Assembly (NCBI GenBank): GCA_020161505.1
Contig: JAIUNY010000001.1
Coordinates: 62,001 to 126,000, forward strand
Source: Armatimonadota bacterium
GTDB taxonomy: Bacteria > Armatimonadota > Fimbriimonadia > Fimbriimonadales > Fimbriimonadaceae
DNA: 64,000 nucleotides
Direction of reading: 5' to 3'
In this document: one piece after another, positions 1-64,000 of the stretch
Position numbering within the stretch: the stretch's first letter is position 1
Layout of the letters: every line of letters starts with the position of its first letter
Notes under the pieces: model-generated
Database searches by the model: none
Seen by the model: the letters and a program-made list of their open reading frames with translations, nothing else
Told to the model about the DNA's origin: nothing
Program-made: the position numbers and the translations under genes

Positions 1-1
1 G

Positions 2-124
2 AAGCGTGCCGTCGCGCATGGCAAGATTGTTGATCGGGGAGTGATCGTCAATCTTCGTCACCCTTACTTTGAAGGCAACCGGGAGCAGTGGTTACGCGAT
101 GGAGCCCCAATCGACAAACCCTAA
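2..124 (+). CDS. C-terminal fragment of an unidentified protein
   Basis: An open frame enters from the left edge and gives 40 residues before a TAA at 122-124, ending ...RDGAPIDKP. The start lies outside the window. I do not recognise the family from this tail. The composition looks like real protein (alternating charged and hydrophobic residues), and the next gene starts inside it with a 26-bp overlap, as expected for tightly packed genes in one transcript. A chance open frame of this length remains possible. Confidence 0.45.
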   Translation, partial: KRAVAHGKIVDRGVIVNLRHPYFEGNREQWLRDGAPIDKP

Positions 125-791
125 TTTGCCCAAACCCAACAGATGGTCGTGGGGTTGGCGCGAGGTCGCGGTGGCGATCATCTGTGTGATTTTGGTGGGG
201 CTGGCCCTCGATTCAATCCTGATGCACACGCGCCCGCGTGGATCTGCTCGGGCACAGAAGGGTTTCGTCTACCTGAAGAATCTGGGGCAAGCCCTGTCGA
301 TTTACTCAGAGTCCAATGACGGTGTTCCCGTGATTGATCTGGCGAAAGTGCCCGATTCGGCGTTCGACAGGGAAGATTTCCACCTTCGTTTCTTCCACGA
401 TGATTCGCCGCATGGCTGGGGGAACAAGTTCCGCGAGTGGCAACATCGACGGAATGCGAATACTTATCCTCCGCCTCGCCAACGGGTCGAGAGTGTGATC
501 GATCTGGTGACGATCACGGGGCGTCCCACTGCGACGAAGGAGAGCCAGGCCCTGGTGACGAAGCAGGTTTTGGAGCAAGGGGTGATGGCCATCCTCCCGG
601 CGGACTGTCGATGGCAGGAGGGCGACGCACCCAAAATCGGTCGCTTCTGCTCCGGACCCTATGTCTCATTGAGTTTCGACCTGAGCATTCGCAAGAAAGG
701 GAACCGCGCCATCCGAGTCGACCGGGGGTACTGGAAAAACACCTTCTATCCCGAGTGGCAAGGCGATCCTCTTAAGTGGCTGGAAGATTGA
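99..791 (+). CDS. Membrane-anchored hypothetical protein, pseudopilin-like
   Basis: About 230 residues. A cytoplasmic N-terminus of about 20 residues is followed by one hydrophobic segment (VAVAIICVILVGLALDSIL) and an extracytoplasmic domain. Just after the membrane segment comes KNLGQALSIYSESNDGVP, which resembles the 'A-K-x-L-x-L-A-x-x-x-Y-x-x-D-x-D' stretch of secretory pseudopilin-like proteins, although no canonical G|F/E prepilin cleavage site is evident. I chose ATG 99; a TTG at 69 would add ten residues. It overlaps the end of the upstream open frame and lies 27 bp before selD. The function is unknown. Confidence 0.6.
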   Translation: MEPQSTNPNLPKPNRWSWGWREVAVAIICVILVGLALDSILMHTRPRGSARAQKGFVYLKNLGQALSIYSESNDGVPVIDLAKVPDSAFDREDFHLRFFHDDSPHGWGNKFREWQHRRNANTYPPPRQRVESVIDLVTITGRPTATKESQALVTKQVLEQGVMAILPADCRWQEGDAPKIGRFCSGPYVSLSFDLSIRKKGNRAIRVDRGYWKNTFYPEWQGDPLKWLED

Positions 792-818
792 CCCCAATCC
801 CGGTATCCTGAATCCTCC

Positions 819-1814
819 ATGCGACTGACGCATCTTGTAGCCTGCGCTGGTTGAGCGAGCAAGCTGGGGCCCACCCAGTTGGCGGAGGTTCTCCGCCGTT
901 TGCCCGTGCAATCGCACCCAGACCTCCTCGTCGGCTTTTCCAGCGGTGACGACGCGGGGGTTTTTCGCCTGCCCGACGGGTCGGTGTTGGTGCAGACCAT
1001 GGACTTCTTCACCCCGATTGTCGATGACCCCTATGCGTACGGGCAGATCGCGGCGGCGAATGCTCTGAGCGATGTCTATGCAATGGGCGGGCACCCTCTC
1101 ACGGTGATGAACATCGCGTGCTTCGACCCGACTGCCGCTCCCCCTGAGGTCTGGGCGAACGTGCTCCTCGGCATGGCTGACAAGACCGCCGAAGCGGGAG
1201 CGGTGATTGTCGGCGGGCACAGCGTTGAGGACAAGGAGCCGAAATTCGGCATGAGCGTGACCGGCCTGGTCAAGCCGGATCAGGTTCTCACCAATGCGAC
1301 GGCAAAACCAGGGCAGAAGCTGGCTCTCTCGAAGCCGCTCGGCACGGGAATCGTGACGACCGCCGCCAAGTTCGACAAATGCTCAGAAGCTGAACTCGGC
1401 GCAGCGATCTCAGGCATGACCACTCTCAACAAATTGGCGATGGAGGCTGCCCACTCGGTGGGAGCCACCTGCGCCACCGATGTCACAGGATTTGGCCTCG
1501 TTGGACACCTGGGGAACATCACCCGAGAGAGCGGGGTGCGCGGCGTGATCGACCTCTCTCGTCTCCCGGTTCTCCCGGGTGTCGAGAGGATGGTTGCCGA
1601 CGGATGTCTGACCGGGGGCGCGGGGAAGAACCAACTCGCCCTGGGAGAACGCCTCCTGATTCCGACCGAGGCTCCGTACTGGCTGGTGCAAGTGGCGCTG
1701 GACCCACAATCGAGCGGAGGCTTGCTGATCGCTTGCGAGAGCGTTCCCGATGGGTTTGTCGAAATCGGATGGATCGAGACGGGCAACGGGGAAGTTGAGC
1801 TTCGCACAACTTGA
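819..1814 (+). CDS. selD: Selenide, water dikinase SelD with in-frame UGA (selenocysteine)
   Basis: SelD makes selenophosphate from selenide and ATP, the Se donor for selenocysteine and for tRNA 2-selenouridine. The obvious open frame starts only at TTG 879 and lacks the conserved N-terminal active site. Reading in the same frame from ATG 819 gives MRLTHLVACAG-UGA-ASKLGPTQLAEVL. The UGA at 852-854 falls at residue 12, exactly where SelD proteins carry the catalytic Cys or Sec (Cys17 of E. coli), and the essential Lys follows three residues later (Lys15). Downstream are the family features DDAGVF, QTMDFFTPIVDDP, ALSDVYAMGG and GGHSVED. Read through, the protein has 331 residues, a normal family length. 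No strong ribosome-binding site is visible before ATG 819. The alternative is a natural truncation starting at 879, which would remove the catalytic residues; Sec readthrough is much likelier. Confidence 0.88.
862..897 (+). promoter_or_regulatory. Candidate bacterial SECIS hairpins after the selD UGA
   Basis: Two hairpins follow the in-frame UGA (852-854). The first pairs AGCTGGG (862-868) with CCCAGTT (874-880), including one G-U, around the loop GCCCA. The second pairs GGCGGAG (881-887) perfectly with CTCCGCC (891-897) around the loop GTT. Bacterial SECIS elements sit just downstream of UGA and carry a G near the start of the apical loop. The loops begin 15 and 34 nt after the UGA, at the near and far edges of the usual spacing. 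Either could bind SelB; which one does cannot be decided here. Confidence 0.55.
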
Positions 1815-1943
1815 GCACCTAGAATCCACCCAAAGGGAGCAGGTCGCGACCTCTTCCATGGCATAGAAGAGGTCACCGAAGGCGAAGGCACATGCCCAAG
1901 TCAGTGAGTGAAGGAGCCGAATGGCGAGTGAAGGAACGGAGAC

Positions 1944-2300
1944 TCAGCTCGCGTTCCGCGACTTCGGCGTGAAGCTTGTCCCGCAACCGCACGATCGCTC
2001 AGCATTGGGGTTCTCAAAAGCAAACCCGCCGCCCATCAGATTCCCCGTGTAGACCAGGGTGGAGCCGCGCAAGAACTTCGCCGACTTGGAATCGCAGACC
2101 AAGGGAATCCCGTCTTCCTCCCACACAAGATCAATCTCTTTGGGGGTCGAGTCGATCATGAAGAGATATTCGAGCCCGGAGCACCCTCCGCCCTTGACGC
2201 CAATGCGCAGAAAACTTCCTGGAGCACCCTTGCGCTCCAGAAGTCGCTTGATCTGAGCGATTGCTTCGGGCGAGATAGAAACGGGGAAGTCGTTACTCAC
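1944..2300 (-). CDS. A-type iron-sulfur carrier (IscA/SufA/ErpA family)
   Basis: This 118-residue protein is the usual HesB/IscA length. The three cluster-binding cysteines are Cys40 (in GGGCSGLEY), Cys104 and Cys106 (in the C-terminal SCGCGTSF motif). Family members carry Fe-S clusters from the scaffold to target enzymes. The start is GTG 2300, which overlaps the stop of the upstream rrf2-type gene in the sequence GTGAGTAA; the longer frame from 2357 only reads the end of that gene. It is the last gene of the minus-strand suf-like operon. The subtype (SufA, IscA or ErpA) cannot be assigned from sequence alone. Confidence 0.9.
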   Translation of the reverse strand: MSNDFPVSISPEAIAQIKRLLERKGAPGSFLRIGVKGGGCSGLEYLFMIDSTPKEIDLVWEEDGIPLVCDSKSAKFLRGSTLVYTGNLMGGGFAFENPNAERSCGCGTSFTPKSRNAS

Positions 2301-2865
2301 GATGATTCTTCTCTCGGTACGCCGGAACCGCCGCTGCATCTCCCTCCGCATGACCATTACGGCAGCATCCGTTGGAAGAAACCGCCTCCTTGGCTTCCAC
2401 GGGATGAGATCGGCTACCGGCGAGGGTGAGGTGAACCGTCGGATCGCAGACCTTGTTGTCCATCAAATCTTGGACGGTGTAAGCACCGACGACATCATCC
2501 ACGGCCTGCTGGATGCTTGTCCACAACGGGCGAAGCATGCAGTCGGTTTCGTGAACGCAAGCATTGAGAATGCCCGCATGACGCTCGCAGAATCCATCCC
2601 CGAACATCCTTCCGCCGAGCGGTTCGAGCACGTCGCGCAGCACCATTTGGCTGGCAGGCATGGCCATGGTGTAGCCGCCCAGCTGACCACGGGTGCTTTT
2701 GATAAACCCAGCCTTGCGCAGGATCGAGAGAATCTTGGCGACGTGAGAGGTGGTCATTCCCTCCATCTCGCTGATCTCGGGGATGGTGAGAGAACGCCCT
2801 GGCCCTTGCTTTGCAAGAGCGAGCAGACATCTCAATCCATATTCTTCTTGGGCGCTGAATTTCAT
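2293..2865 (-). CDS. Rrf2-family regulator, IscR-like, with three conserved cysteines
   Basis: The 190-residue protein has an N-terminal winged-helix of the Rrf2 family (MKFSAQEEYGLRCLLALA, then ISEMEGMTTSHVAKIL and a wing with TRGQLGGY). Cys93, Cys103 and Cys109 in the loop after the dimerisation helix match the cluster-ligand region of IscR-type sensors, though the spacing (C-x9-C-x5-C) differs from the C-x5-C-x5-C of E. coli IscR. The C-terminal tail after about residue 150 is variable and Cys/His/Ala rich. It lies inside the Fe-S operon between sufT and iscA, so it is probably a feedback regulator of cluster synthesis. Its operator is not identified. Confidence 0.85.
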   Translation of the reverse strand: MKFSAQEEYGLRCLLALAKQGPGRSLTIPEISEMEGMTTSHVAKILSILRKAGFIKSTRGQLGGYTMAMPASQMVLRDVLEPLGGRMFGDGFCERHAGILNACVHETDCMLRPLWTSIQQAVDDVVGAYTVQDLMDNKVCDPTVHLTLAGSRSHPVEAKEAVSSNGCCRNGHAEGDAAAVPAYREKNHRE

Positions 2866-2912
2866 AAGCGGTCAATCTTCCGGGCAGGAATCTTTAGTTG
2901 TCAAAAATGGTG

Positions 2913-3290
2913 CTAGAACAGACCGAGCTCAAGCCGGATGTGCTCGGGCATGCGGTCGATGGAGTACGGCGGATCCCAGACGAGTTCGAGACTGACATCG
3001 GTCACCCCCGTGGCGGATCGTGCCGCAGACTCCACTTCGCCGGGGAGGGTTCCGGCGACGGGGCATGCCGGCGACGTGAGGGTCATCGCGATCTCAACCT
3101 TGCCGGTGTGGGTCACATTGAGTCCGTAGATCAATCCAAGGTCATAGACGTTCACCGGAAGCTCCGGGTCGTACACGGTTCGGATTTGCTCGATCACATC
3201 CGCTTCAATGAGAGCGCGCTGGATACTGTTGAGTTCTTGCGGAGCTTCGGTGTCGCCGACGACGGTGGTGGGATCGAGTTTTTCAGGCAT
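2913..3290 (-). CDS. sufT: SufT / MIP18-family Fe-S assembly protein (DUF59)
   Basis: The 125-residue protein carries the DUF59 core: YDPELPVNVYDLGLIYGL, then MTLTSPACPVAG with the conserved Cys, and ELVWDPPYSIDRMPE at the C-terminus. SufT proteins help mature [4Fe-4S] proteins, usually together with SufS/SufU or SufBCD. The start overlaps the stop of sufU by 8 bp and the gene is followed after 47 bp by the Rrf2 regulator. The N-terminal 30 residues are less conserved. The assignment is supported by motif and by neighbours. Confidence 0.9.
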   Translation of the reverse strand: MPEKLDPTTVVGDTEAPQELNSIQRALIEADVIEQIRTVYDPELPVNVYDLGLIYGLNVTHTGKVEIAMTLTSPACPVAGTLPGEVESAARSATGVTDVSLELVWDPPYSIDRMPEHIRLELGLF

Positions 3291-3750
3291 GGGGAATCAC
3301 CTCGCCGGTTTCCGTTGAAATCGTAGCGGACTTCTCTTCGCTTTCGAGTGCGGCTCGGAGGGCATGCCAGGCGAGGGTCGCACACTTCACGCGTGTCGGA
3401 TACTCTTTCACACCAATCAGGCATTCGAGAACGCCAAGGGGCTCTGTGTCGCCATTCGCAACAATCGCTTCCTGGAACTGTCGGAACAGAACTTCCGCGT
3501 CTTCAACCTTTTGGCCCTTGATCGCTTCGGTCATCAGGCTTGCGCTGGCCGTCGAGATCGCGCACCCGCACCCGTCGAAGGTGGCTTCCTCAATCGTGCC
3601 GTTCCGAACGGAGAGCATGAGATGAATCTGGTCGCCGCACAGAGGATTGTGGCCCTCGGCGGTGTGGGTGGCCATCGGCAGCAAGCGGAAATTGCGCGGC
3701 TTGCGTCCGTGGTCGAGGATCACCTCTTGATAGAGTTCGTTCAGATTCAA
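3283..3750 (-). CDS. sufU: SufU-type Fe-S scaffold / sulfur acceptor
   Basis: The 155-residue protein starts MNLNELYQEVILDHGRKPRN, the typical SufU/IscU beginning. Metal-ligand residues are visible as Cys38 and Asp40 (NPLCGD), Cys63 (DGCGCAISTAS) and Cys123 (RVKCATLAWHAL), the Zn-site pattern of SufU. SufU takes sulfur from the SufS persulfide. The start is a TTG that overlaps the sufS stop codon (TTGA), so the two are translationally coupled. No IscU-type LPPVK motif is present, in keeping with SufU rather than IscU. Confidence 0.92.
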   Translation of the reverse strand: MNLNELYQEVILDHGRKPRNFRLLPMATHTAEGHNPLCGDQIHLMLSVRNGTIEEATFDGCGCAISTASASLMTEAIKGQKVEDAEVLFRQFQEAIVANGDTEPLGVLECLIGVKEYPTRVKCATLAWHALRAALESEEKSATISTETGEVIPHA

Positions 3751-4967
3751 GCGAAAATTTCCCGTGCAGCGCGAAGCGCCTCAATCAACACTATTATGTC
3801 CTGATTCGTATTGTACACGGCAAATGAAGCTCTTGCTGTACCAGGTACTCCAAATCGTTTCATCAGGGGCATGCAGCAGTGGTGACCCGCTCGGATCGCG
3901 ACCCCGTGTTGGTCGAAGATCGTTCCGAGGTCGTGGGGGTGAGCAAAATCGGTGACGAAGCTGACTACCGGTGCCTTTTGTGCTGCCGTCCCGATGATTT
4001 TCACGCCCTCGATCCGGTTGAGCTCCTCCGTCGCATGGTCGAGCAAGCTCTGCTTGTGCGCCTTGATTGAAGCTGAATCGAGCCCGGCAACCCAATCCAG
4101 AGCCGCCGCCAGGCCGATGACTCCAGCCACGTTAGGTGTACCGGGTTCGAACTTGTTGGGCAGATCGTTGAAGGTGGTTTTCTCGAAGCTCACGGTGCGA
4201 ATCATGTCTCCGCCACCCTGATAGGGCGGCATGGCGTTGAGCAGTTCCTCGCGTCCATAGAGCGCTCCCACACCCATTGGGCCATAGGCCTTGTGACCAC
4301 TCATCGAATAGAAGTCGACGCCCAGCGCCTGAACATCGACGTCTACGTTGGCCAGCGACTGTGCTCCGTCAACCAGAACAAGCGCACCAACACTTTTGGC
4401 CATTCTCACGATTTCTTCGATCGGATGGATCGTTCCCAGTGCATTGCAAACGTGCTTAACGCCGACCAGCTTTACTCTGTCGGACAACATGGCCCGAAGA
4501 GCTTCCAAGTCGAGCTCACCCGAATCGTGGAGCGGGATCGGGCGAATCACGGCCCCCGTTCGCTCGGCAATCAGCTGCCAAGGCACGATGTTGGCATGGT
4601 GTTCTCCATGCGAAAGCAGGACTTCATCGCCCGGTCGGAGGTTGGCTCCACCCCAGCTATGAGCCACCAGATTGATCGCCTCGGTGCATCCTTTTGTAAA
4701 GATGATTTCGTGCGAAAATCGGGCGTTGATGAACCGGGAAATCGTGACCCGTGCAGCTTCAAATTGGTCGGTGGCGCGTTGACTGAGCAAATGCACACCC
4801 CGGTGAACGTTTGCATTGCTTTCGCGATAAAAAGTGTCCATCGCGTGCAAAACCGGAAGGGGTCGCTGGACCGTAGCCGCGTTGTCCAAGTACACCAATC
4901 GTTTGCCATGCACAGTTTGATCGAGCACAGGAAATTGGTCGCGGAGGGCGTCTAAGAGGGCAGTCAT
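3747..4967 (-). CDS. sufS: Cysteine desulfurase SufS (class II)
   Basis: The protein has 406 residues from ATG 4967. This start fits the family beginning MTALLDALRDQFPVLDQ...LVYLDNAA. The frame is open for 40 further codons upstream, but these look non-coding. Features are the PLP-binding Lys in SGHKAYGPMGVG, the His/Asp region LSHGEHHANIVPW and the persulfide Cys in the RAGHHCCMPLM loop. It releases sulfur from cysteine and passes it to SufU, encoded immediately downstream with overlapping stop and start. It is the first gene of the minus-strand operon sufS-sufU-sufT-rrf2-iscA. A second, NifS-like desulfurase is encoded at 23924-25060. Confidence 0.93.
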   Translation of the reverse strand: MTALLDALRDQFPVLDQTVHGKRLVYLDNAATVQRPLPVLHAMDTFYRESNANVHRGVHLLSQRATDQFEAARVTISRFINARFSHEIIFTKGCTEAINLVAHSWGGANLRPGDEVLLSHGEHHANIVPWQLIAERTGAVIRPIPLHDSGELDLEALRAMLSDRVKLVGVKHVCNALGTIHPIEEIVRMAKSVGALVLVDGAQSLANVDVDVQALGVDFYSMSGHKAYGPMGVGALYGREELLNAMPPYQGGGDMIRTVSFEKTTFNDLPNKFEPGTPNVAGVIGLAAALDWVAGLDSASIKAHKQSLLDHATEELNRIEGVKIIGTAAQKAPVVSFVTDFAHPHDLGTIFDQHGVAIRAGHHCCMPLMKRFGVPGTARASFAVYNTNQDIIVLIEALRAAREIFA

Positions 4968-5192
4968 TGAGGCACGTTCCAACCTTGTTCTACCGCCGAA
5001 AGTGCTCTTTTGTGCGGCATCCTCGGGACCCTTTGCGTGCCTGCTGACGAGTTCAAATCCCGATACGGTTCGCTTGTTTTTCAACAATTTCGATGCAATT
5101 TTCCATCACCCCTTGTGGAAAACTCGATAGCTAAGGTAAGGTCGCCCTGTTAATTATACGGAGGATTCATTTTCTCCTGGGAGTCAAAATCG

Positions 5193-6317
5193 TTGTCGTT
5201 GCGATACGAAATCCGCAGCGAGCATGATCAGTACGAATATCGAGAACGCACCACGGAAGGGCTTGCCGTGTGGTCAGATAGGCCGCACCTTGTTCATCAT
5301 GTGGCCGGGTTTGGGGTCAGGGATGATCAGAACCCATCCGTTACTCGCTTCTGCGGATCAGGCTGGCAAAATAGCTTAAGACTTTGCGCTGAAGGAATGT
5401 GTGCAGAAGACTTGAGGGCGTGCTACGTCGCTGAAGTTGATGCCCACGGTCGGTGCCAACCCTGGACAAGCGAAGGTCTTGTCTCGTGGCTTGGCAAGCA
5501 GCAGCATTCATGGTTTCCGTCCCTCCTCGCCCGCCGGAACCTGACGCCGCACTATCAGCCCATTTTCTGCCTTGCGACTGGAAAAATCTCAGGCTTCGAG
5601 TCTCTGGCTCGCGCCGAGCATGAAGGTCGTTTGGTCAATGGTGCCGAGTTGGTTCATGCCGCTCGATGCTTTGATCAAATGCGCCACTTCGACCATGTCG
5701 CCCGTGTTCGAGCCGTGGAAGTTGCTGGTGATTCTCTGGAAGAAAGCGAATTGCTCTTCGTGAATGTCATCCCCGGTACGATCCGAGATACCGAGCGCGA
5801 TTTGGCCACTCTCTGGGCGCAAGCCCAACGAGTGGGTCTGATGCCTTCTCAGATTGTTCTTGAGTTTGTGGAATCGGAAGAACTCCCTGAAGTTGATCAG
5901 TTGCGCTCGATTTGCCACGCTGTGTGGGATCGTGGTGCGCGCATCGCCCTCGACGATTTCGGGGCGGGGCATGGCAGCTTGTGTCTTCTTGATACGCTCA
6001 AGCCGGACTTTGTGAAGTTTGATCGCTCCCTTCTTCCGCGATGGGCAGAACCTGGGAAGAAAAAGCTTCTTCAGTCCCTGGTTTCCTATGCCCAATCGCT
6101 TGGGATCAAGACGGTCGCCGAAGGCATCGAGACGATTGAACACTTAGCGCTTTCGCAAGATTGTGGATTCGACTATGGTCAAGGCTGGCTACTCGGGAAA
6201 CCCCGAGCCGAAATGAGCCGATCACGGATTCTGGAGTGCTCGCGGGGCTACCAACCACCGGTCATCCGGACAGCGGTAGTACGGCGGAACGTGCACAAGA
6301 ATGCCGCCCGAATCTAA
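5193..6317 (+). CDS. EAL-domain cyclic-di-GMP phosphodiesterase
   Basis: 374 residues. The first 110 or so are an unassigned N-terminal region with several Cys residues. The C-terminal part is an EAL domain with the catalytic set in order: ESLAR (variant of EAL), VNVIP (Asn ligand), LEFVESEEL (Glu), LDDFGAGHGS (metal-binding DDFG, with loop 6), VKFD (Lys), AEGIE and QGWLLGKP. All metal and catalytic residues appear intact, so c-di-GMP hydrolysis is likely. No membrane segment is visible, suggesting a cytoplasmic enzyme. The start is TTG 5193, nine bases after GGGAG. Its last 96 bp overlap the end of the convergent lipid-kinase gene. Confidence 0.88.
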   Translation: MSLRYEIRSEHDQYEYRERTTEGLAVWSDRPHLVHHVAGFGVRDDQNPSVTRFCGSGWQNSLRLCAEGMCAEDLRACYVAEVDAHGRCQPWTSEGLVSWLGKQQHSWFPSLLARRNLTPHYQPIFCLATGKISGFESLARAEHEGRLVNGAELVHAARCFDQMRHFDHVARVRAVEVAGDSLEESELLFVNVIPGTIRDTERDLATLWAQAQRVGLMPSQIVLEFVESEELPEVDQLRSICHAVWDRGARIALDDFGAGHGSLCLLDTLKPDFVKFDRSLLPRWAEPGKKKLLQSLVSYAQSLGIKTVAEGIETIEHLALSQDCGFDYGQGWLLGKPRAEMSRSRILECSRGYQPPVIRTAVVRRNVHKNAARI

Positions 6318-7151
6318 GGTGAACACCATTTCATCGTGCCAAATCTCCTCGCCATCGACGGTGAGGGGCATTTGGGGATCGGTTCGGATCGTCAGCTTCG
6401 CGGCCTTGACGGCGCTCACGTCGGGCAAGTCGACATGTTTGCCGACGAGGGCCAAACTGGCCGCTTTCGCGAGTTGGACTGGATTGATGTTGGCGACTGC
6501 GTAGGTATCCAGCATTCCATCGGTTGCGGTTGCATCGGGCGAAGCCCAAAACGGCCCAGCATGGGTGCGACCATTGCAGACTACGATCTGAATCGCCCGC
6601 TTTTTCACCGTGACATGATCGGTCACGATCTCTACTTCGAAGGGCTTGCTCGCCAAAAACCCTCGCACGAGTCCCGGCAGATAGGCGAGTTGCCCCACCT
6701 GCTTCTTTCCCACCATGTTTCGGGCGATGTGGGTGCTCAGGCCAAGGGTTGCGACGGTGAGGAATCCATTTCCATTGGCGCGGCCAAGATCCATTCTCGC
6801 CACTCCCCCTTCGGAGATGGCGATGACTGCCGCCCGCAGATCATGCCCAATGCCGATTTCTCGTGAGAACTGGTTCCCCGTGCCGAGAGGCATCACGGCA
6901 AGGGCGGTCTCGCTTCCCGCGATCAGATCGACGGCTGTCCCCAGAGTTCCGTCTCCGCCCCCCAAGATCACGGTGTGGCGTTTCTGAGCAACCGCTTGTT
7001 CAATCGCCTTTTGCATCGGGAAGGCTTGGTCGAAAGCCTGGGCTTCCTGAAGCACAACTCCTGCTTGTTCCAGCAAGGTTTTGGCGGACTCAAACATCCG
7101 CGCTCCTCGGCGGGAGGCAGTGTTGCAGTAGAAGACGATATCCCTTTGCAC
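6222..7151 (-). CDS. Diacylglycerol/lipid kinase family protein (DagK/YegS type)
   Basis: 309 residues starting MQRDIVFYCNTASRRG. The nucleotide-binding motif GGGDGTLGTAVDL and the downstream PLGTGNQFSRE are the hallmarks of the DAGK catalytic domain (DgkB, YegS, LCB5 family). The C-terminal half is the beta-sandwich found in these kinases (DGMLDTYAV, then LTVDGEEIW near the end). The substrate (diacylglycerol, sphingoid base or other lipid alcohol) cannot be told. The final 96 bp lie inside the end of the EAL gene on the other strand. Confidence 0.88.
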   Translation of the reverse strand: MQRDIVFYCNTASRRGARMFESAKTLLEQAGVVLQEAQAFDQAFPMQKAIEQAVAQKRHTVILGGGDGTLGTAVDLIAGSETALAVMPLGTGNQFSREIGIGHDLRAAVIAISEGGVARMDLGRANGNGFLTVATLGLSTHIARNMVGKKQVGQLAYLPGLVRGFLASKPFEVEIVTDHVTVKKRAIQIVVCNGRTHAGPFWASPDATATDGMLDTYAVANINPVQLAKAASLALVGKHVDLPDVSAVKAAKLTIRTDPQMPLTVDGEEIWHDEMVFTLDSGGILVHVPPYYRCPDDRWLVAPRALQNP

Positions 7152-7218
7152 AGGTTTGATGCCTTATTATGGGGGCCAGGGCTCGAACTAACCGCCGTGT
7201 CCTAGCGTTTGAACGTAC

Positions 7219-7770
7219 ATGAAGACGGCAATCGTTGCGGCTCTGGGGAGTCTGACCCTGCTTGGCCTCCTGGGATGTTCCACCCTCGCGGCTCAAGCAT
7301 CAGACGGGAACAAGGCTCGAACCATCGGAGGTCTGACGATTGAAGACAAGAGCCCGGAGCGAAAGGACAAGCTCGTGTTGAGCGACGCGGAGTGGCAAAA
7401 GAGACTGACGAAAGAGCAGTATCGAATTCTGCGGAGCAAGGGAACGGAAGCCGCCTTCTGCGGCGGATACCTGAACAACAAAGAGAAGGGCACCTACCAC
7501 TGCATCGGCTGCGACCTTCCGCTGTTCAAGAGCGACACAAAGTTTGAATCGGGCACAGGTTGGCCAAGCTTCTTCCAGCCCGTCAATCGAGAGAACGTAT
7601 GGCTCAAAACCGATCTCAGCTATGGCATGAGCCGGGTGGAAGTTCTCTGTGCCAAGTGCGATGGTCACCTGGGGCACGTATTCGATGATGGCCCGGAGGA
7701 CAAAACAGGCCTGCGATTCTGCATCAACAGCGAGATCTTGAAGTTCCGGAAGGCCGAAGTCACAAACTGA
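7219..7770 (+). CDS. msrB: Peptide-methionine (R)-S-oxide reductase MsrB, lipoprotein
   Basis: 183 residues. The N-terminus is a lipoprotein signal peptide with lipobox LLGC (Cys20), so the enzyme should be anchored on the extracytoplasmic side of the membrane. The MsrB domain carries the two zinc pairs CIGC and CAKC, the substrate region [11 protein letters not shown] and the catalytic Cys in [11 protein letters not shown]. It repairs oxidised methionine in exported proteins. It stands alone, without msrA, and converges on the MarR-type gene with a hairpin between them. Confidence 0.94.
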
Positions 7771-7789
7771 CGCCTCTCCGCGCTCGATC

Positions 7790-7829
7790 AAAGAAAATCC
7801 CCTCGGCTCGCGCGGCGAACCGAGGGGAT
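7790..7829 (-). terminator. Rho-independent terminator of the MarR-type gene
   Basis: A perfect 10-bp stem, ATCCCCTCGG (7797-7806) with CCGAGGGGAT (7820-7829), has a 13-nt loop. On the minus strand it is followed by TTTCTTT. It lies 21 bp after the stop of the MarR-family gene and could also block transcription from msrB. Confidence 0.8.
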
Positions 7830-7850
7830 CCAGATGAAAGCAGAGTCAGA

Positions 7851-8309
7851 TTATCGACCGCTACGAATGGCCTTGAGGGTCATCGCGTCGTAGACCGGCT
7901 TGAGCCTCATCGCTTCGTCGTCGGCAATGAAGTCTCCCCACAGCTCTTGAATCGCTGGCTCAAAGGTGCGCCATGCTTTTACGCGAGCGGCTTTGCCCTT
8001 TTCAGTGAGAACGGCATAGCTTCCTCGCCGATCATCTTCGCAGGCTTCTCGCTTGACGTAGCCTTGCTTTTCCAATCGGTCGATGAGCCTGGTCAGTCCG
8101 CTTCGGCTGAACACGATTCGATCGGCGAGCTCGCTCATGCGGAGCTTCTCCGTCGGCTCAAATTCCAGCGTCACGAGGACGTCATAGATGTCAAGCGGAA
8201 TGTGTCCATCTGCTTTGAGACGGCGGTCAATCTCGCGAGTCACTCGCGCATGAGCAATAAGAAAGGATCGCCAAGTGTCCTTTTGGATTTCAGAAGGTTT
8301 CAGCCCCAT
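7851..8309 (-). CDS. MarR-family transcriptional regulator
   Basis: 152 residues with the MarR winged-helix layout: helix 1 (ARVTREIDRRLKADG), LDIYDVLVTLEFEPTEKLRMSELADRIVFSRSGLTRLIDRLEKQG as the helix-turn-helix, then the wing ACEDDRRGSYAVLTEKGKA with the conserved D-x-R. Ligand and targets are unknown. It has no co-transcribed partner; the nearest genes are msrB (convergent) and sufB (upstream, same strand, with its own terminator). Confidence 0.9.
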   Translation of the reverse strand: MGLKPSEIQKDTWRSFLIAHARVTREIDRRLKADGHIPLDIYDVLVTLEFEPTEKLRMSELADRIVFSRSGLTRLIDRLEKQGYVKREACEDDRRGSYAVLTEKGKAARVKAWRTFEPAIQELWGDFIADDEAMRLKPVYDAMTLKAIRSGR

Positions 8310-8550
8310 GATGTTCGTTCAAAACCCGTAAATAATTGCGCATTCAACTGCTACTGCTTCGTATCCCCGCACAATGTTTTGAGGATTTCTGAGATCGCAA
8401 TCGGTTGCACGTGATGAGACCCGATCTCATTTGGTCGTGTTCCTTTCTCGGGACCTTCGGAAACCGTTGTTTCGATAGACTTCCATTTGGTCCGAGAAAA
8501 CCAACGTGAGAACGTTATCAGCAGTGACCCCTCAATTTGACCCTTCCCCG
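8310..8550. other. Intergenic region between the MarR-type gene and sufB
   Basis: I see no convincing gene here. It must hold the promoter of the MarR-type gene. A 7-bp inverted repeat, GAGATCG (8391-8397) with CGATCTC (8422-8428), is the only symmetry noticed and its role is unknown. The 75-codon frame on the minus strand shows no family signal. Confidence 0.4.
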
Positions 8551-8586
8551 AAGAAAAGAGCAGGACTGCTTCCGGCAATCCTGCTC
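8551..8586 (-). terminator. Terminator of sufB
   Basis: GAGCAGGA (8558-8565) pairs with TCCTGCTC (8579-8586) around a 13-nt loop. On the minus strand the stem is followed by TTTTCTT. It lies 23 bp beyond the sufB stop codon. Confidence 0.8.
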
Positions 8587-8609
8587 CTCTGTCCGACTTT
8601 CGATTGAGT

Positions 8610-10124
8610 TTAGCCGACTGAGTGCTCGAGGCTCACCGCGAGCAGCTTCTGCGCCTCGACCGCGAACTCCATGGGGAGCTCTCGGAAGACATCCTTGCAA
8701 AACCCGCTGACGATCATATTGACCGCGTCTTCTTCACTGATGCCCCGCTGCGCAAGATAGAACAGCTGATCTTCGCCGATCTTACTCGTGGTTGCTTCGT
8801 GCTCCATCGTGGCTGAGTTGTTCTTCACCTCAATGTACGGGAAGGTGTGGGCGCCGCATCGATCGCCCATCAACATGGAGTCGCAGACCGAGTAGTTTCG
8901 CGCTCCGTCCGCACCTGGATTGATCTTCACGAGTCCGCGATAGGTGTTCTGCCCGTTCCCAGCGCTGATTCCTTTGCTGACAATCGTCGAGCGGGTGTTC
9001 TTCCCGATGTGGATCATCTTGGTGCCGGTGTCCGCCTGTTGCTTTCCAGCAGTCAGAGCGACGCTGTAGAACTCGCCCACGCTGTCGTCGCCCTTCAGGA
9101 TGACGCTCGGATATTTCCAGGTGATGGCAGATCCCGTCTCAACTTGAGTCCAGGTGATCTTGGATCGCTTGCCCTCACACCGTCCGCGCTTGGTGACGAA
9201 GTTGAAGATTCCGCCCTTGCCGTCCTTGTCGCCGGGATACCAGTTCTGAACCGTGCTGTACTTGATCGTGGCATCGGCATCTGCCCAAAGCTCGACGACC
9301 GCCGCGTGCAGCTGATTTTCGTCTCGCTTGGGAGCGGTGCATCCTTCGAGGTAGCTGACCTTGGCGCCCTCTTCACACACGATGAGCGTGCGCTCAAATT
9401 GCCCGGTGTTCTCCGCGTTGATGCGGAAATAGGTGCTGAGCTCCATCGGGCACGTGACGCCCTTGGGCACGAACACAAACGATCCATCGGTGAAGACCGC
9501 ACTGTTCAACGTTGCATAAAAGTTGTCTGTGTAGGGCACCACGCTGCCGAGATACTTCTGGATCAGCTCGGGGTGCTCGACCACGGCCTCGCTGATGGAG
9601 CAGAAGATCACTCCCGCTTCTCGAAGCTTCTCCTTGAATGTGGTGACGACACTGACGCTGTCGAAAACGGCATCGACGGCGACGTTGGCGAGGAGCTTTT
9701 GCTCGTGGAGCGGAATGCCTAGCTTCTCAAAGGTGCGGATCAGTTCCGGGTCGGCCTCATCCAGCGAGTTGAGCTTCGGTCGCTGCTTGGGTGCGGAGAA
9801 GTAGCTGATCGCCTGCAGATCCGGTTGAGCGTAGTCGACGTTCGGCCACTTGGGGTAGGCCATGGTCTTGAGGTGCTCGTATGCCTTGAGGCGGAATTGC
9901 AGAAGCCACTCCGGCTCTTCCTTCTTGGCACTGATGAACCGAATCACGTCCTCGTTGAGGCCGGGAGGCAGGGTTTCTGCTTCCACGTCACTGACAAAGC
10001 CCCACTTGTACTCGCGCTCCGCATAATGCTCCAGGAGCTCGTCGTCTGTTTCGAACTCCGGCAGGGTGCTGGTGGCCTGGAGGTCTTGATCGCTCACGGG
10101 GGATTCAGTGTCGGGCTGGTACAT
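8610..10124 (-). CDS. sufB: Fe-S cluster assembly protein SufB
   Basis: 504 residues from ATG 10124 ([13 protein letters not shown]); the frame is open 29 codons further but without homology. Features are typical of Suf[76 protein letters not shown], and the C-terminal [28 protein letters not shown]. SufB is the scaffold on which the SufBCD complex builds clusters. Here it stands alone, with neither sufC nor sufD beside it and the remaining suf genes 4 kb away. Confidence 0.95.
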
Positions 10125-10154
10125 GGTGCTCAAAAAGGCGTTGATCCGCCTATA

Positions 10155-10171
10155 GCGTTCTCTACGAACGC
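10155..10171. promoter_or_regulatory. Perfect inverted repeat upstream of sufB
   Basis: GCGTTC-TCTAC-GAACGC begins 31 bp before the sufB start codon. The position and 6-5-6 symmetry suit a protein-binding operator or a small leader hairpin. No T-run follows, so it is not a terminator. An Rrf2-type regulator is encoded in the other suf operon, but a link is only a guess. Confidence 0.4.
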
Positions 10172-10229
10172 CTCTGGTTGAAAGTTTACACGAAGGTGCA
10201 GATTGTCCCATTGAGAAAGGGGACTGTTG

Positions 10230-10580
10230 CTACGATGAATCTGAGGAAGCGGGAGCGAGAACAAGGATTGTGTCTCCCGATCCGAGGAACTCAGCCAGGA
10301 CTCCGGAATAGACGACCAGCGTCTCGATGGTCTGGGCTCGCGGCAGGTTTCCGATTTTGGCGAGACGGACTCTGCCGATTCCCAGCATGGTATGCAAGTT
10401 GACGAAATCGCTGTCTTTCGTCATGACAACCGCGTTGTTTTCCTCCGCCCACTGCAGGATCTGGCGGTCGTCAGTCGCGAGTAGGCCCAAGTCCTCAACG
10501 TGATGGCAAACGAGCCCAGTCTGCCGCAGCGCGTTCGCAAGCCCTCGGGGCAGGTTTTCGTCCATGAGAATGCGTTTCAC
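10230..10580 (-). CDS. DUF5615 PIN-like protein, putative toxin
   Basis: 116 residues starting MKRILMDENLPRGLANAL, the DUF5615 opening with the first acidic residues of a PIN-like nuclease fold (MDEN). It continues with VVMTKDSDFVNL, the second acidic cluster typical of this family. DUF5615 proteins are usually encoded after a DUF433 partner, and here the start overlaps the DUF433 stop by 4 bp (ATGA). The pair is regarded as a VapBC-like toxin-antitoxin module by context; nuclease activity is inferred. Confidence 0.85.
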   Translation of the reverse strand: MKRILMDENLPRGLANALRQTGLVCHHVEDLGLLATDDRQILQWAEENNAVVMTKDSDFVNLHTMLGIGRVRLAKIGNLPRAQTIETLVVYSGVLAEFLGSGDTILVLAPASSDSS

Positions 10581-10795
10581 GCGATCCGCGAGCCTCTTGC
10601 TTGCTCCGCCGCAAAGGCTAAGCAGGCCAAGATGTCCTCTCGCTTGATGTGCTTGTACTCTTCCAGCAGTGCCTCGATGGTCTCCCCGGCCGCCAGGTAG
10701 TCAAGGATGTCCACGACCGCAATCCGAGTTCCCTTGATGGTGGGCTTTCCCCCCCGAACCGTTGGTTCGATGACGATGCGATCACGAAAGTTCAT
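10577..10795 (-). CDS. DUF433 protein, putative antitoxin
   Basis: 72 residues from ATG 10795. The DUF433 signature is complete: RIVIEPTVRGGKPTIKGTRI, then VVDILDYLAAGETIEALLEEY and a C-terminal helix pair IKREDILACLAFA. The family has a small winged-helix-like fold and is typically the upstream partner of a PIN-like DUF5615 protein, as here. The gene starts 62 bp downstream of tRNA-Leu on the same strand. Reading further upstream would run into the tRNA, which rules out the longer frame. Confidence 0.88.
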   Translation of the reverse strand: MNFRDRIVIEPTVRGGKPTIKGTRIAVVDILDYLAAGETIEALLEEYKHIKREDILACLAFAAEQARGSRIA

Positions 10796-10857
10796 GTTCT
10801 CTCGTGCATTGTATCGTAAGTCAACGTCGTTGCCAATGAGCGCCTTGTCGCAAATGA

Positions 10858-10943
10858 TGGTGCCCGGGGTGGGACTCGAACCCACACGACCGTACGGTCA
10901 ACGGATTTTAAGTCCGCTGCGTCTACCATTCCGCCACCCGGGC
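10858..10943 (-). tRNA. tRNA-Leu (anticodon UAA)
   Basis: 86 nt including an encoded CCA. The acceptor stem is GCCCGGG/CCCGGGC. The anticodon loop reads CTTAAAA, giving UAA for Leu. A long variable arm (GACCGTACGGTC) and the TTCGA T-loop are present. It lies directly upstream of the DUF433/DUF5615 pair on the same strand. Confidence 0.96.
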
Positions 10944-11032
10944 TGGCACCAGGTCGTAGGATACCGGAGTCCCACTTCGCCGTCACGACCAGAGGATTCG
11001 TGGCCATTCGGCCCGAACTCAAGCGAGGGTCC

Positions 11033-11062
11033 TTGATCGACCCGAAGGGGACCATCCATAAT
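11033..11062 (+). promoter_or_regulatory. Candidate promoter of rpmG-rpmF
   Basis: TTGATC (11033-11038) and CATAAT (11057-11062) are separated by 18 bp, a reasonable sigma-70-type arrangement, 47 bp before the rpmG start. Confidence 0.4.
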
Positions 11063-11109
11063 AGGCGTCCGGCAAGAGTGTGGCAGTGCCCTTCTTGCGG
11101 AGGCTTCCC

Positions 11110-11280
11110 ATGGCGAAGAAGAAAGGCGAAAAGCGTGAAATCATCCGGCTGGTGTGCACCGAAGACGGCAAGCACTACGTGGTGACCACCAAGAACAAGC
11201 AAAACACCCCGGACAAGCTGGAGCTGATGAAGTACAACCAGACTCTCCGCAAAGTCACCCTGCACCGGGAGAAAAAGTAA
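11110..11280 (+). CDS. rpmG: 50S ribosomal protein bL33, zinc-free form
   Basis: 56 residues from ATG 11110, with GGAGG six bases upstream. [41 protein letters not shown] and the basic C-terminus are those of bL33. The four zinc-binding cysteines of the C+ form are absent; only one Cys remains. The gene is followed after 50 bp by rpmF, also in a zinc-free version. Confidence 0.95.
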
Positions 11281-11330
11281 GTCATTTGCTCCTGAGCGAA
11301 TGCCCCTTGAGATTTTAAGGATTCAGAACG

Positions 11331-11522
11331 ATGGCCAACCCAAAACGAAAACACTCTCACGCTCGCGGTGCCAAGCGACGAACCACCTGGACGACCAGTC
11401 TGCCCGAAGTCACCCCGACCAAGAACGTGAACGGCGAACCGTTCGCTCTTCGTCACTGTGCCAGCCCGGACGGCTTCTACAAGGGCCGCCGACTTCCTGG
11501 CTTCAAAGATAAGACGAATTAA
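11331..11522 (+). CDS. rpmF: 50S ribosomal protein bL32, zinc-free form
   Basis: 63 residues. MANPKRKHSHARGAKRRTTW is the bL32 N-terminus (consensus A-x-P-K-R-K-x-S). The C-terminal GFYKGRRLP corresponds to the usual C-G-x-Y-x-G-R end. The CxxC pairs of the zinc ribbon are missing and one Cys remains. It is the second gene of the rpmG-rpmF pair and ends before a strong terminator. Confidence 0.92.
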   Translation: MANPKRKHSHARGAKRRTTWTTSLPEVTPTKNVNGEPFALRHCASPDGFYKGRRLPGFKDKTN

Positions 11523-11553
11523 GCCTGTCGTTTCCGAGCAGGAAGCCAAAAAG

Positions 11554-11586
11554 AAACCCGCCGAGCATCGCTCCGGCGGGTTTTTC
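11554..11586 (+). terminator. Terminator after rpmF, probably bidirectional
   Basis: CCCGCCG (11557-11563) pairs with CGGCGGG (11574-11580), followed by TTTTTCTC on the plus strand. An A-rich stretch precedes the stem, so the minus-strand gene ending at 11604 could use it as well. Confidence 0.9.
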
Positions 11587-11603
11587 TCGTTGCAAGGTGC
11601 TGA

Positions 11604-13226
11604 TTAGCGAACGCGGACGTACGCTTTGTAGCGATAGGTAATGGTCATCGACTTTCCACTCTCGACCTTGGGGGTCCAGGACAGCTGACTGGTCGGATTC
11701 ATTTGATTCAAGAGCTTCGGCAGCTTGGTCACCTTGGCCTCGGCAGGAAGAGTGACCTCACCCTCCAGTTGCTTCGAGATCTTCATCTCCACCGCATAGG
11801 CCTTCCGATTCTGAATCTCCAGAGTGCCCTGAATCTCCACGAGATCGTACAGCGGGTAGCCGTTCTGATCCTTGATCACCCCCGCCTCACGTCCAACTTC
11901 TTCCTCGGTCACACCAGCGACCACATCAAGGGCCTTGGTGATTTTGATCTGAGTTTTGGCCCCGGCCGAGGTGTACTTCAGCAGATCCTGTCCGACCACT
12001 TGTCCGGAACGGATCGTGCTTACCGTGCCGGTGGTCAGAGGCATCTTGTTGTCGTTCTTGAACTCGATCTCGCTCCACACGTCCAGCGGAACACTGCCGG
12101 AGCTCCCGAGCCCGCCTTCAACCGTGGACATTGGCAGATCGAGGGTGTGAATACGCTTGTACTCGCTCTCGCTCTGGAAGAGCACAAAGTAACCCCGATC
12201 GCCGCGCTTCAGCGTGACGTTCTTCTGCTCATAGAAATAGAGGTCTTCTGCCGCGAATCCGTCGCCCTCGGTGGGGACGAACGATTCAAACCCGGACATG
12301 TCGTCGGAGGCTTCCCTTCGGTAGGCGGCTTGGTTGGTGATCGGAGCGCCTGGAGCCCCGAAACCGCCGCCGCTTCCTGTCATACCTCCGCCCATCAACA
12401 GGCCGAGGAATGCATCGGCGGTCCCTTGGAAGCTCAGAGGATCAGGCGTCCCGAGGAACGGCAGATTCGGAAAACCCGTGACCAACTTAAGAGGAATCTT
12501 GTTGAAATCCCCAAGGTCGTTCAAGATCGTGGCTCGAGCCGTGAGGGTGAGCTTCTTGTCGTCGATGAGATTCACCACATAGCTTGGATTCCAGAAGGAG
12601 CCTCGCTGCAGGGCGGAGAGGTAGATCGTGCTGCCTGGCTTGGCGGTGATTCGGAAGGCTGGTGCCTCAACGACGGGATCATTCTCCCGGGACCAAACAC
12701 CGTCTGCGCCGATCTTCACGCTCAGCACCGAATCTGCAGTGAAGAACTCCGCACCAGGCTGCCCCTCCATCTGGAGCCCAATCATGCGATCGGAATGGCT
12801 CACAAGCTTGCCTGTCACGGTTTGCTCTTTCGATCCGACCCGGAGCGAAAGCGTGACCGTTTTTCCAACATTCCAGCTCAAGACTTCGCTCAGAGAGTTC
12901 GCGTTTTGGGTGGTCTTGCCCGGTCGATATCGAGCCTTGGTCATGATGACCGAGCTGATTTGCGCCCCGTCACTGCCGTAAATGAACAGCGTTCCCAAGC
13001 TTGCGGAAGGAGGATCGGCGACGAAAAGCGTGCCGGAACTCGGCACAATCGCCGAGCGAGTGATCAGAGCGAATCCGTTCTTGAAGAGCGAGGCGTCGTT
13101 GATTTCCGGCTTGACCAGAAGGTCTTTGCTGATCTCCTCCGAGACCTGCGCGGATTTTTGAATCGTCGGCATCGGTGCCGGGTTGAGAAGGGCCGTCGAA
13201 GCGGCGAGTCCAAGAAAGCTCAGCAT
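11604..13226 (-). CDS. Exported hypothetical protein, DUF4139-like C-terminus
   Basis: 540 residues with an N-terminal hydrophobic signal ([14 protein letters not shown]). The body is mostly predicted beta-structure, with a Gly-rich stretch around residues 280-300 ([17 protein letters not shown]). The C-terminal third has conserved-looking beta strands ending [12 protein letters not shown], reminiscent of the DUF4139 domain, whose members end in a similar Tyr/Val-rich strand. I treat this as a weak assignment. The function is unknown, and it is probably periplasmic or surface located. It is divergent from cysE and converges on rpmF. Confidence 0.7.
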
Positions 13227-13344
13227 AAAGTTTTGGTTCCCTCAAGGCTTCGGACGTACAAGGCGCCGAATCGGTACGCCTGGCCGGGTCCCAACTCCTC
13301 TGGGCCAGAGCCTCGCGAGCGAGTTGAGGGGCGTAGAACGAGGG

Positions 13345-14202
13345 ATGGTGGAACGAACCCCGCGCGATCCCTTGTTGCAACGACTCGAATCGAGTCACGC
13401 CGATTGTCGGGTGCCGTGTCACCTGCGGTCGGGGGTCAACAAGTGGACGCTCCGGATGCTCGGGCTCCTGGTTCCGCACCTCAGTGAAGGTGAATATGCC
13501 GGCCACGGACTCGACTGGGAAGTCGGCTCGGCGATGGATTCGCTGTATCGCCTCTTGACAACCGCTGGCCTTCCCGAAGACCAGGCCCGGGTCGTCGCGG
13601 GACAGTTTTGCTTTGCCCTCCCAGAGATTCTCGACCAGCTGGAATCCGATGCAGAAGCGACCTGGGAAGCAGATCCCGCCGCCGTGAGCATCGACGAGGT
13701 CAAGCTCACTTACCCGGGATTCAGCGCAGTCGCGGTCTACCGCATGGCTCACGCACTGCACCGATTGAATGTTCCGCTCATCCCGCGGCTCATGACGGAG
13801 TACGCCCATTTTCGAACCGGTATCGACATCCACCCAGGTGCCCAAATTGCCTCTCCGTTTGTCATCGACCACGGCACCGGCATTGTGATCGGCGAGACGA
13901 CGGAAATCGGTCGCCGCGTTCATCTGTACCAGGGCGTGACGCTGGGAGCGCTTGCCGTCAAGAAGGAACTTGCCGGAATCAAGCGGCACCCCACGATCGA
14001 GGATGATGTGATCATCTACGCAGGCGCGACGATTCTCGGGGGAAAAACCCGAGTCGGAGCCCGGACGATCATCGGCGGCAATGTCTGGCTCACTGAGTCG
14101 GTTGCGCCGGACTCACTTGTCTCGCACCATCCCGAAATCAAGATTCAGACTAACCCGAGGGCCGATTTGGCCACCGCGACCCCTTCCGGAGAGGACAACT
14201 AA
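13345..14202 (+). CDS. cysE: Serine O-acetyltransferase (SAT/CysE, EpsC-type)
   Basis: 285 residues from ATG 13345; the exact start is uncertain because the first 40 residues are not family-like. The N-terminal helical domain leads into [17 protein letters not shown] and the left-handed beta-helix with hexapeptide repeats: [58 protein letters not shown]. The catalytic His/Asp residues of SAT are in DIHPGA and DHGTG. It makes O-acetylserine for the cysteine synthase encoded immediately downstream, with no gap between stop and start. The C-terminus lacks the final Ile that usually docks into CysK. Confidence 0.92.
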
Positions 14203-15126
14203 ATGAAAGCTCAATCCATTCTCGAAACCATCGGCAACACTCCGCATGTGCGTCTTGCGCGGCTCTTTCCGAGCCACGAGGTCTTCATCAAACTGGAGCG
14301 CGCCAATCCCGGCGGAAGCATCAAAGATCGCATCGCTCTGGCGATGATCGAAGATGCCGAAGCCAGCGGCAAGCTCCAGCCAGGGGGAACGATCATCGAA
14401 CCGACCAGCGGCAACACGGGGATCGGTCTCGCGATGGTCGCCGCAGTCAAGGGATATCGTCTCATCCTGACAATGCCGGAGTCGATGTCCAAAGAACGCC
14501 GCCGCGCCATGCTCGCTTACGGGGCCGAATTCGTGCTGACCCCACGCGAAAAAGGGATGAAAGGCGCCATCGCTCGCGCCGAAGAACTTCTCGCCGAGAC
14601 ACCGGGCGCCTGGATGCCCCAGCAATTCGAGAATCCCGCTAACGTCGAGATCCATCGCAAAACCAGTGCGCAGGAGATTCTCCGAGATTTCCCGGAAGGC
14701 CTCGATGCCATGATCACCGGCGTTGGAACCGGAGGTCACATCACCGGAGCGAGTCAAGTTCTGAAGCAGCACTGGCCCGATCTCAAGGTCTTCGCGGTTG
14801 AGCCGGAGAAGTCCCCGGTGCTGAGCGGCGGAGAGCCCAGCCCTCACAAGCTCCAAGGAATCGGAGCAGGCTTCGTCCCAGGCGTCCTCGATCGGGAGAT
14901 TCTGGATGGGGTGGTGCAAGTGAGCGAAGAAGAAGCCTTCGAAATGGCCCGCCGAGCGGCGCGTGAAGAAGGGATCTGGCTCGGTGCCTCGAGCGGAGCC
15001 TCGCTGGCGGCCGTGGCGAAAACCTTGCCGAGTCTCGACGCGAACGCCCGAGTTCTTACCTGGAATTACGACACCGGCGAGCGCTACCTGAGCGTCGATG
15101 GTCTCTTCCCGGCTGAAGATGAATAA
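14203..15126 (+). CDS. cysK: Cysteine synthase (O-acetylserine sulfhydrylase)
   Basis: 307 residues, a normal length. PLP Lys in [11 protein letters not shown], substrate loop PTSGNTGIG, phosphate-binding [10 protein letters not shown] and the C-terminal GASSGA motif are all present. It converts O-acetylserine and sulfide to cysteine. The ATG follows the cysE stop directly, so the two form an operon that supplies cysteine to the two desulfurases in this window. Confidence 0.96.
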
Positions 15127-15175
15127 TTCATAAGAACTCTGGTCGCCAGGCAAATCTACGTGTAGACTTGTCTTG

Positions 15176-16960
15176 ATGGTGAGCCATTGCTTACGCTCCC
15201 ATCGCGCGATCCGCGCGGTGGGAGTTTTCGTTCTATGCTGCGTCGTTTCGGGAGCCTCGGCTCAGATCAATCTGCCTGGAGGAGGAGGGATCAAGCCCCC
15301 GTCCATCCCCGGGCTGGATTCCTTGTTCAAGAAGGGCCTCCCGCTCAAATACACCCTGAATCTGGCCGATCCGCCCACTTTGCGACTCGTGGGCTTTGAG
15401 CCGGAAGCCTTTGCCCCGCTCCCGATGATCCCCGGCGAGTTCGGCCCGGGAACGTACGAGGCCGAGTTCGCTACTTTTTGCTTGCGTGGCTACACTCCCG
15501 GTCCAAACCGAGGTTCGGCCCAACTCCCCGGACGCTTAGAAGGGCCACTCTCCGGCACGATCAACAAGTTGCTGGACGGATTCGGCAGGCACAGCGACAT
15601 TCCCCAAGAGGAAATGCAGACGCTGATCTGGGCGCTGCTGGCAAATGCCAAACCGAGCAACCTCAACGGGACTCAGCAGGCGATTCTGGCTCGCTGTCTC
15701 TCGCCGCAGGATATTCTCCTGCTCGAGAAAGGCGGAGCTCAGTTCCTGGAGGAGAACGTCATCGGCCCGATGATGAATAAGGTCGACGAAGCTCTTCGGC
15801 CGATCTACGAGGCGGACAACAAGATGCGCCAGTTGGTCTCGAAGGCCGACGCTGCCTTTGGCGATCTCGAACGCCTCGCCGTACTGCCTCCTTCAGAAGA
15901 GGGGAACATCTCGTTCTACGAGCGCGGCATGTGGGCACCGTGGAGGAACGGGTTCATCCGCTACGACTCCAGCAGCTACAGTCGCACCCAAGCCCAAATT
16001 TGGATTCCGCGCGACATTGGCATCTGGCGCGACGAGTTCGGCCGGATCACCGCGATTCGCGATGGTGAAGAGTTCGCCGTGGTGACGGAGTACGACGACA
16101 CCGTCGCTCCTGTGACCGGGGATGACCCTCAATTCGTCGCGTTCCGAGTGAAGCAGACGGTTGGCTGGGGCAAGAACGATTCCGGCGAATGGGAGCGGGT
16201 CGTGCTCGATGAAAACGGCGTGATGGCCCTCTTCGATCCCGAGGGGTTGACGAAGAAGCTCAAACCGCAGAAGATCGACACCGAGGCTCTGACAAATCCT
16301 TGGGCGAACCTCGTGTGCTCGCTCACGCCAGGACTCGTCAATCCGATCACGCCCAAGATGCTGCGAGAGCAATCTGCCGCGAAGGCCTTGATTGAAGCAG
16401 GCAACAAGCGTCGAGCCGCAGCTGCCCGAAAACAGCTCGCTCAAGAAGCTGCCGAGGGCCTCAAGGAGTTCCAAGACAAGGTCAAGCAGGATGAATCTAC
16501 TGAACCCGACATCGTGAACTATGACCATTACAAAGAGGGTTTGGATGCGATTCGAGACGCTGACCCAAGTGCGCGCGGCAAGTTCCTCGGGAAGCATGGT
16601 CGTTCGATGGTGGAAGGTCTCGGCAATGCGATTCGCGACATCGACAGCCTGAGCCCCGATGACCAGAAAAAGCGCCGCCGCGACCCTGATGGGGGCAATC
16701 CTCCGGGAACACCGCCGGGTGCTGGCGGTCCGCCTTCCCCAGGAGGCGGACTCGGCGGAGGCAATGCTGGCGGAACCGGAGGAACCACCGGCGGAGGGAC
16801 CCGACCAAGCGGCGGACGTTCCGGAGGCGGTCGATCCGGTGGATCGGGCTGGGGTTGGCCCTTTGGCGGCGGAGGTTCAAACGGCGGCTCGAACGGCGGA
16901 GGCATCAGCCCAACCAACCCGCGGAACCAAACCCTCGGGCTCTCGAATCGACGGTTCTAG
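15176..16960 (+). CDS. Exported hypothetical protein with Gly/Pro-rich tail
   Basis: About 594 residues. A signal peptide (AVGVFVLCCVVSGASAQ) is followed by a Pro/Gly-rich linker, then a globular domain of about 450 residues that I do not recognise (GMWAPWRNGFIRYDSSSYSRTQ, QIWIPRDIGIWRDEFGRITAIRDG suggest beta-hairpins). From about residue 505 the tail is almost only Gly, Ser, Pro, Arg and Thr in repeats such as GGxGG and SGGRSGG, ending GLSNRRF. It is probably secreted or surface-exposed. TTG 15173 immediately precedes the chosen ATG. The gene stands alone after cysK. Confidence 0.7.
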   Translation: MVSHCLRSHRAIRAVGVFVLCCVVSGASAQINLPGGGGIKPPSIPGLDSLFKKGLPLKYTLNLADPPTLRLVGFEPEAFAPLPMIPGEFGPGTYEAEFATFCLRGYTPGPNRGSAQLPGRLEGPLSGTINKLLDGFGRHSDIPQEEMQTLIWALLANAKPSNLNGTQQAILARCLSPQDILLLEKGGAQFLEENVIGPMMNKVDEALRPIYEADNKMRQLVSKADAAFGDLERLAVLPPSEEGNISFYERGMWAPWRNGFIRYDSSSYSRTQAQIWIPRDIGIWRDEFGRITAIRDGEEFAVVTEYDDTVAPVTGDDPQFVAFRVKQTVGWGKNDSGEWERVVLDENGVMALFDPEGLTKKLKPQKIDTEALTNPWANLVCSLTPGLVNPITPKMLREQSAAKALIEAGNKRRAAAARKQLAQEAAEGLKEFQDKVKQDESTEPDIVNYDHYKEGLDAIRDADPSARGKFLGKHGRSMVEGLGNAIRDIDSLSPDDQKKRRRDPDGGNPPGTPPGAGGPPSPGGGLGGGNAGGTGGTTGGGTRPSGGRSGGGRSGGSGWGWPFGGGGSNGGSNGGGISPTNPRNQTLGLSNRRF

Positions 16961-16972
16961 GGGCGACAAAGA

Positions 16973-17008
16973 GAATCGGGGCGACTTCAGCAGAAGTCGC
17001 CCCGATTC
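16973..17008. terminator. Long hairpin between convergent genes
   Basis: A perfect 16-bp stem, GAATCGGGGCGACTTC with its complement, closes on a 4-nt loop (AGCA). It sits between the ends of the Gly-rich protein gene and ndk. T-runs are weak on both sides, so it may act as a bidirectional terminator or an RNA 3'-end stabiliser. Confidence 0.65.
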
Positions 17009-17027
17009 GATGTTTGAAGAGGAGGCC

Positions 17028-17441
17028 TTAGCGAGCCAGGCCTTCGGGGAACCAAAGACCAATTTCTCGCGCAGCCGCTTCGACATCGCTGGAAGAGTGA
17101 ACGAGGTTGTCCTCGATGCTCAGAGCCATGTCGCCTCGAACGGTGCCAGGAGTCGCTTCGATCGGGTTGGTCGCACCCATCATCGCGCGGATCGCCTTCA
17201 CCGAGTTCTCACCCTTGACAACCAGGGCCACCACGGGGCCAGAAACCAGGTAATCGCACACGCTGCCAAAGAACGGTCGCTCCTTGTGCTCGGCATAGTG
17301 CTCTTCAACCACGGCGCGGTCAGCATTGATGAGCTTGAGGGCGGCGAGTTCGAGTCCGCGGAGCTCGATGCGTCGGCAGATTTCGCCGATGAGGTTGCGG
17401 CTCACTCCGCCGGGCTTGATCAGAACGAGAGTCGTTTCCAT
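17028..17441 (-). CDS. ndk: Nucleoside-diphosphate kinase
   Basis: 137 residues with METTLVLIKPGGVSRNLIGEI at the start and the GATNPIEATPGTVRGDMA region. The active-site block is SIEDNLVHSSSDVEAAAREI, with the catalytic phospho-His in NLVHSSD (usual consensus N-x-x-H-G-S-D; here the Gly is Ser). It balances NTP pools by phosphate transfer from ATP. It stands alone, divergent from the ABC export operon. Confidence 0.95.
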   Translation of the reverse strand: METTLVLIKPGGVSRNLIGEICRRIELRGLELAALKLINADRAVVEEHYAEHKERPFFGSVCDYLVSGPVVALVVKGENSVKAIRAMMGATNPIEATPGTVRGDMALSIEDNLVHSSSDVEAAAREIGLWFPEGLAR

Positions 17442-17559
17442 GTTGCCGCGAGGTTACCGAGTCTCGGGAAGCCGAGTCCGGGCCGCGCGTGTCCTTAGTC
17501 CGCCGAAAGACTGGGCCGTGAATCCGTGACAGGAGGCAACCGGTAAAGTTCCTACCACC

Positions 17560-18474
17560 GTGCCGATTGCGTCCATCCAAGGCTTGACTGTCCGCTACGG
17601 GAGCTTCACTGCTCTCTCGGACTTCTCCCTGGAACTTCCAGAGGGATGTGTTGGCCTGCTCGGCCCGAATGGCGCAGGGAAGACCACCTTCCTCAAGACG
17701 CTCCTGGGATTCATCAAACCAGCAAGCGGAGGCGGTCACGTGCTCGGGTTTGACATCGCCCGCCAGGGGCGTGAGATCCGTCAGGGGCTGGGATACATGC
17801 CGGAGCAGGACTGCCACATCCCTGGGATGAGCGCAGTTTCGTTTGTCGCCTACGCTGGTGAACTTGCCGGACTGCCCCGAAACCAGGCCCTGCGCCGAGC
17901 CCATGAGGTGTTGGAATACACCGGTCTCGGTGAGGCGCGGTACCGCAACGTGGACACCTACTCCACCGGGATGAGGCAGCGCATCAAGCTAGCCCAAGCC
18001 CTGGTTCACGGCCCGAAGCTCCTCCTTCTCGACGAACCGACGAACGGCCTCGACCCGAAAGGCCGCCAAGAAATGCTGACTCTCGTGCGTGATATCAGCC
18101 ACGGAAAAGGTGTGAACGTGCTGGTCTGCAGCCACCTCTTGCCCGACATCGAGCGCACCTGCGACGAAGTCGTCGTTCTGCACCAAGGCCGGCTCCGGGC
18201 CCAGCAATCAGTGACCAATCTGAGGTTGCTGGATGGGGCTCCGATTGATGTCGAGCTCCGTGAGTTCTCCCCGGTGTTCATCCACGCCGCCGAGGCTCAA
18301 GGTCTCACCTACATCGAGGCGCGCGGACATGTCGTCCGGCTGCAGGGGCGGGGAACTCAAGAAGAAAGTGCCGCCCAGATCTATCAAGCCGCTCGATCCG
18401 CCGGCGTCCAAGTTCGAGGGCTCACCCTCGCCCAGCGGTCGCTGGAAGAAGCTTTCCTTGAGGTGATTCAATGA
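17560..18474 (+). CDS. ABC-2 type exporter ATP-binding protein (first copy)
   Basis: 304 residues from GTG 17560. Walker A is GPNGAGKTTFLKTLLG, the signature is YSTGMRQRIKLAQAL, Walker B is LLLLDEPTNGLDP and the switch His is in VLVCSHLL. The C-terminal 90 residues are the extension typical of CcmA/NatA-like exporters. Its stop overlaps the following permease start by 4 bp. It is the first of two ATPase/permease pairs in a row; the substrate is unknown. Confidence 0.93.
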   Translation: MPIASIQGLTVRYGSFTALSDFSLELPEGCVGLLGPNGAGKTTFLKTLLGFIKPASGGGHVLGFDIARQGREIRQGLGYMPEQDCHIPGMSAVSFVAYAGELAGLPRNQALRRAHEVLEYTGLGEARYRNVDTYSTGMRQRIKLAQALVHGPKLLLLDEPTNGLDPKGRQEMLTLVRDISHGKGVNVLVCSHLLPDIERTCDEVVVLHQGRLRAQQSVTNLRLLDGAPIDVELREFSPVFIHAAEAQGLTYIEARGHVVRLQGRGTQEESAAQIYQAARSAGVQVRGLTLAQRSLEEAFLEVIQ

Positions 18475-19415
18475 GCAGTCCGATTTCCGATCTTACATAT
18501 CGAGGCTATCAGGGCGGGCTCGCTCCGGATAAATCGCGCTGGCAAGTGATCTTCCGCCAAGCGTTGCGGATGGCCCTCAAGAAGCGCGCCTACTGGATCC
18601 TCATGGTGCTCAGCGGAGCGCACTATCTGATTTTCATCGCTGTCAGTTACTTCATCGACAGCTTCGCCGGGAACATGGGTGGCGAGCAGCTGAAGGAGCA
18701 ATTTTTCAATCGAATCATCTGGCGCGATCAGTTCCTGCAAGGCTTCCAACTCGGGCATTTCCTGCTGATGTCGATTGCTCTGCTGGTTGGCGCCGGGGCG
18801 ATTGCAAACGACAATCGCTCGAAAGCACTCTTGGTTTATCTCAGCAAGCCCTGCAGCAAGCGCGACTATCTGATTGGAAAGTGGATGGGGATGTTCGTGC
18901 CGATCGCGATGGCCCTGGCGATCCCCGCGACGATTTTCTACTTCTACGGAGCGATGAACTACCGGGAATTCGGCTTCCTCACCGACGACCCGTGGCTCTA
19001 TCCCAAGGTGATCGGCGCGATAGGGCTGGCGTCAGCCTTCCAAAGTTCGGTGATCCTTGGCATCAGCTCCCTGTTTGATCAAGGCCGACTTGCCGGTGCC
19101 GCCTACGCCGGAGCCTATGTGCTCACCGGAATCTTCGCCGGAATCGCCCAGACCATCGCGGCGAACCAGAAGCTCCCGGAATCGGTGATGCCCTGGGTGG
19201 ATCGACTGCATTACCTCTCGCTGTACGGCGGCATCGAGGGCATCTACAAGACGGTCTTGCAGACCGACGGCAGTTTCTCATTTCGAGATAGAGGTGAGAG
19301 TTTCTTGGTTCCCCGACCGGAACTTTGGCTGCTTGCCGTCGTGGTGATTCTCCCCGTGACCGGTCTCCTGTGGGCGGCATGGCGAAAGGTTCGCGCCGTG
19401 GAGGTGGTCGGGTGA
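18471..19415 (+). CDS. ABC-2 type permease (first copy)
   Basis: 314 residues with about six hydrophobic segments, the first at WILMVLSGAHYLIFIAVSYF and the last at LLAVVVILPVTGLLWAAW. The stretch NDNRSKALLVYLSKPCSKRDYLIGKWMGMF is characteristic of ABC-2 permeases. It overlaps both neighbouring ATPase genes by 4 bp, so all are one transcript. The substrate is not known. Confidence 0.88.
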   Translation: MSSPISDLTYRGYQGGLAPDKSRWQVIFRQALRMALKKRAYWILMVLSGAHYLIFIAVSYFIDSFAGNMGGEQLKEQFFNRIIWRDQFLQGFQLGHFLLMSIALLVGAGAIANDNRSKALLVYLSKPCSKRDYLIGKWMGMFVPIAMALAIPATIFYFYGAMNYREFGFLTDDPWLYPKVIGAIGLASAFQSSVILGISSLFDQGRLAGAAYAGAYVLTGIFAGIAQTIAANQKLPESVMPWVDRLHYLSLYGGIEGIYKTVLQTDGSFSFRDRGESFLVPRPELWLLAVVVILPVTGLLWAAWRKVRAVEVVG

Positions 19416-20326
19416 TCGAACTCCGCAACGCATCACGCTGGTACGGCGAAGTGATCGGCTTGAACGATGTTTCCTGCGAAATCGGCCCCGGTGTCACCGC
19501 ATTGCTCGGGCAAAACGGGGCGGGGAAGTCCACTCTCATGCGCCTGGTCACAGGTCAGATTCGCCCGACGACCGGCGATGTTCTCGTTTTTGGTGAAGAT
19601 CCGTTTGCAAACCCGAATGTTTTCGCCAAGTTGGGGCTCTGTCCGGATATCGACTCTTTTCCTGAGCATCTGAGCGGGCGGGATTTCGTGATTCGCATGG
19701 CTCGGCTCATGGGATTGGGGGCGAGCGAGGCGAAACGCAAAGTCGAGGAGGCCCTGGTCACTGTCGGCATGGCGGAGCGCGCTGCGAAGCCGCTCAAGGG
19801 CTACAGCAAAGGGATGCGCCAGCGCATCAAGCTCGCCCAAGCGATGATCCATGACCCGGAGATTTTGCTCCTCGATGAACCGCTCAATGGCCTGGATCCC
19901 GTCGGTCGTCGGGAGTTCATGGATGTCCTCGCCGGACTCGCCAACCAGGGCAAGTCGATCATCGTCAGCAGCCATATCTTATTTGAGGTCGAGCAGATGA
20001 CTCGCTCCATCCTGCTCCTCCACCGAGGCAGACTGCTGGCGGCGGGAGATGTCAGCTCGATTCGCGAACTCATCGACCGTCACCCCCACCGAATCCGGCT
20101 CCGATGCGAGCGCCTCCGCGAACTCGCAAGTGAGTGCGTGAAGTGGCCCTTTGTTGTCAGCGCGGAGATTGATCCTTTGGCCAATGAACTCGAAGTGAGA
20201 ACGAAGCAGGCAGACCTCTTCTATGACGGGCTCGCCGAACTTGCTCAGCGAGGAATTGTCGTCACGATGATCCAAAGCCCCGACAACAACCTGGAATCGG
20301 TGTACGAGTATCTGGTGGAGGCCTAA
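19412..20326 (+). CDS. ABC-2 type exporter ATP-binding protein (second copy)
   Basis: 304 residues from GTG 19412, which overlaps the permease stop (GTGA); a longer frame from 19325 would only repeat the permease end. Walker A is GQNGAGKSTLMRLVTG, the signature is YSKGMRQRIKLAQAM, Walker B is ILLLDEPLNGLDP. It resembles the first ATPase closely in the signature region (GMRQRIKLAQA in both), pointing to an old duplication of an ATPase-permease pair. Confidence 0.93.
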   Translation: MIELRNASRWYGEVIGLNDVSCEIGPGVTALLGQNGAGKSTLMRLVTGQIRPTTGDVLVFGEDPFANPNVFAKLGLCPDIDSFPEHLSGRDFVIRMARLMGLGASEAKRKVEEALVTVGMAERAAKPLKGYSKGMRQRIKLAQAMIHDPEILLLDEPLNGLDPVGRREFMDVLAGLANQGKSIIVSSHILFEVEQMTRSILLLHRGRLLAAGDVSSIRELIDRHPHRIRLRCERLRELASECVKWPFVVSAEIDPLANELEVRTKQADLFYDGLAELAQRGIVVTMIQSPDNNLESVYEYLVEA

Positions 20327-20329
20327 GCG

Positions 20330-21103
20330 ATGATCCAGTTTGCCTTCCAAAACACGCTGCAAGACTTCCTGCGCCTCGGACGCTTTCTCACCTGGGGGCT
20401 TGTGGCTCTTGGGGTTGGGATTGCCGCGTTTGTCTGGTCACGATTCCAGCCCGGTGCGGGGCCAGAGACGTATGGTCAGGTCTCTCAGGTCATCGTGTTG
20501 CGGGTTCTTGCCTTGAGCTCCGCCATCTTCACCGTACAGGTGATCAGCGCGGAAGTCGAGCAAAAAACCATCGTTTACTGGCTCACCCGTCGTCTCTCCC
20601 GGACGCAGGTTCTGGTGTCTCGGACTTTGGCGAGCATTGTTGCCGTCATCGTGACCACCAGCGCGGCCTGGCTCGTTTCCGGTCTTGCCGTGCTCGGGCC
20701 GAGGGCGTTTCAGACCGGAGCGTTTTGGTGGGATTTCGTGCTCATCGTGATCGGAGCCTTTGCGTACGGAGCATTTTTCGTCTTTCTAAGTCTGCTCCTC
20801 AACAAGGCGATGATCTACTGCTTGCTCTTCGCTTTCGGCTGGGAAACCTTCGTGCCGAATATGCCGGGCGACCTGACTTACATGTCGATTTACCCTTATT
20901 TGCGCGCCTTGGGCAAGCATCCGGCACCTCAGCAGCAGGGCGAAGCAGGGCTAACCGACGTCCTTTCCGGCGGCCTCTCGAGTATTGCCATTGCCCCACA
21001 GGCGGCATGGATCGTGCTCATCGGGATCACGGTCTTCTTTGCCGGACTCAGCATCTACTGGTTCAATCACTTCGAGTATTCGCCTCGCGAAGACTCAGAA
21101 TGA
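20330..21103 (+). CDS. ABC-2 type permease (second copy)
   Basis: 257 residues with about six hydrophobic segments. QVISAEVEQKTIVYWLTRRLSRTQVLVSRTLASI is the cytoplasmic loop typical of ABC-2 permeases. It starts 3 bp after the second ATPase and is the last gene of the four-gene operon. Its stop codon abuts the stop codon of the convergent polymerase gene with no bases between. Confidence 0.85.
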   Translation: MIQFAFQNTLQDFLRLGRFLTWGLVALGVGIAAFVWSRFQPGAGPETYGQVSQVIVLRVLALSSAIFTVQVISAEVEQKTIVYWLTRRLSRTQVLVSRTLASIVAVIVTTSAAWLVSGLAVLGPRAFQTGAFWWDFVLIVIGAFAYGAFFVFLSLLLNKAMIYCLLFAFGWETFVPNMPGDLTYMSIYPYLRALGKHPAPQQQGEAGLTDVLSGGLSSIAIAPQAAWIVLIGITVFFAGLSIYWFNHFEYSPREDSE

Positions 21104-22399
21104 TCAGTCATCCGATTCGGGCTTTGGAAAGATATCGGCATTCCGAGTGTTCACCCACTCGTGATCGCCTTTCCCTTCGCTGAAGAGCCACGTTTTCTGG
21201 AACGCGATCTTCTCACTCGCGGCATCCTTGGCTTTGTGGAGCCCCGCAATGTAGACGGTGTTCTTGCCGAACTTCTGGTTCATGGCGTCCACCGCCGGCA
21301 TGAGCTTGCTCCGATCTTGCTCGGGCTCCTCGAACAAAGAGGGGGTGATGGCCTCGACCTTCTGGAGCCCCGTGAAGGTGATGCCCACTTTGAGGGGCAT
21401 ACGAAAATCTCGTTTTTCCCAGACTTCCAAGACGCGATCCCAGATCGCAAGCGTATCTTGCGTCGCGGGGATGTGGAACTCCGCGTGCCAGCTCTTTTCT
21501 TTGCCAGAAACGGAGACGCTCACCCGCGTGGTCCAGAGGCCTTCAGCGCGGAGTCGCGCCGTGGCTTTGTGGGTGAGCCGTTGAAGGATATCTCGGCAGC
21601 CCCGGTCGGTGCGATGCTGCGGCGGCAAAACGTGAGAGTGCCCGAGACTCTTGCCGGTTTCATTTGTAAAGTCGAGATCGTATCCGCGCAGGAGGTACCA
21701 CCATCTCTCGCCGATCACCGAGCCAAAGGCTCGTGCGAGTTCTTGCGGATTTCGGTCGATCAGATCATCGCTCCGAAAAACGCCACTGGCCATCAGTCGA
21801 GCTTCCATCTTCCGGTTGATCCCAGTGAATTCGGTCAGCCTCATCCCGCGAAGGCGATCGGGGAGTTCACTGGCTTCGAGCACGACAAGCCCGTTCGGTT
21901 TCTCAAACTCTGTTGCGAGTTTGGCGAGCCAGGCGTTCGGGGCGATCCCGACGCTGGAGGTCAGCACGGGAGAGACTTCATCGGCGATCGCCTCCTTGAC
22001 CCTCCGCCCCAGATCGAGCGCGTGATCCCTTGCCATTTCTTCGCCGAGCAGCCGGAAGCGCATCTCGTCGATGCTGCAAACCTTGTCCACCGGCAGAACC
22101 TGATCCACCGCCTTGAGCACTTGTTGGTGAAGATGCACGTACAGCGAGGGGGTCGCCGGAACGATCTGGATATCGGGGCACATCCGCATCGCATCCCCGA
22201 CCTTCGTGCCGGTACGAACCCCGAACGCTTTGGCGGGATAGCTTGCCGCGATGATCGTCGCGCTGGGGCCAGGTGTGGGAGCCACCGCGATGGGCTTGCC
22301 TCTGAGCTCGGGATGCTGCACCTGCTCCGCCGAAGCGAAGTAAGAGTTGAAATCAAGGAACAACCACCTCAGGGGTCGAGACTGATCCAAAGGCACCAT
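21104..22399 (-). CDS. Y-family DNA polymerase (DinB/UmuC family)
   Basis: 431 residues. Motif LFLDFNSYFASAEQ carries the first catalytic Asp; CSIDEMRFRL carries the second acidic pair (SIDE). TSSVGIAPNAWLAKLATEFEKPNGL and the helix-hairpin-helix LTEFTGINRKMEARLMASG follow, and the C-terminal part is the little-finger domain. It should perform error-prone translesion synthesis. It has its own upstream inverted repeat and no imuA/dnaE2 partner here. It could be a DinB-type or UmuC-type enzyme; I leave the symbol blank. Confidence 0.9.
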   Translation of the reverse strand: MVPLDQSRPLRWLFLDFNSYFASAEQVQHPELRGKPIAVAPTPGPSATIIAASYPAKAFGVRTGTKVGDAMRMCPDIQIVPATPSLYVHLHQQVLKAVDQVLPVDKVCSIDEMRFRLLGEEMARDHALDLGRRVKEAIADEVSPVLTSSVGIAPNAWLAKLATEFEKPNGLVVLEASELPDRLRGMRLTEFTGINRKMEARLMASGVFRSDDLIDRNPQELARAFGSVIGERWWYLLRGYDLDFTNETGKSLGHSHVLPPQHRTDRGCRDILQRLTHKATARLRAEGLWTTRVSVSVSGKEKSWHAEFHIPATQDTLAIWDRVLEVWEKRDFRMPLKVGITFTGLQKVEAITPSLFEEPEQDRSKLMPAVDAMNQKFGKNTVYIAGLHKAKDAASEKIAFQKTWLFSEGKGDHEWVNTRNADIFPKPESDD

Positions 22400-22407
22400 G
22401 GCAGATA

Positions 22408-22425
22408 AGTAGTATTGTGTCTACT
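22408..22425. promoter_or_regulatory. Inverted repeat before the Y-family polymerase gene
   Basis: AGTAG-N8-CTACT lies 9 bp before the polymerase start codon, in the place expected for an operator such as a damage-response repressor site. It does not match the known Gram-positive (GAAC-N4-GTTC) or E. coli LexA boxes. Confidence 0.35.
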
Positions 22426-22547
22426 GAAAGGTATGATACAACCCATTCGACGCCGAAGCAAACGAAAGTAGGTCAAAGGAAGGCTTTCTTCGGCCCCGGA
22501 CGATCCTTGGCCCGGAAATCGCCGTAGGTTTGGATTCAAGGTCATTC

Positions 22548-23927
22548 ATGGAAGTCCCTCCCGTTGCCCCCCCACCGATTGCCGAGCCCGCTGGGATTCC
22601 CGAGCCTGTCCGGCGTCCTTTCGCCGGAGCCTGGGCGTTACTCGCGATTATTATCGTCGCCTTCACGGCCCTCCAGTTGACGGCCTACTTTGTACCGGGC
22701 TCCGACGAGTCAGCGGGTTCTGTCGAGATTTCGAGCTTTGAGCGTACGCTCAAGATCGAAGGCACGATGGCGCAATTGGCCGAGATGTCCCCTTCGGCGA
22801 GCAGCAGGGCCGGTAACCAAACCGCGAGTATCGAGAAGCTGATCGAGGATCTGAAGCCTTCGGCAACCAAGCGACCGCAAGCAGCCCGTGCTCTCGTGTT
22901 GATGCAGCACCATGTCGGTCAGGAGCCGTCCCAATCCGTGCTCCTTTACCTCGCCGATCAAGAGGCTGAGTTTTCGCAAGCCGGTCTTCTTGTCCAAGGG
23001 AGAGACCCCGGCGATTTGGTCACCAAGGGATCGACTCTGGATGCTTACGAAGAGCACCTGGTCAAAGAGATTCGGGGTGAGAAAACAAGCCTCGCTTCAC
23101 TCAGCGATCCGGGAGCCCTGATCAACATGACCCTTGCGATCTTCGGAGGAGTGACCGTGCTCATTGGAGGTTGCGCGGTTCTGTTCTGGTACTGGACTGC
23201 GAGGAGGCAGTTCTCTCCCGTTGGGTATGCGAGCCATGAGACGATCCAGGGAGCCGATGTCCGTGGTGTCAGGATGTGCCTCTATTTCGCCTCATTCTTT
23301 GCCGCCCAGATTGTCGCGGGAATCGCGGTTGCCGCCCTGGGGTGGGGAGTTGTTGAGGCAGGCATGCTCACGATGTCCCTCGGATTACTCGGCGTCGCCC
23401 TGGCGGTATTCACCCCCATTGCCGGATTCAAAGAGTCGTTCGCATCGATTCTCGGGGACCGCACCAAGGTGGGACAGAAGATCGGCATCGGGTTCCTGGC
23501 GTACATGGCGAACCTTCCGCTTGTCCTCGTGATTACCTTGATTTCGTTCCAACTTCTGCAGAATCTGCCCACACCGAGCCATGGCGCGATCGAGGACTTC
23601 ACGCAGAATGCCACGCCGATGAAGTGGTTCACGCTCTTCCTGATGGCGGCGGTCTACGCCCCGATCACCGAGGAGATCATGTTCCGGGGCATGATGTTCC
23701 CTGGTCTCACGAAGGTACTGAAGAACCCCACGACAGCAATCGTTGGCACGAGTATCGGCTTCGCGGTCATTCACCCGCAAGGCCCGATTCTCTGGCCCGG
23801 TTTGGCGCTGATCGGCGCGACGGCGGCGGTCATCACTCGCCAAACGGGATCCTTGATCCCCGCGATTGCCATGCATGCGTTCCACAACGGAAGCCTGGTA
23901 TTCCTGAACTACGCGATCAACGGATGA
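22548..23927 (+). CDS. CPBP-family intramembrane metalloprotease
   Basis: 459 residues from ATG 22548; TTG 22530 is an alternative. An N-terminal Pro-rich stretch and one membrane segment precede an extracytoplasmic region of about 150 residues. A cluster of membrane helices follows, with the CPBP/CAAX motifs EEIMFRGMMF (EExxxR), FAVIHPQG and MHAFHNG, which supply the Glu and His metal ligands. Such proteins cleave or process membrane substrates. The stop overlaps the start of the desulfurase gene (ATGA). The large extra N-terminal domain is unusual. Confidence 0.85.
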   Translation: MEVPPVAPPPIAEPAGIPEPVRRPFAGAWALLAIIIVAFTALQLTAYFVPGSDESAGSVEISSFERTLKIEGTMAQLAEMSPSASSRAGNQTASIEKLIEDLKPSATKRPQAARALVLMQHHVGQEPSQSVLLYLADQEAEFSQAGLLVQGRDPGDLVTKGSTLDAYEEHLVKEIRGEKTSLASLSDPGALINMTLAIFGGVTVLIGGCAVLFWYWTARRQFSPVGYASHETIQGADVRGVRMCLYFASFFAAQIVAGIAVAALGWGVVEAGMLTMSLGLLGVALAVFTPIAGFKESFASILGDRTKVGQKIGIGFLAYMANLPLVLVITLISFQLLQNLPTPSHGAIEDFTQNATPMKWFTLFLMAAVYAPITEEIMFRGMMFPGLTKVLKNPTTAIVGTSIGFAVIHPQGPILWPGLALIGATAAVITRQTGSLIPAIAMHAFHNGSLVFLNYAING

Positions 23928-25060
23928 AGCGGATCTACCTCGACCACGCCGCAACCACGCCTCTGCTCCCGCAAGCAGCGGAGGCGATGGCCGCGTGGTC
24001 GGGGCACGAGTTCGGGAATCCGAGCAGTTTGCACGCCGAAGGACGGGCGGCCAAGCACGCGGTCGACGAAACCAGAGAGGCCTTCAGCGAGGCTCTTGGG
24101 TGTCTGTTCGGTGAGATTGTCTTCACAAGCAGCGGTACCGAGGCGGCGAATCTCGCCCTCATCGGGGCGGCTTTGGGGAACGAAAATCCTGCCCGGAATC
24201 GCATCTTGCTCGGGGCATCAGAGCACCACTGCGTGCTCCACACGAAGCCCCTTCTGGAGCGACTGGGCTACCGGGTTGACCTGATACCCGTGAATCATGA
24301 AGCGTTGATCGACCTCAACTGGCTGCAAGACCAAGCGCACGATGATCTGCTCATGGTGAGCGTGATGCAGGCGAACAACGAATTCGGAACGGTCCAGCCA
24401 GTTGCGGAAGTGAGCGCATGGGCCCGAGACCGAGGCGTTTTGATTCATCGGGATTCCGTGCAGACCTTTCCTGGGGCATGGACGGTCGATGAACCGTACG
24501 CTGACCTGGTGACAGTGAGCGCCCACAAGTTCAACGGCCCCAAAGGAGTTGGAGCGGCCTACGTTCGGGCTGGCACGAAGGTCGCCCCCATCGCCCTCGG
24601 AGGCGGACAAGAGCGCGAGATGCGGGCGGGGACAGAAAACGTCGCTGGGCTCGTTGGCGCAGCAGCCGCGTTGAGATGCCACCGAGAAAACGGGTCAACG
24701 ACCGAACAGAAGAGGATTGCCCGCGATGCCTTCGCTTCAACCCTGAGTGCAGCTTTCCAACCCACGGTGCGTTCGGCACCTCGATTGAGCGGACACCATC
24801 ATGTTCGTCTGCCGGGCGTGGATGCGGAGATCTTTCTCATCCGGCTCGACAAGGCCGGGGTCAGCGCGAGCAGCGGAGCCGCGTGCAGCAGCGGAAGCCT
24901 GGAGCCGAGCCATGTGATGATGGCGGCGGGATTCTCCGAGACCGAAGCGCGCGAGGGGCTCCGGTTCACATTTGGGTTCGGCGTGAGCGAATCTGATGCC
25001 TTCCGGGCGGCAAAGATCGTGAATGAAACCGCTGAAGCGATCCTCTTGCACCGCCGATAG
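23924..25060 (+). CDS. NifS/IscS-like cysteine desulfurase (class I type)
   Basis: 378 residues from ATG 23924 (MKRIYLDHAATTPLLPQA); the frame is open about 300 bp further upstream but there overlaps the CPBP gene. PLP Lys is in SAHKFNGPKGVGA, and the flexible Cys loop GVSASSGAACSSGSLEPSH matches IscS/NifS-type enzymes. QANNEFGTVQPV and GGGQEREMRAGTENV are further hallmarks. The role may be in tRNA thiolation or Fe-S delivery distinct from SufS. Coupling to a membrane protease gene is probably only a transcriptional convenience. Confidence 0.92.
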   Translation: MKRIYLDHAATTPLLPQAAEAMAAWSGHEFGNPSSLHAEGRAAKHAVDETREAFSEALGCLFGEIVFTSSGTEAANLALIGAALGNENPARNRILLGASEHHCVLHTKPLLERLGYRVDLIPVNHEALIDLNWLQDQAHDDLLMVSVMQANNEFGTVQPVAEVSAWARDRGVLIHRDSVQTFPGAWTVDEPYADLVTVSAHKFNGPKGVGAAYVRAGTKVAPIALGGGQEREMRAGTENVAGLVGAAAALRCHRENGSTTEQKRIARDAFASTLSAAFQPTVRSAPRLSGHHHVRLPGVDAEIFLIRLDKAGVSASSGAACSSGSLEPSHVMMAAGFSETEAREGLRFTFGFGVSESDAFRAAKIVNETAEAILLHRR

Positions 25061-25106
25061 GGCGAGGACACCAATATCGGTGCCCCCAATTGGCAAGGGA
25101 GAACCC

Positions 25107-26492
25107 CTAGACGGTCAGCACTTCGATGAGGTTGGTGTTTCCAGGTTTGCCGACGGGAACGCCGGCTGTGACAACCACCTTGTCCCCCACCTTGTAGCAC
25201 TTCCGGCGAAGAAACGCATTGATCGTTGCCCGGATCGCATCGTCCGTGTTCAGCGGCGTGTCGATCACGACGGCTTGAACCCCCCACACCACGCTCAACT
25301 GACGCTGGACCTTATCGCTCCAGCATGTGCAAAGGATCGGGGTGCCTGGTCGATACTTGCTCACCATACGCGGAGTCATGCCGCTGGTGCTCGTGGTGAG
25401 AATAGCCTTCGCTTTGACCCCTTCTGCAATCTTCACGGCGGCATGGGCGACAACATCGGTGGTGCTGTCCCGACGGAATTCGTCGTATTCGTCGCGGATC
25501 AGCATCTCCTCGGTTCGCTCGGCAATCTTCGCCATGATTCGTACCGATTCCAGCGGATACTGGCCCGCCGCCGTTTCGCCACTGAGCATGACCGCGTCGG
25601 TTCCGTCGAGGATCGCGTTGGCGACGTCGCTCGCCTCTGCCCGGGTGGGCCGAGAAGTGGTGATCATGCTCTCCAGCATTTGGGTTGCGGTGATAACCGG
25701 TTTGCCTGCGGCCTGGCACTTCCGGATAATCTTCTTTTGCGCGGCCGGGACGTCTTCGATCTCCATCTGGAGACCCAAGTCGCCACGGGCAACCATTAAA
25801 ACGTCGCTCAGTTTGATGATGTCATCCAGATCCTTGAGCGCTTCTTTGGTTTCAATTTTGGCGACAAGCTTCACAGAAGGATCGATTTTGTCGACAATCT
25901 GTCGGAGGTCGCGCATGTCGGCGCCACTCCTCACGTAGCTCAGGGCGATGTAGTCGCACCCGGCCATGACTGCTTGGTGGATGTCGCCGAGGTCCTTGGT
26001 TGTGAGCGCCGGGATATCAAACGACCGCCCGACGATGGTCACCCCTTGACGCGACTTCACAGTTCCTCCGGCGATGCACTTCGCCTCGTACATCGAGCCT
26101 TCGCCCGCCACAAGTTTGAGCTCAACTTGCCCATCACCCAGGAGAATCCGGTCGCCTTTGCGCATCGATTCCACGAGCGCGGGAGTATCGACCGGCAAGG
26201 TGACATCGCCCAGACCAATCGTGAGAGTCGATCCCGTGGGAATCACGAGTGGTGACTCCTTCAGGATCCCCATGCGTGTCTTCGGGCCTTGAAGATCCGC
26301 CATGATGCCGACCGGCCCCATTTCCGGGCTGGCGGCGCGGATCCACTCCATCTGCTGCTTTTTGCTCTCCCAGTCGCCGTGGCTACAGTTCAGGCGGGCA
26401 AGATTCATCCCCTCTTTGATCAAAGATTGGATCATGGCGGCGGAATCCACCGCCGGGCCTAGGGTGCATACGATCTTGGTTCGCCGCTTCAT
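25107..26492 (-). CDS. pyk: Pyruvate kinase
   Basis: 461 residues, normal length. It begins MKRRTKIVCTLGPAVDS and contains GMNLARLNCSHGDW, MADLQGPKTRMG, MVARGDLGLQMEIEDVPAAQKKII (the signature with the metal and PEP-binding acidic residues) and DAVMLSGETAAGQYP. The C-terminal allosteric domain is present. It makes ATP and pyruvate from PEP at the end of glycolysis. It is convergent with the NifS-like gene. Confidence 0.97.
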   Translation of the reverse strand: MKRRTKIVCTLGPAVDSAAMIQSLIKEGMNLARLNCSHGDWESKKQQMEWIRAASPEMGPVGIMADLQGPKTRMGILKESPLVIPTGSTLTIGLGDVTLPVDTPALVESMRKGDRILLGDGQVELKLVAGEGSMYEAKCIAGGTVKSRQGVTIVGRSFDIPALTTKDLGDIHQAVMAGCDYIALSYVRSGADMRDLRQIVDKIDPSVKLVAKIETKEALKDLDDIIKLSDVLMVARGDLGLQMEIEDVPAAQKKIIRKCQAAGKPVITATQMLESMITTSRPTRAEASDVANAILDGTDAVMLSGETAAGQYPLESVRIMAKIAERTEEMLIRDEYDEFRRDSTTDVVAHAAVKIAEGVKAKAILTTSTSGMTPRMVSKYRPGTPILCTCWSDKVQRQLSVVWGVQAVVIDTPLNTDDAIRATINAFLRRKCYKVGDKVVVTAGVPVGKPGNTNLIEVLTV

Positions 26493-26541
26493 GGTGCCTC
26501 GTCTAGTCTCCAGACGAAGCAGAGGCCCGTGGAGAAGGGGA

Positions 26542-27141
26542 TTATCCTGTTTTTAGGATCTTGCCCCAGTAAATACTCGGTAGCCGTTCGAGTTCTCCGA
26601 ACTTAAACGTGCCGAAAATGTGCTTTCCTCGCTCTTTCTGCGAGATCACGCTGCCGCCGAGCTTGATTTCTCGCCCTTCTTCGAGGAGAAAGAGCTCCAA
26701 AGGTTGCGATGCCGGGATCGGCTCCGACGTTTCGTAGGCAAGTCCGTTGGAGCCTGCCGCAGAGATGGAGATCACGGATGGAGCCCGTTGCGCGAGCCGA
26801 ATTTCCCCTTTGATGCGTGTCTTGAGAACAGTGAGCCTGAGTGGCGCGGGGCTGATCGCGAGCGGATTCCCGAGCTTGAGAGCCCACAGATCGTGGCTGA
26901 TCGGGCTGACTTCGCCGCTTCCGAGGATGTGGCTCTCCACTGTATAGGCTTCCGCCACCACGCGACCACTCGGCGCATACTGGTCGATGGTTTCCGATTC
27001 GAGTAAGAAGAAGCCGTTGTCGAATCGTCTCGCCACACCTGTGATCTGGGTGCCTTGCTCAATGACGGTCAGCCGGACCCTCTTTCCTAGCAGAGTGTCA
27101 ACTAATTGATCCAGCATTTCCTCATCCGTCGGCGCAGTCAT
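26542..27141 (-). CDS. Hypothetical protein, possibly PilZ-like
   Basis: 199 residues without signal peptide or membrane segment. Beta-rich N-terminal half (GKRVRLTVIEQGTQITGVARRFDNGFFLLE). The C-terminal half, VISISAAGSNGLAYETSEPI followed by GRKI-like strands and FGTFKFGELERLPSIYWGKIL, has the layout and ending of PilZ proteins. The RxxxR and D/NxSxxG motifs that bind c-di-GMP are not clearly present, so it would be a degenerate form at best. It starts 49 bp before pyk on the same strand. Confidence 0.6.
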   Translation of the reverse strand: MTAPTDEEMLDQLVDTLLGKRVRLTVIEQGTQITGVARRFDNGFFLLESETIDQYAPSGRVVAEAYTVESHILGSGEVSPISHDLWALKLGNPLAISPAPLRLTVLKTRIKGEIRLAQRAPSVISISAAGSNGLAYETSEPIPASQPLELFLLEEGREIKLGGSVISQKERGKHIFGTFKFGELERLPSIYWGKILKTG

Positions 27142-27144
27142 TGC

Positions 27145-27239
27145 GAAGTGTCCGGTCTCTCCTACAGAACAGTTTCGGGTGTGATTGTTGTGATCCTGAG
27201 CGCAAGAATGAGCGTCTAGTACATATACTAGGACACTTC
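27145..27239. promoter_or_regulatory. Palindrome and 9-bp inverted repeat between divergent genes
   Basis: CTAGTA-CATA-TACTAG (27216-27231) is a perfect 6-4-6 palindrome. In addition GAAGTGTCC (27145-27153) is the reverse complement of GGACACTTC (27231-27239), 77 bp apart. They lie between the start codons of the PilZ-like (27141, minus) and YbjN-like (27306, plus) genes, as expected for a shared control region. Confidence 0.4.
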
Positions 27240-27305
27240 GTCCTGATTGTCCGATTTTGAATCGTCTGAGGTCAACTCGGCGTCTCAGAGTCGAAAGAGA
27301 GCCCT

Positions 27306-27824
27306 ATGAAAGTCCTTCAAGTTTCGCTCGCCTGCCTTCTCCTGGCCCCTCTCGCCTTTGTACAAGTTCCTGCGGTGCAAGATGCTCCGCCGACGGCATC
27401 GGTGCCCGCCGTCACGGCTCTCTCTGATGCGGACCTGCGGGATATCTTGGCGGGCGTGAAGTTTGGCGAGAAGAATGTGACGATCCAAGAGGAAAAGGAC
27501 TCCGAGGGCCTGACCGCGTTCTTTGTGTTCGAGGAGAAATCGGTGGTGTTGGCTCTCTATCAATACCGTGATGGCGCCGATGGTCCGGCGACGAGCCTCG
27601 GACTGAGTGTGGGAACACGGCTCCCGCGCGGTGCTGATGTCCGGAAGGTCAACGACTGGAACGCCACGAAGCGATTTGTGAAAGCCTACGTGGATGAGGA
27701 AGGCGACGCCATGCTCTCAAGCGATCTGCTTGTGAAGCCTGGGACAACCCGTCAGGCGGTTGCTGAGTGGGTGCGGGTTTTCGCGCAGTTCTCCAAGGAA
27801 TTCGACACCTTCATTCGCTCTTGA
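27306..27824 (+). CDS. Exported YbjN-domain protein
   Basis: 172 residues. The signal peptide (VSLACLLLAPLAFVQVPA) indicates export. The mature part matches the YbjN fold: LRDILAGVKFGEKNVTI, a central strand pair, VNDWNATKRFVKAYVDEEGDAMLSSDLLV, and a C-terminal amphipathic helix WVRVFAQFSKEFDTFI. YbjN-type proteins are linked to stress and motility regulation in enterobacteria and to type III chaperone-like folds. An exported version is unusual. It is divergent from the PilZ-like gene. Confidence 0.75.
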   Translation: MKVLQVSLACLLLAPLAFVQVPAVQDAPPTASVPAVTALSDADLRDILAGVKFGEKNVTIQEEKDSEGLTAFFVFEEKSVVLALYQYRDGADGPATSLGLSVGTRLPRGADVRKVNDWNATKRFVKAYVDEEGDAMLSSDLLVKPGTTRQAVAEWVRVFAQFSKEFDTFIRS

Positions 27825-27881
27825 TCGGTGGAGAGAATAGGACAACGGCAGGACGTCCGTCCGATTAGCTACACTCAGACC

Positions 27882-28811
27882 GTGCTTCGCCTTACCGGAA
27901 CATTTCTCGACGAAATCACCCACGACATCCCTTCTCAGAACTGGGGAGAGGCGGAGTGGCGCCGAGAGTTTGAACTCTACAAGGCGATCGGCATGGACAC
28001 CGTCGTCATCATCCGGGCGGGTTACCAGGACAAGTGCATTTTCCCCGCGAAGTCGGTTCCCGGGCTTCTCCCCGTGAAACACGATCTCGGTCGGATGTTC
28101 CTCGATCTTGCCGAAGAAAACGGGCTGGATCTCTACTGGGGAACCTTTGATTCCGGGTCACACTGGTACCGGCGCACCTGGTGGAAGGAGGTGGATCTCA
28201 ACAAGGCCTTCATTGATGAAGTGGTGGAGCGGTACGGGGATTCACCTGCATTCAAAGGCTGGTATCTCTGCCATGAGACGAGCAAGAACGATTCCCATAT
28301 CATCGAATTGTTTCGTCACATCGGAGGGCACTGCAAGCAGGCCAAGGATCTCCCGGTTCTCATTTCGCCTTTCCCTCAAGGGAGCAAGCAGTTTGCGGGG
28401 GGCGATGTCTTTACGCTGGAAGAATCGCTGGATCACTGGGATCGGATTTTCGATGAGACGAGCGACGTCGTGGACATCTGCGCGTTTCAAGACGGACAGA
28501 TTCAGTATCGCGAGCTTCCGGCGTTTTTGGATGGTGTCAAGGCACTTGGGGAGAAGCACGACATCACGATTTGGTCGAACGTGGAGACGTTTGATCGGGA
28601 CATGCCGATCAAGTTCCCACCAGCCGATTGGCGCTATCTCGAGTTGAAGATGGATGCGGCCACCCGGACGGCCGAGAAGATCATCACGTTTGAATTCGCG
28701 CACTTCATGTCGCCCTACTCGTGCTATCCCGCCGCGCGGAATCTGTTCCGTCGGTACTGTGAGGCCCATGGAATTTCCTTCCAAGAGGTCGTAAACGACC
28801 GTCCCCTGTAG
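27882..28811 (+). CDS. DUF4434 domain protein (glycoside-hydrolase-like fold)
   Basis: About 309 residues from GTG 27882 (LRLTGTFLDEITHDIPSQNWG, the DUF4434 opening); GTG 27828 would add 18 residues. Later motifs include DTVVIIRAGYQDK, LYWGTFDSG, FKGWYLCHETSKND and PVLISPFPQG, consistent with a TIM-barrel with conserved Glu/Asp residues at strand ends. The family is related to glycoside hydrolases but no substrate is established. No signal peptide, so probably cytoplasmic. Confidence 0.8.
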   Translation: MLRLTGTFLDEITHDIPSQNWGEAEWRREFELYKAIGMDTVVIIRAGYQDKCIFPAKSVPGLLPVKHDLGRMFLDLAEENGLDLYWGTFDSGSHWYRRTWWKEVDLNKAFIDEVVERYGDSPAFKGWYLCHETSKNDSHIIELFRHIGGHCKQAKDLPVLISPFPQGSKQFAGGDVFTLEESLDHWDRIFDETSDVVDICAFQDGQIQYRELPAFLDGVKALGEKHDITIWSNVETFDRDMPIKFPPADWRYLELKMDAATRTAEKIITFEFAHFMSPYSCYPAARNLFRRYCEAHGISFQEVVNDRPL

Positions 28812-28966
28812 GTCAAACCCCTGATTTCCAGGAGTGTTGGGACCCCGGTTTTTCGGGGAACTCAGAATCATGGCACCCTCCCGGAAGGGGTCTCCGTAAC
28901 CCTGTCTATCGCCGCTTCATGCCCCCGGCGAATTGCACTCGCACAAAGCGAGAAGACAGGACCGAG
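28812..28966. other. Leader region with hairpins, function unknown
   Basis: The stretch contains CCCCG-GTTTTT-CGGGG (about 28843-28858) and further G/C-rich half-sites (CACCCTCCCGG, AAGGGGTCTCC). I do not recognise a riboswitch class. It may hold the end of the DUF4434 transcript and the promoter of the next small gene. Confidence 0.3.
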
Positions 28967-29380
28967 ATGGAAAAGAATCGCAAAATCGCATCGGCTTTGG
29001 CCCTTTTGGTGGCTGGATTGGGAGGGATCATCGTTGTTCGGCTGGCACTGGATGACCCGAAGGATCTCTCGGGCGAGAAGCTGGTCGCCGAAGCCGGCAT
29101 TCCTCAGCGAGGACGCCAGTTGTCACCCGTGCGCGCTCCGCTAGATGGAAAGATGACGGGCCGCCCTTCGATGGAGGGGACATCTATGACGATGGACGAG
29201 CGTCACATCGTGGTTTTCCAAAATGGGCAGGTTTATGTTTTGGATCGACAAACGTTGATGCCGATTTCGCATCGAGACCTCTCCGTGCCATCGGCACCAG
29301 CGCCGCCTGAAGCAAACGCCGATACTGAACTCAGCCTGGCTCCGGAGGCTGTGGCCCTGGAGCAGCCTTACACCGAATAG
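28967..29380 (+). CDS. Small membrane-anchored hypothetical protein
   Basis: 137 residues from ATG 28967 (MEKNRKIASALALLVAGLGGIIVV), one N-terminal membrane anchor followed by an extracytoplasmic part of about 110 residues with no recognised domain. HIVVFQNGQVYVLDRQTLM may be a single beta-propeller-like hairpin. The tail is rich in Ala, Pro and Glu. It lies 20 bp upstream of deoB and is probably co-transcribed. Confidence 0.6.
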   Translation: MEKNRKIASALALLVAGLGGIIVVRLALDDPKDLSGEKLVAEAGIPQRGRQLSPVRAPLDGKMTGRPSMEGTSMTMDERHIVVFQNGQVYVLDRQTLMPISHRDLSVPSAPAPPEANADTELSLAPEAVALEQPYTE

Positions 29381-29400
29381 ACCCCTCACCAGGAGCACCG

Positions 29401-30543
29401 GTGGGTAGCATCGTCGTCATCATGCGACGTGTGATCCTTCTGGTGCTCGATGGGTGTGGAGCCGGGGCCGCCCCCGATGTGGCTCTGTTTGGCGATGGCC
29501 CAGAGGTCTCGACCCTGAAAAACGTTTGGGATCATGTGGGCGGCTTCGTTGCTCCCAACTTGGCACGAACTGGCTTTTTGCAAGCCGCCGGGATCCCAAT
29601 GGACGCCTCGGACGGCCGGTTTGGGAGGCTGCAAGAAGTCAGCATGGGCAAGGATTCGGTGACGGGTCACTGGGAGATGATGGGGATTCGGAGCTTGCAG
29701 CCCTTTCCAACCTATCCAGATGGATTTCCGGAGGACTTGCTGACTCCGTTCCGCGAGAAGATTGGACGCGAGGTGATCGGCAATAAGCCAGCGAGCGGAA
29801 CCGCGATTATTTCGGAGTTGGGAGAGGAGCACATGGCGACGGGCAAGCCGATCGTCTACACCAGCGCGGACAGTGTCTTCCAGATCGCGGCCCACGAGGA
29901 AGTCATTCCGATCTCCGAGCTCTACCGAATGTGTGAAGTGGCGCGCGAGCTCTGCGTGGCCCCTCACAACGTCCAGCGCGTGATCGCTCGCCCCTTTGTC
30001 GGCCAGCCCGGCGCGTTTTCTCGAACCGAGCGCCGCAAGGACTACCCGCTCGTGGCCGCAGAGAATCTGGTGGATCAGCTCGGGGACGTTTTCGGTATTG
30101 GGGTGGTTCCGGAGCTCTTCGGTGGACGTGGCTTCCGCCCGGTTCGTCGCACGCAGAACAACGCCGAGCATGCCTTGATGCTGCAGGAGGCCTTGGCAAG
30201 CGATGCCAAGTTCATCTTTGCGAATTTCGAGGACTTCGACATGCTGTATGGTCACCGCAGTGACCCGGTCGGTTTTGCGAAGTGCCTCGAAGGTTTCGAT
30301 GCCGTTCTCGCCGGGTTACTCCGCGATCTGAGGGAAGAAGATTTGCTGATTCTCACCGCAGACCATGGAAACGATCCGACCGATGCCAGCACCGACCACA
30401 CACGCGAGTATGTCCCGGTGGCTCTCGTGGGCAAAGGTGTGCAGGCTGGTTCGTTCGGAGATGTGGTCGGCATGGATCACATCGGCGCGACGGTCGCCGC
30501 ATGGTTGGGTGAGGACGCAGGCTTCGCGAAATCGTTGCTCTAA
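29401..30543 (+). CDS. deoB: Phosphopentomutase
   Basis: 380 residues from GTG 29401, five bases after AGGAG; ATG 29422 is an alternative nearer the conserved start (RRVILLVLDGCGAGAAPD). Metal-binding motifs of the alkaline-phosphatase superfamily are seen: LDGCGAG, KDSVTGHWEMMG with the phosphorylated Thr region, and LTADHGNDPT plus DHTREYVP. It interconverts ribose/deoxyribose 1- and 5-phosphates in nucleoside salvage. Its end overlaps the convergent neighbour by 4 bp. Confidence 0.95.
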   Translation: MGSIVVIMRRVILLVLDGCGAGAAPDVALFGDGPEVSTLKNVWDHVGGFVAPNLARTGFLQAAGIPMDASDGRFGRLQEVSMGKDSVTGHWEMMGIRSLQPFPTYPDGFPEDLLTPFREKIGREVIGNKPASGTAIISELGEEHMATGKPIVYTSADSVFQIAAHEEVIPISELYRMCEVARELCVAPHNVQRVIARPFVGQPGAFSRTERRKDYPLVAAENLVDQLGDVFGIGVVPELFGGRGFRPVRRTQNNAEHALMLQEALASDAKFIFANFEDFDMLYGHRSDPVGFAKCLEGFDAVLAGLLRDLREEDLLILTADHGNDPTDASTDHTREYVPVALVGKGVQAGSFGDVVGMDHIGATVAAWLGEDAGFAKSLL

Positions 30544-31250
30544 GCCTCCTTTGGCTTACGATGACTGCCGATGTATAATAAAGACGGGTGAGGCCTCAAG
30601 CTGACCCCATCTTCCGCGTCGCCGTCCCCATTCTTGGGTTGCGGGCAGGTTGAATGCGAAAGCACGTGTAGTGGGAGTTGGCGTCCCGCAGCGATCTGTG
30701 ACGGAACGAGTTCCCGGGTGGGAGGTAACGCCGCCCACCCAGTGGACTCAATCTCATTTTTCTCGAAGCGCTTTTTATAGGTGAGCAGCTTCTTTCGCCA
30801 GTCCTTCTGCGCTCCAGGGTCGCCCGCCTTGATTGGAAAGAATGTCTTCAGGCTCGCTGAGCCACGCCTTGGCATGGAGATCACAACGATGAGGCGATCT
30901 CCCTGTGGAGAGGCAATCGAGTAAAGCAGAGACTGCGGATCGCTCGGACGCTCCAAGATCAGCTCAGGTGAGAGGAGGCAAGATGCCACAAGATCAATCA
31001 TCTCGGCCCTGTCCGGCAAGAAGTCTGCGGGGACAAAATTCTTCCCGTGCCGTGAACGCGAACGAGATGCTGGCTTGAACAGACAATGCTCCAAACGGGA
31101 TCCATCAACTGTCACCCGGAGCAAACCGCGATGAAGGGCAGGATTCTGTGCCTCAAGCTCCCCGGCCTTGAAGAGTGCGGCGAGTTTTTCGCGGGCCTCT
31201 TCGGGTGTGAGATCGGGAGAGAGCCTGGAATTCCAAAACTCAGCTTCCAT
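30540..31250 (-). CDS. Hypothetical protein beside tRNA-Pro, possible toxin-fold nuclease
   Basis: 236 residues from ATG 31250, preceded by AGGAAGGGG. The frame is open into the tRNA upstream, which is not coding. The central part (KNFVPADFLPDRAEMIDLVASCLLSPELILERPSD followed by SLLYSIASPQGDRLIVVISM and SLKTFFPI) resembles the layout of the barnase/EndoU/ColicinE5/RelE-like nucleases found in phage and mobile regions, but I see no decisive catalytic set. It starts 26 bp after tRNA-Pro(GGG) on the same strand. The long C-terminal region is low in recognisable features. Confidence 0.55.
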   Translation of the reverse strand: MEAEFWNSRLSPDLTPEEAREKLAALFKAGELEAQNPALHRGLLRVTVDGSRLEHCLFKPASRSRSRHGKNFVPADFLPDRAEMIDLVASCLLSPELILERPSDPQSLLYSIASPQGDRLIVVISMPRRGSASLKTFFPIKAGDPGAQKDWRKKLLTYKKRFEKNEIESTGWAALPPTRELVPSQIAAGRQLPLHVLSHSTCPQPKNGDGDAEDGVSLRPHPSLLYIGSHRKPKEA

Positions 31251-31275
31251 TGCTACCCCTTCCTGGATTTCGATA

Positions 31276-31352
31276 TGGTCGGAGCGGCGAGATTCGAACT
31301 CGCGACCTCTTCCCCCCCAGAGAAGCGCTCTACCAAGCTGAGCCACGCCCCG
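31276..31352 (-). tRNA. tRNA-Pro (anticodon GGG)
   Basis: 77 nt with encoded CCA. Acceptor stem CGGGGCG/CGCTCCG with one G-U pair. Anticodon stem CTTCT/GGAAG encloses CTGGGGG, giving GGG for Pro. T-loop TTCGAAT is present. Confidence 0.94.
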
Positions 31353-31399
31353 ACTTTCGACATGATACCCCCGCCCGTGAAATCAGGTCCCGGGGGCAC

Positions 31400-31436
31400 A
31401 AAAAAGCCCTCGCCTTGAGCGTTCTTGGCGAGGGCT
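31400..31436 (-). terminator. Terminator of the TPR protein gene
   Basis: AGCCCTCGCC (31405-31414) pairs with GGCGAGGGCT (31427-31436), a 10-bp stem. On the minus strand a run of T follows (31404 down to 31400). It lies 13 bp after the stop codon. Confidence 0.88.
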
Positions 31437-31449
31437 AGATGGCGCGGGA

Positions 31450-33120
31450 TTACCCGCGTGGCGGAAGAGGCAGGGCCGGAATTCGACCGGCTCGGTAGAA
31501 GAAGCTCCAAGCAACTTCCGGCGATGGCGGAGCCACGCCTCGGAGTCGACGATCCGATTTCTCGGCACCGGCGAGGATTTCTTGCACCTTGGTGCGCAGA
31601 GTGGCATCACCAGGAGTCTTGAACTGGCGGAGTCGCATGGCACTTGCGTACGCGTAGTACGCCGCACCGTATTCCTGCGATGCTGCGACCGCGGCGGCTC
31701 CGTAGCTCGTCGCCTCTTCGGTCTTTTCCATCATCGTAAAGATGATCGTCATGCCTGTGAGAGCCTCGAACGACTCAGGGCGGGCTCCGAGGGCAGCCTC
31801 GAAGTAGGCTTGGGCCAGGCCCAGACGCTCGTTGCGGGGCTCACCTTGGAGCCGCTGCGAGAGCGCCCCTTCGATGATTTGATTCCCACGCTCGATGAGC
31901 ATGTCGTAGTTGGCGGGGTCGGCGAGCAGACTCGTTTGATACCGATTCAAGGCAGAGTCGAAGTCGCGATTGATAAAGGCTTCGACGGCACCATAGTAGT
32001 TGCTCAACGATCCTGCGGGATCTTGTCGGAGAAGGTCTGCCGAGTAGCCTCCCAGGTTGCTGAAGTTGCCGCGAGCGAGAGCCAGATACATCTGCATCGA
32101 CTTCGTCACGGATCCGGTGGGGGCCTCAAGCAAGGTGTCTTTTTCGGACTGAACAGAGTTCTGCTGGTCTCCCAGCATTTGCAGGATAACGCTCTTGAGG
32201 GCGAAGGTGTAGCCATCCGGTGCACCGTATCGGTCAAGGGTCTGGATAAGCTTGCCCGCTTCGGCGAATCGCCCGGAGCGGACGAGGGCATAGAGGAAGC
32301 GATTCATGATCGCCGTGTCTTTCAGCTTCGACTCTTGGATCGGTCGGATGAGGCTGGTAACCCGGCTGTACCGGTGCGCCCGCAGGCTGGCATCCAAGAA
32401 GTTGAGCATGTTGGCGTCAGTGGGTTCACCGATCGCATCCGCTCGCTTCTCCATCACCTCTTGCTGAGTCTTGGCGGCCAGGCTGAGCGCGCCCTTGATC
32501 ACCGAGATCGAGTCGGCTCCGCCCGAAATGAAGGCTCGTCGGAGGTTCACGGCACCAAACAGAGCCTTGGCTTCGAGGTTATTCGGATCGGCAGCGAGGA
32601 CGTCCTCCACAAACTTCTGGGCAATATCGAAGTTGCCCGCCGCGTAGTTCGCGCGAGCCATCGCCATGCGAGCCTTGTTGTTGGCCTTGTCGATTTTCAG
32701 GGCGATTCGGCAGGCTTGGATGGCTTCGCGGAACTTGCCCTCCGCGAGCAGCGTGTCGGCTCGTTCGACGTGAAAGTCGATGCCTTTGCCCAGGCCGTTG
32801 TCAACTCTGAGATTGAAGGATTCCCTGACTGATTCACCCTCTGAGTTGTAGGCGGCGAAGGTGACCTTGATCGCGCCTTCGGTTTCCTCCAGCGTGTCGA
32901 TCTTAAACTGGTAGGGGGTGGACTCGTCTGTGTTCCGGAGGTCGTCCCCCATGTAGAACTCAACCGAACTGACCAACGCCTCGGATTGCACCCGAACTTC
33001 AAAAACAAAGTCGCCGGAGAGAACCTGTCCCTCCTTGACGTTTGTCGTCATTTTCATAGCCGGGAAGGCTGCACTGCTCAGGGCAAGTACGGCCACCGCG
33101 GACATCCATCGCTTCATCAT
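31450..33120 (-). CDS. Exported protein with Ig-like domain and TPR repeats
   Basis: 556 residues. A signal peptide (MSAVAVLALSSAAFPA) is followed by a beta-sandwich of about 85 residues (VLSGDFVFEVRVQSEALVSSVEFYMGD...TFAAYNSEGESVRE), like Big-type domains. TPR-like helical repeats follow: LLAEGKFREAIQACRIALKIDKANNKAR, ANYAAGNFDIAQKFVEDVLAADPNN and others up to residue 500. It should act as a protein-interaction platform in the periplasm or envelope. It has no co-transcribed partner; the P-II gene lies upstream on the same strand. Confidence 0.8.
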   Translation of the reverse strand: MMKRWMSAVAVLALSSAAFPAMKMTTNVKEGQVLSGDFVFEVRVQSEALVSSVEFYMGDDLRNTDESTPYQFKIDTLEETEGAIKVTFAAYNSEGESVRESFNLRVDNGLGKGIDFHVERADTLLAEGKFREAIQACRIALKIDKANNKARMAMARANYAAGNFDIAQKFVEDVLAADPNNLEAKALFGAVNLRRAFISGGADSISVIKGALSLAAKTQQEVMEKRADAIGEPTDANMLNFLDASLRAHRYSRVTSLIRPIQESKLKDTAIMNRFLYALVRSGRFAEAGKLIQTLDRYGAPDGYTFALKSVILQMLGDQQNSVQSEKDTLLEAPTGSVTKSMQMYLALARGNFSNLGGYSADLLRQDPAGSLSNYYGAVEAFINRDFDSALNRYQTSLLADPANYDMLIERGNQIIEGALSQRLQGEPRNERLGLAQAYFEAALGARPESFEALTGMTIIFTMMEKTEEATSYGAAAVAASQEYGAAYYAYASAMRLRQFKTPGDATLRTKVQEILAGAEKSDRRLRGVAPPSPEVAWSFFYRAGRIPALPLPPRG

Positions 33121-33178
33121 AGGTCTCTGCTTGTGCCTCTGCTTGGCATTATGACGCCTGAATGGGGTTCAGGCTTCT

Positions 33179-33517
33179 TTAGATTGCGTCTTCGCCGCGC
33201 TCTTCTGTGCGAATTCTTACGGCTTCGATCACTTTCTCGACAAAAATCTTGCCGTCGCCCGGTTGCCCCGTGCGCGCGACCCTCTCGATGGTGTCGACAA
33301 TCTCGTCCGACAAGTCATCGTGAACGACCACATCAATCCTCGTGCGGACGGGAAGGCTGATGAGCACTTCTTGTCCGAGGAAGGACGTGGCTTGCTCCGG
33401 ATGACTGCCGCAACCCCGCGCATCGTTCACCGACATGCCACTGATGGGCAACATGGCGAGAGCCGATTTCACCTCTTCGGCTTTGTGGGGGCGGATGTAG
33501 GCAGTGATTCGAACCAT
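33179..33517 (-). CDS. P-II family nitrogen-regulator-like protein
   Basis: 112 residues. The start MVRITAYIRPHKAEEVKSAL, the TGQPGDGKIFV loop (P-II signature) and the C-terminal RIRTEERGEDAI match GlnB/GlnK. The T-loop has the normal length, but Tyr51, the uridylylation site, is Val and Tyr46 is Phe, and the loop carries extra Cys/His. It therefore cannot be regulated by uridylylation at that site. No amtB or glnA is next to it. An overlapping neighbour encodes a membrane protein. Confidence 0.88.
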   Translation of the reverse strand: MVRITAYIRPHKAEEVKSALAMLPISGMSVNDARGCGSHPEQATSFLGQEVLISLPVRTRIDVVVHDDLSDEIVDTIERVARTGQPGDGKIFVEKVIEAVRIRTEERGEDAI

Positions 33518-33526
33518 GAGAAAGGG

Positions 33527-34207
33527 TTAGGGGAAACGGTACCGCCTCCAGTGCAGGATCACCTTGATGGGGTAGGTCACAAAGTTGGTGAGATCGCGCC
33601 AGAAATCGGTCACGGATCTCAGGAGCTCATCGCTCCGACGCCGCTTCATGATCATGGAGAGGTCGTAGCTGACATAAGCCCAATAGGCGGCGAGAATCAT
33701 CCAAGCCGACACCGCTTCATTGCGGGACAGTGTTCCGGAGACAACCCCGGCTATCCCGAGGGCGCCGCTGCCAAGGATTCCGATGGTGGGCATGCCAACG
33801 AAGCTGAAATCCTTGCCGCACAGCACGAGATAGGCGAGAATCCATGCCGGTCCAGCGAGGAAGAGGCCGAGGTGATTCTCCGGAACCAACGTGAGGATCG
33901 AGCCAGACAGCAGGGCCATCACGAGGAGCAAAAAAGCATCCACTGCCTGCGAGAGCTTGTCGCGAAGGTACTTCCGCGTGAGAGTCGCAACGATGACCAG
34001 CAGGGCAAGTAAGCCCAAGCTCAGTTCGGGATACGGCGGAATGAGCCCCGCTCTTTGCGCGAACTTCGCACCCGCCAGGACCGCGAACACAGAGAAGGAG
34101 TGCAAGAGGAGAACCCTCCTCACGAACTCCAGCCTCTGGCGGTAAGGCTGATCCGCCACGCAGTCCGGCACGGTCACCGGTTCGGGGAAGTAAGAAACAA
34201 GCGGCAT
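33527..34207 (-). CDS. Multi-pass membrane protein of unknown function
   Basis: 226 residues with about six hydrophobic segments (LLLHSFSVFAVLAGAKF, LGLLALLVIVATL, AFLLLVMALLSGSIL, LFLAGPAWILAYLVL, GILGSGALGIAGVV, AWMILAAYWAYVSYDL). The end (YVSYDLSMIMKRRRSDE...RDLTNFVTYPIKVIL) resembles the C-terminal part of Bax-inhibitor-1-like proteins, but I regard this as weak. It lies 9 bp upstream of the P-II gene on the same strand, so a P-II-regulated transporter role is conceivable but unsupported. Confidence 0.6.
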   Translation of the reverse strand: MPLVSYFPEPVTVPDCVADQPYRQRLEFVRRVLLLHSFSVFAVLAGAKFAQRAGLIPPYPELSLGLLALLVIVATLTRKYLRDKLSQAVDAFLLLVMALLSGSILTLVPENHLGLFLAGPAWILAYLVLCGKDFSFVGMPTIGILGSGALGIAGVVSGTLSRNEAVSAWMILAAYWAYVSYDLSMIMKRRRSDELLRSVTDFWRDLTNFVTYPIKVILHWRRYRFP

Positions 34208-34255
34208 CTCGATGCGCGACCCCTTTATTGTAACCGGCGACGGACTTGAGCGGGA

Positions 34256-34996
34256 CTACCCGCGCTGGCGGAGGAGTTTTCCTGGTGTCGTGCCACATTG
34301 GCGTCGAAATGCCTGGACAAAGCCACTGGTCGTCTCGAATCCAGCGACATGAGCAGCCTCTGCCACCGAGCACCCGCTGGAGAGAGCCTGCAGTCCGATG
34401 AGGGCGCGAGCTTGCTGCATCCACCGACCGAGGCTCAATCCTGTCTCTGCGAGAATCTTTCGCTCCAGCGTTCGACGGGAAAATCCGGGATCCGGCGTAG
34501 CAAGAGGATCGTTCAGAAATCCCTGAGCCCATTGATGTAACCACGGGGATCGGGGCATTGAAATACTCGTTGGCACGGAGTGCGCCGACTCAACTTCGGC
34601 TTGCAGCATGGTTGCGAGCGCGTGATGATGCGGCGAGTTTGCCTCTAGTGGTCCAATACGACAAGCCTCTGCGATGAGCTCCCGGAAGAGGGGACGAACT
34701 TCGAAGACGCCGGACGTCCTGCGGACGCTGATCTGCGGTGCAAAGAAAATTGTTCGTACGCAAGCTTTGCCCAGTGTTCGGGCGGGGTGGCAGACGTGGG
34801 CCGGCACGAAAAGCGCGCGATTCGAGGGCAGGACGTGGAGCTCGTTTTCCGTTTCCACGTGAAGGGTTCCCTCAAGCGAATAAACGACCTTGTCCCAGGG
34901 GCTTGTCGTCCAGAGGACGGCTTCGGCTCGATGATGATCGAGCGACCAGAACCGCACGAGGACTGTGGGACGAGCCTCTTGTCGTGATTGCGACAT
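34256..34996 (-). CDS. AraC-family transcriptional regulator
   Basis: 246 residues. N-terminal cupin-like effector domain (VVYSLEGTLHVETENELHVLPSNRALFVPAHVCHPART) and C-terminal double helix-turn-helix: FSRRTLERKILAETGLSLGRWMQQARA, then SVAEAAHVAGFETTSGFVQAFRRQCGTTPGKL. The effector is unknown. It is divergent from the VOC-DUF1801 pair with only 54 bp between start codons, so it may control them and itself. Confidence 0.93.
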   Translation of the reverse strand: MSQSRQEARPTVLVRFWSLDHHRAEAVLWTTSPWDKVVYSLEGTLHVETENELHVLPSNRALFVPAHVCHPARTLGKACVRTIFFAPQISVRRTSGVFEVRPLFRELIAEACRIGPLEANSPHHHALATMLQAEVESAHSVPTSISMPRSPWLHQWAQGFLNDPLATPDPGFSRRTLERKILAETGLSLGRWMQQARALIGLQALSSGCSVAEAAHVAGFETTSGFVQAFRRQCGTTPGKLLRQRG

Positions 34997-35005
34997 TTAT
35001 TGCCC

Positions 35006-35044
35006 AGTTTAGTCAATCATGTCAGGCAGGGTCAAGCTTATAAT
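35006..35044. promoter_or_regulatory. Overlapping divergent promoters of araC-type and VOC genes
   Basis: Minus strand: TTGACC (35035-35030) and TAAACT (35011-35006) with 18-bp spacing for the AraC-family gene. Plus strand: TATAAT (35039-35044) for the VOC gene, without a clear -35. The elements overlap, so binding at one would block the other. Confidence 0.45.
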
Positions 35045-35050
35045 CCTCCC

Positions 35051-35428
35051 ATGAGTGAGCCCGCGACCCACAACCGACTCTCCCACTTCGCCATCAATGC
35101 GGATGATCCTGACCGCGCTCTGGCCTTTTATCGAAACGTATTCGGATGGGATTTCCAGGCATGGGGCCCTCCAGGATTCTTCATGGGCCAGGTCGGGAAC
35201 CTGCATGCTGCCATCCAGCAGCGGCAGGAGGAGCCGTTCCCTACCCTCATCGGTAACTTCGAATGTTCGATCTCGGTGGATGATGTTGAGCGGGTTTGCG
35301 ACCTGATCGTGGAAAATGGAGGCGTGGTCCCGCTGCCCAAGGTCACCATCCCCAACGTCTGCGACATTGCCCGTGTGAAGGATTGCGAAGGGAATACGTT
35401 CAGCGTGTGCAAGTACTTCCGATCATGA
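35051..35428 (+). CDS. VOC-family (glyoxalase/bleomycin-resistance-like) protein
   Basis: 125 residues from ATG 35051. The family start is visible in LSHFAINADDPDRALAFYRNVFGW, and the second half has DDVERVCDLIVENGG and RVKDCEGNTFSVCKY. The exact reaction is not predictable; members bind metals and small substrates. Its stop overlaps the start of the next gene (ATGA). Confidence 0.88.
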   Translation: MSEPATHNRLSHFAINADDPDRALAFYRNVFGWDFQAWGPPGFFMGQVGNLHAAIQQRQEEPFPTLIGNFECSISVDDVERVCDLIVENGGVVPLPKVTIPNVCDIARVKDCEGNTFSVCKYFRS

Positions 35429-35880
35429 ATCTGCCCGAACCGCCAGAATACGTCGAGTTTTTGCAGCCCTATCCGGCGAGCACTCAAGTGCTTGCCCGGG
35501 CTCTTCGGGAAAAGCTGATTGCGCTGCTGCCGGATTGCATCGAAACCGTGTGGGATGCCACCAATGCGGTTGGGGTGGCTTACGGCTTCACCGAGAAGAA
35601 TGCTGACCACTTTCTTCATCTTCCCGTCTACACGAAGTACGTGAACATCGGGTTCTCGTTCGGGGCATCGCTGGAGGATCCGGAAGGGCGCCTGATCGGA
35701 AAAGGTGCCAGAGTGCGGCACGTCAAACTCACAAAACCGGAGGAGTTGGATGACCCGTATCTTCAGGGTTTGATCCAGCAGTCCATCGCGCAAGCGCCCC
35801 ACTCTGGCCTGCCCGTGGAACCTCGCACGTGCATTCGGGTCATGGACGGGCCGAAGCGTCGACCGAAGAAGGAAAGTTGA
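35425..35880 (+). CDS. DUF1801 (YdhG-like) protein
   Basis: 151 residues from ATG 35425. The core LREKLIALLPDCIETVWDATNAVGVAYGFTEKN, then LHLPVYTKYVNIGFSFGA and KLTKPEELDDPYLQGLIQQSIAQ match the DUF1801 fold (iron-chaperone frataxin-like group). The C-terminus is basic. It is co-transcribed with the VOC gene and follows the AraC-type regulator. The function is unknown. Confidence 0.82.
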   Translation: MNLPEPPEYVEFLQPYPASTQVLARALREKLIALLPDCIETVWDATNAVGVAYGFTEKNADHFLHLPVYTKYVNIGFSFGASLEDPEGRLIGKGARVRHVKLTKPEELDDPYLQGLIQQSIAQAPHSGLPVEPRTCIRVMDGPKRRPKKES

Positions 35881-35884
35881 AGAT

Positions 35885-35961
35885 TGGTCGGGATGACAGG
35901 ATTCGAACCTGCGACCTCGTCGTCCCGAACGACGCGCTCTACCAAGCTGAGCCACATCCCG
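35885..35961 (-). tRNA. tRNA-Pro (anticodon CGG)
   Basis: 77 nt with encoded CCA. Acceptor stem CGGGATG/CATCCCG. Anticodon stem CGTCG/CGACG encloses TTCGGGA, giving CGG for Pro. T-loop TTCGAAT. It closely resembles the tRNA-Pro(GGG) at 31276. Confidence 0.95.
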
Positions 35962-36068
35962 ACTTTGATTTGTTGAACCTCAAGAGCTAGTGGCGTAAGC
36001 CTGGGACATCCTAGCGAGCGAGGGAAAAGAAGAATACCCGAGCCGGGCCGGGATCGCGCCTGGTTGGG

Positions 36069-36464
36069 TTAGGACCGGGGGGATTCCGAGGAATCAGCGG
36101 ATTTGGGTTCGGACTCCGAGGCGGCAGCGGGCGCGGCTTTCTGACCAGCATTTTTGGAGGCATAGAGTTTGACGCCGCGATTCGCAACCATCGATCCGAA
36201 CCCCGCCATCACGACCAGCATCAGGATACGCACGAGCACTTCCATGAATGTGCTGGCGGCTTGAGAAAGCTGAATCGGCTCGTCGGGTTCGATTTTCAGG
36301 CGAACCTCGGGCGGAACCTGGAAGAGATCGTAGGCCAGTTTGAAGGCGATCACGATCATCGCGACGCCGAAGATGAAAGTGAGGAGTCCCACCCAAGCAG
36401 AGCCCCCGCGTCGCCGGTGGGCTTGCGGAAACCTCCTTGTCTGGACTGGGGATGCCTCGTGCAT
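36069..36464 (-). CDS. Small two-TM membrane protein downstream of a c-di-AMP riboswitch
   Basis: 131 residues from ATG 36464 (MHEASPVQTRRF). A basic N-terminus is followed by TM1 (WVGLLTFIFGVAMIVIAFKLAYDLF), a loop of about 30 residues with PPEVRLKIEPDEPIQL, TM2 (FMEVLVRILMLVVMAGFGSMV) and a Ser/Ala/Glu-rich C-terminal tail (AAASESEPKSADSSESP). No known family is recognised. The same frame is open 91 codons upstream, but that stretch has no protein character and contains a terminator-like hairpin, so it is leader. The riboswitch 300 nt upstream suggests a role in osmotic, potassium or cell-wall balance. Confidence 0.65.
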   Translation of the reverse strand: MHEASPVQTRRFPQAHRRRGGSAWVGLLTFIFGVAMIVIAFKLAYDLFQVPPEVRLKIEPDEPIQLSQAASTFMEVLVRILMLVVMAGFGSMVANRGVKLYASKNAGQKAAPAAASESEPKSADSSESPRS

Positions 36465-36514
36465 GGGATGTGAGTATATCGCGACGCGCAGGCTTCGTTG
36501 ACGAAAACCGGAGT

Positions 36515-36560
36515 TCAAAAAACGGTGTGGCGGCTCCGACGACATCGTCAGAACCGCCAC
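36515..36560 (-). terminator. Terminator-like hairpin in the riboswitch leader (possible attenuator)
   Basis: On the minus strand GTGGCGG (36560-36554) pairs with CCGCCAC (36533-36527), with an inner stem GACG/CGTC. ACCG and a run of six T follow. It lies between the riboswitch and the small membrane-protein start (36464), so it could be the expression platform. It is 200 nt from the aptamer, further than usual. Confidence 0.55.
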
Positions 36561-36766
36561 GGGACACAATAGAGTTGCGTCGCGCAGGCGGAGGAAGACT
36601 AAAACCCCGCCTGTCGGGTTAGGTCGCTCCGGAGTCATGCGTCCCCGGAAGGATGACGAATCCTGGCTGCCGTGAGGACAACTTTGTCCCTTGGCGCCGC
36701 TGGGTTGAGTAAAGAATGCTGCGAGCAGATTCCCCATCTAGCCCTTTGGCCAGGTCATTGTTTTTT

Positions 36767-36879
36767 GGCCGACGAGGTTAGCTGACGGGTTAGGGACAAT
36801 AACTACCCTTCGCTCATGTGAGCGATTCACCCCAGAACCGGGTCCCCCGTTGACACCGCTCGGCGAACCGCTCGGGGCC
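36767..36879 (-). promoter_or_regulatory. Cyclic-di-AMP riboswitch (ydaO-yuaA class)
   Basis: On the minus strand the consensus blocks of the class occur in order. GGGGGACCC (around 36847-36839) is followed by GGGGTGAATC (36833-36824). A short hairpin CGCTCA-TG-TGAGCG (36824-36811) comes next, then GGGTAG (36808-36803) and GTCCC. AACCCGTCAGCTAACC (36791-36776) is the most diagnostic block. CCTCG (36777-36773) pairs with CGGGG as P2, and GGCC/GGCC closes P1. The 5' part also holds the small UUCG-capped hairpin seen in known aptamers. Aptamers of this class sense c-di-AMP and usually switch genes off. The downstream gene on this strand is the small two-TM protein. Confidence 0.9.
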
Positions 36880-36894
36880 ATTAGGCCAGGAATC

Positions 36895-36931
36895 GGTGGC
36901 AAGCCACCACTAGGCAATTTATCACATTGCC
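36895..36931. other. Two tandem hairpins next to the riboswitch
   Basis: GGTGG-CAAG-CCACC (36895-36908, counting the inner GC pair) and GGCAAT-TTATCAC-ATTGCC (36913-36931). On the minus strand they precede the aptamer and may be in its transcript; on the plus strand they lie in the leader region of the ABC importer. The role is unknown. Confidence 0.35.
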
Positions 36932-36971
36932 GGGCTCTCCAGTTCCCGTATTCCATGATTTCGCAAGAAAA

Positions 36972-36987
36972 AGAGTTTCGTAACTCT
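36972..36987. promoter_or_regulatory. Palindrome upstream of the ABC importer genes
   Basis: AGAGTT-TCGT-AACTCT is a perfect 6-4-6 inverted repeat 84 bp before the importer start codon, the size of a sugar-regulator operator. A near-palindrome GAATACGTACTC follows at about 36990-37001. No regulator gene is adjacent. Confidence 0.4.
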
Positions 36988-37070
36988 CTGAATACGTACT
37001 CATAACTCGGATGAAGTAACATGAGGGGTGCTGGCAACGGGGCCGGCGGTCTTTTGTGAGTTGTTCACCG

Positions 37071-39494
37071 ATGTTGGTTCGACGTCTCGTCCTCGCCGTT
37101 ATAACCCTCCTGCTCGCGTCGAGCGGTTTCGCAGAAAAAGTCACGACCCTCACCGTTTGGGGTATGGCGATTACTCCTGACGAAAAGGGCACCGATGTAC
37201 TCGTGCGCCAGTTTGAGCGCGAAAACCCGGGTGTTCGTGTTCGCTTGATCGGCATGGGTGCCGGGGCCATGAACCCCCAAAAGCTGATGACGGCGATTGT
37301 GGGCGGAGCCCCTCCCGATCTCATCCGCCAAGACCGATTCACGATCTCCGACTGGGCGAGTCGAGGCGCTTTCGTGCCGATGAACCAGTTCATCGAGCGC
37401 GACAAAGCCGCCCGCGATCCGCGAACCCCGACCCGCGAGCAATACTATCCGGCCGCGTGGGACGAAACGGTTTACGATGGTGAGGTCTACGGCATCCCGA
37501 TCGGTGCGGATAACCGGGTGCTGTACTACAACACCGACGTCTTCGCCAAGAACGCGGACAAGCTCCGAAAAGCTGGACTCGACCCGGCGAGGCCCCCGCG
37601 TACCTGGGAAGAGACACTGGCCTACAGCAAGGCTCTCACCGAATTCAACGCAGACGGCACGCTCAAGACCGCAGGGTTCATCCCGAACTATGGCAACAGC
37701 TGGCTCTACATGTTCGCGTTTCAGAACAATGCGAGCTTCATGAGCCCGGATGGCCGAACCTGCACGCTCTACAGCAAGGAATCTGAAGAAGCCCTCCAGT
37801 TCATGAAGGAAGGCTATGAGATTCTGGGCGGCTATGAAAACGCGCTCAAGTTCCAGAGCGGGTTCCGAGGCGGGGAAAACGACCCGTTTGCGATTGGCCA
37901 GGTCGCGATGGCGATCAACGGCGACTGGATGATCGCAAACTACTCTCGCTATTCTCCGAAAGCGAAGTTTCTCACGGCTCCAGCTCCGGTGCCGGCGGCC
38001 CGTCTCGCCAGAACCGGGCGATTCCAGAACGAGAAGGATCCCTACATCACCTGGTCGGGCGGATTCGCGTGGTCGATGCCGCGCGGGGCCCCGAACCAAG
38101 AACTCGCTTGGAAGTTCATCAAGTGGATCACGAGCCTTGAGGGCCGAAAGGTCAACGTTCAAGCGCAGGCCGAGCTCGATGTCTCTCGGGGCAGGCGCTA
38201 CATCCCTCGCATCGAAGCGATGGTCGAGGCGAACGAGTGGCTGATCAAGGAGTACGCGAGCGGCGACAACGTCTACGACCAGGCCCTGCGTCAACACGTC
38301 GCGATGATGCCCTACGCCCGGCTTCGCCCCGCTACGTTTGTGGGTCAGAAACTCTGGGACGAACACGTCCGAGCGATTGAGCAAGCGTGCCGTGGTGCGC
38401 AAACCCCCGAGGAAGCACTTAAGTCGGGCCAAGAGAAAGTTCAGATCATCCTGGATGAGTTCAACAACAAGAAGAACTATCCCGAAATCGACATCCGGGT
38501 TCCGCTCGGAATCGCGTTCGTCACGGTGGTGCTTGGCCTGATCGGCTGGGTTGGCTGGATGATCAAAAAGGGCGACGGTCGAGTGAGCGTGACCGAAACC
38601 AAGGCGGGATACCTCTTCATCGCACCGTGGATCATCGGGTTCCTCGTCTTCACGCTCGGCCCCATGCTGGCGTCGCTGATCTTCTCGTTCATGCAGTACG
38701 ACGTCTTGAATCCGGCCCACTTTGTTGGATTCAAGAACTTCACCGACGTCTATGTGAACGACCGTGAGATGGTTCTCAAGGCCTTCACCAACGTCGGTTA
38801 CCTCGCGATTGTCGGCATCCCGCTCGGCCTGATGACCGGTCTGGCGATTGCCATGATGCTGAACACGGGGGTTAAAGGCATCCGGTTCTATCGTACGGCG
38901 TACTACCTGCCTTCGATTGCTCCAGCCGTGGCGGCGACGTTCCTGTGGGTTTGGATCTTGAACCCAGACAACGCCCGAGGCTTGCTCAACAACTTCTGGA
39001 ACAACACGTTGTTCGAGTGGTTCGCGGTCGCTCCTCCGGGATGGCTGACCGTCGAGTCGTGGGCGAAACCGTCGCTGATCGTGATGGGCCTCTGGGGGGC
39101 GGGTGGCGGCATGATTCTGTGGCTGGCTGGTCTCAAGGGGGTTCCGAGAACTCTCTACGAAGCAGCCGAGATCGACGGTGCTTCGGGCTGGCGACAGTTC
39201 CTGAGCGTGACCCTGCCGCAGTTGAGTCCGCTGATTTTCTTCAACGCGATCATGGCGGTAATCGGGGTTTTGCAGACCTTTGACGGCATCTACATCATCA
39301 CGCGGGGCGAGAACATGGGGCCAAACGACAGTCTGGCGACCCCGGTTTACATGCTCTTCAACAACGGATTCGCCTACTTCCGCATGGGATACGCCTCGGC
39401 TCTGGCATGGGTGATCTTCCTGATTGTGGTGCTGGTGACCTTCTTCCAATTTAAGATCGCCCCGCGCTGGGTGCACTACGAGGTGAACAAGTGA
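37071..39494 (+). CDS. Fused substrate-binding protein and ABC importer permease (MalE-MalF like)
   Basis: 807 residues from ATG 37071; GTG 37056 is an alternative. A signal peptide (LVLAVITLLLASSGFA) leads into a type-1 extracellular solute-binding domain up to about residue 455 (LTVWGMAITPDEKGTDVLVRQF, GAPPDLIRQDRF, YGIPIGADNRVLYYNTDVF, SGGFAWSMPRGAP). A membrane linker follows, then a MalF-type permease starting GYLFIAPWIIGFLVFTLGP, with the EAA loop EAAEIDGASGWRQFLSVTLPQLSP. Binding protein and permease are normally separate. The stop overlaps the next permease gene (GTGA). Sugar or oligosaccharide import is inferred; no ATPase gene is nearby, so a shared one is expected. Confidence 0.9.
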   Translation: MLVRRLVLAVITLLLASSGFAEKVTTLTVWGMAITPDEKGTDVLVRQFERENPGVRVRLIGMGAGAMNPQKLMTAIVGGAPPDLIRQDRFTISDWASRGAFVPMNQFIERDKAARDPRTPTREQYYPAAWDETVYDGEVYGIPIGADNRVLYYNTDVFAKNADKLRKAGLDPARPPRTWEETLAYSKALTEFNADGTLKTAGFIPNYGNSWLYMFAFQNNASFMSPDGRTCTLYSKESEEALQFMKEGYEILGGYENALKFQSGFRGGENDPFAIGQVAMAINGDWMIANYSRYSPKAKFLTAPAPVPAARLARTGRFQNEKDPYITWSGGFAWSMPRGAPNQELAWKFIKWITSLEGRKVNVQAQAELDVSRGRRYIPRIEAMVEANEWLIKEYASGDNVYDQALRQHVAMMPYARLRPATFVGQKLWDEHVRAIEQACRGAQTPEEALKSGQEKVQIILDEFNNKKNYPEIDIRVPLGIAFVTVVLGLIGWVGWMIKKGDGRVSVTETKAGYLFIAPWIIGFLVFTLGPMLASLIFSFMQYDVLNPAHFVGFKNFTDVYVNDREMVLKAFTNVGYLAIVGIPLGLMTGLAIAMMLNTGVKGIRFYRTAYYLPSIAPAVAATFLWVWILNPDNARGLLNNFWNNTLFEWFAVAPPGWLTVESWAKPSLIVMGLWGAGGGMILWLAGLKGVPRTLYEAAEIDGASGWRQFLSVTLPQLSPLIFFNAIMAVIGVLQTFDGIYIITRGENMGPNDSLATPVYMLFNNGFAYFRMGYASALAWVIFLIVVLVTFFQFKIAPRWVHYEVNK

Positions 39495-41233
39495 TCGACG
39501 CTGGATTGGTCTATTTCATCCTAACCGCCTTTACGTGGGTGGGATGGATTTTCTTGATGCGAGCGGCTCTGTTCGGCTTCAAGCTCGCCTTTGACAACTA
39601 CGGTTTCGACAAATCGAAAGCGATCAAAGCGATGACTCTCTCGGGCGGCGTTGGAGCGGTGCTCTTGCTTCTGGGAACCGTAATCAGGAAGGATCTCGGT
39701 CGCCCCGCGCCGGAAGGGCTGGCGATCCCGGTGGTGTGGCTGTACACCCCGCTCGCTGGTTGGATTCTCATCATCGGCGCGTTCATGGCGATCAGTCGCT
39801 TGATCCAGTGGCGCACGGCACTCACCCCAGAGGAAGGCCAGAACCGGTTCAAAGGGATGCTCGTCTTTGCCGTGATCTCCGGTCTCGGCTTCTGGTGGCT
39901 AAACACCATGCAGGGTCAGATCAGCGTGATCCGGGGCGCGGTTCCGGTTCCGTGGCAGGGCTTAGTCGCCTTCATGGTGCTGGCTTTGGTGGCTCTGGCC
40001 GTGATGGTTCGGGCCGAAAAAGCGACGCGATCTCGCGGCGTAGCGAAAACGGTGATCAACCAGCTCGTGTTGCTCGCGGGAGCCATCGTGTTTGGGATTC
40101 CATTCGCCTGGATGCTCATCACGAGCTTCAAAGAAGAGCGTGACCTGGCGAACACCGATGGAATCGTGTGGGTGCCGCAGGTTCAGCTGACCCATCCCTA
40201 CAACGATCCCGAGCGGCTGCAATTCGATGCCACCTACAGTGGCCAACCCGTGAAAGCAATCATCGAAGAGAAGCTGGCGGGCGGCAAGGTTCTCATGGAG
40301 GTGGAGCGTCCCTACAATCTCCGGGGCCGGCGATTCGAGGCCAATGAGGGTGAACTCAAAGAGTCGCCTCGGATGCAGCAAGTCTGGAGCGGGAAGTATC
40401 AAACGCGAGACGTCACGGGCTTCACCGCGAAAGATCTTCCGGATGGCAGTCGCGAAATCGAAATCCTGACTCCGGCGGACATGAAAGGGCAGCGATTCAC
40501 GGAGTCTCCCGAGAATCTGGAGCCGGTGCGCGAGCCTGGTCTGAGGTGGGAAAACTACACGGATGCCATCGAATGGATGCCTGCCGAAACCAACAACGGC
40601 CTGCGGTATCTCATCAACACCCTGTGGCTCGTTGTCACCTCGGTGGTTGGCACGGTGCTTTCCTGTAGCTTGGTCGCGTATGGATTCTCACGCCTCCGGT
40701 TCCCGGGGCGGGATGCTCTGTTCAGCGTGATGCTGGCCACGATGATGCTTCCGGGTGCGGTGACGATGATGCCCCAGTTCCTCATCTTCCGAGGCCTCGG
40801 CTGGATCGACACATTGCTTCCGCTGTGGGTGCCAACGTTCTTTGGCGGGGCTTTCAATGTATTCCTGCTCAAGCAGTTCTTCAGCACCGTTCCGATGGAG
40901 CTCGAAGAGGCGGCGCGGATCGACGGATGCGGTTACTTCCGCACGTTCTGGCAGGTGATGCTTCCGATGGTCAAGCCCGCGCTCGCGGTGATTTCCATCT
41001 GGACGTTCATGGGTGCCTGGAACAACTTCATGGGTCCGCTGATCTACGTCAGCACGCCAAGCAAGATGCCGCTCGCCTATGCGTTGAACCTGTTTGCGAG
41101 TGACCGTGGCGGAGATCAGGCCCTGATGATGGCCTTTGCGACGATGACGACCATTCCGGTTCTGCTTCTGTTCTTCTTTGCGCAGAAGTACTTCATCGAG
41201 GGTGTCCAACTCAGCGGTCTCGGCGGCCGGTAA
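39491..41233 (+). CDS. Enlarged MalG-type ABC importer permease
   Basis: 580 residues, about twice the normal length. It starts at GTG 39491, overlapping the previous stop. The first 190 residues add five hydrophobic segments not found in MalG. The canonical first helix (LVLLAGAIVFGIPFAWMLITSF) is then followed by an inserted extracytoplasmic region of about 160 residues (WVPQVQLTHPYNDPER...NYTDAIEW). After it come TLWLVVTSVVGTVLSCSLVAYGF, YGFSRLRFPGRD and the EAA loop EEAARIDGCGYFRTFWQVMLPMVKP. It pairs with the fused upstream protein. The insertion could contact the tethered binding domain. Confidence 0.9.
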   Translation: MIDAGLVYFILTAFTWVGWIFLMRAALFGFKLAFDNYGFDKSKAIKAMTLSGGVGAVLLLLGTVIRKDLGRPAPEGLAIPVVWLYTPLAGWILIIGAFMAISRLIQWRTALTPEEGQNRFKGMLVFAVISGLGFWWLNTMQGQISVIRGAVPVPWQGLVAFMVLALVALAVMVRAEKATRSRGVAKTVINQLVLLAGAIVFGIPFAWMLITSFKEERDLANTDGIVWVPQVQLTHPYNDPERLQFDATYSGQPVKAIIEEKLAGGKVLMEVERPYNLRGRRFEANEGELKESPRMQQVWSGKYQTRDVTGFTAKDLPDGSREIEILTPADMKGQRFTESPENLEPVREPGLRWENYTDAIEWMPAETNNGLRYLINTLWLVVTSVVGTVLSCSLVAYGFSRLRFPGRDALFSVMLATMMLPGAVTMMPQFLIFRGLGWIDTLLPLWVPTFFGGAFNVFLLKQFFSTVPMELEEAARIDGCGYFRTFWQVMLPMVKPALAVISIWTFMGAWNNFMGPLIYVSTPSKMPLAYALNLFASDRGGDQALMMAFATMTTIPVLLLFFFAQKYFIEGVQLSGLGGR

Positions 41234-41246
41234 GCGGGATTGCATC

Positions 41247-41281
41247 GTTCGGGGCCTCTCTTGGGGCCCCGAACTTGTTTT
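41247..41281 (+). terminator. Terminator of the ABC importer operon
   Basis: GTTCGGGGCC (41247-41256) pairs with GGCCCCGAAC (41265-41274), a 10-bp stem followed by TTGTTTTT. It lies 13 bp after the stop codon. Confidence 0.92.
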
Positions 41282-41358
41282 TGCCCTCGTTGAATTGCCG
41301 GGGCGAATCGTGTAGAATAAAGCGGTTCCTCAAGGATAGAGGATCAGGACTCGAACAG

Positions 41359-41619
41359 ATGAGTAAGCAAGGATGGACGCTCGTGGTGATTCTCGCCGGT
41401 TTCGCGGTGGGGATTTCGCTATCTCGCCAGCCGTGGCAAGAGCTCTCCGAGCAAAAGCGTTTGCGCAACACCACGCTCGCGGAGACCAAGCAAGTCGAGC
41501 AACAACGCTCTGATTTGCTCCGTCGCAACGCCGAACTCGATTCTCCTTACGGCATGGAAGAACAAGCTCGAAAAGCGGGCTACCGCAAACCCTACGAGCA
41601 GCCTCTGACGCTGGACTAG
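41359..41619 (+). CDS. Small FtsL/DivIC-like membrane protein
   Basis: 86 residues from ATG 41359. One membrane helix (LVVILAGFAVGISLS) is followed by a coiled-coil segment (LSEQKRLRNTTLAETKQVEQQRSDLLRRNAELDS) and a short tail YGMEEQARKAGYRKPYEQPL. The layout and the 'ME-x-x-ARK-x-GY' end are those of septum-formation initiator proteins (FtsL/DivIC family), which link the divisome. Small size makes the assignment moderate. It precedes yifB by 45 bp. Confidence 0.7.
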   Translation: MSKQGWTLVVILAGFAVGISLSRQPWQELSEQKRLRNTTLAETKQVEQQRSDLLRRNAELDSPYGMEEQARKAGYRKPYEQPLTLD

Positions 41620-41664
41620 CCCTTCGCCTGAGCGAAGCGCGGTATTCTCGGGGGAGAGAGATTT

Positions 41665-43179
41665 ATGGTTGCCCAGGCTCACACTGCCACGCTCATGGGG
41701 ATTGATGCCCTGCCGGTGGTGGCGGAGGTGGATCTTCGCGGAGGGATGGCGAAGTTCATCCTGGTGGGCCTGCCTGATAAGGCAGTTCAAGAGAGCCAAG
41801 AGCGGGTACGTACCGCGTTCAAAAACAGCGATCTCACCTTTCCCAACGGGCTGATTGTCTGCAATCTCGCCCCTGGCGATGTCCGCAAAGAAGGCCCCGC
41901 GCTCGATCTTCCGATCGCGATGGCGGTGCTCGCCTCGTCGGGCCAGGTGCCGCTTTCGAGCCTGGAACACACGCTTTTCATGGGAGAACTTGGCCTCGAC
42001 GGCACCCTCCGCGCGATCGACGGCGCGGTGAATGTCGCCCTCATGGCCCGGAGTAAAGGAATCCGCCGCATGGTGGTGCCCAAAGCCAACGCCCAGGAAG
42101 CCGCCGTCACCCCCGATCTCGAGGTCTACGGGATGGACAATCTGATCCAGGTGGTCGAGCTCATGAATGGCTCGCTGTTCTATCAGCCCGAGAACCCTGC
42201 GATTGACCCCAAGCCAGATGATCTCGCGTTTGATATCGACTATGCGGATGTGAAGGGTCAAAGCCAAGCGATCCGCGCGCTCGAGATCGCGGCAGCTGGT
42301 GGACACAACGCGCTGATGACCGGCCCTCCGGGAAGCGGGAAAACAATGTTGGCGCGTCGCCTGCCGACGATTCTCCCTCCGTTGAGCCTCGAAGAGAGCA
42401 TCGCCGTGACCCAGGTTTACAGTGCGGGGGGCGAAAAGGGAGGCAATTCTGGCCTGATCTGGCGGCGTCCGTTCCGATCGCCGCACCATGCAACGAGCTA
42501 CGCCGCGATTGTCGGAGGCGGCAAATCGCCCAAGCCCGGGGAAGTGTCGTTGGCGCATCACGGGGTGCTGTTCCTCGATGAGATGCCAGAGTTCAATCGC
42601 GAGGTGCTGGAGGCTCTCCGGCAGCCGCTGGAGGATGGCGTCGTCACCGTGGCGCGGGTGCAAAACACGCTCACTTTCCCCGCAGACTGCATGCTGATCG
42701 GCGCGATGAACCCTTGTCCTTGCGGATACAAGGGGTACGACGAGGCGCAGTGCGTGGGCGCGGCGGTGTGCCTCAAGTACGGAAGCAAGATCAGCGGACC
42801 TCTGATGGATCGGATTGATCTGCACGTGCAGGTTCCCCGATTGAAGCCGGAGGAACTCACTTCGGCCCCCACGGGTGAGCCCAGCGAGAAGATTCGCGCA
42901 AGGGTTTTGAGTGCGCGGGAACGACAGGCGGCCCGGTTTGGCTCGGCGAAATCCAACGCAAAGATGTCGCCGCGCGAGGTCAAGGAACTCGTCGCGATGG
43001 ACGAGGAGTGCCTGGCGTTCATGAAAACCGTGGCCTCCAGGCTCAATCTCTCGGCACGGGTGTTTGATCGCTTGCTGAAGGTGGCGCGTACAATCGCCGA
43101 CCTGGCGGGCTCAGAGGGTGTGCAGAAGGCGCATCTTGCCGAAGCTGTTCAGTACCGGTCGACTTCTCAGTTTGATTGA
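41665..43179 (+). CDS. YifB/ComM-family Mg-chelatase-like AAA+ ATPase
   Basis: 504 residues. N-terminal ChlI-like domain (FILVGLPDKAVQESQERVRTAFKNS), then AAA+ core: Walker A GPPGSGKTMLARRLP, Walker B LFLDEMPEFNREVLEALRQPLEDG, and the sensor region NPCPCGYKG with conserved Cys. The C-terminal Mg-chelatase domain includes SARVFDRLLKVARTIADL. ComM promotes branch migration in natural transformation in other bacteria; the same role here is inference. It is probably co-transcribed with the upstream FtsL-like gene. Confidence 0.93.
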   Translation: MVAQAHTATLMGIDALPVVAEVDLRGGMAKFILVGLPDKAVQESQERVRTAFKNSDLTFPNGLIVCNLAPGDVRKEGPALDLPIAMAVLASSGQVPLSSLEHTLFMGELGLDGTLRAIDGAVNVALMARSKGIRRMVVPKANAQEAAVTPDLEVYGMDNLIQVVELMNGSLFYQPENPAIDPKPDDLAFDIDYADVKGQSQAIRALEIAAAGGHNALMTGPPGSGKTMLARRLPTILPPLSLEESIAVTQVYSAGGEKGGNSGLIWRRPFRSPHHATSYAAIVGGGKSPKPGEVSLAHHGVLFLDEMPEFNREVLEALRQPLEDGVVTVARVQNTLTFPADCMLIGAMNPCPCGYKGYDEAQCVGAAVCLKYGSKISGPLMDRIDLHVQVPRLKPEELTSAPTGEPSEKIRARVLSARERQAARFGSAKSNAKMSPREVKELVAMDEECLAFMKTVASRLNLSARVFDRLLKVARTIADLAGSEGVQKAHLAEAVQYRSTSQFD

Positions 43180-43258
43180 ACCGTGGCTTTGGTATTGCGT
43201 TCGTCAACGATTCTCGGGCAGACTACAGGCAAGGGTTGAGTTACACCCCGGGAGTCAA

Positions 43259-43561
43259 ATGAAAAGCAATTACGTACTCGCAGCTTGCTCGGCTGTCCTG
43301 GTCGTAGGCCTCGCAATTTTCGCCACGGCGCCTGCCCGCGCTCAAGATGGAATCAAAATTGAACCGACTGAGCGCTCAAAATGGGATTACAAAGTCATTA
43401 TTCCAAAGCAGGAAGGTCCAGACCTTCACGAAGGCCGTCGCGCGGAGTTAGAGCAGGAACTCCTCACACTGGGGGAAGAAGGCTGGGAACTGGTCGAGAT
43501 GCCCTATCTCAAGGGGGTTCGCTACCAGGTCATGATTCTTAAGCGACCCAAACAACAATGA
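43259..43561 (+). CDS. Exported DUF4177-like small protein
   Basis: 100 residues from ATG 43259, with GGGAG four bases before it. A signal peptide ends near ATAPARAQ. The mature part (WDYKVIIPKQEGP...LEQELLTLGEEGWELVEMPYL..YQVMILKRP) has the DUF4177 pattern of W-x-Y-x-V followed by L-G-x-x-G-W-E-L-V and a final strand. The function is unknown. The stop overlaps the next gene (ATGA). Confidence 0.8.
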   Translation: MKSNYVLAACSAVLVVGLAIFATAPARAQDGIKIEPTERSKWDYKVIIPKQEGPDLHEGRRAELEQELLTLGEEGWELVEMPYLKGVRYQVMILKRPKQQ

Positions 43562-44202
43562 TCGTTGCGACCCTTCTAACTGGGGCAATCATCTCGACAA
43601 GCCTTCAGAATCCAACCGACCTACCTAGATCCGCGATCTACTTGTTTGAACAAGCACCAACAGACGGGGCATCAGAGGCCGCTCATGAAGCGGCCACTAA
43701 ACTGCTTGTGGCTGGGAAGCTCCAGGTCGTGAAGCTGGATTTTGAGAAAAGCTGGAGTAGCTTCTATCCCCACGATAAGTTTCCCAAGCTAAGATACAAA
43801 GCCGACGAAATCTTTCCGGAAATTCCGTCGGCCTTCAATCTTCTTCAAGTCGCCGCTGCCGAGAAACTGGAATACATGTGCATCATCCGGTGCCAGTACC
43901 ATGCCGAATCAAAGTGGGTTGCTCTCGGTCCAAAAACCAAGGGCTATGCCTCGGTGGATGTTATGCTCATCGATGTGGCCAATGGAGAACTCGATATCTC
44001 AGTAAAACGCTTGCGATCTGATTCGACAAAGGTTGAATCAGGCTTGGAGACGGTCGGCTCGCTTTTGCTCAGCTCCGGAATCACCATGTGGTCTGGTGGC
44101 CCCAAGACGCCGCACTTAGTGCGGGCTGTGCAGACATCTCTCGGCTTTGCCTTCGAAGACTGGGTCGCCGCCAGAACTAAAGCCAAAGCGAACAGAGCAT
44201 AA
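43558..44202 (+). CDS. Exported hypothetical protein
   Basis: 214 residues. The short hydrophobic N-terminus (MIVATLLTGAIISTSLQ) suggests a signal peptide. No family is recognised. A central stretch (YMCIIRCQYHAESKWVALGPKTKGYASVDVMLIDVANGELD) looks like a beta-sheet core. It is translationally coupled to the DUF4177 gene, and its N-terminus resembles that of the next gene (MIATLLTAALLAPPP), pointing to related signal sequences. Confidence 0.6.
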   Translation: MIVATLLTGAIISTSLQNPTDLPRSAIYLFEQAPTDGASEAAHEAATKLLVAGKLQVVKLDFEKSWSSFYPHDKFPKLRYKADEIFPEIPSAFNLLQVAAAEKLEYMCIIRCQYHAESKWVALGPKTKGYASVDVMLIDVANGELDISVKRLRSDSTKVESGLETVGSLLLSSGITMWSGGPKTPHLVRAVQTSLGFAFEDWVAARTKAKANRA

Positions 44203-44265
44203 GCGGCCACGTTGTCTCTCGGTGATCGCTCGCAGAAAGCTGATTCCTGCGGATACAATCAGATC

Positions 44266-45249
44266 ATGATCGCCACACTTTTGACGGCTGCTTTGCTGGC
44301 ACCTCCGCCGACGTTTGACCGACCGGCTCTTGATAGCTGGGATGGCAAGAGTTGGGGCGGGATTCGCGTGGATCTCGATGCGGATGCGGATATCAAGAAG
44401 AAGTTCCAGGCCGGAAAGGGCGCGATTCGCCCCGAAGCGGTGAGGCTCAATACGGTCAGCGGCGGGCCAATCGATGTCCTGCTCGCTGGGCGCGGAGGCA
44501 AAGCGAAGGCGATCGGGTTCTACTGGGAGCCCAAGCCGGCGGTTCTGCTCAGCGATCTGGAGTTTGCCGAGGAAGGCGTGCTCTATTTCCACCCCGAGCG
44601 GTACGAAGATTGGGGCGTCATGGTGTGGCCAAACGGCGGGATCATGGCGAAGGTGAGCTCGGGAGCCGGCGATGAGGTGTATGTCGATGGCGTGATCCTA
44701 GCGAAGCCGGAGTACATCCCGGGGGCGATTCGCAACTGGCGCAAGGAACCGACGGATATCCGAGAGGTCCCCGATCCGGGCAAAGGCTGGGATCGAATGC
44801 TCCGAGTGTACGAACTCGAAAGCCGCACCGAATATCGCGGAGACGGCTTGGTTCCCGAGAGCGTCGCCAGCAATGCGAGGCGCGCCGAAGATGAGGCGTA
44901 CCGGGCGATGAGCCGACTGGAGAAGCCGTTCATCTATGACCGCCGCTCTCGCGCAACTATGGAAGTGAGAGTCAGCGTGGACAAGATTGAGACCGGGGGC
45001 AAGGCTCGGTACAGCGTCCGAGTTCTGATGGAAATCCCGACGCCGTATGAGACGATCGAGGTGGATCTCAGCGAATCGGGCACGTTCAACAGCGACCAGA
45101 GGAGTCGGCTGGAGAGCCTGGCGCGACGGGTCGCGGACAATGCTCAGGATGATGCCGTGCGTAAGCTCAACACGTTGCGCCCACCGGCACCAGAGACCTT
45201 CACCCGAACCCAATTTCTCGATTTCCTCAAGCTCGCGGCTCCGTTCTGA
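44266..45249 (+). CDS. Exported hypothetical protein
   Basis: 327 residues from ATG 44266 (MIATLLTAALLAPPPTF). The frame is open 18 codons further upstream without signal-peptide character. Mostly predicted beta structure in the first half (WGGIRVDLDADADIKKKFQ, VMVWPNGGIMAKV), helical in the middle and near the C-terminus. No family is recognised. It lies 63 bp after the previous gene and is convergent with the four-gene membrane cluster. Confidence 0.6.
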   Translation: MIATLLTAALLAPPPTFDRPALDSWDGKSWGGIRVDLDADADIKKKFQAGKGAIRPEAVRLNTVSGGPIDVLLAGRGGKAKAIGFYWEPKPAVLLSDLEFAEEGVLYFHPERYEDWGVMVWPNGGIMAKVSSGAGDEVYVDGVILAKPEYIPGAIRNWRKEPTDIREVPDPGKGWDRMLRVYELESRTEYRGDGLVPESVASNARRAEDEAYRAMSRLEKPFIYDRRSRATMEVRVSVDKIETGGKARYSVRVLMEIPTPYETIEVDLSESGTFNSDQRSRLESLARRVADNAQDDAVRKLNTLRPPAPETFTRTQFLDFLKLAAPF

Positions 45250-45252
45250 CGG

Positions 45253-45828
45253 TCAGGAACCAGCGAGGAGCCGCAGGTTATCCTCGGTGGGGTTGAGTGT
45301 GGTCCCGTCGGGGAGCTTGACTTTGCCTTCCACCAGGTCGATCAGGATCTGGTTGAGCGCGGGATCATAGCTGATTGAGAAGAGGGGTTTTTGGCGGAGC
45401 GCGGCGATGCCGAGGAGAGGTTGAGGGATGAAATACATCGAGCCGTCATGCCAGATTTTGAGCTCCGAGATTTCGTGCCAGTGGTAGGCATGGATGAAAT
45501 CTTGTTCGTGGTAGACAACTCCCGCTTCAGTCAAAGTGAGTCCGCACGATCTCCATGACCGGTTCGGCAGGAGTTTCCAGGCGATTGCGATCGCAAGCGG
45601 GTAGAGGAACAAAACGGCAAGCCACGGGGTATCTCCGACGGCATCTTTGGCGGTGAAGAACATGGAACCAAGGCCGATGAAGCAAAAGGTCACCAGCGCC
45701 ATCACCATTTTCTGGAGATCGCTGCCCTTGCCGACGTAAGTGGCGGAGGCGAGCACAGGGGTCTCCAAGATCACCCGTTGCTCGGGGGTGAACTCCGGCG
45801 GGACGAGAGGATGCGTCGGTTTACTCAT
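45253..45828 (-). CDS. Membrane PH-like protein, tandem paralogue 4
   Basis: 191 residues from ATG 45828; the upstream 24 codons belong to the neighbour. An N-terminal cytoplasmic stretch is followed by two membrane helices (MVMALVTFCFIGLGSMFF, WLAVLFLYPLAIAIAWKLL) and a beta-rich C-terminal domain (GLTLTEAGVVYHEQDFIHAYHWHEISELKIW...KPLFSISYDPALNQILIDL) like YcxB/bPH domains. The pattern repeats in three upstream genes. It overlaps paralogue 3 by 8 bp. The function is unknown. Confidence 0.75.
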   Translation of the reverse strand: MSKPTHPLVPPEFTPEQRVILETPVLASATYVGKGSDLQKMVMALVTFCFIGLGSMFFTAKDAVGDTPWLAVLFLYPLAIAIAWKLLPNRSWRSCGLTLTEAGVVYHEQDFIHAYHWHEISELKIWHDGSMYFIPQPLLGIAALRQKPLFSISYDPALNQILIDLVEGKVKLPDGTTLNPTEDNLRLLAGS

Positions 45829-46387
45829 TTGGTTCTTGGGGGCTTGGCAACAAGCGAGGGTGGTCGTCGTGGGTGACCTTGATGTTTCCGGGCAGGACAA
45901 GCTTGTCGTCCGCGAGTTCTACGAGAATTTCTTTCAGAAGTGGATGGAATGGAAGAGCAGCAGAAGCCATGTCTGATCCCTCGTAGGTTCGCGGGGGATT
46001 CTCGTACAGGAGGGCAGCTCCGGCAGACGTGATATGGACGCGACTGATGCCCTCCCAGCGCATCGAGACTCGGTCTTCATCCTCACTCCATACTAAGCCC
46101 ACTTCGGTGAGGATGAGTTCGCCCTTCCGCTTCATCTTGATGCTGGTTTGGTAGTACAGGTAGTAAGGGAGGAGGGGGTACAGGAACAGAACGATGATCC
46201 AGGCCCACGCAAAGGGCCATTGTTCGACGCGCAGGATCGCTACCGCGATCAGATAGCCCACAGTGACAGCAATGAGGAGGGCCACGAAGTTGCCGCGTAC
46301 ATCCCGGACATATTCTTTTCTGAAAATCTCTGGAGCGGCGAGGATTTCCTGGATCTCTCTGGAGCGATGGGGATCGAGGTCACTCAT
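45821..46387 (-). CDS. Membrane PH-like protein, tandem paralogue 3
   Basis: 188 residues. The opening SREIQEILAAPEIFRKEYVRDV nearly repeats that of paralogue 2. Two membrane helices (FVALLIAVTVGYLIAVAIL, WAWIIVLFLYPLLPYYLYY) follow, then a beta-rich C-terminal domain (LILTEVGLVWSEDEDRVSMRWEGISRVHIT) and an ending with LPFHPLLKEILVELADDKLVLPGNI and DDHPRLLPS. Its start overlaps the stop of paralogue 2 (ATGA). Confidence 0.78.
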   Translation of the reverse strand: MSDLDPHRSREIQEILAAPEIFRKEYVRDVRGNFVALLIAVTVGYLIAVAILRVEQWPFAWAWIIVLFLYPLLPYYLYYQTSIKMKRKGELILTEVGLVWSEDEDRVSMRWEGISRVHITSAGAALLYENPPRTYEGSDMASAALPFHPLLKEILVELADDKLVLPGNIKVTHDDHPRLLPSPQEPNE

Positions 46388-46944
46388 GGCGCTCGGTCGC
46401 CCCCTGGGAGAACTCTGGGGTGATCTTCGAAGAGCACTTTCGGTTTACCCGGGAGGGTTCCTTTTCCGTCTGCAAGCTCGACGAGGAACTCTTTAAGAAT
46501 GGGATGATATGGGACGCTGCCAAGAGGCTTCATCTGTATTTCGGTCGAGGCTGTCAACGGGATCTCCGCGACCCCAAATCTACCGGACTGGCTGATGCCC
46601 ACTGCTCTGACTTGCTCCCAGGGCACCGCATAGTTGAACCATCCACTTCGCAAGTAGATTCCTTTTTCGGTGAGGAGAAGTGCGTGCTGCCGCTTCATCC
46701 GCAACCCCGGGCGAAACCAGAGGAAGTAGGGAATCAAAGGGTAGAAGAAGAGGAACCCGATCCAGGCTCCGGGAAAGGGCCATCGTTCGATTCGAAGCCC
46801 GCCAGCGATGACCATCGAGACGAAAGTAAGTCCGGCGACGGCGAGGAGATGCTCGGCGCGAGTACTGACCTCATACTCCGCCCGGAAGATCTCGGGTGCC
46901 GCGAGGATCTCCTTCGCTTGCTGGGAGAGTTCGCGCTGGCTCAT
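46384..46944 (-). CDS. Membrane PH-like protein, tandem paralogue 2
   Basis: 186 residues. AKEILAAPEIFRAEYEVSTRAEH, the membrane pair (LLAVAGLTFVSMVIAGGL, WIGFLFFYPLIPYFLWF), MKRQHALLLTEKGIYLRSGWFNYAVPWEQVRAVGIS and the ending VPYHPILKEFLVELADGKGTLPGKPKVLFEDHPRVLPG align with paralogue 3 along the whole length. Its start overlaps paralogue 1 (ATGA). Confidence 0.78.
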   Translation of the reverse strand: MSQRELSQQAKEILAAPEIFRAEYEVSTRAEHLLAVAGLTFVSMVIAGGLRIERWPFPGAWIGFLFFYPLIPYFLWFRPGLRMKRQHALLLTEKGIYLRSGWFNYAVPWEQVRAVGISQSGRFGVAEIPLTASTEIQMKPLGSVPYHPILKEFLVELADGKGTLPGKPKVLFEDHPRVLPGGDRAP

Positions 46945-47456
46945 ATGATCTTGGGCATCTCAGAGACTTCGACCGGCACGGGAACGGGGATCAAGCCGGA
47001 GGCGATGTGGCGCAGGCCGAGGATGTTGTCACCGTGATAGCGCACCACGAGCAGGGCGCGAACTCCGAAGGAGTCCGTGCCGACGACCTCAAACCAGCGG
47101 TTCTCCCGGTTGAACTGCAGCTTCGTGATCTGCGGCCACGGATACTCCATCCACTTGCGACCATCGAAGAAACGAAGGGCGTGCGACGCGATCACGATCT
47201 GGGCGCGGGCTCGGCGGAGGAACCTCAGAGACGGAAAGCAGATCACCAAAGTGATCCCTAACAGACTCCAAATAATGGTCGGAAGATGAGGGTAGCGAAA
47301 GGCGAGTACACCGATCAGTGGGATGGCCGCCACTGCCGCGCCGAGCCGCAGTTCGGAGAAGAAGAATTTGTCGACCGGCTCTGAGATGAACACCGGCCAG
47401 GAGATTTCCTCGTGAGCGGGAAGCTCCCGTCGGCCTTCGAGACACTCTTCTCCCAC
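46941..47456 (-). CDS. Membrane PH-like protein, tandem paralogue 1
   Basis: 171 residues from GTG 47456, 12 bp after the ppk2 stop. It has two membrane helices (LGAAVAAIPLIGVLAF, IIWSLLGITLVICFPSL) then IVIASHALRFFDGRKWMEYPWPQITKLQFN and a domain with DSFGVRALLVVRYHGD. It shares the helix-pair plus PH-like layout with the next three genes but is the most divergent and lacks their common C-terminal motif. All four probably form one transcript with ppk2. Confidence 0.72.
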   Translation of the reverse strand: MGEECLEGRRELPAHEEISWPVFISEPVDKFFFSELRLGAAVAAIPLIGVLAFRYPHLPTIIWSLLGITLVICFPSLRFLRRARAQIVIASHALRFFDGRKWMEYPWPQITKLQFNRENRWFEVVGTDSFGVRALLVVRYHGDNILGLRHIASGLIPVPVPVEVSEMPKII

Positions 47457-47468
47457 TTTCCGCCCCCC

Positions 47469-48305
47469 CTACGATCCCGCGCGAAAGGCGGCGAGTTCTG
47501 CCCTGGCTTCCGCGCCGATGGATTCCAACTTTGCTTTCCACTCCTCCTCAAACGGCTCCAATGCTTCTATCACGATTTGGTGGAGCAGCCAGTTGCGGTA
47601 CCACTTTTTGTCGGCGGGGAGGAGGAGCCAGGGGGCGTGGTCTGCGCTGCATTCAGCAATGGCGTCGCCGTACGCTTCTTGATAGGCATCCCAGTGCTCG
47701 CGCTCTTTCCAGTCGCCGACCGAGAGCTTCCAGGCGGCTTTGGGATCAGCCTCGCGCTCCAGAAGCCGCTCTTCTTGCTCCTCCTTCGAGATGTGCAGGA
47801 AGACCTTGCGGATGATCGTGCTGTTCTCGGCGAGCAGGGATTCAAAGGCGTTGATGTGGTCGTATCGGGCCCGCCAGACTTTCTCGGGGACGAGGCTGTG
47901 GACGCGCACCACGCCGACATCCTCATAGTGCGACCGGTTGAAGATCACGATTTCGCCTTTGCCGGGGGTCTGCTTATGGCAGCGCCAGAGGAAGTCGTGA
48001 GAAAGCTCCTCGGCAGTCGGAACCTTGAAGCTGGCAACTCGGCAGGTCTGAGCGTGAGTGGCGCGGAGCAGACTGCGGATCGACCCATCTTTTCCGCTGG
48101 TATCCATGCCTTGAAGCACCAGGAGAAAACTCTTCGATCCAGCGAAGAAGAGCAGGTCAAAGAGTTCTTCCACCCGCTTGGAGAGTTTCTCGGTCTCGGC
48201 CTCGATCGCCTCGCGCTCCGTGTCTTTGGGGGGCTTGGTGGCGAAATCGGAGAGATCGCAGGCTTTGCGGGATGTTCGGGTGAGGTCGCGGAGCACACTG
48301 CCCAT
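47469..48305 (-). CDS. ppk2: Polyphosphate kinase 2 (PPK2 family)
   Basis: 278 residues. Walker A VLQGMDTSGKDGSIRSLL, Walker B-like IFNRSHYEDVGVVRVH and the lid region RLLEREADPKAAWKLSVGDWKER with the PPK2 Arg/Lys cluster are all present. PPK2 enzymes use polyphosphate to phosphorylate nucleotides; the class (nucleoside mono- or diphosphate substrate) needs comparison. It precedes the four membrane paralogues in the same direction. The DUF4870 gene starts divergently 76 bp away. Confidence 0.93.
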   Translation of the reverse strand: MGSVLRDLTRTSRKACDLSDFATKPPKDTEREAIEAETEKLSKRVEELFDLLFFAGSKSFLLVLQGMDTSGKDGSIRSLLRATHAQTCRVASFKVPTAEELSHDFLWRCHKQTPGKGEIVIFNRSHYEDVGVVRVHSLVPEKVWRARYDHINAFESLLAENSTIIRKVFLHISKEEQEERLLEREADPKAAWKLSVGDWKEREHWDAYQEAYGDAIAECSADHAPWLLLPADKKWYRNWLLHQIVIEALEPFEEEWKAKLESIGAEARAELAAFRAGS

Positions 48306-48381
48306 GCCTCATTCTGCCATGATCCTGGTTGGATTAGGTCTGCTCAACCCTTTGGAGGGCGGATCGTAAGGAGTGTTTAAT

Positions 48382-48744
48382 ATGGATCCACTGAGACAGG
48401 ATCGAGATTTAGCGGCGATTCAGCACTGGGTGACGGCGGGCGCGATGGTGATCAGCGCCGGGGTGATCGGATGGCTTTTGCCTCTGGTGCTCTTCTTCAC
48501 CAGCCAATCGAAGTTCGTCAAGTTCCACGCGCTGCAGTCGCTGATCGCCCAAGTCGGGTTCTTGGTCGTCGCGACTGTGCTCGCTATTGCCGGGCCTTTC
48601 ACATGCTTCATCAGTTGGCTGCTGCTCGGCGTGGTCTGGGTTGGCCTGCTGGCCTTCCACATCATCGCCGGAATCAAGGCGAAAGATGGCCAGGTCTACG
48701 AGCTTCCCGTGGTTGGTCAGATGGCGAAGAACATGCTTCCGTAG
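48382..48744 (+). CDS. DUF4870 membrane protein
   Basis: 120 residues from ATG 48382, eight bases after a perfect AAGGAG. Three membrane helices (VISAGVIGWLLPLVLFF, IAQVGFLVVATVLAIAG, FISWLLLGVVWVGLLAFHIIAGI) with the signature FVKFHALQSLI between the first two and IKAKDGQVYELPVVG at the end. DUF4870 belongs to the Tic20-like group; function is not established. Confidence 0.85.
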   Translation: MDPLRQDRDLAAIQHWVTAGAMVISAGVIGWLLPLVLFFTSQSKFVKFHALQSLIAQVGFLVVATVLAIAGPFTCFISWLLLGVVWVGLLAFHIIAGIKAKDGQVYELPVVGQMAKNMLP

Positions 48745-48762
48745 CATCCGGCTTGCACCCCC

Positions 48763-49716
48763 TCACTTGTGAGAGAGGGTGCTGATTCCGTCCTTTTCGA
48801 TCTCCTTGCCGTCCAGCCAGCGCTGGGCGGCAGGGTCTTTTTTCAGGGTGGCTCTCCAGAAGTGGAGGGTTGTTTCTCGTACCGCGGAGGCGATCTCGGG
48901 GCTCTCCGGCCCCCCGTGTCCGAGCGCGCGCATGGCTTGATCGGAAGCTCCGCCGGATCCTGTCGCTCCCCCGAAGTTGTGGAAAGCGTCTTTGATCCAC
49001 AGGAGGTAGCGGCCGCCGTCAGAGGGCGAGTGCTTGTAGGCGGCGGTACGGAATGCGGCAGTTTCAGATTCCGGTTTCCCCGGCGAATGGTCGTTATCGC
49101 CGCTGATCATCAGCATCGGGCCGCGCATTTTGGCGAGAGATTCTGGGGTGACGCCTTCGGTCAGGCCGTGTGGGGCGAGGCTGATGAAGGCTTTTGGACG
49201 GGAGTCCCCCAGAGCGAGTTTCATCCCTCCCCGGCCCAATTCCATCCCCGCAACCATCTGGGTAGTCCAGGCTCCGTAGCTGTGGCCTCCGACGCCGATC
49301 ACCTGGCGGTCCAACTTGCCCGCGACCTTGGGAAGTTGTTTCTCGATGGTCTTCAGACTGTCGATGAGGTAAGAGATCTCGCCCGGACGCTCGCGCCAGT
49401 TGCTGGCGTTGTTGGTTTGGCCCCTTCGGAAGTTCTGTCGCGTTGCTTCGTCGGCATACCGCATGGAGTCGGCGTGAGTCGGACGGATGACGACAAAGCC
49501 ATCTTTGGCCCATGCCTCGGCGAGTGGGGTGTTGCCTTCCTCGGAGCCGTACATTCCGTGGCTGAAAATGATGACGGGGTAGGGGCCACCGGTCGTCGGG
49601 GCGGTCACCGAGTACGAGATGGTTCGGCCTCCTTCGCGCGGGAGCTCAAGGTTCTTTGAGGTCTCGATGGAAAGCGACGCGAGACCGAGGCTGAGGGAGA
49701 GAAGGCTCGAGATCAT
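48763..49716 (-). CDS. Exported alpha/beta hydrolase (chlorophyllase-like)
   Basis: 317 residues. A short hydrophobic N-terminus (MISSLLSLSLGLASLS) may be a signal peptide. Oxyanion region PVIIFSHGMYGSE, nucleophile elbow GVGGHSYGAWT (Ser), Asp in MLMISGDNDHSP and His in IKDAFHNFGGA give a complete triad. Similar proteins act as acylhydrolases or chlorophyllase-like esterases; the substrate is unknown. It converges on the DUF4870 gene. Confidence 0.85.
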   Translation of the reverse strand: MISSLLSLSLGLASLSIETSKNLELPREGGRTISYSVTAPTTGGPYPVIIFSHGMYGSEEGNTPLAEAWAKDGFVVIRPTHADSMRYADEATRQNFRRGQTNNASNWRERPGEISYLIDSLKTIEKQLPKVAGKLDRQVIGVGGHSYGAWTTQMVAGMELGRGGMKLALGDSRPKAFISLAPHGLTEGVTPESLAKMRGPMLMISGDNDHSPGKPESETAAFRTAAYKHSPSDGGRYLLWIKDAFHNFGGATGSGGASDQAMRALGHGGPESPEIASAVRETTLHFWRATLKKDPAAQRWLDGKEIEKDGISTLSHK

Positions 49717-49820
49717 GTCCGTCGGGACGCAAGATCAGTCCGGGAGTTCGGTGGGGGGAGGGACTTTGCAGGGAGCCCCGTTTCACGACCAGCACTCCAA
49801 GCCGCCTGACGTAAAACAGA

Positions 49821-49908
<88 letters not shown>

Positions 49909-49971
49909 GCGCAGAAATGAATTATGCCTGATCGCGGCGGGCGGTGTCCCGGACCCGGGCACGGGAATGGA

Positions 49972-51996
49972 TCACCGGGCCTGAATCCTCGCTTCGAGCG
50001 TGGAGTAAGGCACCGGGCCGATCCAGTTTCCTGCTTCCAAGATGTAGTAGCCCGCTGGTTCTGAGGCGGTGGGGCGTTCCAGACGGATCATCGGAACGCC
50101 CGGGAATTGCTTCTCCAGCAAAGGCCAGTCCGCGCTTCCGATCACGCCGATCGGATTCGGTCGGTCGGCAAGCCGGGCCGCGCGGGCCATTCCGGCAGCA
50201 CGGTAGTTCAGATTCTCGAAAATGGCGGCAGATCGGCGCATGATCTGGTCAGATCGCCCGCGCAACACGGCTTGTTGATCCCCCGATCCGGGCCAGAGAC
50301 CGTAGAGGCGAGCCACAATCGCCACGCGCGAAACCAGCGAGGCATTCGGGGAATCCAGAACTTCGGGAAGCAAGGCGTTTTGCCACGCCAGAGGGAACTC
50401 ATCAAGGGTCTCGGCACGGAGATTGCCGTTTTCATCGCTGAACAAGAAAAGCCCGCGTTTGAGCACCTCGAGGCCATCGGTGGCCAGGGTCTGATCGCCC
50501 GTGCTGAGAAAGGCTTCCCAAGCGGCCTCGGCGTAAGAGACATAGGCGTGGAGATCTCCTGGACGCGCGGTTTGAGCAAAGAGACCAGCGTAGACATCGT
50601 TCGGCCCCGTGCGCATGACCAACCGGAGAGCATTGAACCGCTCGGTGGCGCGGGTTTTCAACTCGACATTTCCCAGCAGCCGAGCGCTGGCGTGGAGCGC
50701 GGCAATTGCCTCGGCGGTGTGTCCGTAACTGTTGGCCTCGCTCGCGGCAGCGGGCGAGGGGTCCCGACCTGCGGCAAGCTTTTCGAGGACCTCATCGGCC
50801 TTTTCTCGTTGAGACAAATAGTCGTCAGGCTTTGCGATGAAAGGCGACATCTGGGGGTTGCGCCACGGATCGAGGTTCCACAGCTTTTGGGCCAGGGTGA
50901 GTTCAGCACCGGAAACGATGGCAGAGAGGGCGTTCGGTCGGAATGACTGCCGGGGAGATCGCTGCAGATCGTCCATCTCGTCGCGGTAGACCATCGGGCT
51001 CTCGGGGAGAGCGAAGGAGCGGTCTACTGATTCAAACTGCCGCTCCGCCATTGCATAGAGCCAGGGGTCGTTCGTGGTCGCGGCAAGACGACTCAATGTG
51101 CGGAGCAAGCTTGAGTTGGCGGTGCTCGTCCGGATGAAATGCACCTTGGCCGGATCTCCGGGAACAAAGAACTCGTTGAATCCGCCATTCATCCAGTCGA
51201 GAGCGGGTGAAAGGAGCAACGGATCGAGGCTCTCTCGCACGTTCTGGCTCAGCCCCTCATCCAGAAGGAGTTCCCATGCGACGGTGGGAACTCGACGTAG
51301 GCCGGGGGCGGCCAATCCTCCCCCTTTCAGGTCAAGGCTCTGCTGAACTTGATCGATATAGACGTCCAGATCCGCCGTTCCAGATTCGGTTCCCCCGCAG
51401 AGTTCAAATTGCTCGTCGCGCGCCATCTGGGTAGCGGGCAAACTCTCTTTTGCGGCATGACGATTGAGCACGCGCCTTAGGTAACCGAGGAATCGACGGT
51501 CGTTCACCGACATCAGGATCTGCTCGTCGGGGGCATCGAGCAATTCGGCTTGGGGGGTGACGATGTAGGCACCAAACGTGGGGTCGTCGCGACGCGCGGC
51601 TCTCAGAAGAGGAACCATGCCGGATCGCCAGGCGCGATTGACCTCTTGATCCACCCGGATACACACGAATTCGCGGTTTAGGAATTCGGCGACCTCGGAC
51701 GTCTTCATCAGGCTGTCCACCCTCTGACCGACCAAGCTCCAGCTCGCTCCGGAGAAGATGAAAATCGGGCGATTCAGACGGCGAGCATCGTTGATGGCGG
51801 CATTGTCAAAGATCCGCCAGTTGACCCTTTGCTCTCGGGCCGGCCGCATGAAGTCACCTGGTTCGGCATCGAGGGCATCGTTTCGATCCTCGGGCACGAA
51901 GGGCTTGGCGAGTGTTGTGAGAGCGAGGATGCCGACCCAGAACACGGCGACAAAGGCGGTCGCCCCGTAGGATTGCTTGAGGCCCCGCGTCGGCAT
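49972..51996 (-). CDS. Membrane-anchored DUF255/YyaL-like protein lacking the CxxC motif
   Basis: 674 residues. One N-terminal membrane helix (ATAFVAVFWVGILALTTLA) anchors it. A thioredoxin-like domain (about residues 60-170: NRPIFIFSGASWSLVGQRVD...FLNREFVCIRVDQEV) resembles DUF255, where the usual C-H-W-C is replaced by G-A-S-W-S-L. A long alpha-barrel part follows with GLAAPGLRRVPTVAWELLLDEGL and SYAEAAWEAFLSTGDQ as in YyaL/SPATA20 relatives. Redox activity is thus unlikely; a binding or scaffold role is inferred. It stands alone, divergent from gatC. Confidence 0.78.
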   Translation of the reverse strand: MPTRGLKQSYGATAFVAVFWVGILALTTLAKPFVPEDRNDALDAEPGDFMRPAREQRVNWRIFDNAAINDARRLNRPIFIFSGASWSLVGQRVDSLMKTSEVAEFLNREFVCIRVDQEVNRAWRSGMVPLLRAARRDDPTFGAYIVTPQAELLDAPDEQILMSVNDRRFLGYLRRVLNRHAAKESLPATQMARDEQFELCGGTESGTADLDVYIDQVQQSLDLKGGGLAAPGLRRVPTVAWELLLDEGLSQNVRESLDPLLLSPALDWMNGGFNEFFVPGDPAKVHFIRTSTANSSLLRTLSRLAATTNDPWLYAMAERQFESVDRSFALPESPMVYRDEMDDLQRSPRQSFRPNALSAIVSGAELTLAQKLWNLDPWRNPQMSPFIAKPDDYLSQREKADEVLEKLAAGRDPSPAAASEANSYGHTAEAIAALHASARLLGNVELKTRATERFNALRLVMRTGPNDVYAGLFAQTARPGDLHAYVSYAEAAWEAFLSTGDQTLATDGLEVLKRGLFLFSDENGNLRAETLDEFPLAWQNALLPEVLDSPNASLVSRVAIVARLYGLWPGSGDQQAVLRGRSDQIMRRSAAIFENLNYRAAGMARAARLADRPNPIGVIGSADWPLLEKQFPGVPMIRLERPTASEPAGYYILEAGNWIGPVPYSTLEARIQAR

Positions 51997-52079
51997 GGTT
52001 CTATTATGGGCAAAGCGAGGCTCGGACGCTGGCTTCCGGCACCAATCCGGTCGGCCTGGACTTGGTATGATTCAATTCT

Positions 52080-52370
52080 ATGTCGATTTCCTTGGATGAA
52101 GTGCGCCACGTTGCGAAGTTGGCGCGGTTGGAGTTGAGCGAAGCGGAGATGATGACCTTTCAGGGTCAACTGAATGCGCTCCTCGGGCACTTCGAGGATA
52201 TCCAAGGTCTGAACGTGGAAGGACTCCCGGCAAAGCCTCATGCGGTGGCGCTCAAGAATGTGCTGGCGGATGATATCGCCCGGGTTGGACTGACGCGCGA
52301 AGCGGCACTCAAGAATTCAGCGGAGACAAAAGCTGGTCTCTTCATCGTCCCGACGATCATCGAGGAATAA
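52080..52370 (+). CDS. gatC: Asp-tRNA(Asn)/Glu-tRNA(Gln) amidotransferase subunit C
   Basis: 96 residues with LDEVRHVAKLARLELSEAEM at the start and the C-terminal VPTIIEE; the usual GatC length. It stabilises the GatCAB complex, which amidates misacylated Glu-tRNA(Gln) or Asp-tRNA(Asn). It is followed after 7 bp by gatA; gatB is not in the window. Confidence 0.95.
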   Translation: MSISLDEVRHVAKLARLELSEAEMMTFQGQLNALLGHFEDIQGLNVEGLPAKPHAVALKNVLADDIARVGLTREAALKNSAETKAGLFIVPTIIEE

Positions 52371-52377
52371 CCCAGCC

Positions 52378-53826
52378 GTGCTCACCACCCATACCGCCGC
52401 CGAACTGGCAGCCAAGCTCCACAGCAAGGAAGTTTCAGCGAGGGAAGTCACTCAGGCTTTTCTTGACCGAATCGAGGCGCACGATGGCGAGTACGGCGCC
52501 TTTCTGACCGTGGACGCAGATCGAGCCCTGGCTCAAGCGGATGCCGCCCAGGAGCTCTTGGATGCCGGAACTGCGACCTCGATGACCGGGATCCCAGTGG
52601 CCGTCAAAGACAACATCTCGACCAATGGGATGCGCACGACTTGCGCGAGCAAGATTCTGGAGAACTATGTTCCTCCGTTCGATGCGACGGTCGTGGAGCA
52701 AATGAACGCGGTCGGCGCGGTGACGATTGGGAAGACCAATCTTGACGAGTTCGCGATGGGAACCACGAACGAGAACTCCGCGTTCAAGCCCGTTCGCAAT
52801 CCGTGGGATACCGACCGGGTTCCTGGGGGAAGTTCGGGCGGATCGGCAGTGGCCGTCTCGGCAGAGCTCGCGGCGGTCTCGCTCGGCTCCGATACCGGTG
52901 GTTCAATTCGATTCCCCGCCTCTTTGTGTGGATTGGTGGGGTTCAAGCCGACTTACGGTCGAGTTTCCCGCTACGGATTGATTGCCTTTGGATCAAGCCT
53001 GGATCAGATTGGCCCGTTTGGAAGATCGGTGGAAGATGTTGCAATGACTTCCGAGATGATCTCGGGCTACGATGCGATGGATTCCACATCCCTGGTCGAC
53101 GCGAAGATCAGCACCAAGGGGTTGAAAGATGGGAGCTTGAAGGGTCTGAAGGTTGGTCTCCCGACCCAGCTCTTCACCGACACGATTGATTCGGGTGTTC
53201 GAGAAGTTCTCGAGCTCGCGATCGACAACCTGAAGCGAGAAGGCGTGGAGTTTAAGGAAGTTGATCTGCCCTCGATCAACTACGGGGTGACAACGTACTA
53301 CCTCATCGCTCCTGCCGAGGCGAGTAGCAACTTGGCTCGATTTGACGGCGTGCGGTTTGGGCCGAGGCTGGAATCGGACGGACACATCGAAAGCTTCATG
53401 AAGACTCGAGGCGAGCTCTTCGGGCCGGAAGTGAAGCTTCGGATCATGGTGGGCACGTATGCTCTCAGTGCGGGATACTACGATGCCTACTATCACCGAG
53501 CCCAGCAGGTGCGCGGCCTGATGGCGAGCGAATTTGAGAAGGCTTATCAAGAGTTTGATGTACTGGTCTCACCCGCTTCGCCGAGCGTGGCCTTCCCGCT
53601 GGGAGGGATTAAGGATCAGATGGCGTTGAAGTTGCTGGACTTCTGCACGATTCCCGCGAACATGGGCGGGTTTCCGAGCATCAGCATTCCGTGCGGGCTC
53701 TCGGAGGACTTACCGGTGGGAATGTTGCTGACGGGTCCCGTAATGAGCGATGAGCGGCTGCTGCAGATTTCCTACGCGTTCGAACAAGCGTTCGGTCGTG
53801 ACTACCGTCGCCCGCCTATTCTCTAA
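52378..53826 (+). CDS. gatA: Asp-tRNA(Asn)/Glu-tRNA(Gln) amidotransferase subunit A
   Basis: 482 residues from GTG 52378. The amidase triad is visible: Lys in PVAVKDNISTNG, the cis-Ser in GGSSGGSAVAVSAELA and the nucleophile Ser in GSDTGGSIRFPA. KTNLDEFAMGTTNENS and the C-terminal SPASPSVAFPLGG are typical. It releases ammonia from glutamine for GatB. It is in an operon with gatC. Confidence 0.96.
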   Translation: MLTTHTAAELAAKLHSKEVSAREVTQAFLDRIEAHDGEYGAFLTVDADRALAQADAAQELLDAGTATSMTGIPVAVKDNISTNGMRTTCASKILENYVPPFDATVVEQMNAVGAVTIGKTNLDEFAMGTTNENSAFKPVRNPWDTDRVPGGSSGGSAVAVSAELAAVSLGSDTGGSIRFPASLCGLVGFKPTYGRVSRYGLIAFGSSLDQIGPFGRSVEDVAMTSEMISGYDAMDSTSLVDAKISTKGLKDGSLKGLKVGLPTQLFTDTIDSGVREVLELAIDNLKREGVEFKEVDLPSINYGVTTYYLIAPAEASSNLARFDGVRFGPRLESDGHIESFMKTRGELFGPEVKLRIMVGTYALSAGYYDAYYHRAQQVRGLMASEFEKAYQEFDVLVSPASPSVAFPLGGIKDQMALKLLDFCTIPANMGGFPSISIPCGLSEDLPVGMLLTGPVMSDERLLQISYAFEQAFGRDYRRPPIL

Positions 53827-53852
53827 AGCCGCCCTCCGGGAGATCCCGACTC

Positions 53853-54746
53853 ATGGATGAGATCCGCAAGCGAGACATACAAGTTTTCTTCAAGGAGCTT
53901 GTGTCGCCGGGTTCCGTTTTTGTGACTCTCCTAGCGGGAGGGTGTCTCGGGATGATTGCGATGAACCCCTTCGCCACGCCCAGCGGGTCGATGCTGGTGG
54001 TCGGGGCCTCCGTAGTACTGGGGCTCGTGATTTCGGCTTACTTACGCTCAATTCCGCGTCGGTTTCAAGATCGGCGATTCGGGGTGCTGTGGCGCGAAGC
54101 TCAGGTTCGCGAGAAGAGCCTGAAAGGGGCGCTCGCCAAGCTCAAGAAGTCAAACATTGCCGACTTAAGCGAACTTCCCACCACGGTTCGGCGCATGATG
54201 CCGGAGATCTACCGGGCGCTACGCCGGGCCGATATGGTTCAGGTGGAGGTTCGCAATAGCGAAAAGGCGTTCGGGCCCATGACCTCGGCGAGTCACCGCA
54301 CGATCAACGATCCTCAAGCTCAAGAGCTCTATCGGGTAGCGGATCGAAACATCGCCGAATACACGACTCATCTTAAGGCAGCGCTGGCGGGGGTCGAGCG
54401 GGCGGAAGCGCAAGCCGTCGTGTTCTCCACGACTCTCGACACTCTGCGAATTCGGATGCTGAATTACCGACTCACCGGCCGCGCTCCGGATTTGGAGACA
54501 AGGGAGTTTCTGAACGTGATTGCTGAGGCGAAGATGCAGTTCGCGGCTATCGACAAAGCCCTCGATGAGATCGAAGGCATGCCCTTCCCAACCCTGACCA
54601 CCCTTGCCGGGGAGCCAGTCAATCCGAGCGCGGAATCCCGGGCGCGCGATGCGGCTGAGGTTGAGATGCGTGCCGCCCTCAGTCAGACTCCTCCTCCCGT
54701 ACCGGATCACGTACAAAACAAGCTCAATCAATCGGAGGATGCGTGA
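53853..54746 (+). CDS. Membrane protein with coiled-coil, unknown function
   Basis: 297 residues. Two membrane helices (SVFVTLLAGGCLGMIAMNPF, SMLVVGASVVLGLVISAYL) are followed by a long, mostly helical cytoplasmic region with heptad-like stretches (LWREAQVREKSLKGALAKLKKSNIADLSELPTTVRRMM, LKAALAGVERAEAQAVVF). No known family is recognised. It links gatA (26 bp upstream) to ispE (overlap GTGA), so all may share a transcript. Confidence 0.65.
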   Translation: MDEIRKRDIQVFFKELVSPGSVFVTLLAGGCLGMIAMNPFATPSGSMLVVGASVVLGLVISAYLRSIPRRFQDRRFGVLWREAQVREKSLKGALAKLKKSNIADLSELPTTVRRMMPEIYRALRRADMVQVEVRNSEKAFGPMTSASHRTINDPQAQELYRVADRNIAEYTTHLKAALAGVERAEAQAVVFSTTLDTLRIRMLNYRLTGRAPDLETREFLNVIAEAKMQFAAIDKALDEIEGMPFPTLTTLAGEPVNPSAESRARDAAEVEMRAALSQTPPPVPDHVQNKLNQSEDA

Positions 54747-55573
54747 AGATCGAAACGATCTGTCCGGCGAAGGTGAATCTCTTCCTTGCCGTTGGGCCGC
54801 CTGATGTGAGCGGAATGCACCCCCTTCGGACGGTCTTTCAGGCGATCAGTCTGGCGGATCGGTTGGTGATTGAAGACTCTCCGACGGGTCAGGATGAACT
54901 CATCTGCAACTGGCCAGGGATGCCAGAAAACAACACCCTCACGAAGGCGCTTCGGCTTTTGCGCGAGCTGATTCCTGTGCCGAGACTGCGCATGACTCTC
55001 ACCAAGTCGATCCCGGCGGAAAGCGGGATGGGGGGCGGCAGTTCGAACGCGGCGGGACTGCTGAGGTGCCTCCAGGCGATCAATCCGGGTTGGATCCCTG
55101 ATTTCGTCGCCCACTCGGTTGCCGCTGCCGTCGGGGCTGATGTCCCGTTTTTCCTCACCGGAGGCTGCGCGAGAGGCGAAGGCTATGGAGAACGAATCAC
55201 GGCATTGCCCGATGGCGAGCCCCGCTGGTTCGTCGTGATCCGCCCGGATGAGGGAGTTTCGACTCCTGCCGCTTACCGCGCTCTGGATGCGATGGATCGA
55301 GAATGGCGCGACTATCCGCCTGATCCGTGGACGGGGCTTTTCAATGACTTTGAGCGCGTGGCCCCGTGCATGTGTGGTGAGATTGCGGAGCGGCTCCAGG
55401 TTCATGGCGCAGAAGGCGCTTTGTTGAGCGGATCGGGGTCGGCGGTGTTTGGGTGGTTTTCTTCAGAGGGAGAGGCGGCCCAGGCGCTTGGTGCTTTGCA
55501 GAATGAAAATCTGGGCGACCTCTGGCTTGCGCGAACCTTGACTCGGGAGGAATCGCTCTGGACGACGTGGTGA
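54743..55573 (+). CDS. ispE: 4-diphosphocytidyl-2-C-methyl-D-erythritol kinase
   Basis: 276 residues from GTG 54743. GHMP-kinase motifs are present: ICPAKVNLFLAVGPPD at the start, the ATP loop PAESGMGGGSSNAAGLLRCL and the C-terminal LLSGSGSAVFGWFSSEG. IspE performs the ATP-dependent step of the MEP isoprenoid pathway. It overlaps its downstream neighbour, a MobA-like transferase. Confidence 0.93.
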   Translation: MKIETICPAKVNLFLAVGPPDVSGMHPLRTVFQAISLADRLVIEDSPTGQDELICNWPGMPENNTLTKALRLLRELIPVPRLRMTLTKSIPAESGMGGGSSNAAGLLRCLQAINPGWIPDFVAHSVAAAVGADVPFFLTGGCARGEGYGERITALPDGEPRWFVVIRPDEGVSTPAAYRALDAMDREWRDYPPDPWTGLFNDFERVAPCMCGEIAERLQVHGAEGALLSGSGSAVFGWFSSEGEAAQALGALQNENLGDLWLARTLTREESLWTTW

Positions 55574-56310
55574 TCCTTGCCGGTGGCCGCTGCTCGGAGG
55601 AGATGAAAGCTCTCACCGGGCGCGATTTTCGCGCTGATATTCCGCTCTTGAATGGGGAAACATGCCTCGCCCGCACGCGCCGGGTTCTCTCCAAGTTTGG
55701 CGAGCCGCTGGTGATCGGGGGCCGAGAGGGATGTGCCCCACGACAAGCTCCGGGTGGGGAGTCTTTTGTGGAGAGTTTTGCTGCCGCGAACGCCTTGGTC
55801 CGAGGCCGCAGGTACTTGCTGGTGACGGTGGACTTGCCGCTTCTGACCGAGTCGGCGGTCAGCGACTTTGTGTCTCGGTGTGATCCTGATATTGCTCTGA
55901 GCTACCCCATTGTCCCTGCAGCCGAGTGCGAGGCTCAACTGCCGGGAATGAAGCGCACGACGCTCAAACTCCGCGAAGGCCACTTCACAGGGGGGAATAT
56001 CGCGATGATCGATGCTCCGGCAGTGCAGGAGGCAACGGCAATCCTTCAGCGAGCCTACGCCGCGCGGAAGAGTCCGGTGGCTCTTGCTGGGATTGTCGGG
56101 TTGGACACCTTGTTTCGAGTGCTCCTGAGCAAGCTGGTGCCGATGACCCTGAGCGTGGCGTATCTGGAGAAACGGGTTGGGAAGATGCTGACCATCCCCG
56201 TGAGGGCGGTCGTGACTCATTCGGCCGAGATCGGGGCGGACTTGGATAGTGCCGATCAATACCAGGTATTTTTACGGGCTCTAGAGAAACGAGAAGGCTC
56301 CGAAAACTGA
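55567..56310 (+). CDS. MobA-like NTP transferase domain protein
   Basis: 247 residues from GTG 55567, overlapping ispE by 7 bp. The nucleotide-binding start MVILAGGRCSEEMKALTG resembles the LAGGxSxR...K motif of NTP transferases, and RRYLLVTVDLPLLTESAV holds the metal-binding Asp region. The Lys of the usual motif is not clearly placed. It may be a molybdenum-cofactor or sugar-nucleotide cytidylyl/guanylyl transferase; neighbours do not settle it. Confidence 0.75.
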   Translation: MVILAGGRCSEEMKALTGRDFRADIPLLNGETCLARTRRVLSKFGEPLVIGGREGCAPRQAPGGESFVESFAAANALVRGRRYLLVTVDLPLLTESAVSDFVSRCDPDIALSYPIVPAAECEAQLPGMKRTTLKLREGHFTGGNIAMIDAPAVQEATAILQRAYAARKSPVALAGIVGLDTLFRVLLSKLVPMTLSVAYLEKRVGKMLTIPVRAVVTHSAEIGADLDSADQYQVFLRALEKREGSEN

Positions 56311-56313
56311 TTT

Positions 56314-56574
56314 GTGCACCTCAGGTTAGTAGAAGGCAATTCTGATCCTCTGGCCACCACGCGCGACTTTTTGATGTCGCTTCATGCGGTGGTGGAAGCC
56401 GAGGTGTGGGAGCGCAAGGGCACAATTCTCGCCCGCGTGTGCATCGGCGATGATTCGCTGGCGAGCGAAGTGGATCTTCGGCAAGCCTGTCTGCGTGAAG
56501 TTGGCAGCGACGCAACCCCCCAGATGATCATGGTTGAGCGCATTCGTCGTCCAGGCGTGCGCGCGGTCGCCTAA
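56314..56574 (+). CDS. Small hypothetical protein
   Basis: 86 residues from GTG 56314, three bases after the previous stop. No domain is recognised. The composition is globular (TTRDFLMSLHAVVEAEVWERKG, LARVCIGDDSLASEVDLRQACLREVG), alpha/beta and without membrane segments. Its place at the end of the gatC-to-transferase gene string suggests it is co-transcribed. Confidence 0.55.
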   Translation: MHLRLVEGNSDPLATTRDFLMSLHAVVEAEVWERKGTILARVCIGDDSLASEVDLRQACLREVGSDATPQMIMVERIRRPGVRAVA

Positions 56575-56593
56575 TTCACGCGCCGGAACAAAA

Positions 56594-56631
56594 AGAGAAG
56601 GCCGTCTGGTTCATCACCAGACGGCTTTCTC
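56594..56631. terminator. Bidirectional terminator
   Basis: GCCGTCTGGT (56601-56610) pairs with ACCAGACGGC (56616-56625) with a 5-nt loop. TTTCTC follows on the plus strand; on the minus strand CTTCTCTTTTTG follows. It separates the plus-strand gat-ispE string from the minus-strand small genes. Confidence 0.88.
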
Positions 56632-56651
56632 AGTTCAGAGACGAGAGATGA

Positions 56652-56864
56652 TTACTCGCCGGCTTCTTCTTCGTCTTCTTCGTCGAGATCGATCTCGACA
56701 TCATCATCAATCGAGGCGTTGGCCGGCTTGGGATCTTCGAGCTTGAGTTCGGCAATGCTCTTGAGGTCTCGGTTCGGGCAGTTGTTGCAGACGAACTTCA
56801 CCTCCACCGCATTGAGCCAGGAGGGGACGTTTTCGATCGTTTTTCCGCAGTTGCACTTGACCAT
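56652..56864 (-). CDS. Small zinc-ribbon-like protein with acidic tail
   Basis: 70 residues from ATG 56864, preceded by AGGTG. Cys4, Cys6, Cys26 and Cys29 (KCNCG...FVCNNCPN) look like a zinc ribbon. The C-terminus is a run of Asp and Glu (IDDDVEIDLDEEDEEE). No named family; it may bind nucleic acid or a basic partner. Confidence 0.65.
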   Translation of the reverse strand: MVKCNCGKTIENVPSWLNAVEVKFVCNNCPNRDLKSIAELKLEDPKPANASIDDDVEIDLDEEDEEEAGE

Positions 56865-56897
56865 GTTGTGGTTCACCTGATGAGCGAGCGCTCCGGT

Positions 56898-57197
56898 TTA
56901 GGAGGACGCCTCGCTGCTTGTTTCTAAATCTTGTTTCGACGCCGCCGGGGCGTTGAGATCCATGTACTCCTCGTACTGCTGGATTGCCTGCTTGTGAGTC
57001 ATCCATCCATTGGCGAGCATGATGACCGCGCCGATGATGTAGTAGAGAACGAGACCTGGTTCGGAAACTTGGCCCGGATCGCGGATGACCGCTTCGCCTC
57101 GCACAATGCCCCAGAGTGCGATAATCACAAGCGCGAAGCCGAAGAGGAAGAAGGTGTTCTTCCACATGACCGGACGCGACGGGGCTTTCTTACTCAC
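56898..57197 (-). CDS. Small two-TM membrane protein
   Basis: 99 residues with helices TFFLFGFALVIIALWGIV and GLVLYYIIGAVIMLANGWM. A cytoplasmic helix rich in Gln/Glu (HKQAIQQYEEYMDLN) and a Ser/Glu tail follow. No family is recognised. It lies upstream of the zinc-ribbon gene on the same strand. Confidence 0.6.
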   Translation of the reverse strand: MSKKAPSRPVMWKNTFFLFGFALVIIALWGIVRGEAVIRDPGQVSEPGLVLYYIIGAVIMLANGWMTHKQAIQQYEEYMDLNAPAASKQDLETSSEASS

Positions 57198-57222
57198 AGA
57201 CTCCCCAGGATACCTGGCAAGG

Positions 57223-57402
57223 CTAAGCCCGGATATCGACGACCTTGCCCTTTGGGTCCAACAGGTTCAGGAGCTTCTCGGCGGCTTGCTGTTGTGAGTC
57301 CAGAGCTTTCTTGAGCACTCGGGCTTGGTACTGCTGTCGCATCGCATCGGTTTGGGGCGTTGCGACGTTCGGGGTGACGGCAGGTTGCGTACCGATTTTC
57401 AT
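57223..57402 (-). CDS. YjfB-like putative motility protein
   Basis: 59 residues from ATG 57402 (MKIGTQPAVTPNV). The helix QYQARVLKKALDSQQQAAEKLLNLLDPKGKVVDIRA has the pattern of the small YjfB family: a V-L-K-x-A-L-D-x-Q core and an ending with a hydrophobic 'vDi' strand. Members are linked to flagellar or motility genes in Firmicutes and Proteobacteria. No flagellar genes are in the window. Confidence 0.65.
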   Translation of the reverse strand: MKIGTQPAVTPNVATPQTDAMRQQYQARVLKKALDSQQQAAEKLLNLLDPKGKVVDIRA

Positions 57403-57458
57403 GGCTATCAACATCTTCGGTAAAGTTGCCGGGATTCCTCAGGTTCCGAAGCGGTCGA

Positions 57459-57489
57459 AAAAAAACCGCCTCCCGTACCGGGGAGACGG
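57459..57489 (-). terminator. Terminator of the ECF sigma-factor gene
   Basis: On the minus strand CCGTCTCCC (57489-57481) pairs with GGGAGGCGG (57474-57466, one G-T), followed by a run of eight T (57465-57458). It lies 64 bp after the sigma-factor stop. Confidence 0.93.
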
Positions 57490-57552
57490 CTATCACATGC
57501 ATCTTGCTGCTTATCTCGCTTGCTCGCGAGTGTTGTGTTTTCGTAAATCTGC

Positions 57553-58143
57553 TTAGTCCATCGACCGTGGGGCATGCATGATGCCCTTGCGGATGACGAC
57601 ATCGCGGAGGAGTTTGCGGCCTCGGTGGATGCGGCTTCGCACGGTTCCCACGGTGGTGTTTTGAATCTCGGCGATGTCGGCGTAGCTCAGTTCCTTGACA
57701 TCACAGAGATAAATCGCATGGCGATAGACATCGGGGAGCTCATCGAGAGCGGCTCGGAGCTCGGCGCTGAATTCTTCGGCAAGAAGTTCTTCGTCGGCGG
57801 TGGAGTTGGGATCAATGATCGGAATCTCTTGGACTTCGCCATCGCTCGGCGAAACCATGGAGTTGAGAGAGTCAGCCTTGCGGATCGGGTTGTCCCGGCG
57901 TCGATCGTCCAAGTAGGCGCGCTGCATGATGCGGAGGAGCCAGTTCAGGAACGGGCGTCCTGGCATGTAGCTGCCGAATCCTCGCCATGCCTTCACGTAA
58001 GTCTCTTGCAAGAGATCCTGCGCGTCGGTGGAGTTCCGGGTGAGTTGCAAGGCCATGGCGTAGGCTCTGCGCTCGGTTTGGAGGCGCATGCGTTCAAACG
58101 TCTCTTGATCTCGTCGTTCCGTGAAGATGACCGTTTCGTGCAT
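57553..58143 (-). CDS. ECF-type RNA polymerase sigma factor
   Basis: 196 residues from ATG 58143, with GGAG six bases upstream. Sigma-2 region ALQLTRNSTDAQDLLQETYVKAWRGF...FLNWLLRIMQRAYLDDRRR and sigma-4 region ALDELPDVYRHAIYLCDVKELSYADIAEIQNTTVGTVRSRIHRGRKLLRD are clear. No anti-sigma gene follows; a terminator ends the transcript. It is preceded by a promoter and two nested inverted repeats, suggesting autoregulation. Confidence 0.94.
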   Translation of the reverse strand: MHETVIFTERRDQETFERMRLQTERRAYAMALQLTRNSTDAQDLLQETYVKAWRGFGSYMPGRPFLNWLLRIMQRAYLDDRRRDNPIRKADSLNSMVSPSDGEVQEIPIIDPNSTADEELLAEEFSAELRAALDELPDVYRHAIYLCDVKELSYADIAEIQNTTVGTVRSRIHRGRKLLRDVVIRKGIMHAPRSMD

Positions 58144-58161
58144 ACAATTCTCCGTAAGGCC

Positions 58162-58177
58162 CTTTCATTACTGAAAG
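58162..58177. promoter_or_regulatory. Palindrome in the sigma-factor leader
   Basis: CTTTCA-TTAC-TGAAAG, a perfect 6-4-6 repeat between the predicted transcription start and the ribosome-binding site. A second repeat, ACTCTGT (58181-58187) with ACAGAGT (58206-58212), flanks the -10 element. Confidence 0.5.
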
Positions 58178-58197
58178 TTCACTCTGTATCGGAAATG

Positions 58198-58226
58198 ATA
58201 TTACAACAGAGTGATGTAAAAGTCAA
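58198..58226 (-). promoter_or_regulatory. Promoter of the ECF sigma-factor gene
   Basis: Minus strand TTGACT (58226-58221), 17-bp spacer, TAATAT (58203-58198). Close to the sigma-70 consensus; the start codon is 55 bp further on. Confidence 0.75.
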
Positions 58227-58438
58227 GCAAGAATGATGCAATTCTTTTCCACAGGGCGAAATTAGGTTCAAAAGGGCCGAAAAATTCTTGAGGGTGCGAT
58301 AGAAGAGTGGTCGTTACAGCAGCCGGTTGAGGGTGATGCAAGGCGTTGTGAGGCGGGCATAAGCGCCGGGACGTGGTGTCGAAGGGAGGCCTCAGCCCTT
58401 GCGTTCGAGCCCGCCGCTCGCCTAAGATGGAGAGGACA

Positions 58439-58804
58439 ATGAAGTTCATCCTCATCACCAAAGATGCTGAGATCACCAAGGCGACCGAAGGAGCCTTTCA
58501 GCCAGAGGACGAGCTTTTGATTTTTTCGGACTGGGCACCCGCGCTGGAAGCCTGCGAAGATGCCGACCTCCTTTTTGTGGATCTCCTCGCCACGCTCGAG
58601 AAACCGCACAAGATTGCCGGCTACGAGAGATTTGCCGAAGCCAAGATGGATCATCCGGTGGCCAGTGCCACGCCGCTTGTGCTGATCTCTGCCCCCGATG
58701 ACTACGAGCTTGACTTCATGGCGGGCTTTCCGAACTTTGTCTTCGCCCATCTCCGCCGACCCGTGACCTATAAAATCTTCCGCCGGGCCTCCACCTGGGT
58801 GTGA
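58439..58804 (+). CDS. Receiver-like small protein, probably degenerate
   Basis: 121 residues from ATG 58439. MKFILITKDAEITKATEGAF, DADLLFVDLLATLE, TPLVLISAPDDYELDFMAGFPNFVFAHLRRPVTYKIFRRA follow the strand order of a response-regulator receiver domain, with an Asp in LLFVDL at the phosphorylation-site position and no Lys at the conserved place. It is probably a pseudo-receiver. It precedes the DUF4127 gene; no kinase is nearby. Confidence 0.55.
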   Translation: MKFILITKDAEITKATEGAFQPEDELLIFSDWAPALEACEDADLLFVDLLATLEKPHKIAGYERFAEAKMDHPVASATPLVLISAPDDYELDFMAGFPNFVFAHLRRPVTYKIFRRASTWV

Positions 58805-58860
58805 AGTTGGGATAGGCGGTGCTGATCACATCACCCGAGAGAGGTGTCACACTACTCCCC

Positions 58861-60540
58861 ATGGTTCGGATGATGATGACGGGGTTGCTGGCGGGAGGCA
58901 TTGTGCTCTCCGTGGCCGCCGCGCCGCTTGACTCGTCGGAAACCAGCCCGGCCGCAGAGTCTGCTCCGCCCAAGCCGAGGCGCATTTTGCTGATCCCGGT
59001 GGACGATCGCCCTGCCGTTGCCCAATTCGCCGGAATGATTGGGGAGATCGCGGGCAGCACGGTGGAGACACCTCCGAAGTCGTTTTTGGGCAAGTTCAAA
59101 CAGCCGGGATCGCCCGAGAGTTTGCTCCGCTGGCTCCGAACAAAGAATCTCTCGGACTACGACGCGGTGATTGTGAGTACCGACATGATCGCCTACGGCG
59201 GCCTCATCGCCAGTCGTGTTGACCGATCCAGCCTGAATCTGGCTTCCAATCGATTGCGCGAGCTGTGGCGCATCCGCAAGACCAGCCACAAAACTCCCTT
59301 CTATGCCTTCTCAAGCCTGATGCGGATTGCTCCGACTGCCGTGGCAGAGAACAGGGCCTGGCGGAACGATCTGTACTATTGGTCGATCTGGCGCGAGCGC
59401 GCCCGGCTTTATGGAGATCCCGATGCCAAGCGCAAGGCCGCAACCTACGCCGAGCGGATTCCTCAGGAAGAGATGGAGCGGTACGACCGTGCGCGTCAGC
59501 GGAACGTGCTTGTTCAGCGCGAACTTGTGAAGATGGCGTACCACGGCGCATTTTCTCACCTAGTGTTTGGTCAAGATGACGCCGCTCCGGTGGGGCCACA
59601 CATTCGGGAAATCGCAGAAATTCACCAAGAGGTGGAACGCCTCAAAGTTGGCCCGAAGGTTCGATTCTGCATGGGAATTGACCAGATTTCGAATTGTCTG
59701 GTGACGAAGGTGATCAGCGATCAGGTGGGGTGGTCACCCAAAGTTGCGATTGTGTCGGCCGATTCTCGGGGGCTGGACAAGATTGCGGCCTACGAGACTG
59801 AGCCGATCAGGGAGAGTCTGAAGGATCAGATCGAGACGAGTGGCGCGACAATCGTCAAAGATCCTAAGACCGCCGACTACACGCTCTTCCTGAACACCCC
59901 CGAGCCCGATCAGACGGAATTCAACCAGTTTGTGAGGAAACTCGCAGATGATCTTGGGGACGGTCGCGCAGTTGCCGTTGCCGATGTGAATCTCGGGTGG
60001 TCGGGAACGGCTGATCCCAAGCTTTTTGAGGCGATCACGCAAAGCAAAAAGGCCCCGCAGATGCTGAGCTATGCTGGGTGGAACACTGCCGGGAACACCA
60101 TGGGAACCACGATCCCCGCAGCCAATGCCTATTTGCTTGCGGTAAAAACGGGGAGCGACGCCTACCGTCGTGAAGTCGCGGCTCGATCGTTTGTGTTGCA
60201 CCGTTTGGTGAATGACTATTTCTACAATCGCTACGTTCGACCGGAGGCCTATCGCATGATTGAGCAGATGCAAAGCGGGAATCGAGAGGAGATCTATGAC
60301 TCCGCGAATCTTGCCCGGGTTGAGGCCTATGTGAAGAAAGATATGGGCGACCGTCTTCAGGCCATTTTCCGTGAGCAGATGGTCGCGCGACCCTTCCGGA
60401 TTGGCGAACGAGAGTTTCATGTTGTTGGGCTGGAAAACGTAAAGATTGATCTTCCCTGGCCACGGGCGTATGAGGTTGCACTCGATTTCAACCTTGTGGT
60501 GAGAGAGGCAAACGCGGCGACGAGTGAGGGAAGTAAGTAG
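58861..60540 (+). CDS. Exported DUF4127 protein
   Basis: 559 residues from ATG 58861 (an upstream in-frame start at 58819 is possible). A signal peptide ends near SVAAA. The DUF4127 domain starts RRILLIPVDDRPAVAQFAG and includes YDAVIVSTDMIAYGGLIASR, YAFSSLMRIAPTA, LVFGQDDAAPVGPHI and YAGWNTAGNTMGTTIPAANAYLL. Function is unknown; the conserved Asp/His/Asn positions point to an enzyme. It is followed after one base by an esterase gene. Confidence 0.9.
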   Translation: MVRMMMTGLLAGGIVLSVAAAPLDSSETSPAAESAPPKPRRILLIPVDDRPAVAQFAGMIGEIAGSTVETPPKSFLGKFKQPGSPESLLRWLRTKNLSDYDAVIVSTDMIAYGGLIASRVDRSSLNLASNRLRELWRIRKTSHKTPFYAFSSLMRIAPTAVAENRAWRNDLYYWSIWRERARLYGDPDAKRKAATYAERIPQEEMERYDRARQRNVLVQRELVKMAYHGAFSHLVFGQDDAAPVGPHIREIAEIHQEVERLKVGPKVRFCMGIDQISNCLVTKVISDQVGWSPKVAIVSADSRGLDKIAAYETEPIRESLKDQIETSGATIVKDPKTADYTLFLNTPEPDQTEFNQFVRKLADDLGDGRAVAVADVNLGWSGTADPKLFEAITQSKKAPQMLSYAGWNTAGNTMGTTIPAANAYLLAVKTGSDAYRREVAARSFVLHRLVNDYFYNRYVRPEAYRMIEQMQSGNREEIYDSANLARVEAYVKKDMGDRLQAIFREQMVARPFRIGEREFHVVGLENVKIDLPWPRAYEVALDFNLVVREANAATSEGSK

Positions 60541-60541
60541 G

Positions 60542-61210
60542 ATGCAAGAGTCACTCACCGGCTTCATTGACCGAAAGGTGGAGGGCATGGACTATCAGGT
60601 CTATGTCCCTCGTTTCGAGATTGCTTCGCCACCGCCTATCATCCTCTTTCTTCATGGAAGAGGAGAGTCTGGAACCGATGGGATCAAGCAGAGCGCGATT
60701 GGCCTGGGTCACGCCATCCGGATGAACTCCGCGCGCTGGCCCTTCATCGCCGTGATGCCGCAAAAGCCAAGCGCGGACAAACTCTGGCCCGAGTATCGAA
60801 CCGAGCTCAACGCCATTCTGGAAGCGGTGGAATCCCAGTTTCCCCATGACGAGACCCGCCGCTATCTGACCGGACTCAGCCAGGGCGGCAACGGAACAAT
60901 CGTCCTCGCCACAGAACTGCGCTGGAAGTTTGCCGCCATTGCCCCGGTCTGCGGATGGAGCGGCGCGTATGGATCATGGATTGAGAGCGGCTTAGGCGAG
61001 CGACTCAAAGATCTCCCGATGTGGGCGTTCCATGGCGACGATGATCCCGTGATTCCTGTGACGGCAAGCCGCTACGTGGTGGAGGAAGTCAAGAAGGCTG
61101 GTGGGGCGGCTGAGCTCACGGAATATCCCCAAGTTGGCCACAATAGCTGGGATTCTGCCTATGGACAAAGCGACATGCCGCAGTGGTTTCTGCGGCATGT
61201 CGTCAAGTAA
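60542..61210 (+). CDS. Predicted esterase (PHB-depolymerase/dienelactone-hydrolase type)
   Basis: 222 residues from ATG 60542. ILFLHGRGESGTDG (oxyanion region), LTGLSQGGNGTIVLA (nucleophile Ser), FHGDDDPVIPV (Asp) and QVGHNSWDSAY (His) give the triad. No signal peptide, so probably cytoplasmic. Starts one base after the DUF4127 stop, so the two may act in one degradation route; that is inference. Confidence 0.88.
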   Translation: MQESLTGFIDRKVEGMDYQVYVPRFEIASPPPIILFLHGRGESGTDGIKQSAIGLGHAIRMNSARWPFIAVMPQKPSADKLWPEYRTELNAILEAVESQFPHDETRRYLTGLSQGGNGTIVLATELRWKFAAIAPVCGWSGAYGSWIESGLGERLKDLPMWAFHGDDDPVIPVTASRYVVEEVKKAGGAAELTEYPQVGHNSWDSAYGQSDMPQWFLRHVVK

Positions 61211-61228
61211 CCAGTTGGTGGAAACGGT

Positions 61229-61951
61229 TTAGCCTTTTGCGTCGATTCCGAAGAGTCGTCGCTTCCCTCGTTCCGCCGGGGCAGGCTCTTCCTTCTTTGC
61301 CGCTGGCTTCTCTGAGGGCTTTTCGGGAGCCTTTTCAACCGGCTTGGCTTCCACTTTGGGAGCGGGCTTTTCAGCGGAAGAAGCTTCCTTTTTCGGGGCC
61401 GCCTTCTCCTCCTTTTTCACCTCTTCCTTCTTCGCTTCGACCTTCTTCGGAGCTTCTTCCTTTTCTTCAGGCTTCTCCAGAGGCTTGACAATGGGAGCCG
61501 TGGCGATGAATTCCTTGAGAACGCTGTTCAGCATCCAGGTTGCCTTTTCGTGGACGCGCAGGCGACCGACGAGCAGGTCTTCGCTGCCGTAGTCATCGAG
61601 ATCGTCCATCACGTCGATGGCCTCGCGCAGGATGGCCCCCATTTGCTTGTTGGCGTCAATCAGACCGCTCAGCATCTCGCGCGCATCGCCCGATCCGCTT
61701 CCTTCAGCAATCTTGTTGAGCTTGGAGAACTCCTGCAGGGTCGCTGGCGGCACCTCATCCAGAGTGCGGATGCGCTCGGCAATTTCATCGACCGCCGCGA
61801 AGAGGTCGGTGTACTGCATCTCGGTGAGATTGTGGATGCCGTAGAACTGATTTCCGACGATGTTCCAGTGCACCGCCTGAGTTTTGAGCATCAGCGCATA
61901 GGAATTCGCGAGTACTTCGGCAAGGGTTGCGGCAGATTTCTTCGTGTCCAT
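61229..61951 (-). CDS. Dps-family ferritin-like protein with long Lys/Glu/Pro tail
   Basis: 240 residues from ATG 61951. The ferritin-like domain spans residues 1-150 with ferroxidase residues His28, His40, Glu44 (usually Asp), Asp55 and Glu59. From residue 155 the tail is nearly all Lys, Glu, Pro and Ala (PLEKPEEKEEAPKKVEAKK...), ending GKRRLFGIDAKG. Dps proteins store iron and bind DNA. The mixed-charge tail is much longer than the usual N-terminal Lys tail. The gene lies alone between an esterase and ruvA. Confidence 0.92.
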   Translation of the reverse strand: MDTKKSAATLAEVLANSYALMLKTQAVHWNIVGNQFYGIHNLTEMQYTDLFAAVDEIAERIRTLDEVPPATLQEFSKLNKIAEGSGSGDAREMLSGLIDANKQMGAILREAIDVMDDLDDYGSEDLLVGRLRVHEKATWMLNSVLKEFIATAPIVKPLEKPEEKEEAPKKVEAKKEEVKKEEKAAPKKEASSAEKPAPKVEAKPVEKAPEKPSEKPAAKKEEPAPAERGKRRLFGIDAKG

Positions 61952-62062
61952 GACGGTGTGTGTCCTACTCTTTACTATACGCAGTCTGCCCGTCAATTCG
62001 CTGGGGTCGGGACTCGCGGCGGGGGCGTCAATGCGTAGACATAAGGTAACCTCTGCTTGAGC

Positions 62063-62665
62063 ATGATATCCCGACTTCGCGGACAGGTGATAGAGGTGAG
62101 CGCAGGGCGTTTGGTCGTGCTGTGCGGCGGAGTGGGCTACGAGGTCAGCGTTCCGGAGTCTGTGGTTGTCGAGTTCGGCGTGATGGATGCCGAGATCGAG
62201 CTGTGGACGCGCCAAGTGATCCGCGAAGACGAGCACAATCTCTACGGTTTTGCCAATGGCGACCAACGTCGTTTGTTCGATCTGTTGCGCGATGTGAAGG
62301 GGTGCGGGAGTAAGACTTCGCTCAATCTCATCGGGTCTCTGGGAGAGGGCGGTGTCGTCGAGGCGATTGCTGCTCAAGACTTGAAAGGTCTCGCTCGAGC
62401 ACCTGGTGTGGGGCCGCGACTCGCGGAGCGCATCGTGGTGGAGTTGAAAGACAAGGTTCTGGAACTGCGCCTCGAAGGCGCCGTGAACAGAGCCGTGATC
62501 GCCTCGCGCCCTCGGCCTTCGGCGCTGGACGATGAACTCATGGAGGCTCTGCTCGCGCTCGGCTATCGACGCAGCGAGGCTGAGGAGGCCGCCCACCATG
62601 CCCGCTCCGAAGCCGATGGAGTGGAGGACCAGATCAAGGCCGCCCTCAAGAGGTTGGCCCGATGA
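62063..62665 (+). CDS. ruvA: Holliday junction DNA helicase subunit RuvA
   Basis: 200 residues from ATG 62063 ([12 protein letters not shown]). The OB-fold start, the HhH motifs ([43 protein letters not shown]) and the C-terminal RuvB-binding helices ([22 protein letters not shown]) are all present. It recognises the junction for RuvB. Its stop overlaps the ruvB start (ATGA). ruvC is not adjacent. Confidence 0.95.
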
Positions 62666-63705
62666 GCCGCCACCCCGACCTCGATCCAAGCGCAAACGGC
62701 CTGGAGGACGAACTCTCCCTTCGTCCGAGAAGGCTGGGAGAGTTCATTGGTCAGGAAGGCCTGAAGCAGAATCTGCGGATTTTCTTGACGGCGGCCCGGC
62801 AACGCGAAGAGTCGCTTGACCACGTGCTGCTCTACGGGCCTCCTGGTTTGGGCAAGACGACACTGGCGCACATCATCGCCCAGGAAATGGATGCCCTCAT
62901 CCACGTCACGAGTGGCCCGGCGATCGAGCGACCTGGGGATCTCGTCGGTATTCTCACGAACCTCGATCCTGGTGCCGTGCTCTTCATCGACGAAATCCAT
63001 CGTCTCTCGCGCCAGGTCGAGGAGATTCTCTACCCAGCGATGGAAGATCGAAAAGTCGACATCATGATCGGCAAGGGTCCGGCGGCGCGGTCGATCCGGC
63101 TGGATGTTCCACAGTTCACCGTGGTCGGGGCAACCACCCGTCAGGGTCAGCTCACAGGTCCGCTCCGGGATCGCTTTGGCATCGTGATGAACTTTGGGTT
63201 CTACGACGAAATGGCGCTTTTCCAGATCATTCGTCGTTCGGCGACGATTCTCGGAATCTCGGCGGATGAGGACGGCGGGGCGGAGATTGCCCGTCGAAGC
63301 CGAGGCACCCCAAGAATCGCCAACCGCATCCTACGGCGCGTTCGCGATTTTGCCCAAGTCGACGGTCTGAGCGTGATCACGAAATCTGCCGCGCAGAAAG
63401 CCCTTGATGCGCTCGAAATCGACGATCTGGGCCTCGACCGGCTGGATCGCGCGGTCCTGCTGACAATCATCAAGAAGTACTCGGGTGGTCCGGTCGGATT
63501 GGAGACGATTGCTGCCTCCACGGGCGAGGACTCCGGAACCATCGAGGATGTCTGCGAGCCGTATCTCCTCCAATGCGGTCTCCTCGCCCGAACTCCTAGG
63601 GGCAGGGTGGCGACGAAACTGGCCTATCAGCACCTGGGCGTCGCGATGCCAAAAAAGCGAGATCAGGGAAGCCTCAGCGGACTCGAGTCGGACGCAGAAA
63701 TCTGA
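62662..63705 (+). CDS. ruvB: Holliday junction DNA helicase subunit RuvB
   Basis: 347 residues. [18 protein letters not shown], Walker [16 protein letters not shown], Walker [14 protein letters not shown], sensor [10 protein letters not shown] and the C-terminal winged helix ([25 protein letters not shown]). It drives branch migration with RuvA. It ends 5 bp before the convergent ThuA-like gene. Confidence 0.97.
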
Positions 63706-63709
63706 GCCG

Positions 63710-64000
63710 TCAATCCAGTCTGACGCCCTTGGCCGCCCACAGGCAGCCGCGGCGGAGAAGTTCGCGGGCGGTTCCGGTCTCGATCACATCCCGGTGATGC
63801 CCGAGAGCCGAGTAAGAAACACGTCCGGCACCAAACATCTTTGTCCAAACCTGCGGCATGGCGCAGGGGTTCGCCGTATGAGGCCCCTCGACGCCGGGGT
63901 GCGGAAATTGAGTCGTCGCCAACACCGTGTTGCCGGGATCAGTGTGCAGGAAATACTGCTCGCTCACGACTTCAAAATCGCTCAAGCCCCGTGTGATCGG
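63710..64000 (-). CDS. ThuA-like domain protein, 5' part outside the window
   Basis: The last 96 residues of an open frame that enters from the right edge (read as PITRGLSDFEVVSEQYFLH). The pattern HPI-x-x-G-L-x-D-F, DPGNTVLATTQFP, KMFGAGRVSYSALGHHRDV and the C-terminal LLRRGCLWAAKG are those of the ThuA trehalose-utilisation fold, where the final His/Asp region is conserved. Start and N-terminal half are not visible. Confidence 0.85.
   Translation of the reverse strand, partial: PITRGLSDFEVVSEQYFLHTDPGNTVLATTQFPHPGVEGPHTANPCAMPQVWTKMFGAGRVSYSALGHHRDVIETGTARELLRRGCLWAAKGVRLD

Follow-up and report, generated by a model that had tools for sequence, protein, structure and literature searches.

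The Locus and Its c-di-AMP Riboswitch

The window, i.e. the whole stretch of 64,000 nucleotides analysed here, carries on its minus strand a riboswitch aptamer, a terminator-like hairpin and a gene coding for a 131-residue membrane protein (Table 1). The product of a divergent gene on the plus strand (37056–39494) is a single chain of 812 residues, in which a solute-binding protein is joined to an ABC permease domain, and a palindrome, TGAGTACGTATTCA (36989–37002), is located between this gene and the riboswitch. In relatives, the counterparts of this gene are likewise preceded by palindromes resembling TGAATACGTATTCA, and all of these are possibly repressor operators.

When compared with all Rfam families using cmscan, the window yielded a sole riboswitch, namely a ydaO/yuaA aptamer (RF00379), scoring 75.2 bits (gathering score, 38), with an E-value of 1.2e-15 and model positions 1–134 complete. 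Every conserved block is intact, including GGGGTGAATC followed by AACCCGTCAGCTAACC, in the order given by the original prediction, which had recognised the riboswitch on the minus strand from these blocks and had suggested the covariance-model search. Its assignment is confirmed by this match, and only the extent is to be corrected, the aptamer reaching 36897, slightly past the predicted end.

The helices and the tail pseudoknot of the aptamer are kept by compensatory change. For 31 pairs in 22 aligned riboswitch members, standard pairs fill 96.5% of the cells, versus 85.5% in shuffles and 35–54% when slid, and 17 pairs have changed on both sides, versus 9.7 in shuffles; these counts are inflated by kinship among the sequences and refer to a structure written from the window sequence. 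In the pseudoknot of the window, an A-T pair takes the place of the C-G pair found in most relatives, with the pairing kept. The aptamer is genuine and under selection. A diadenylate cyclase, which the original prediction had proposed to look for, is encoded in the window's genome (one PF02457 domain, E 5.8e-39), so that the enzyme making the ligand is present. The window aptamer presumably binds c-di-AMP.

Known targets of this riboswitch class are K+ transporters, amino-acid transporters, and cell-wall and osmotic genes (PMC7266159). With regard to its full-length match, its conserved blocks and its tail pairing, the window riboswitch is an ordinary member of the class, but its setting is unusual. 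Extra hairpins are flush against the aptamer on both sides, and the neighbouring gene, preceded by a promoter-like box of its own, falls outside the usual osmolyte, K+ and cell-wall set.

Table 1. Features of the riboswitch and 131-residue protein locus, with positions in the window.
Feature	Position	Strand	Basis
Putative -10 region of the riboswitch unit, TGTGATAAAT	36917..36926	-	Position equals that of the boxes in relatives; weak match
Hairpin flush 5' of the aptamer, GGTGGCTTGCCACC	36895..36908	-	Equivalent folds in 15/15 loci
Aptamer, RF00379, c-di-AMP riboswitch	36752..36897	-	Covariance-model match, full length; covariation
Pseudoknot strand 1, GTTATTGT	36796..36803	-	Pairs with the aptamer tail; compensatory changes in relatives
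Pseudoknot strand 2, ACAATGAC	36754..36761	-	Pairs with strand 1; compensatory changes in relatives
Hairpin directly after the aptamer, CTGGCCAAAGGGCTAG	36738..36753	-	Found at nearly all of the 15 loci; abuts the Shine-Dalgarno-like sequence
Degenerate Shine-Dalgarno-like sequence, ATGGGGAATC (relatives GGAGGAGGAG)	36728..36737	-	Alignment of 13 loci
Intrinsic-terminator-like hairpin and T run	36517..36560	-	15 pairs, T6; counterparts in relatives
Putative -10 box TATACT of the 131-residue protein gene	36473..36478	-	Counterpart of GGTATN[CA]T in relatives
131-residue protein, two membrane segments, phylum-wide nameless family	36069..36464	-	ORF; hydrophobicity; family matches absent

Elements Surrounding the Aptamer

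The riboswitch accompanies the family of the 131-residue protein at 15 loci, all of them in Fimbriimonadaceae. Upstream of the aptamer, most of these loci harbour TATAAT/TATACT-like boxes, of which the window version is weak. The hairpins preceding and following the aptamer lie outside the Rfam model. The former differs in sequence between loci; the latter abuts a sequence like GGAGGAGG, of which the window has a degenerate form. Furthermore, several genera share the conserved and apparently non-coding blocks AACCTCC and CACCACTGGGG, which are located between the aptamer and the terminator (L064, L066, L069, L072, L144, L157).

Terminators have been described as platforms of c-di-AMP riboswitches (PMC9481103). 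The hairpin with six T, correctly placed by the original prediction between the aptamer and the ORF, is found at 36560–36527; 10 of its pairs are G-C, its loop is 4 nt long, and it is followed by ACCGTTTTTT. A terminator scan of the region returned five sites, versus 0.9 in shuffles, among which this hairpin is by far the strongest. In an automatic scan, stems of -18 kcal/mol or lower were detected behind the aptamer in 13 of the 15 loci, compared with 30 of 101 control windows, and such strong stems are located at similar distances with and without an intervening ORF. A frame of 222 codons, which extends from 36737 across the terminator and into the gene of the 131-residue protein, was considered as a fusion and rejected, since 19% of shuffles leave this stretch open by chance and no fused frame was seen in the units of relatives.

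Small Helical Proteins and Other Riboswitch Contexts

In two relatives (G024 and G019), a helical protein of 90–92 residues starts directly behind the second hairpin, and the terminator comes after its ORF. We compared 106 riboswitches, i.e. the surroundings of 105 fetched matches and the window copy, with ORFs called mechanically. According to an iterated profile search, about 40 of the 106 are followed by a small helical protein, a count that can be raised by helical sequences owing to their simple composition; the search gathered 36 sequences from one seed and 43 from another, 35 being common to both. Among these proteins is one of 88 residues from the window's own genome, the ORF of which lies directly behind a second RF00379 copy on contig C34 (L143, G000:C34:4702-10235; L001 1501-1950). 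In the window unit itself, no ORF for a helical protein was found even with a permissive profile search, and a decayed version of such an ORF was rejected, the profile signal being absent. In several relatives (L098, L122, L125, L131 and others), the riboswitch precedes a hisB-hisH-hisA-like run, a small ORF and an rpoB-like gene, and an IGPD domain was confirmed for one riboswitch-associated run of this kind.

The 131-Residue Membrane Protein and Its Promoter-Like Box

The 131-residue protein possesses two hydrophobic segments, at residues ~20–50 and ~68–98 (19-residue windows), in line with the two membrane helices predicted for it. It has no Pfam or NCBIfam match above cut-off, and neither a known family nor a solved structure was found by sequence search, in agreement with the earlier statement that it could not be placed in a family. 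Its homologues are present in 211 of 251 genomes drawn across Armatimonadota, with a single match in nearly all genomes among those listed. Most homologues from named genomes bear the label Fimbriimonadaceae or Armatimonadetes, by which the window is assigned to the phylum Armatimonadota.

In the window, the TATACT box precedes the ATG by 8 nt, and the terminator stem lies about 48 nt upstream of this box. The related motif GGTATN[CA]T was found no more than 75 nt upstream of the family in 24 out of 40 Fimbriimonadaceae loci, whereas shuffles gave 0.2 loci on average and a control stretch gave 1, and its occurrence is independent of the presence of the riboswitch. The genes for major facilitator superfamily (MFS) transporters found at the locus in relatives have equivalent boxes in many loci, also with and without riboswitch. 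All these boxes, as well as those upstream of the aptamer, would act as promoters. The original prediction had overlooked the TATACT between terminator and start codon, together with the second riboswitch and the phylum-wide homologues of the protein.

In the window, GGTATNCT occurs six times, versus 1.5 expected, one occurrence being located about 15 nt before a tRNA gene. In the genomes compared, TANNNT boxes are enriched at a distance of 6–9 nt upstream of candidate in-frame starts of long ORFs (1.3–2.3% versus 0.2–0.9%), a pattern that would fit leaderless starts in part of the genes. Further, GGTATTCT and GGTATCCT (36031–36038 and 10958–10965, respectively) are present upstream of two minus-strand tRNA genes, where they would fit a -10 element used by the lineage.

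Distribution and Synteny in Relatives

RF00379 matches were obtained in 65 of 101 genomes (the window's own and relatives), using filters that can lose weak matches. A search for homologues of the 131-residue protein near c-di-AMP riboswitches, as proposed originally, does recover the 15 Fimbriimonadaceae loci, but the riboswitch is not located upstream of most orthologues of the protein.

At eight of the 15 loci, the riboswitch is followed by an MFS transporter gene and then by the gene of the 131-residue family (G011, G017, G022, G023, G024, G032, G071 and G072). At five, the riboswitch lies directly upstream of the latter gene without an MFS gene (the window, G014, G019, G029 and G061), and in G083, only an MFS fragment is present between the two. 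In G008, both genes are inverted and converge on the riboswitch, which stays in place with its hairpin.

In relatives, the MFS gene between the riboswitch and the gene of the 131-residue family matches MFS_1 and, with a score under the cut-off, also the Tet(A)/(B)/(C) model. It resembles in these respects the Tet(A)-type DHA1 transporters, but it scores far below the curated Tet(A)/(B)/(C) cut-off, and the window's genome is devoid of an orthologue. Relocation of the gene within that genome was rejected: the best match there is another paralogue, given its identity of 29–32% with orthologues that share 41–72% mutually, and the orthologue is missing. The other seven genomes of the genus to which the window belongs carry the MFS and 131-residue family genes, and no riboswitch was found at the locus. 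In most of these seven, the gap between the ABC and MFS genes measures about 47–127 nt and is therefore too short for an aptamer.

A Proposed Self-Contained Riboswitch Unit beside an Independent Gene

The original prediction had regarded the 131-residue protein as a new member of a c-di-AMP regulon. This is not well supported, considering the 211 of 251 genomes that carry the protein versus the 15 loci with the riboswitch, the separate promoter-like box downstream of the terminator, and the lack of a conserved antiterminator. With moderate confidence, we propose instead that a self-contained riboswitch unit is located beside an independently transcribed gene for the 131-residue protein. The two are read as separate transcription units because the promoter-like boxes are conserved with or without riboswitch. 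The aptamer, its covariation, the terminator hairpin, the conserved boxes and the synteny were computed; the promoter role of the boxes, the binding of c-di-AMP, the mode of control and the gene's freedom from predominant control by the riboswitch are inferred.

The riboswitch unit would comprise, in this order, its own -10 box, the 5' hairpin, the aptamer, the second hairpin with the Shine-Dalgarno-like sequence, about 170 nt, and the terminator. The ancestral unit probably controlled how a small helical protein, with its ORF immediately behind the aptamer, was translated, a control that some relatives apparently still show. The aptamer would most likely sense c-di-AMP, whereupon the tail pseudoknot and the following hairpin would alter how accessible the Shine-Dalgarno-like sequence is, as they would in those relatives that have an ORF, and the terminator would end the riboswitch transcript. 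The gene of the 131-residue protein, behind this terminator, would be a separate gene with its own promoter, probably not controlled mainly by the riboswitch; read-through from the riboswitch could add to its expression. Because the -10 box is weak and the Shine-Dalgarno-like sequence degenerate, the unit's own function in the window is uncertain.

The adjacency of riboswitch and gene in the window and four relatives counts against separate units, as it is also the layout of attenuation, whereby c-di-AMP would favour the terminator and lower the expression of the 131-residue protein, and polymerase would read through when the ligand is absent. Aptamer, T6 terminator and gene follow one another on one strand, either directly (the window, G014, G019, G029, G061) or with the MFS fragment of G083, and the 5' arm of the window terminator is partly complementary to the 3' part of the aptamer (z -1.8), so that such a mechanism is conceivable. 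We nevertheless consider it unlikely. This complementarity is inconsistent in relatives, the aptamer/terminator duplex energies at most of the 15 loci being close to those of shuffles, and no conserved antiterminator linking the two elements was found over these loci. In the window, aptamer and terminator are about 190 nt apart, and the promoter-like box sits between the terminator and the start codon. Moreover, the protein family persists across the phylum in the absence of the riboswitch, and in G008 the riboswitch unit is intact despite the inversion.

It is likewise unlikely that the aptamer is a decaying remnant of a unit deprived of its small protein gene, and that it controls nothing in the window's genome. 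Decay could be suspected from the weak -10 box and Shine-Dalgarno-like sequence, and the undetectable helical-protein ORF and the seven congeners without riboswitch at the locus point in the same direction; however, the conserved aptamer blocks are all intact, the pseudoknot still pairs, with A-T at the one differing pair, the hairpin and the terminator are intact, and several other genera keep aptamer and terminator hairpin without ORF.

Stand-alone riboswitch RNAs acting in trans exist, such as those of the Listeria Rli55 type. With an aptamer and a terminator on a short transcript with no obvious ORF, the window unit would resemble them, but their ligand class is different. It is also unlikely that the unit represents a c-di-AMP-sensing RNA of about 390 nt that stands alone and lacks a protein product, having been kept in several Fimbriimonadaceae genera and acting in trans after loss of the small protein gene.

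Implications for c-di-AMP Signalling in Armatimonadota

No paper dealing with c-di-AMP riboswitches in Armatimonadetes/Armatimonadota was found in the literature searched, and earlier reports of such contexts may exist. In this phylum, the riboswitches precede genes outside the classic set, namely those for small helical proteins, hisBHA and an efflux-type MFS transporter, so that the c-di-AMP regulon may look different there. With regard to the proposed self-contained unit and its independently transcribed neighbour, the gene located directly behind a riboswitch need not be the target of this riboswitch, and a conserved promoter-like box between the two becomes visible only through comparison with relatives.
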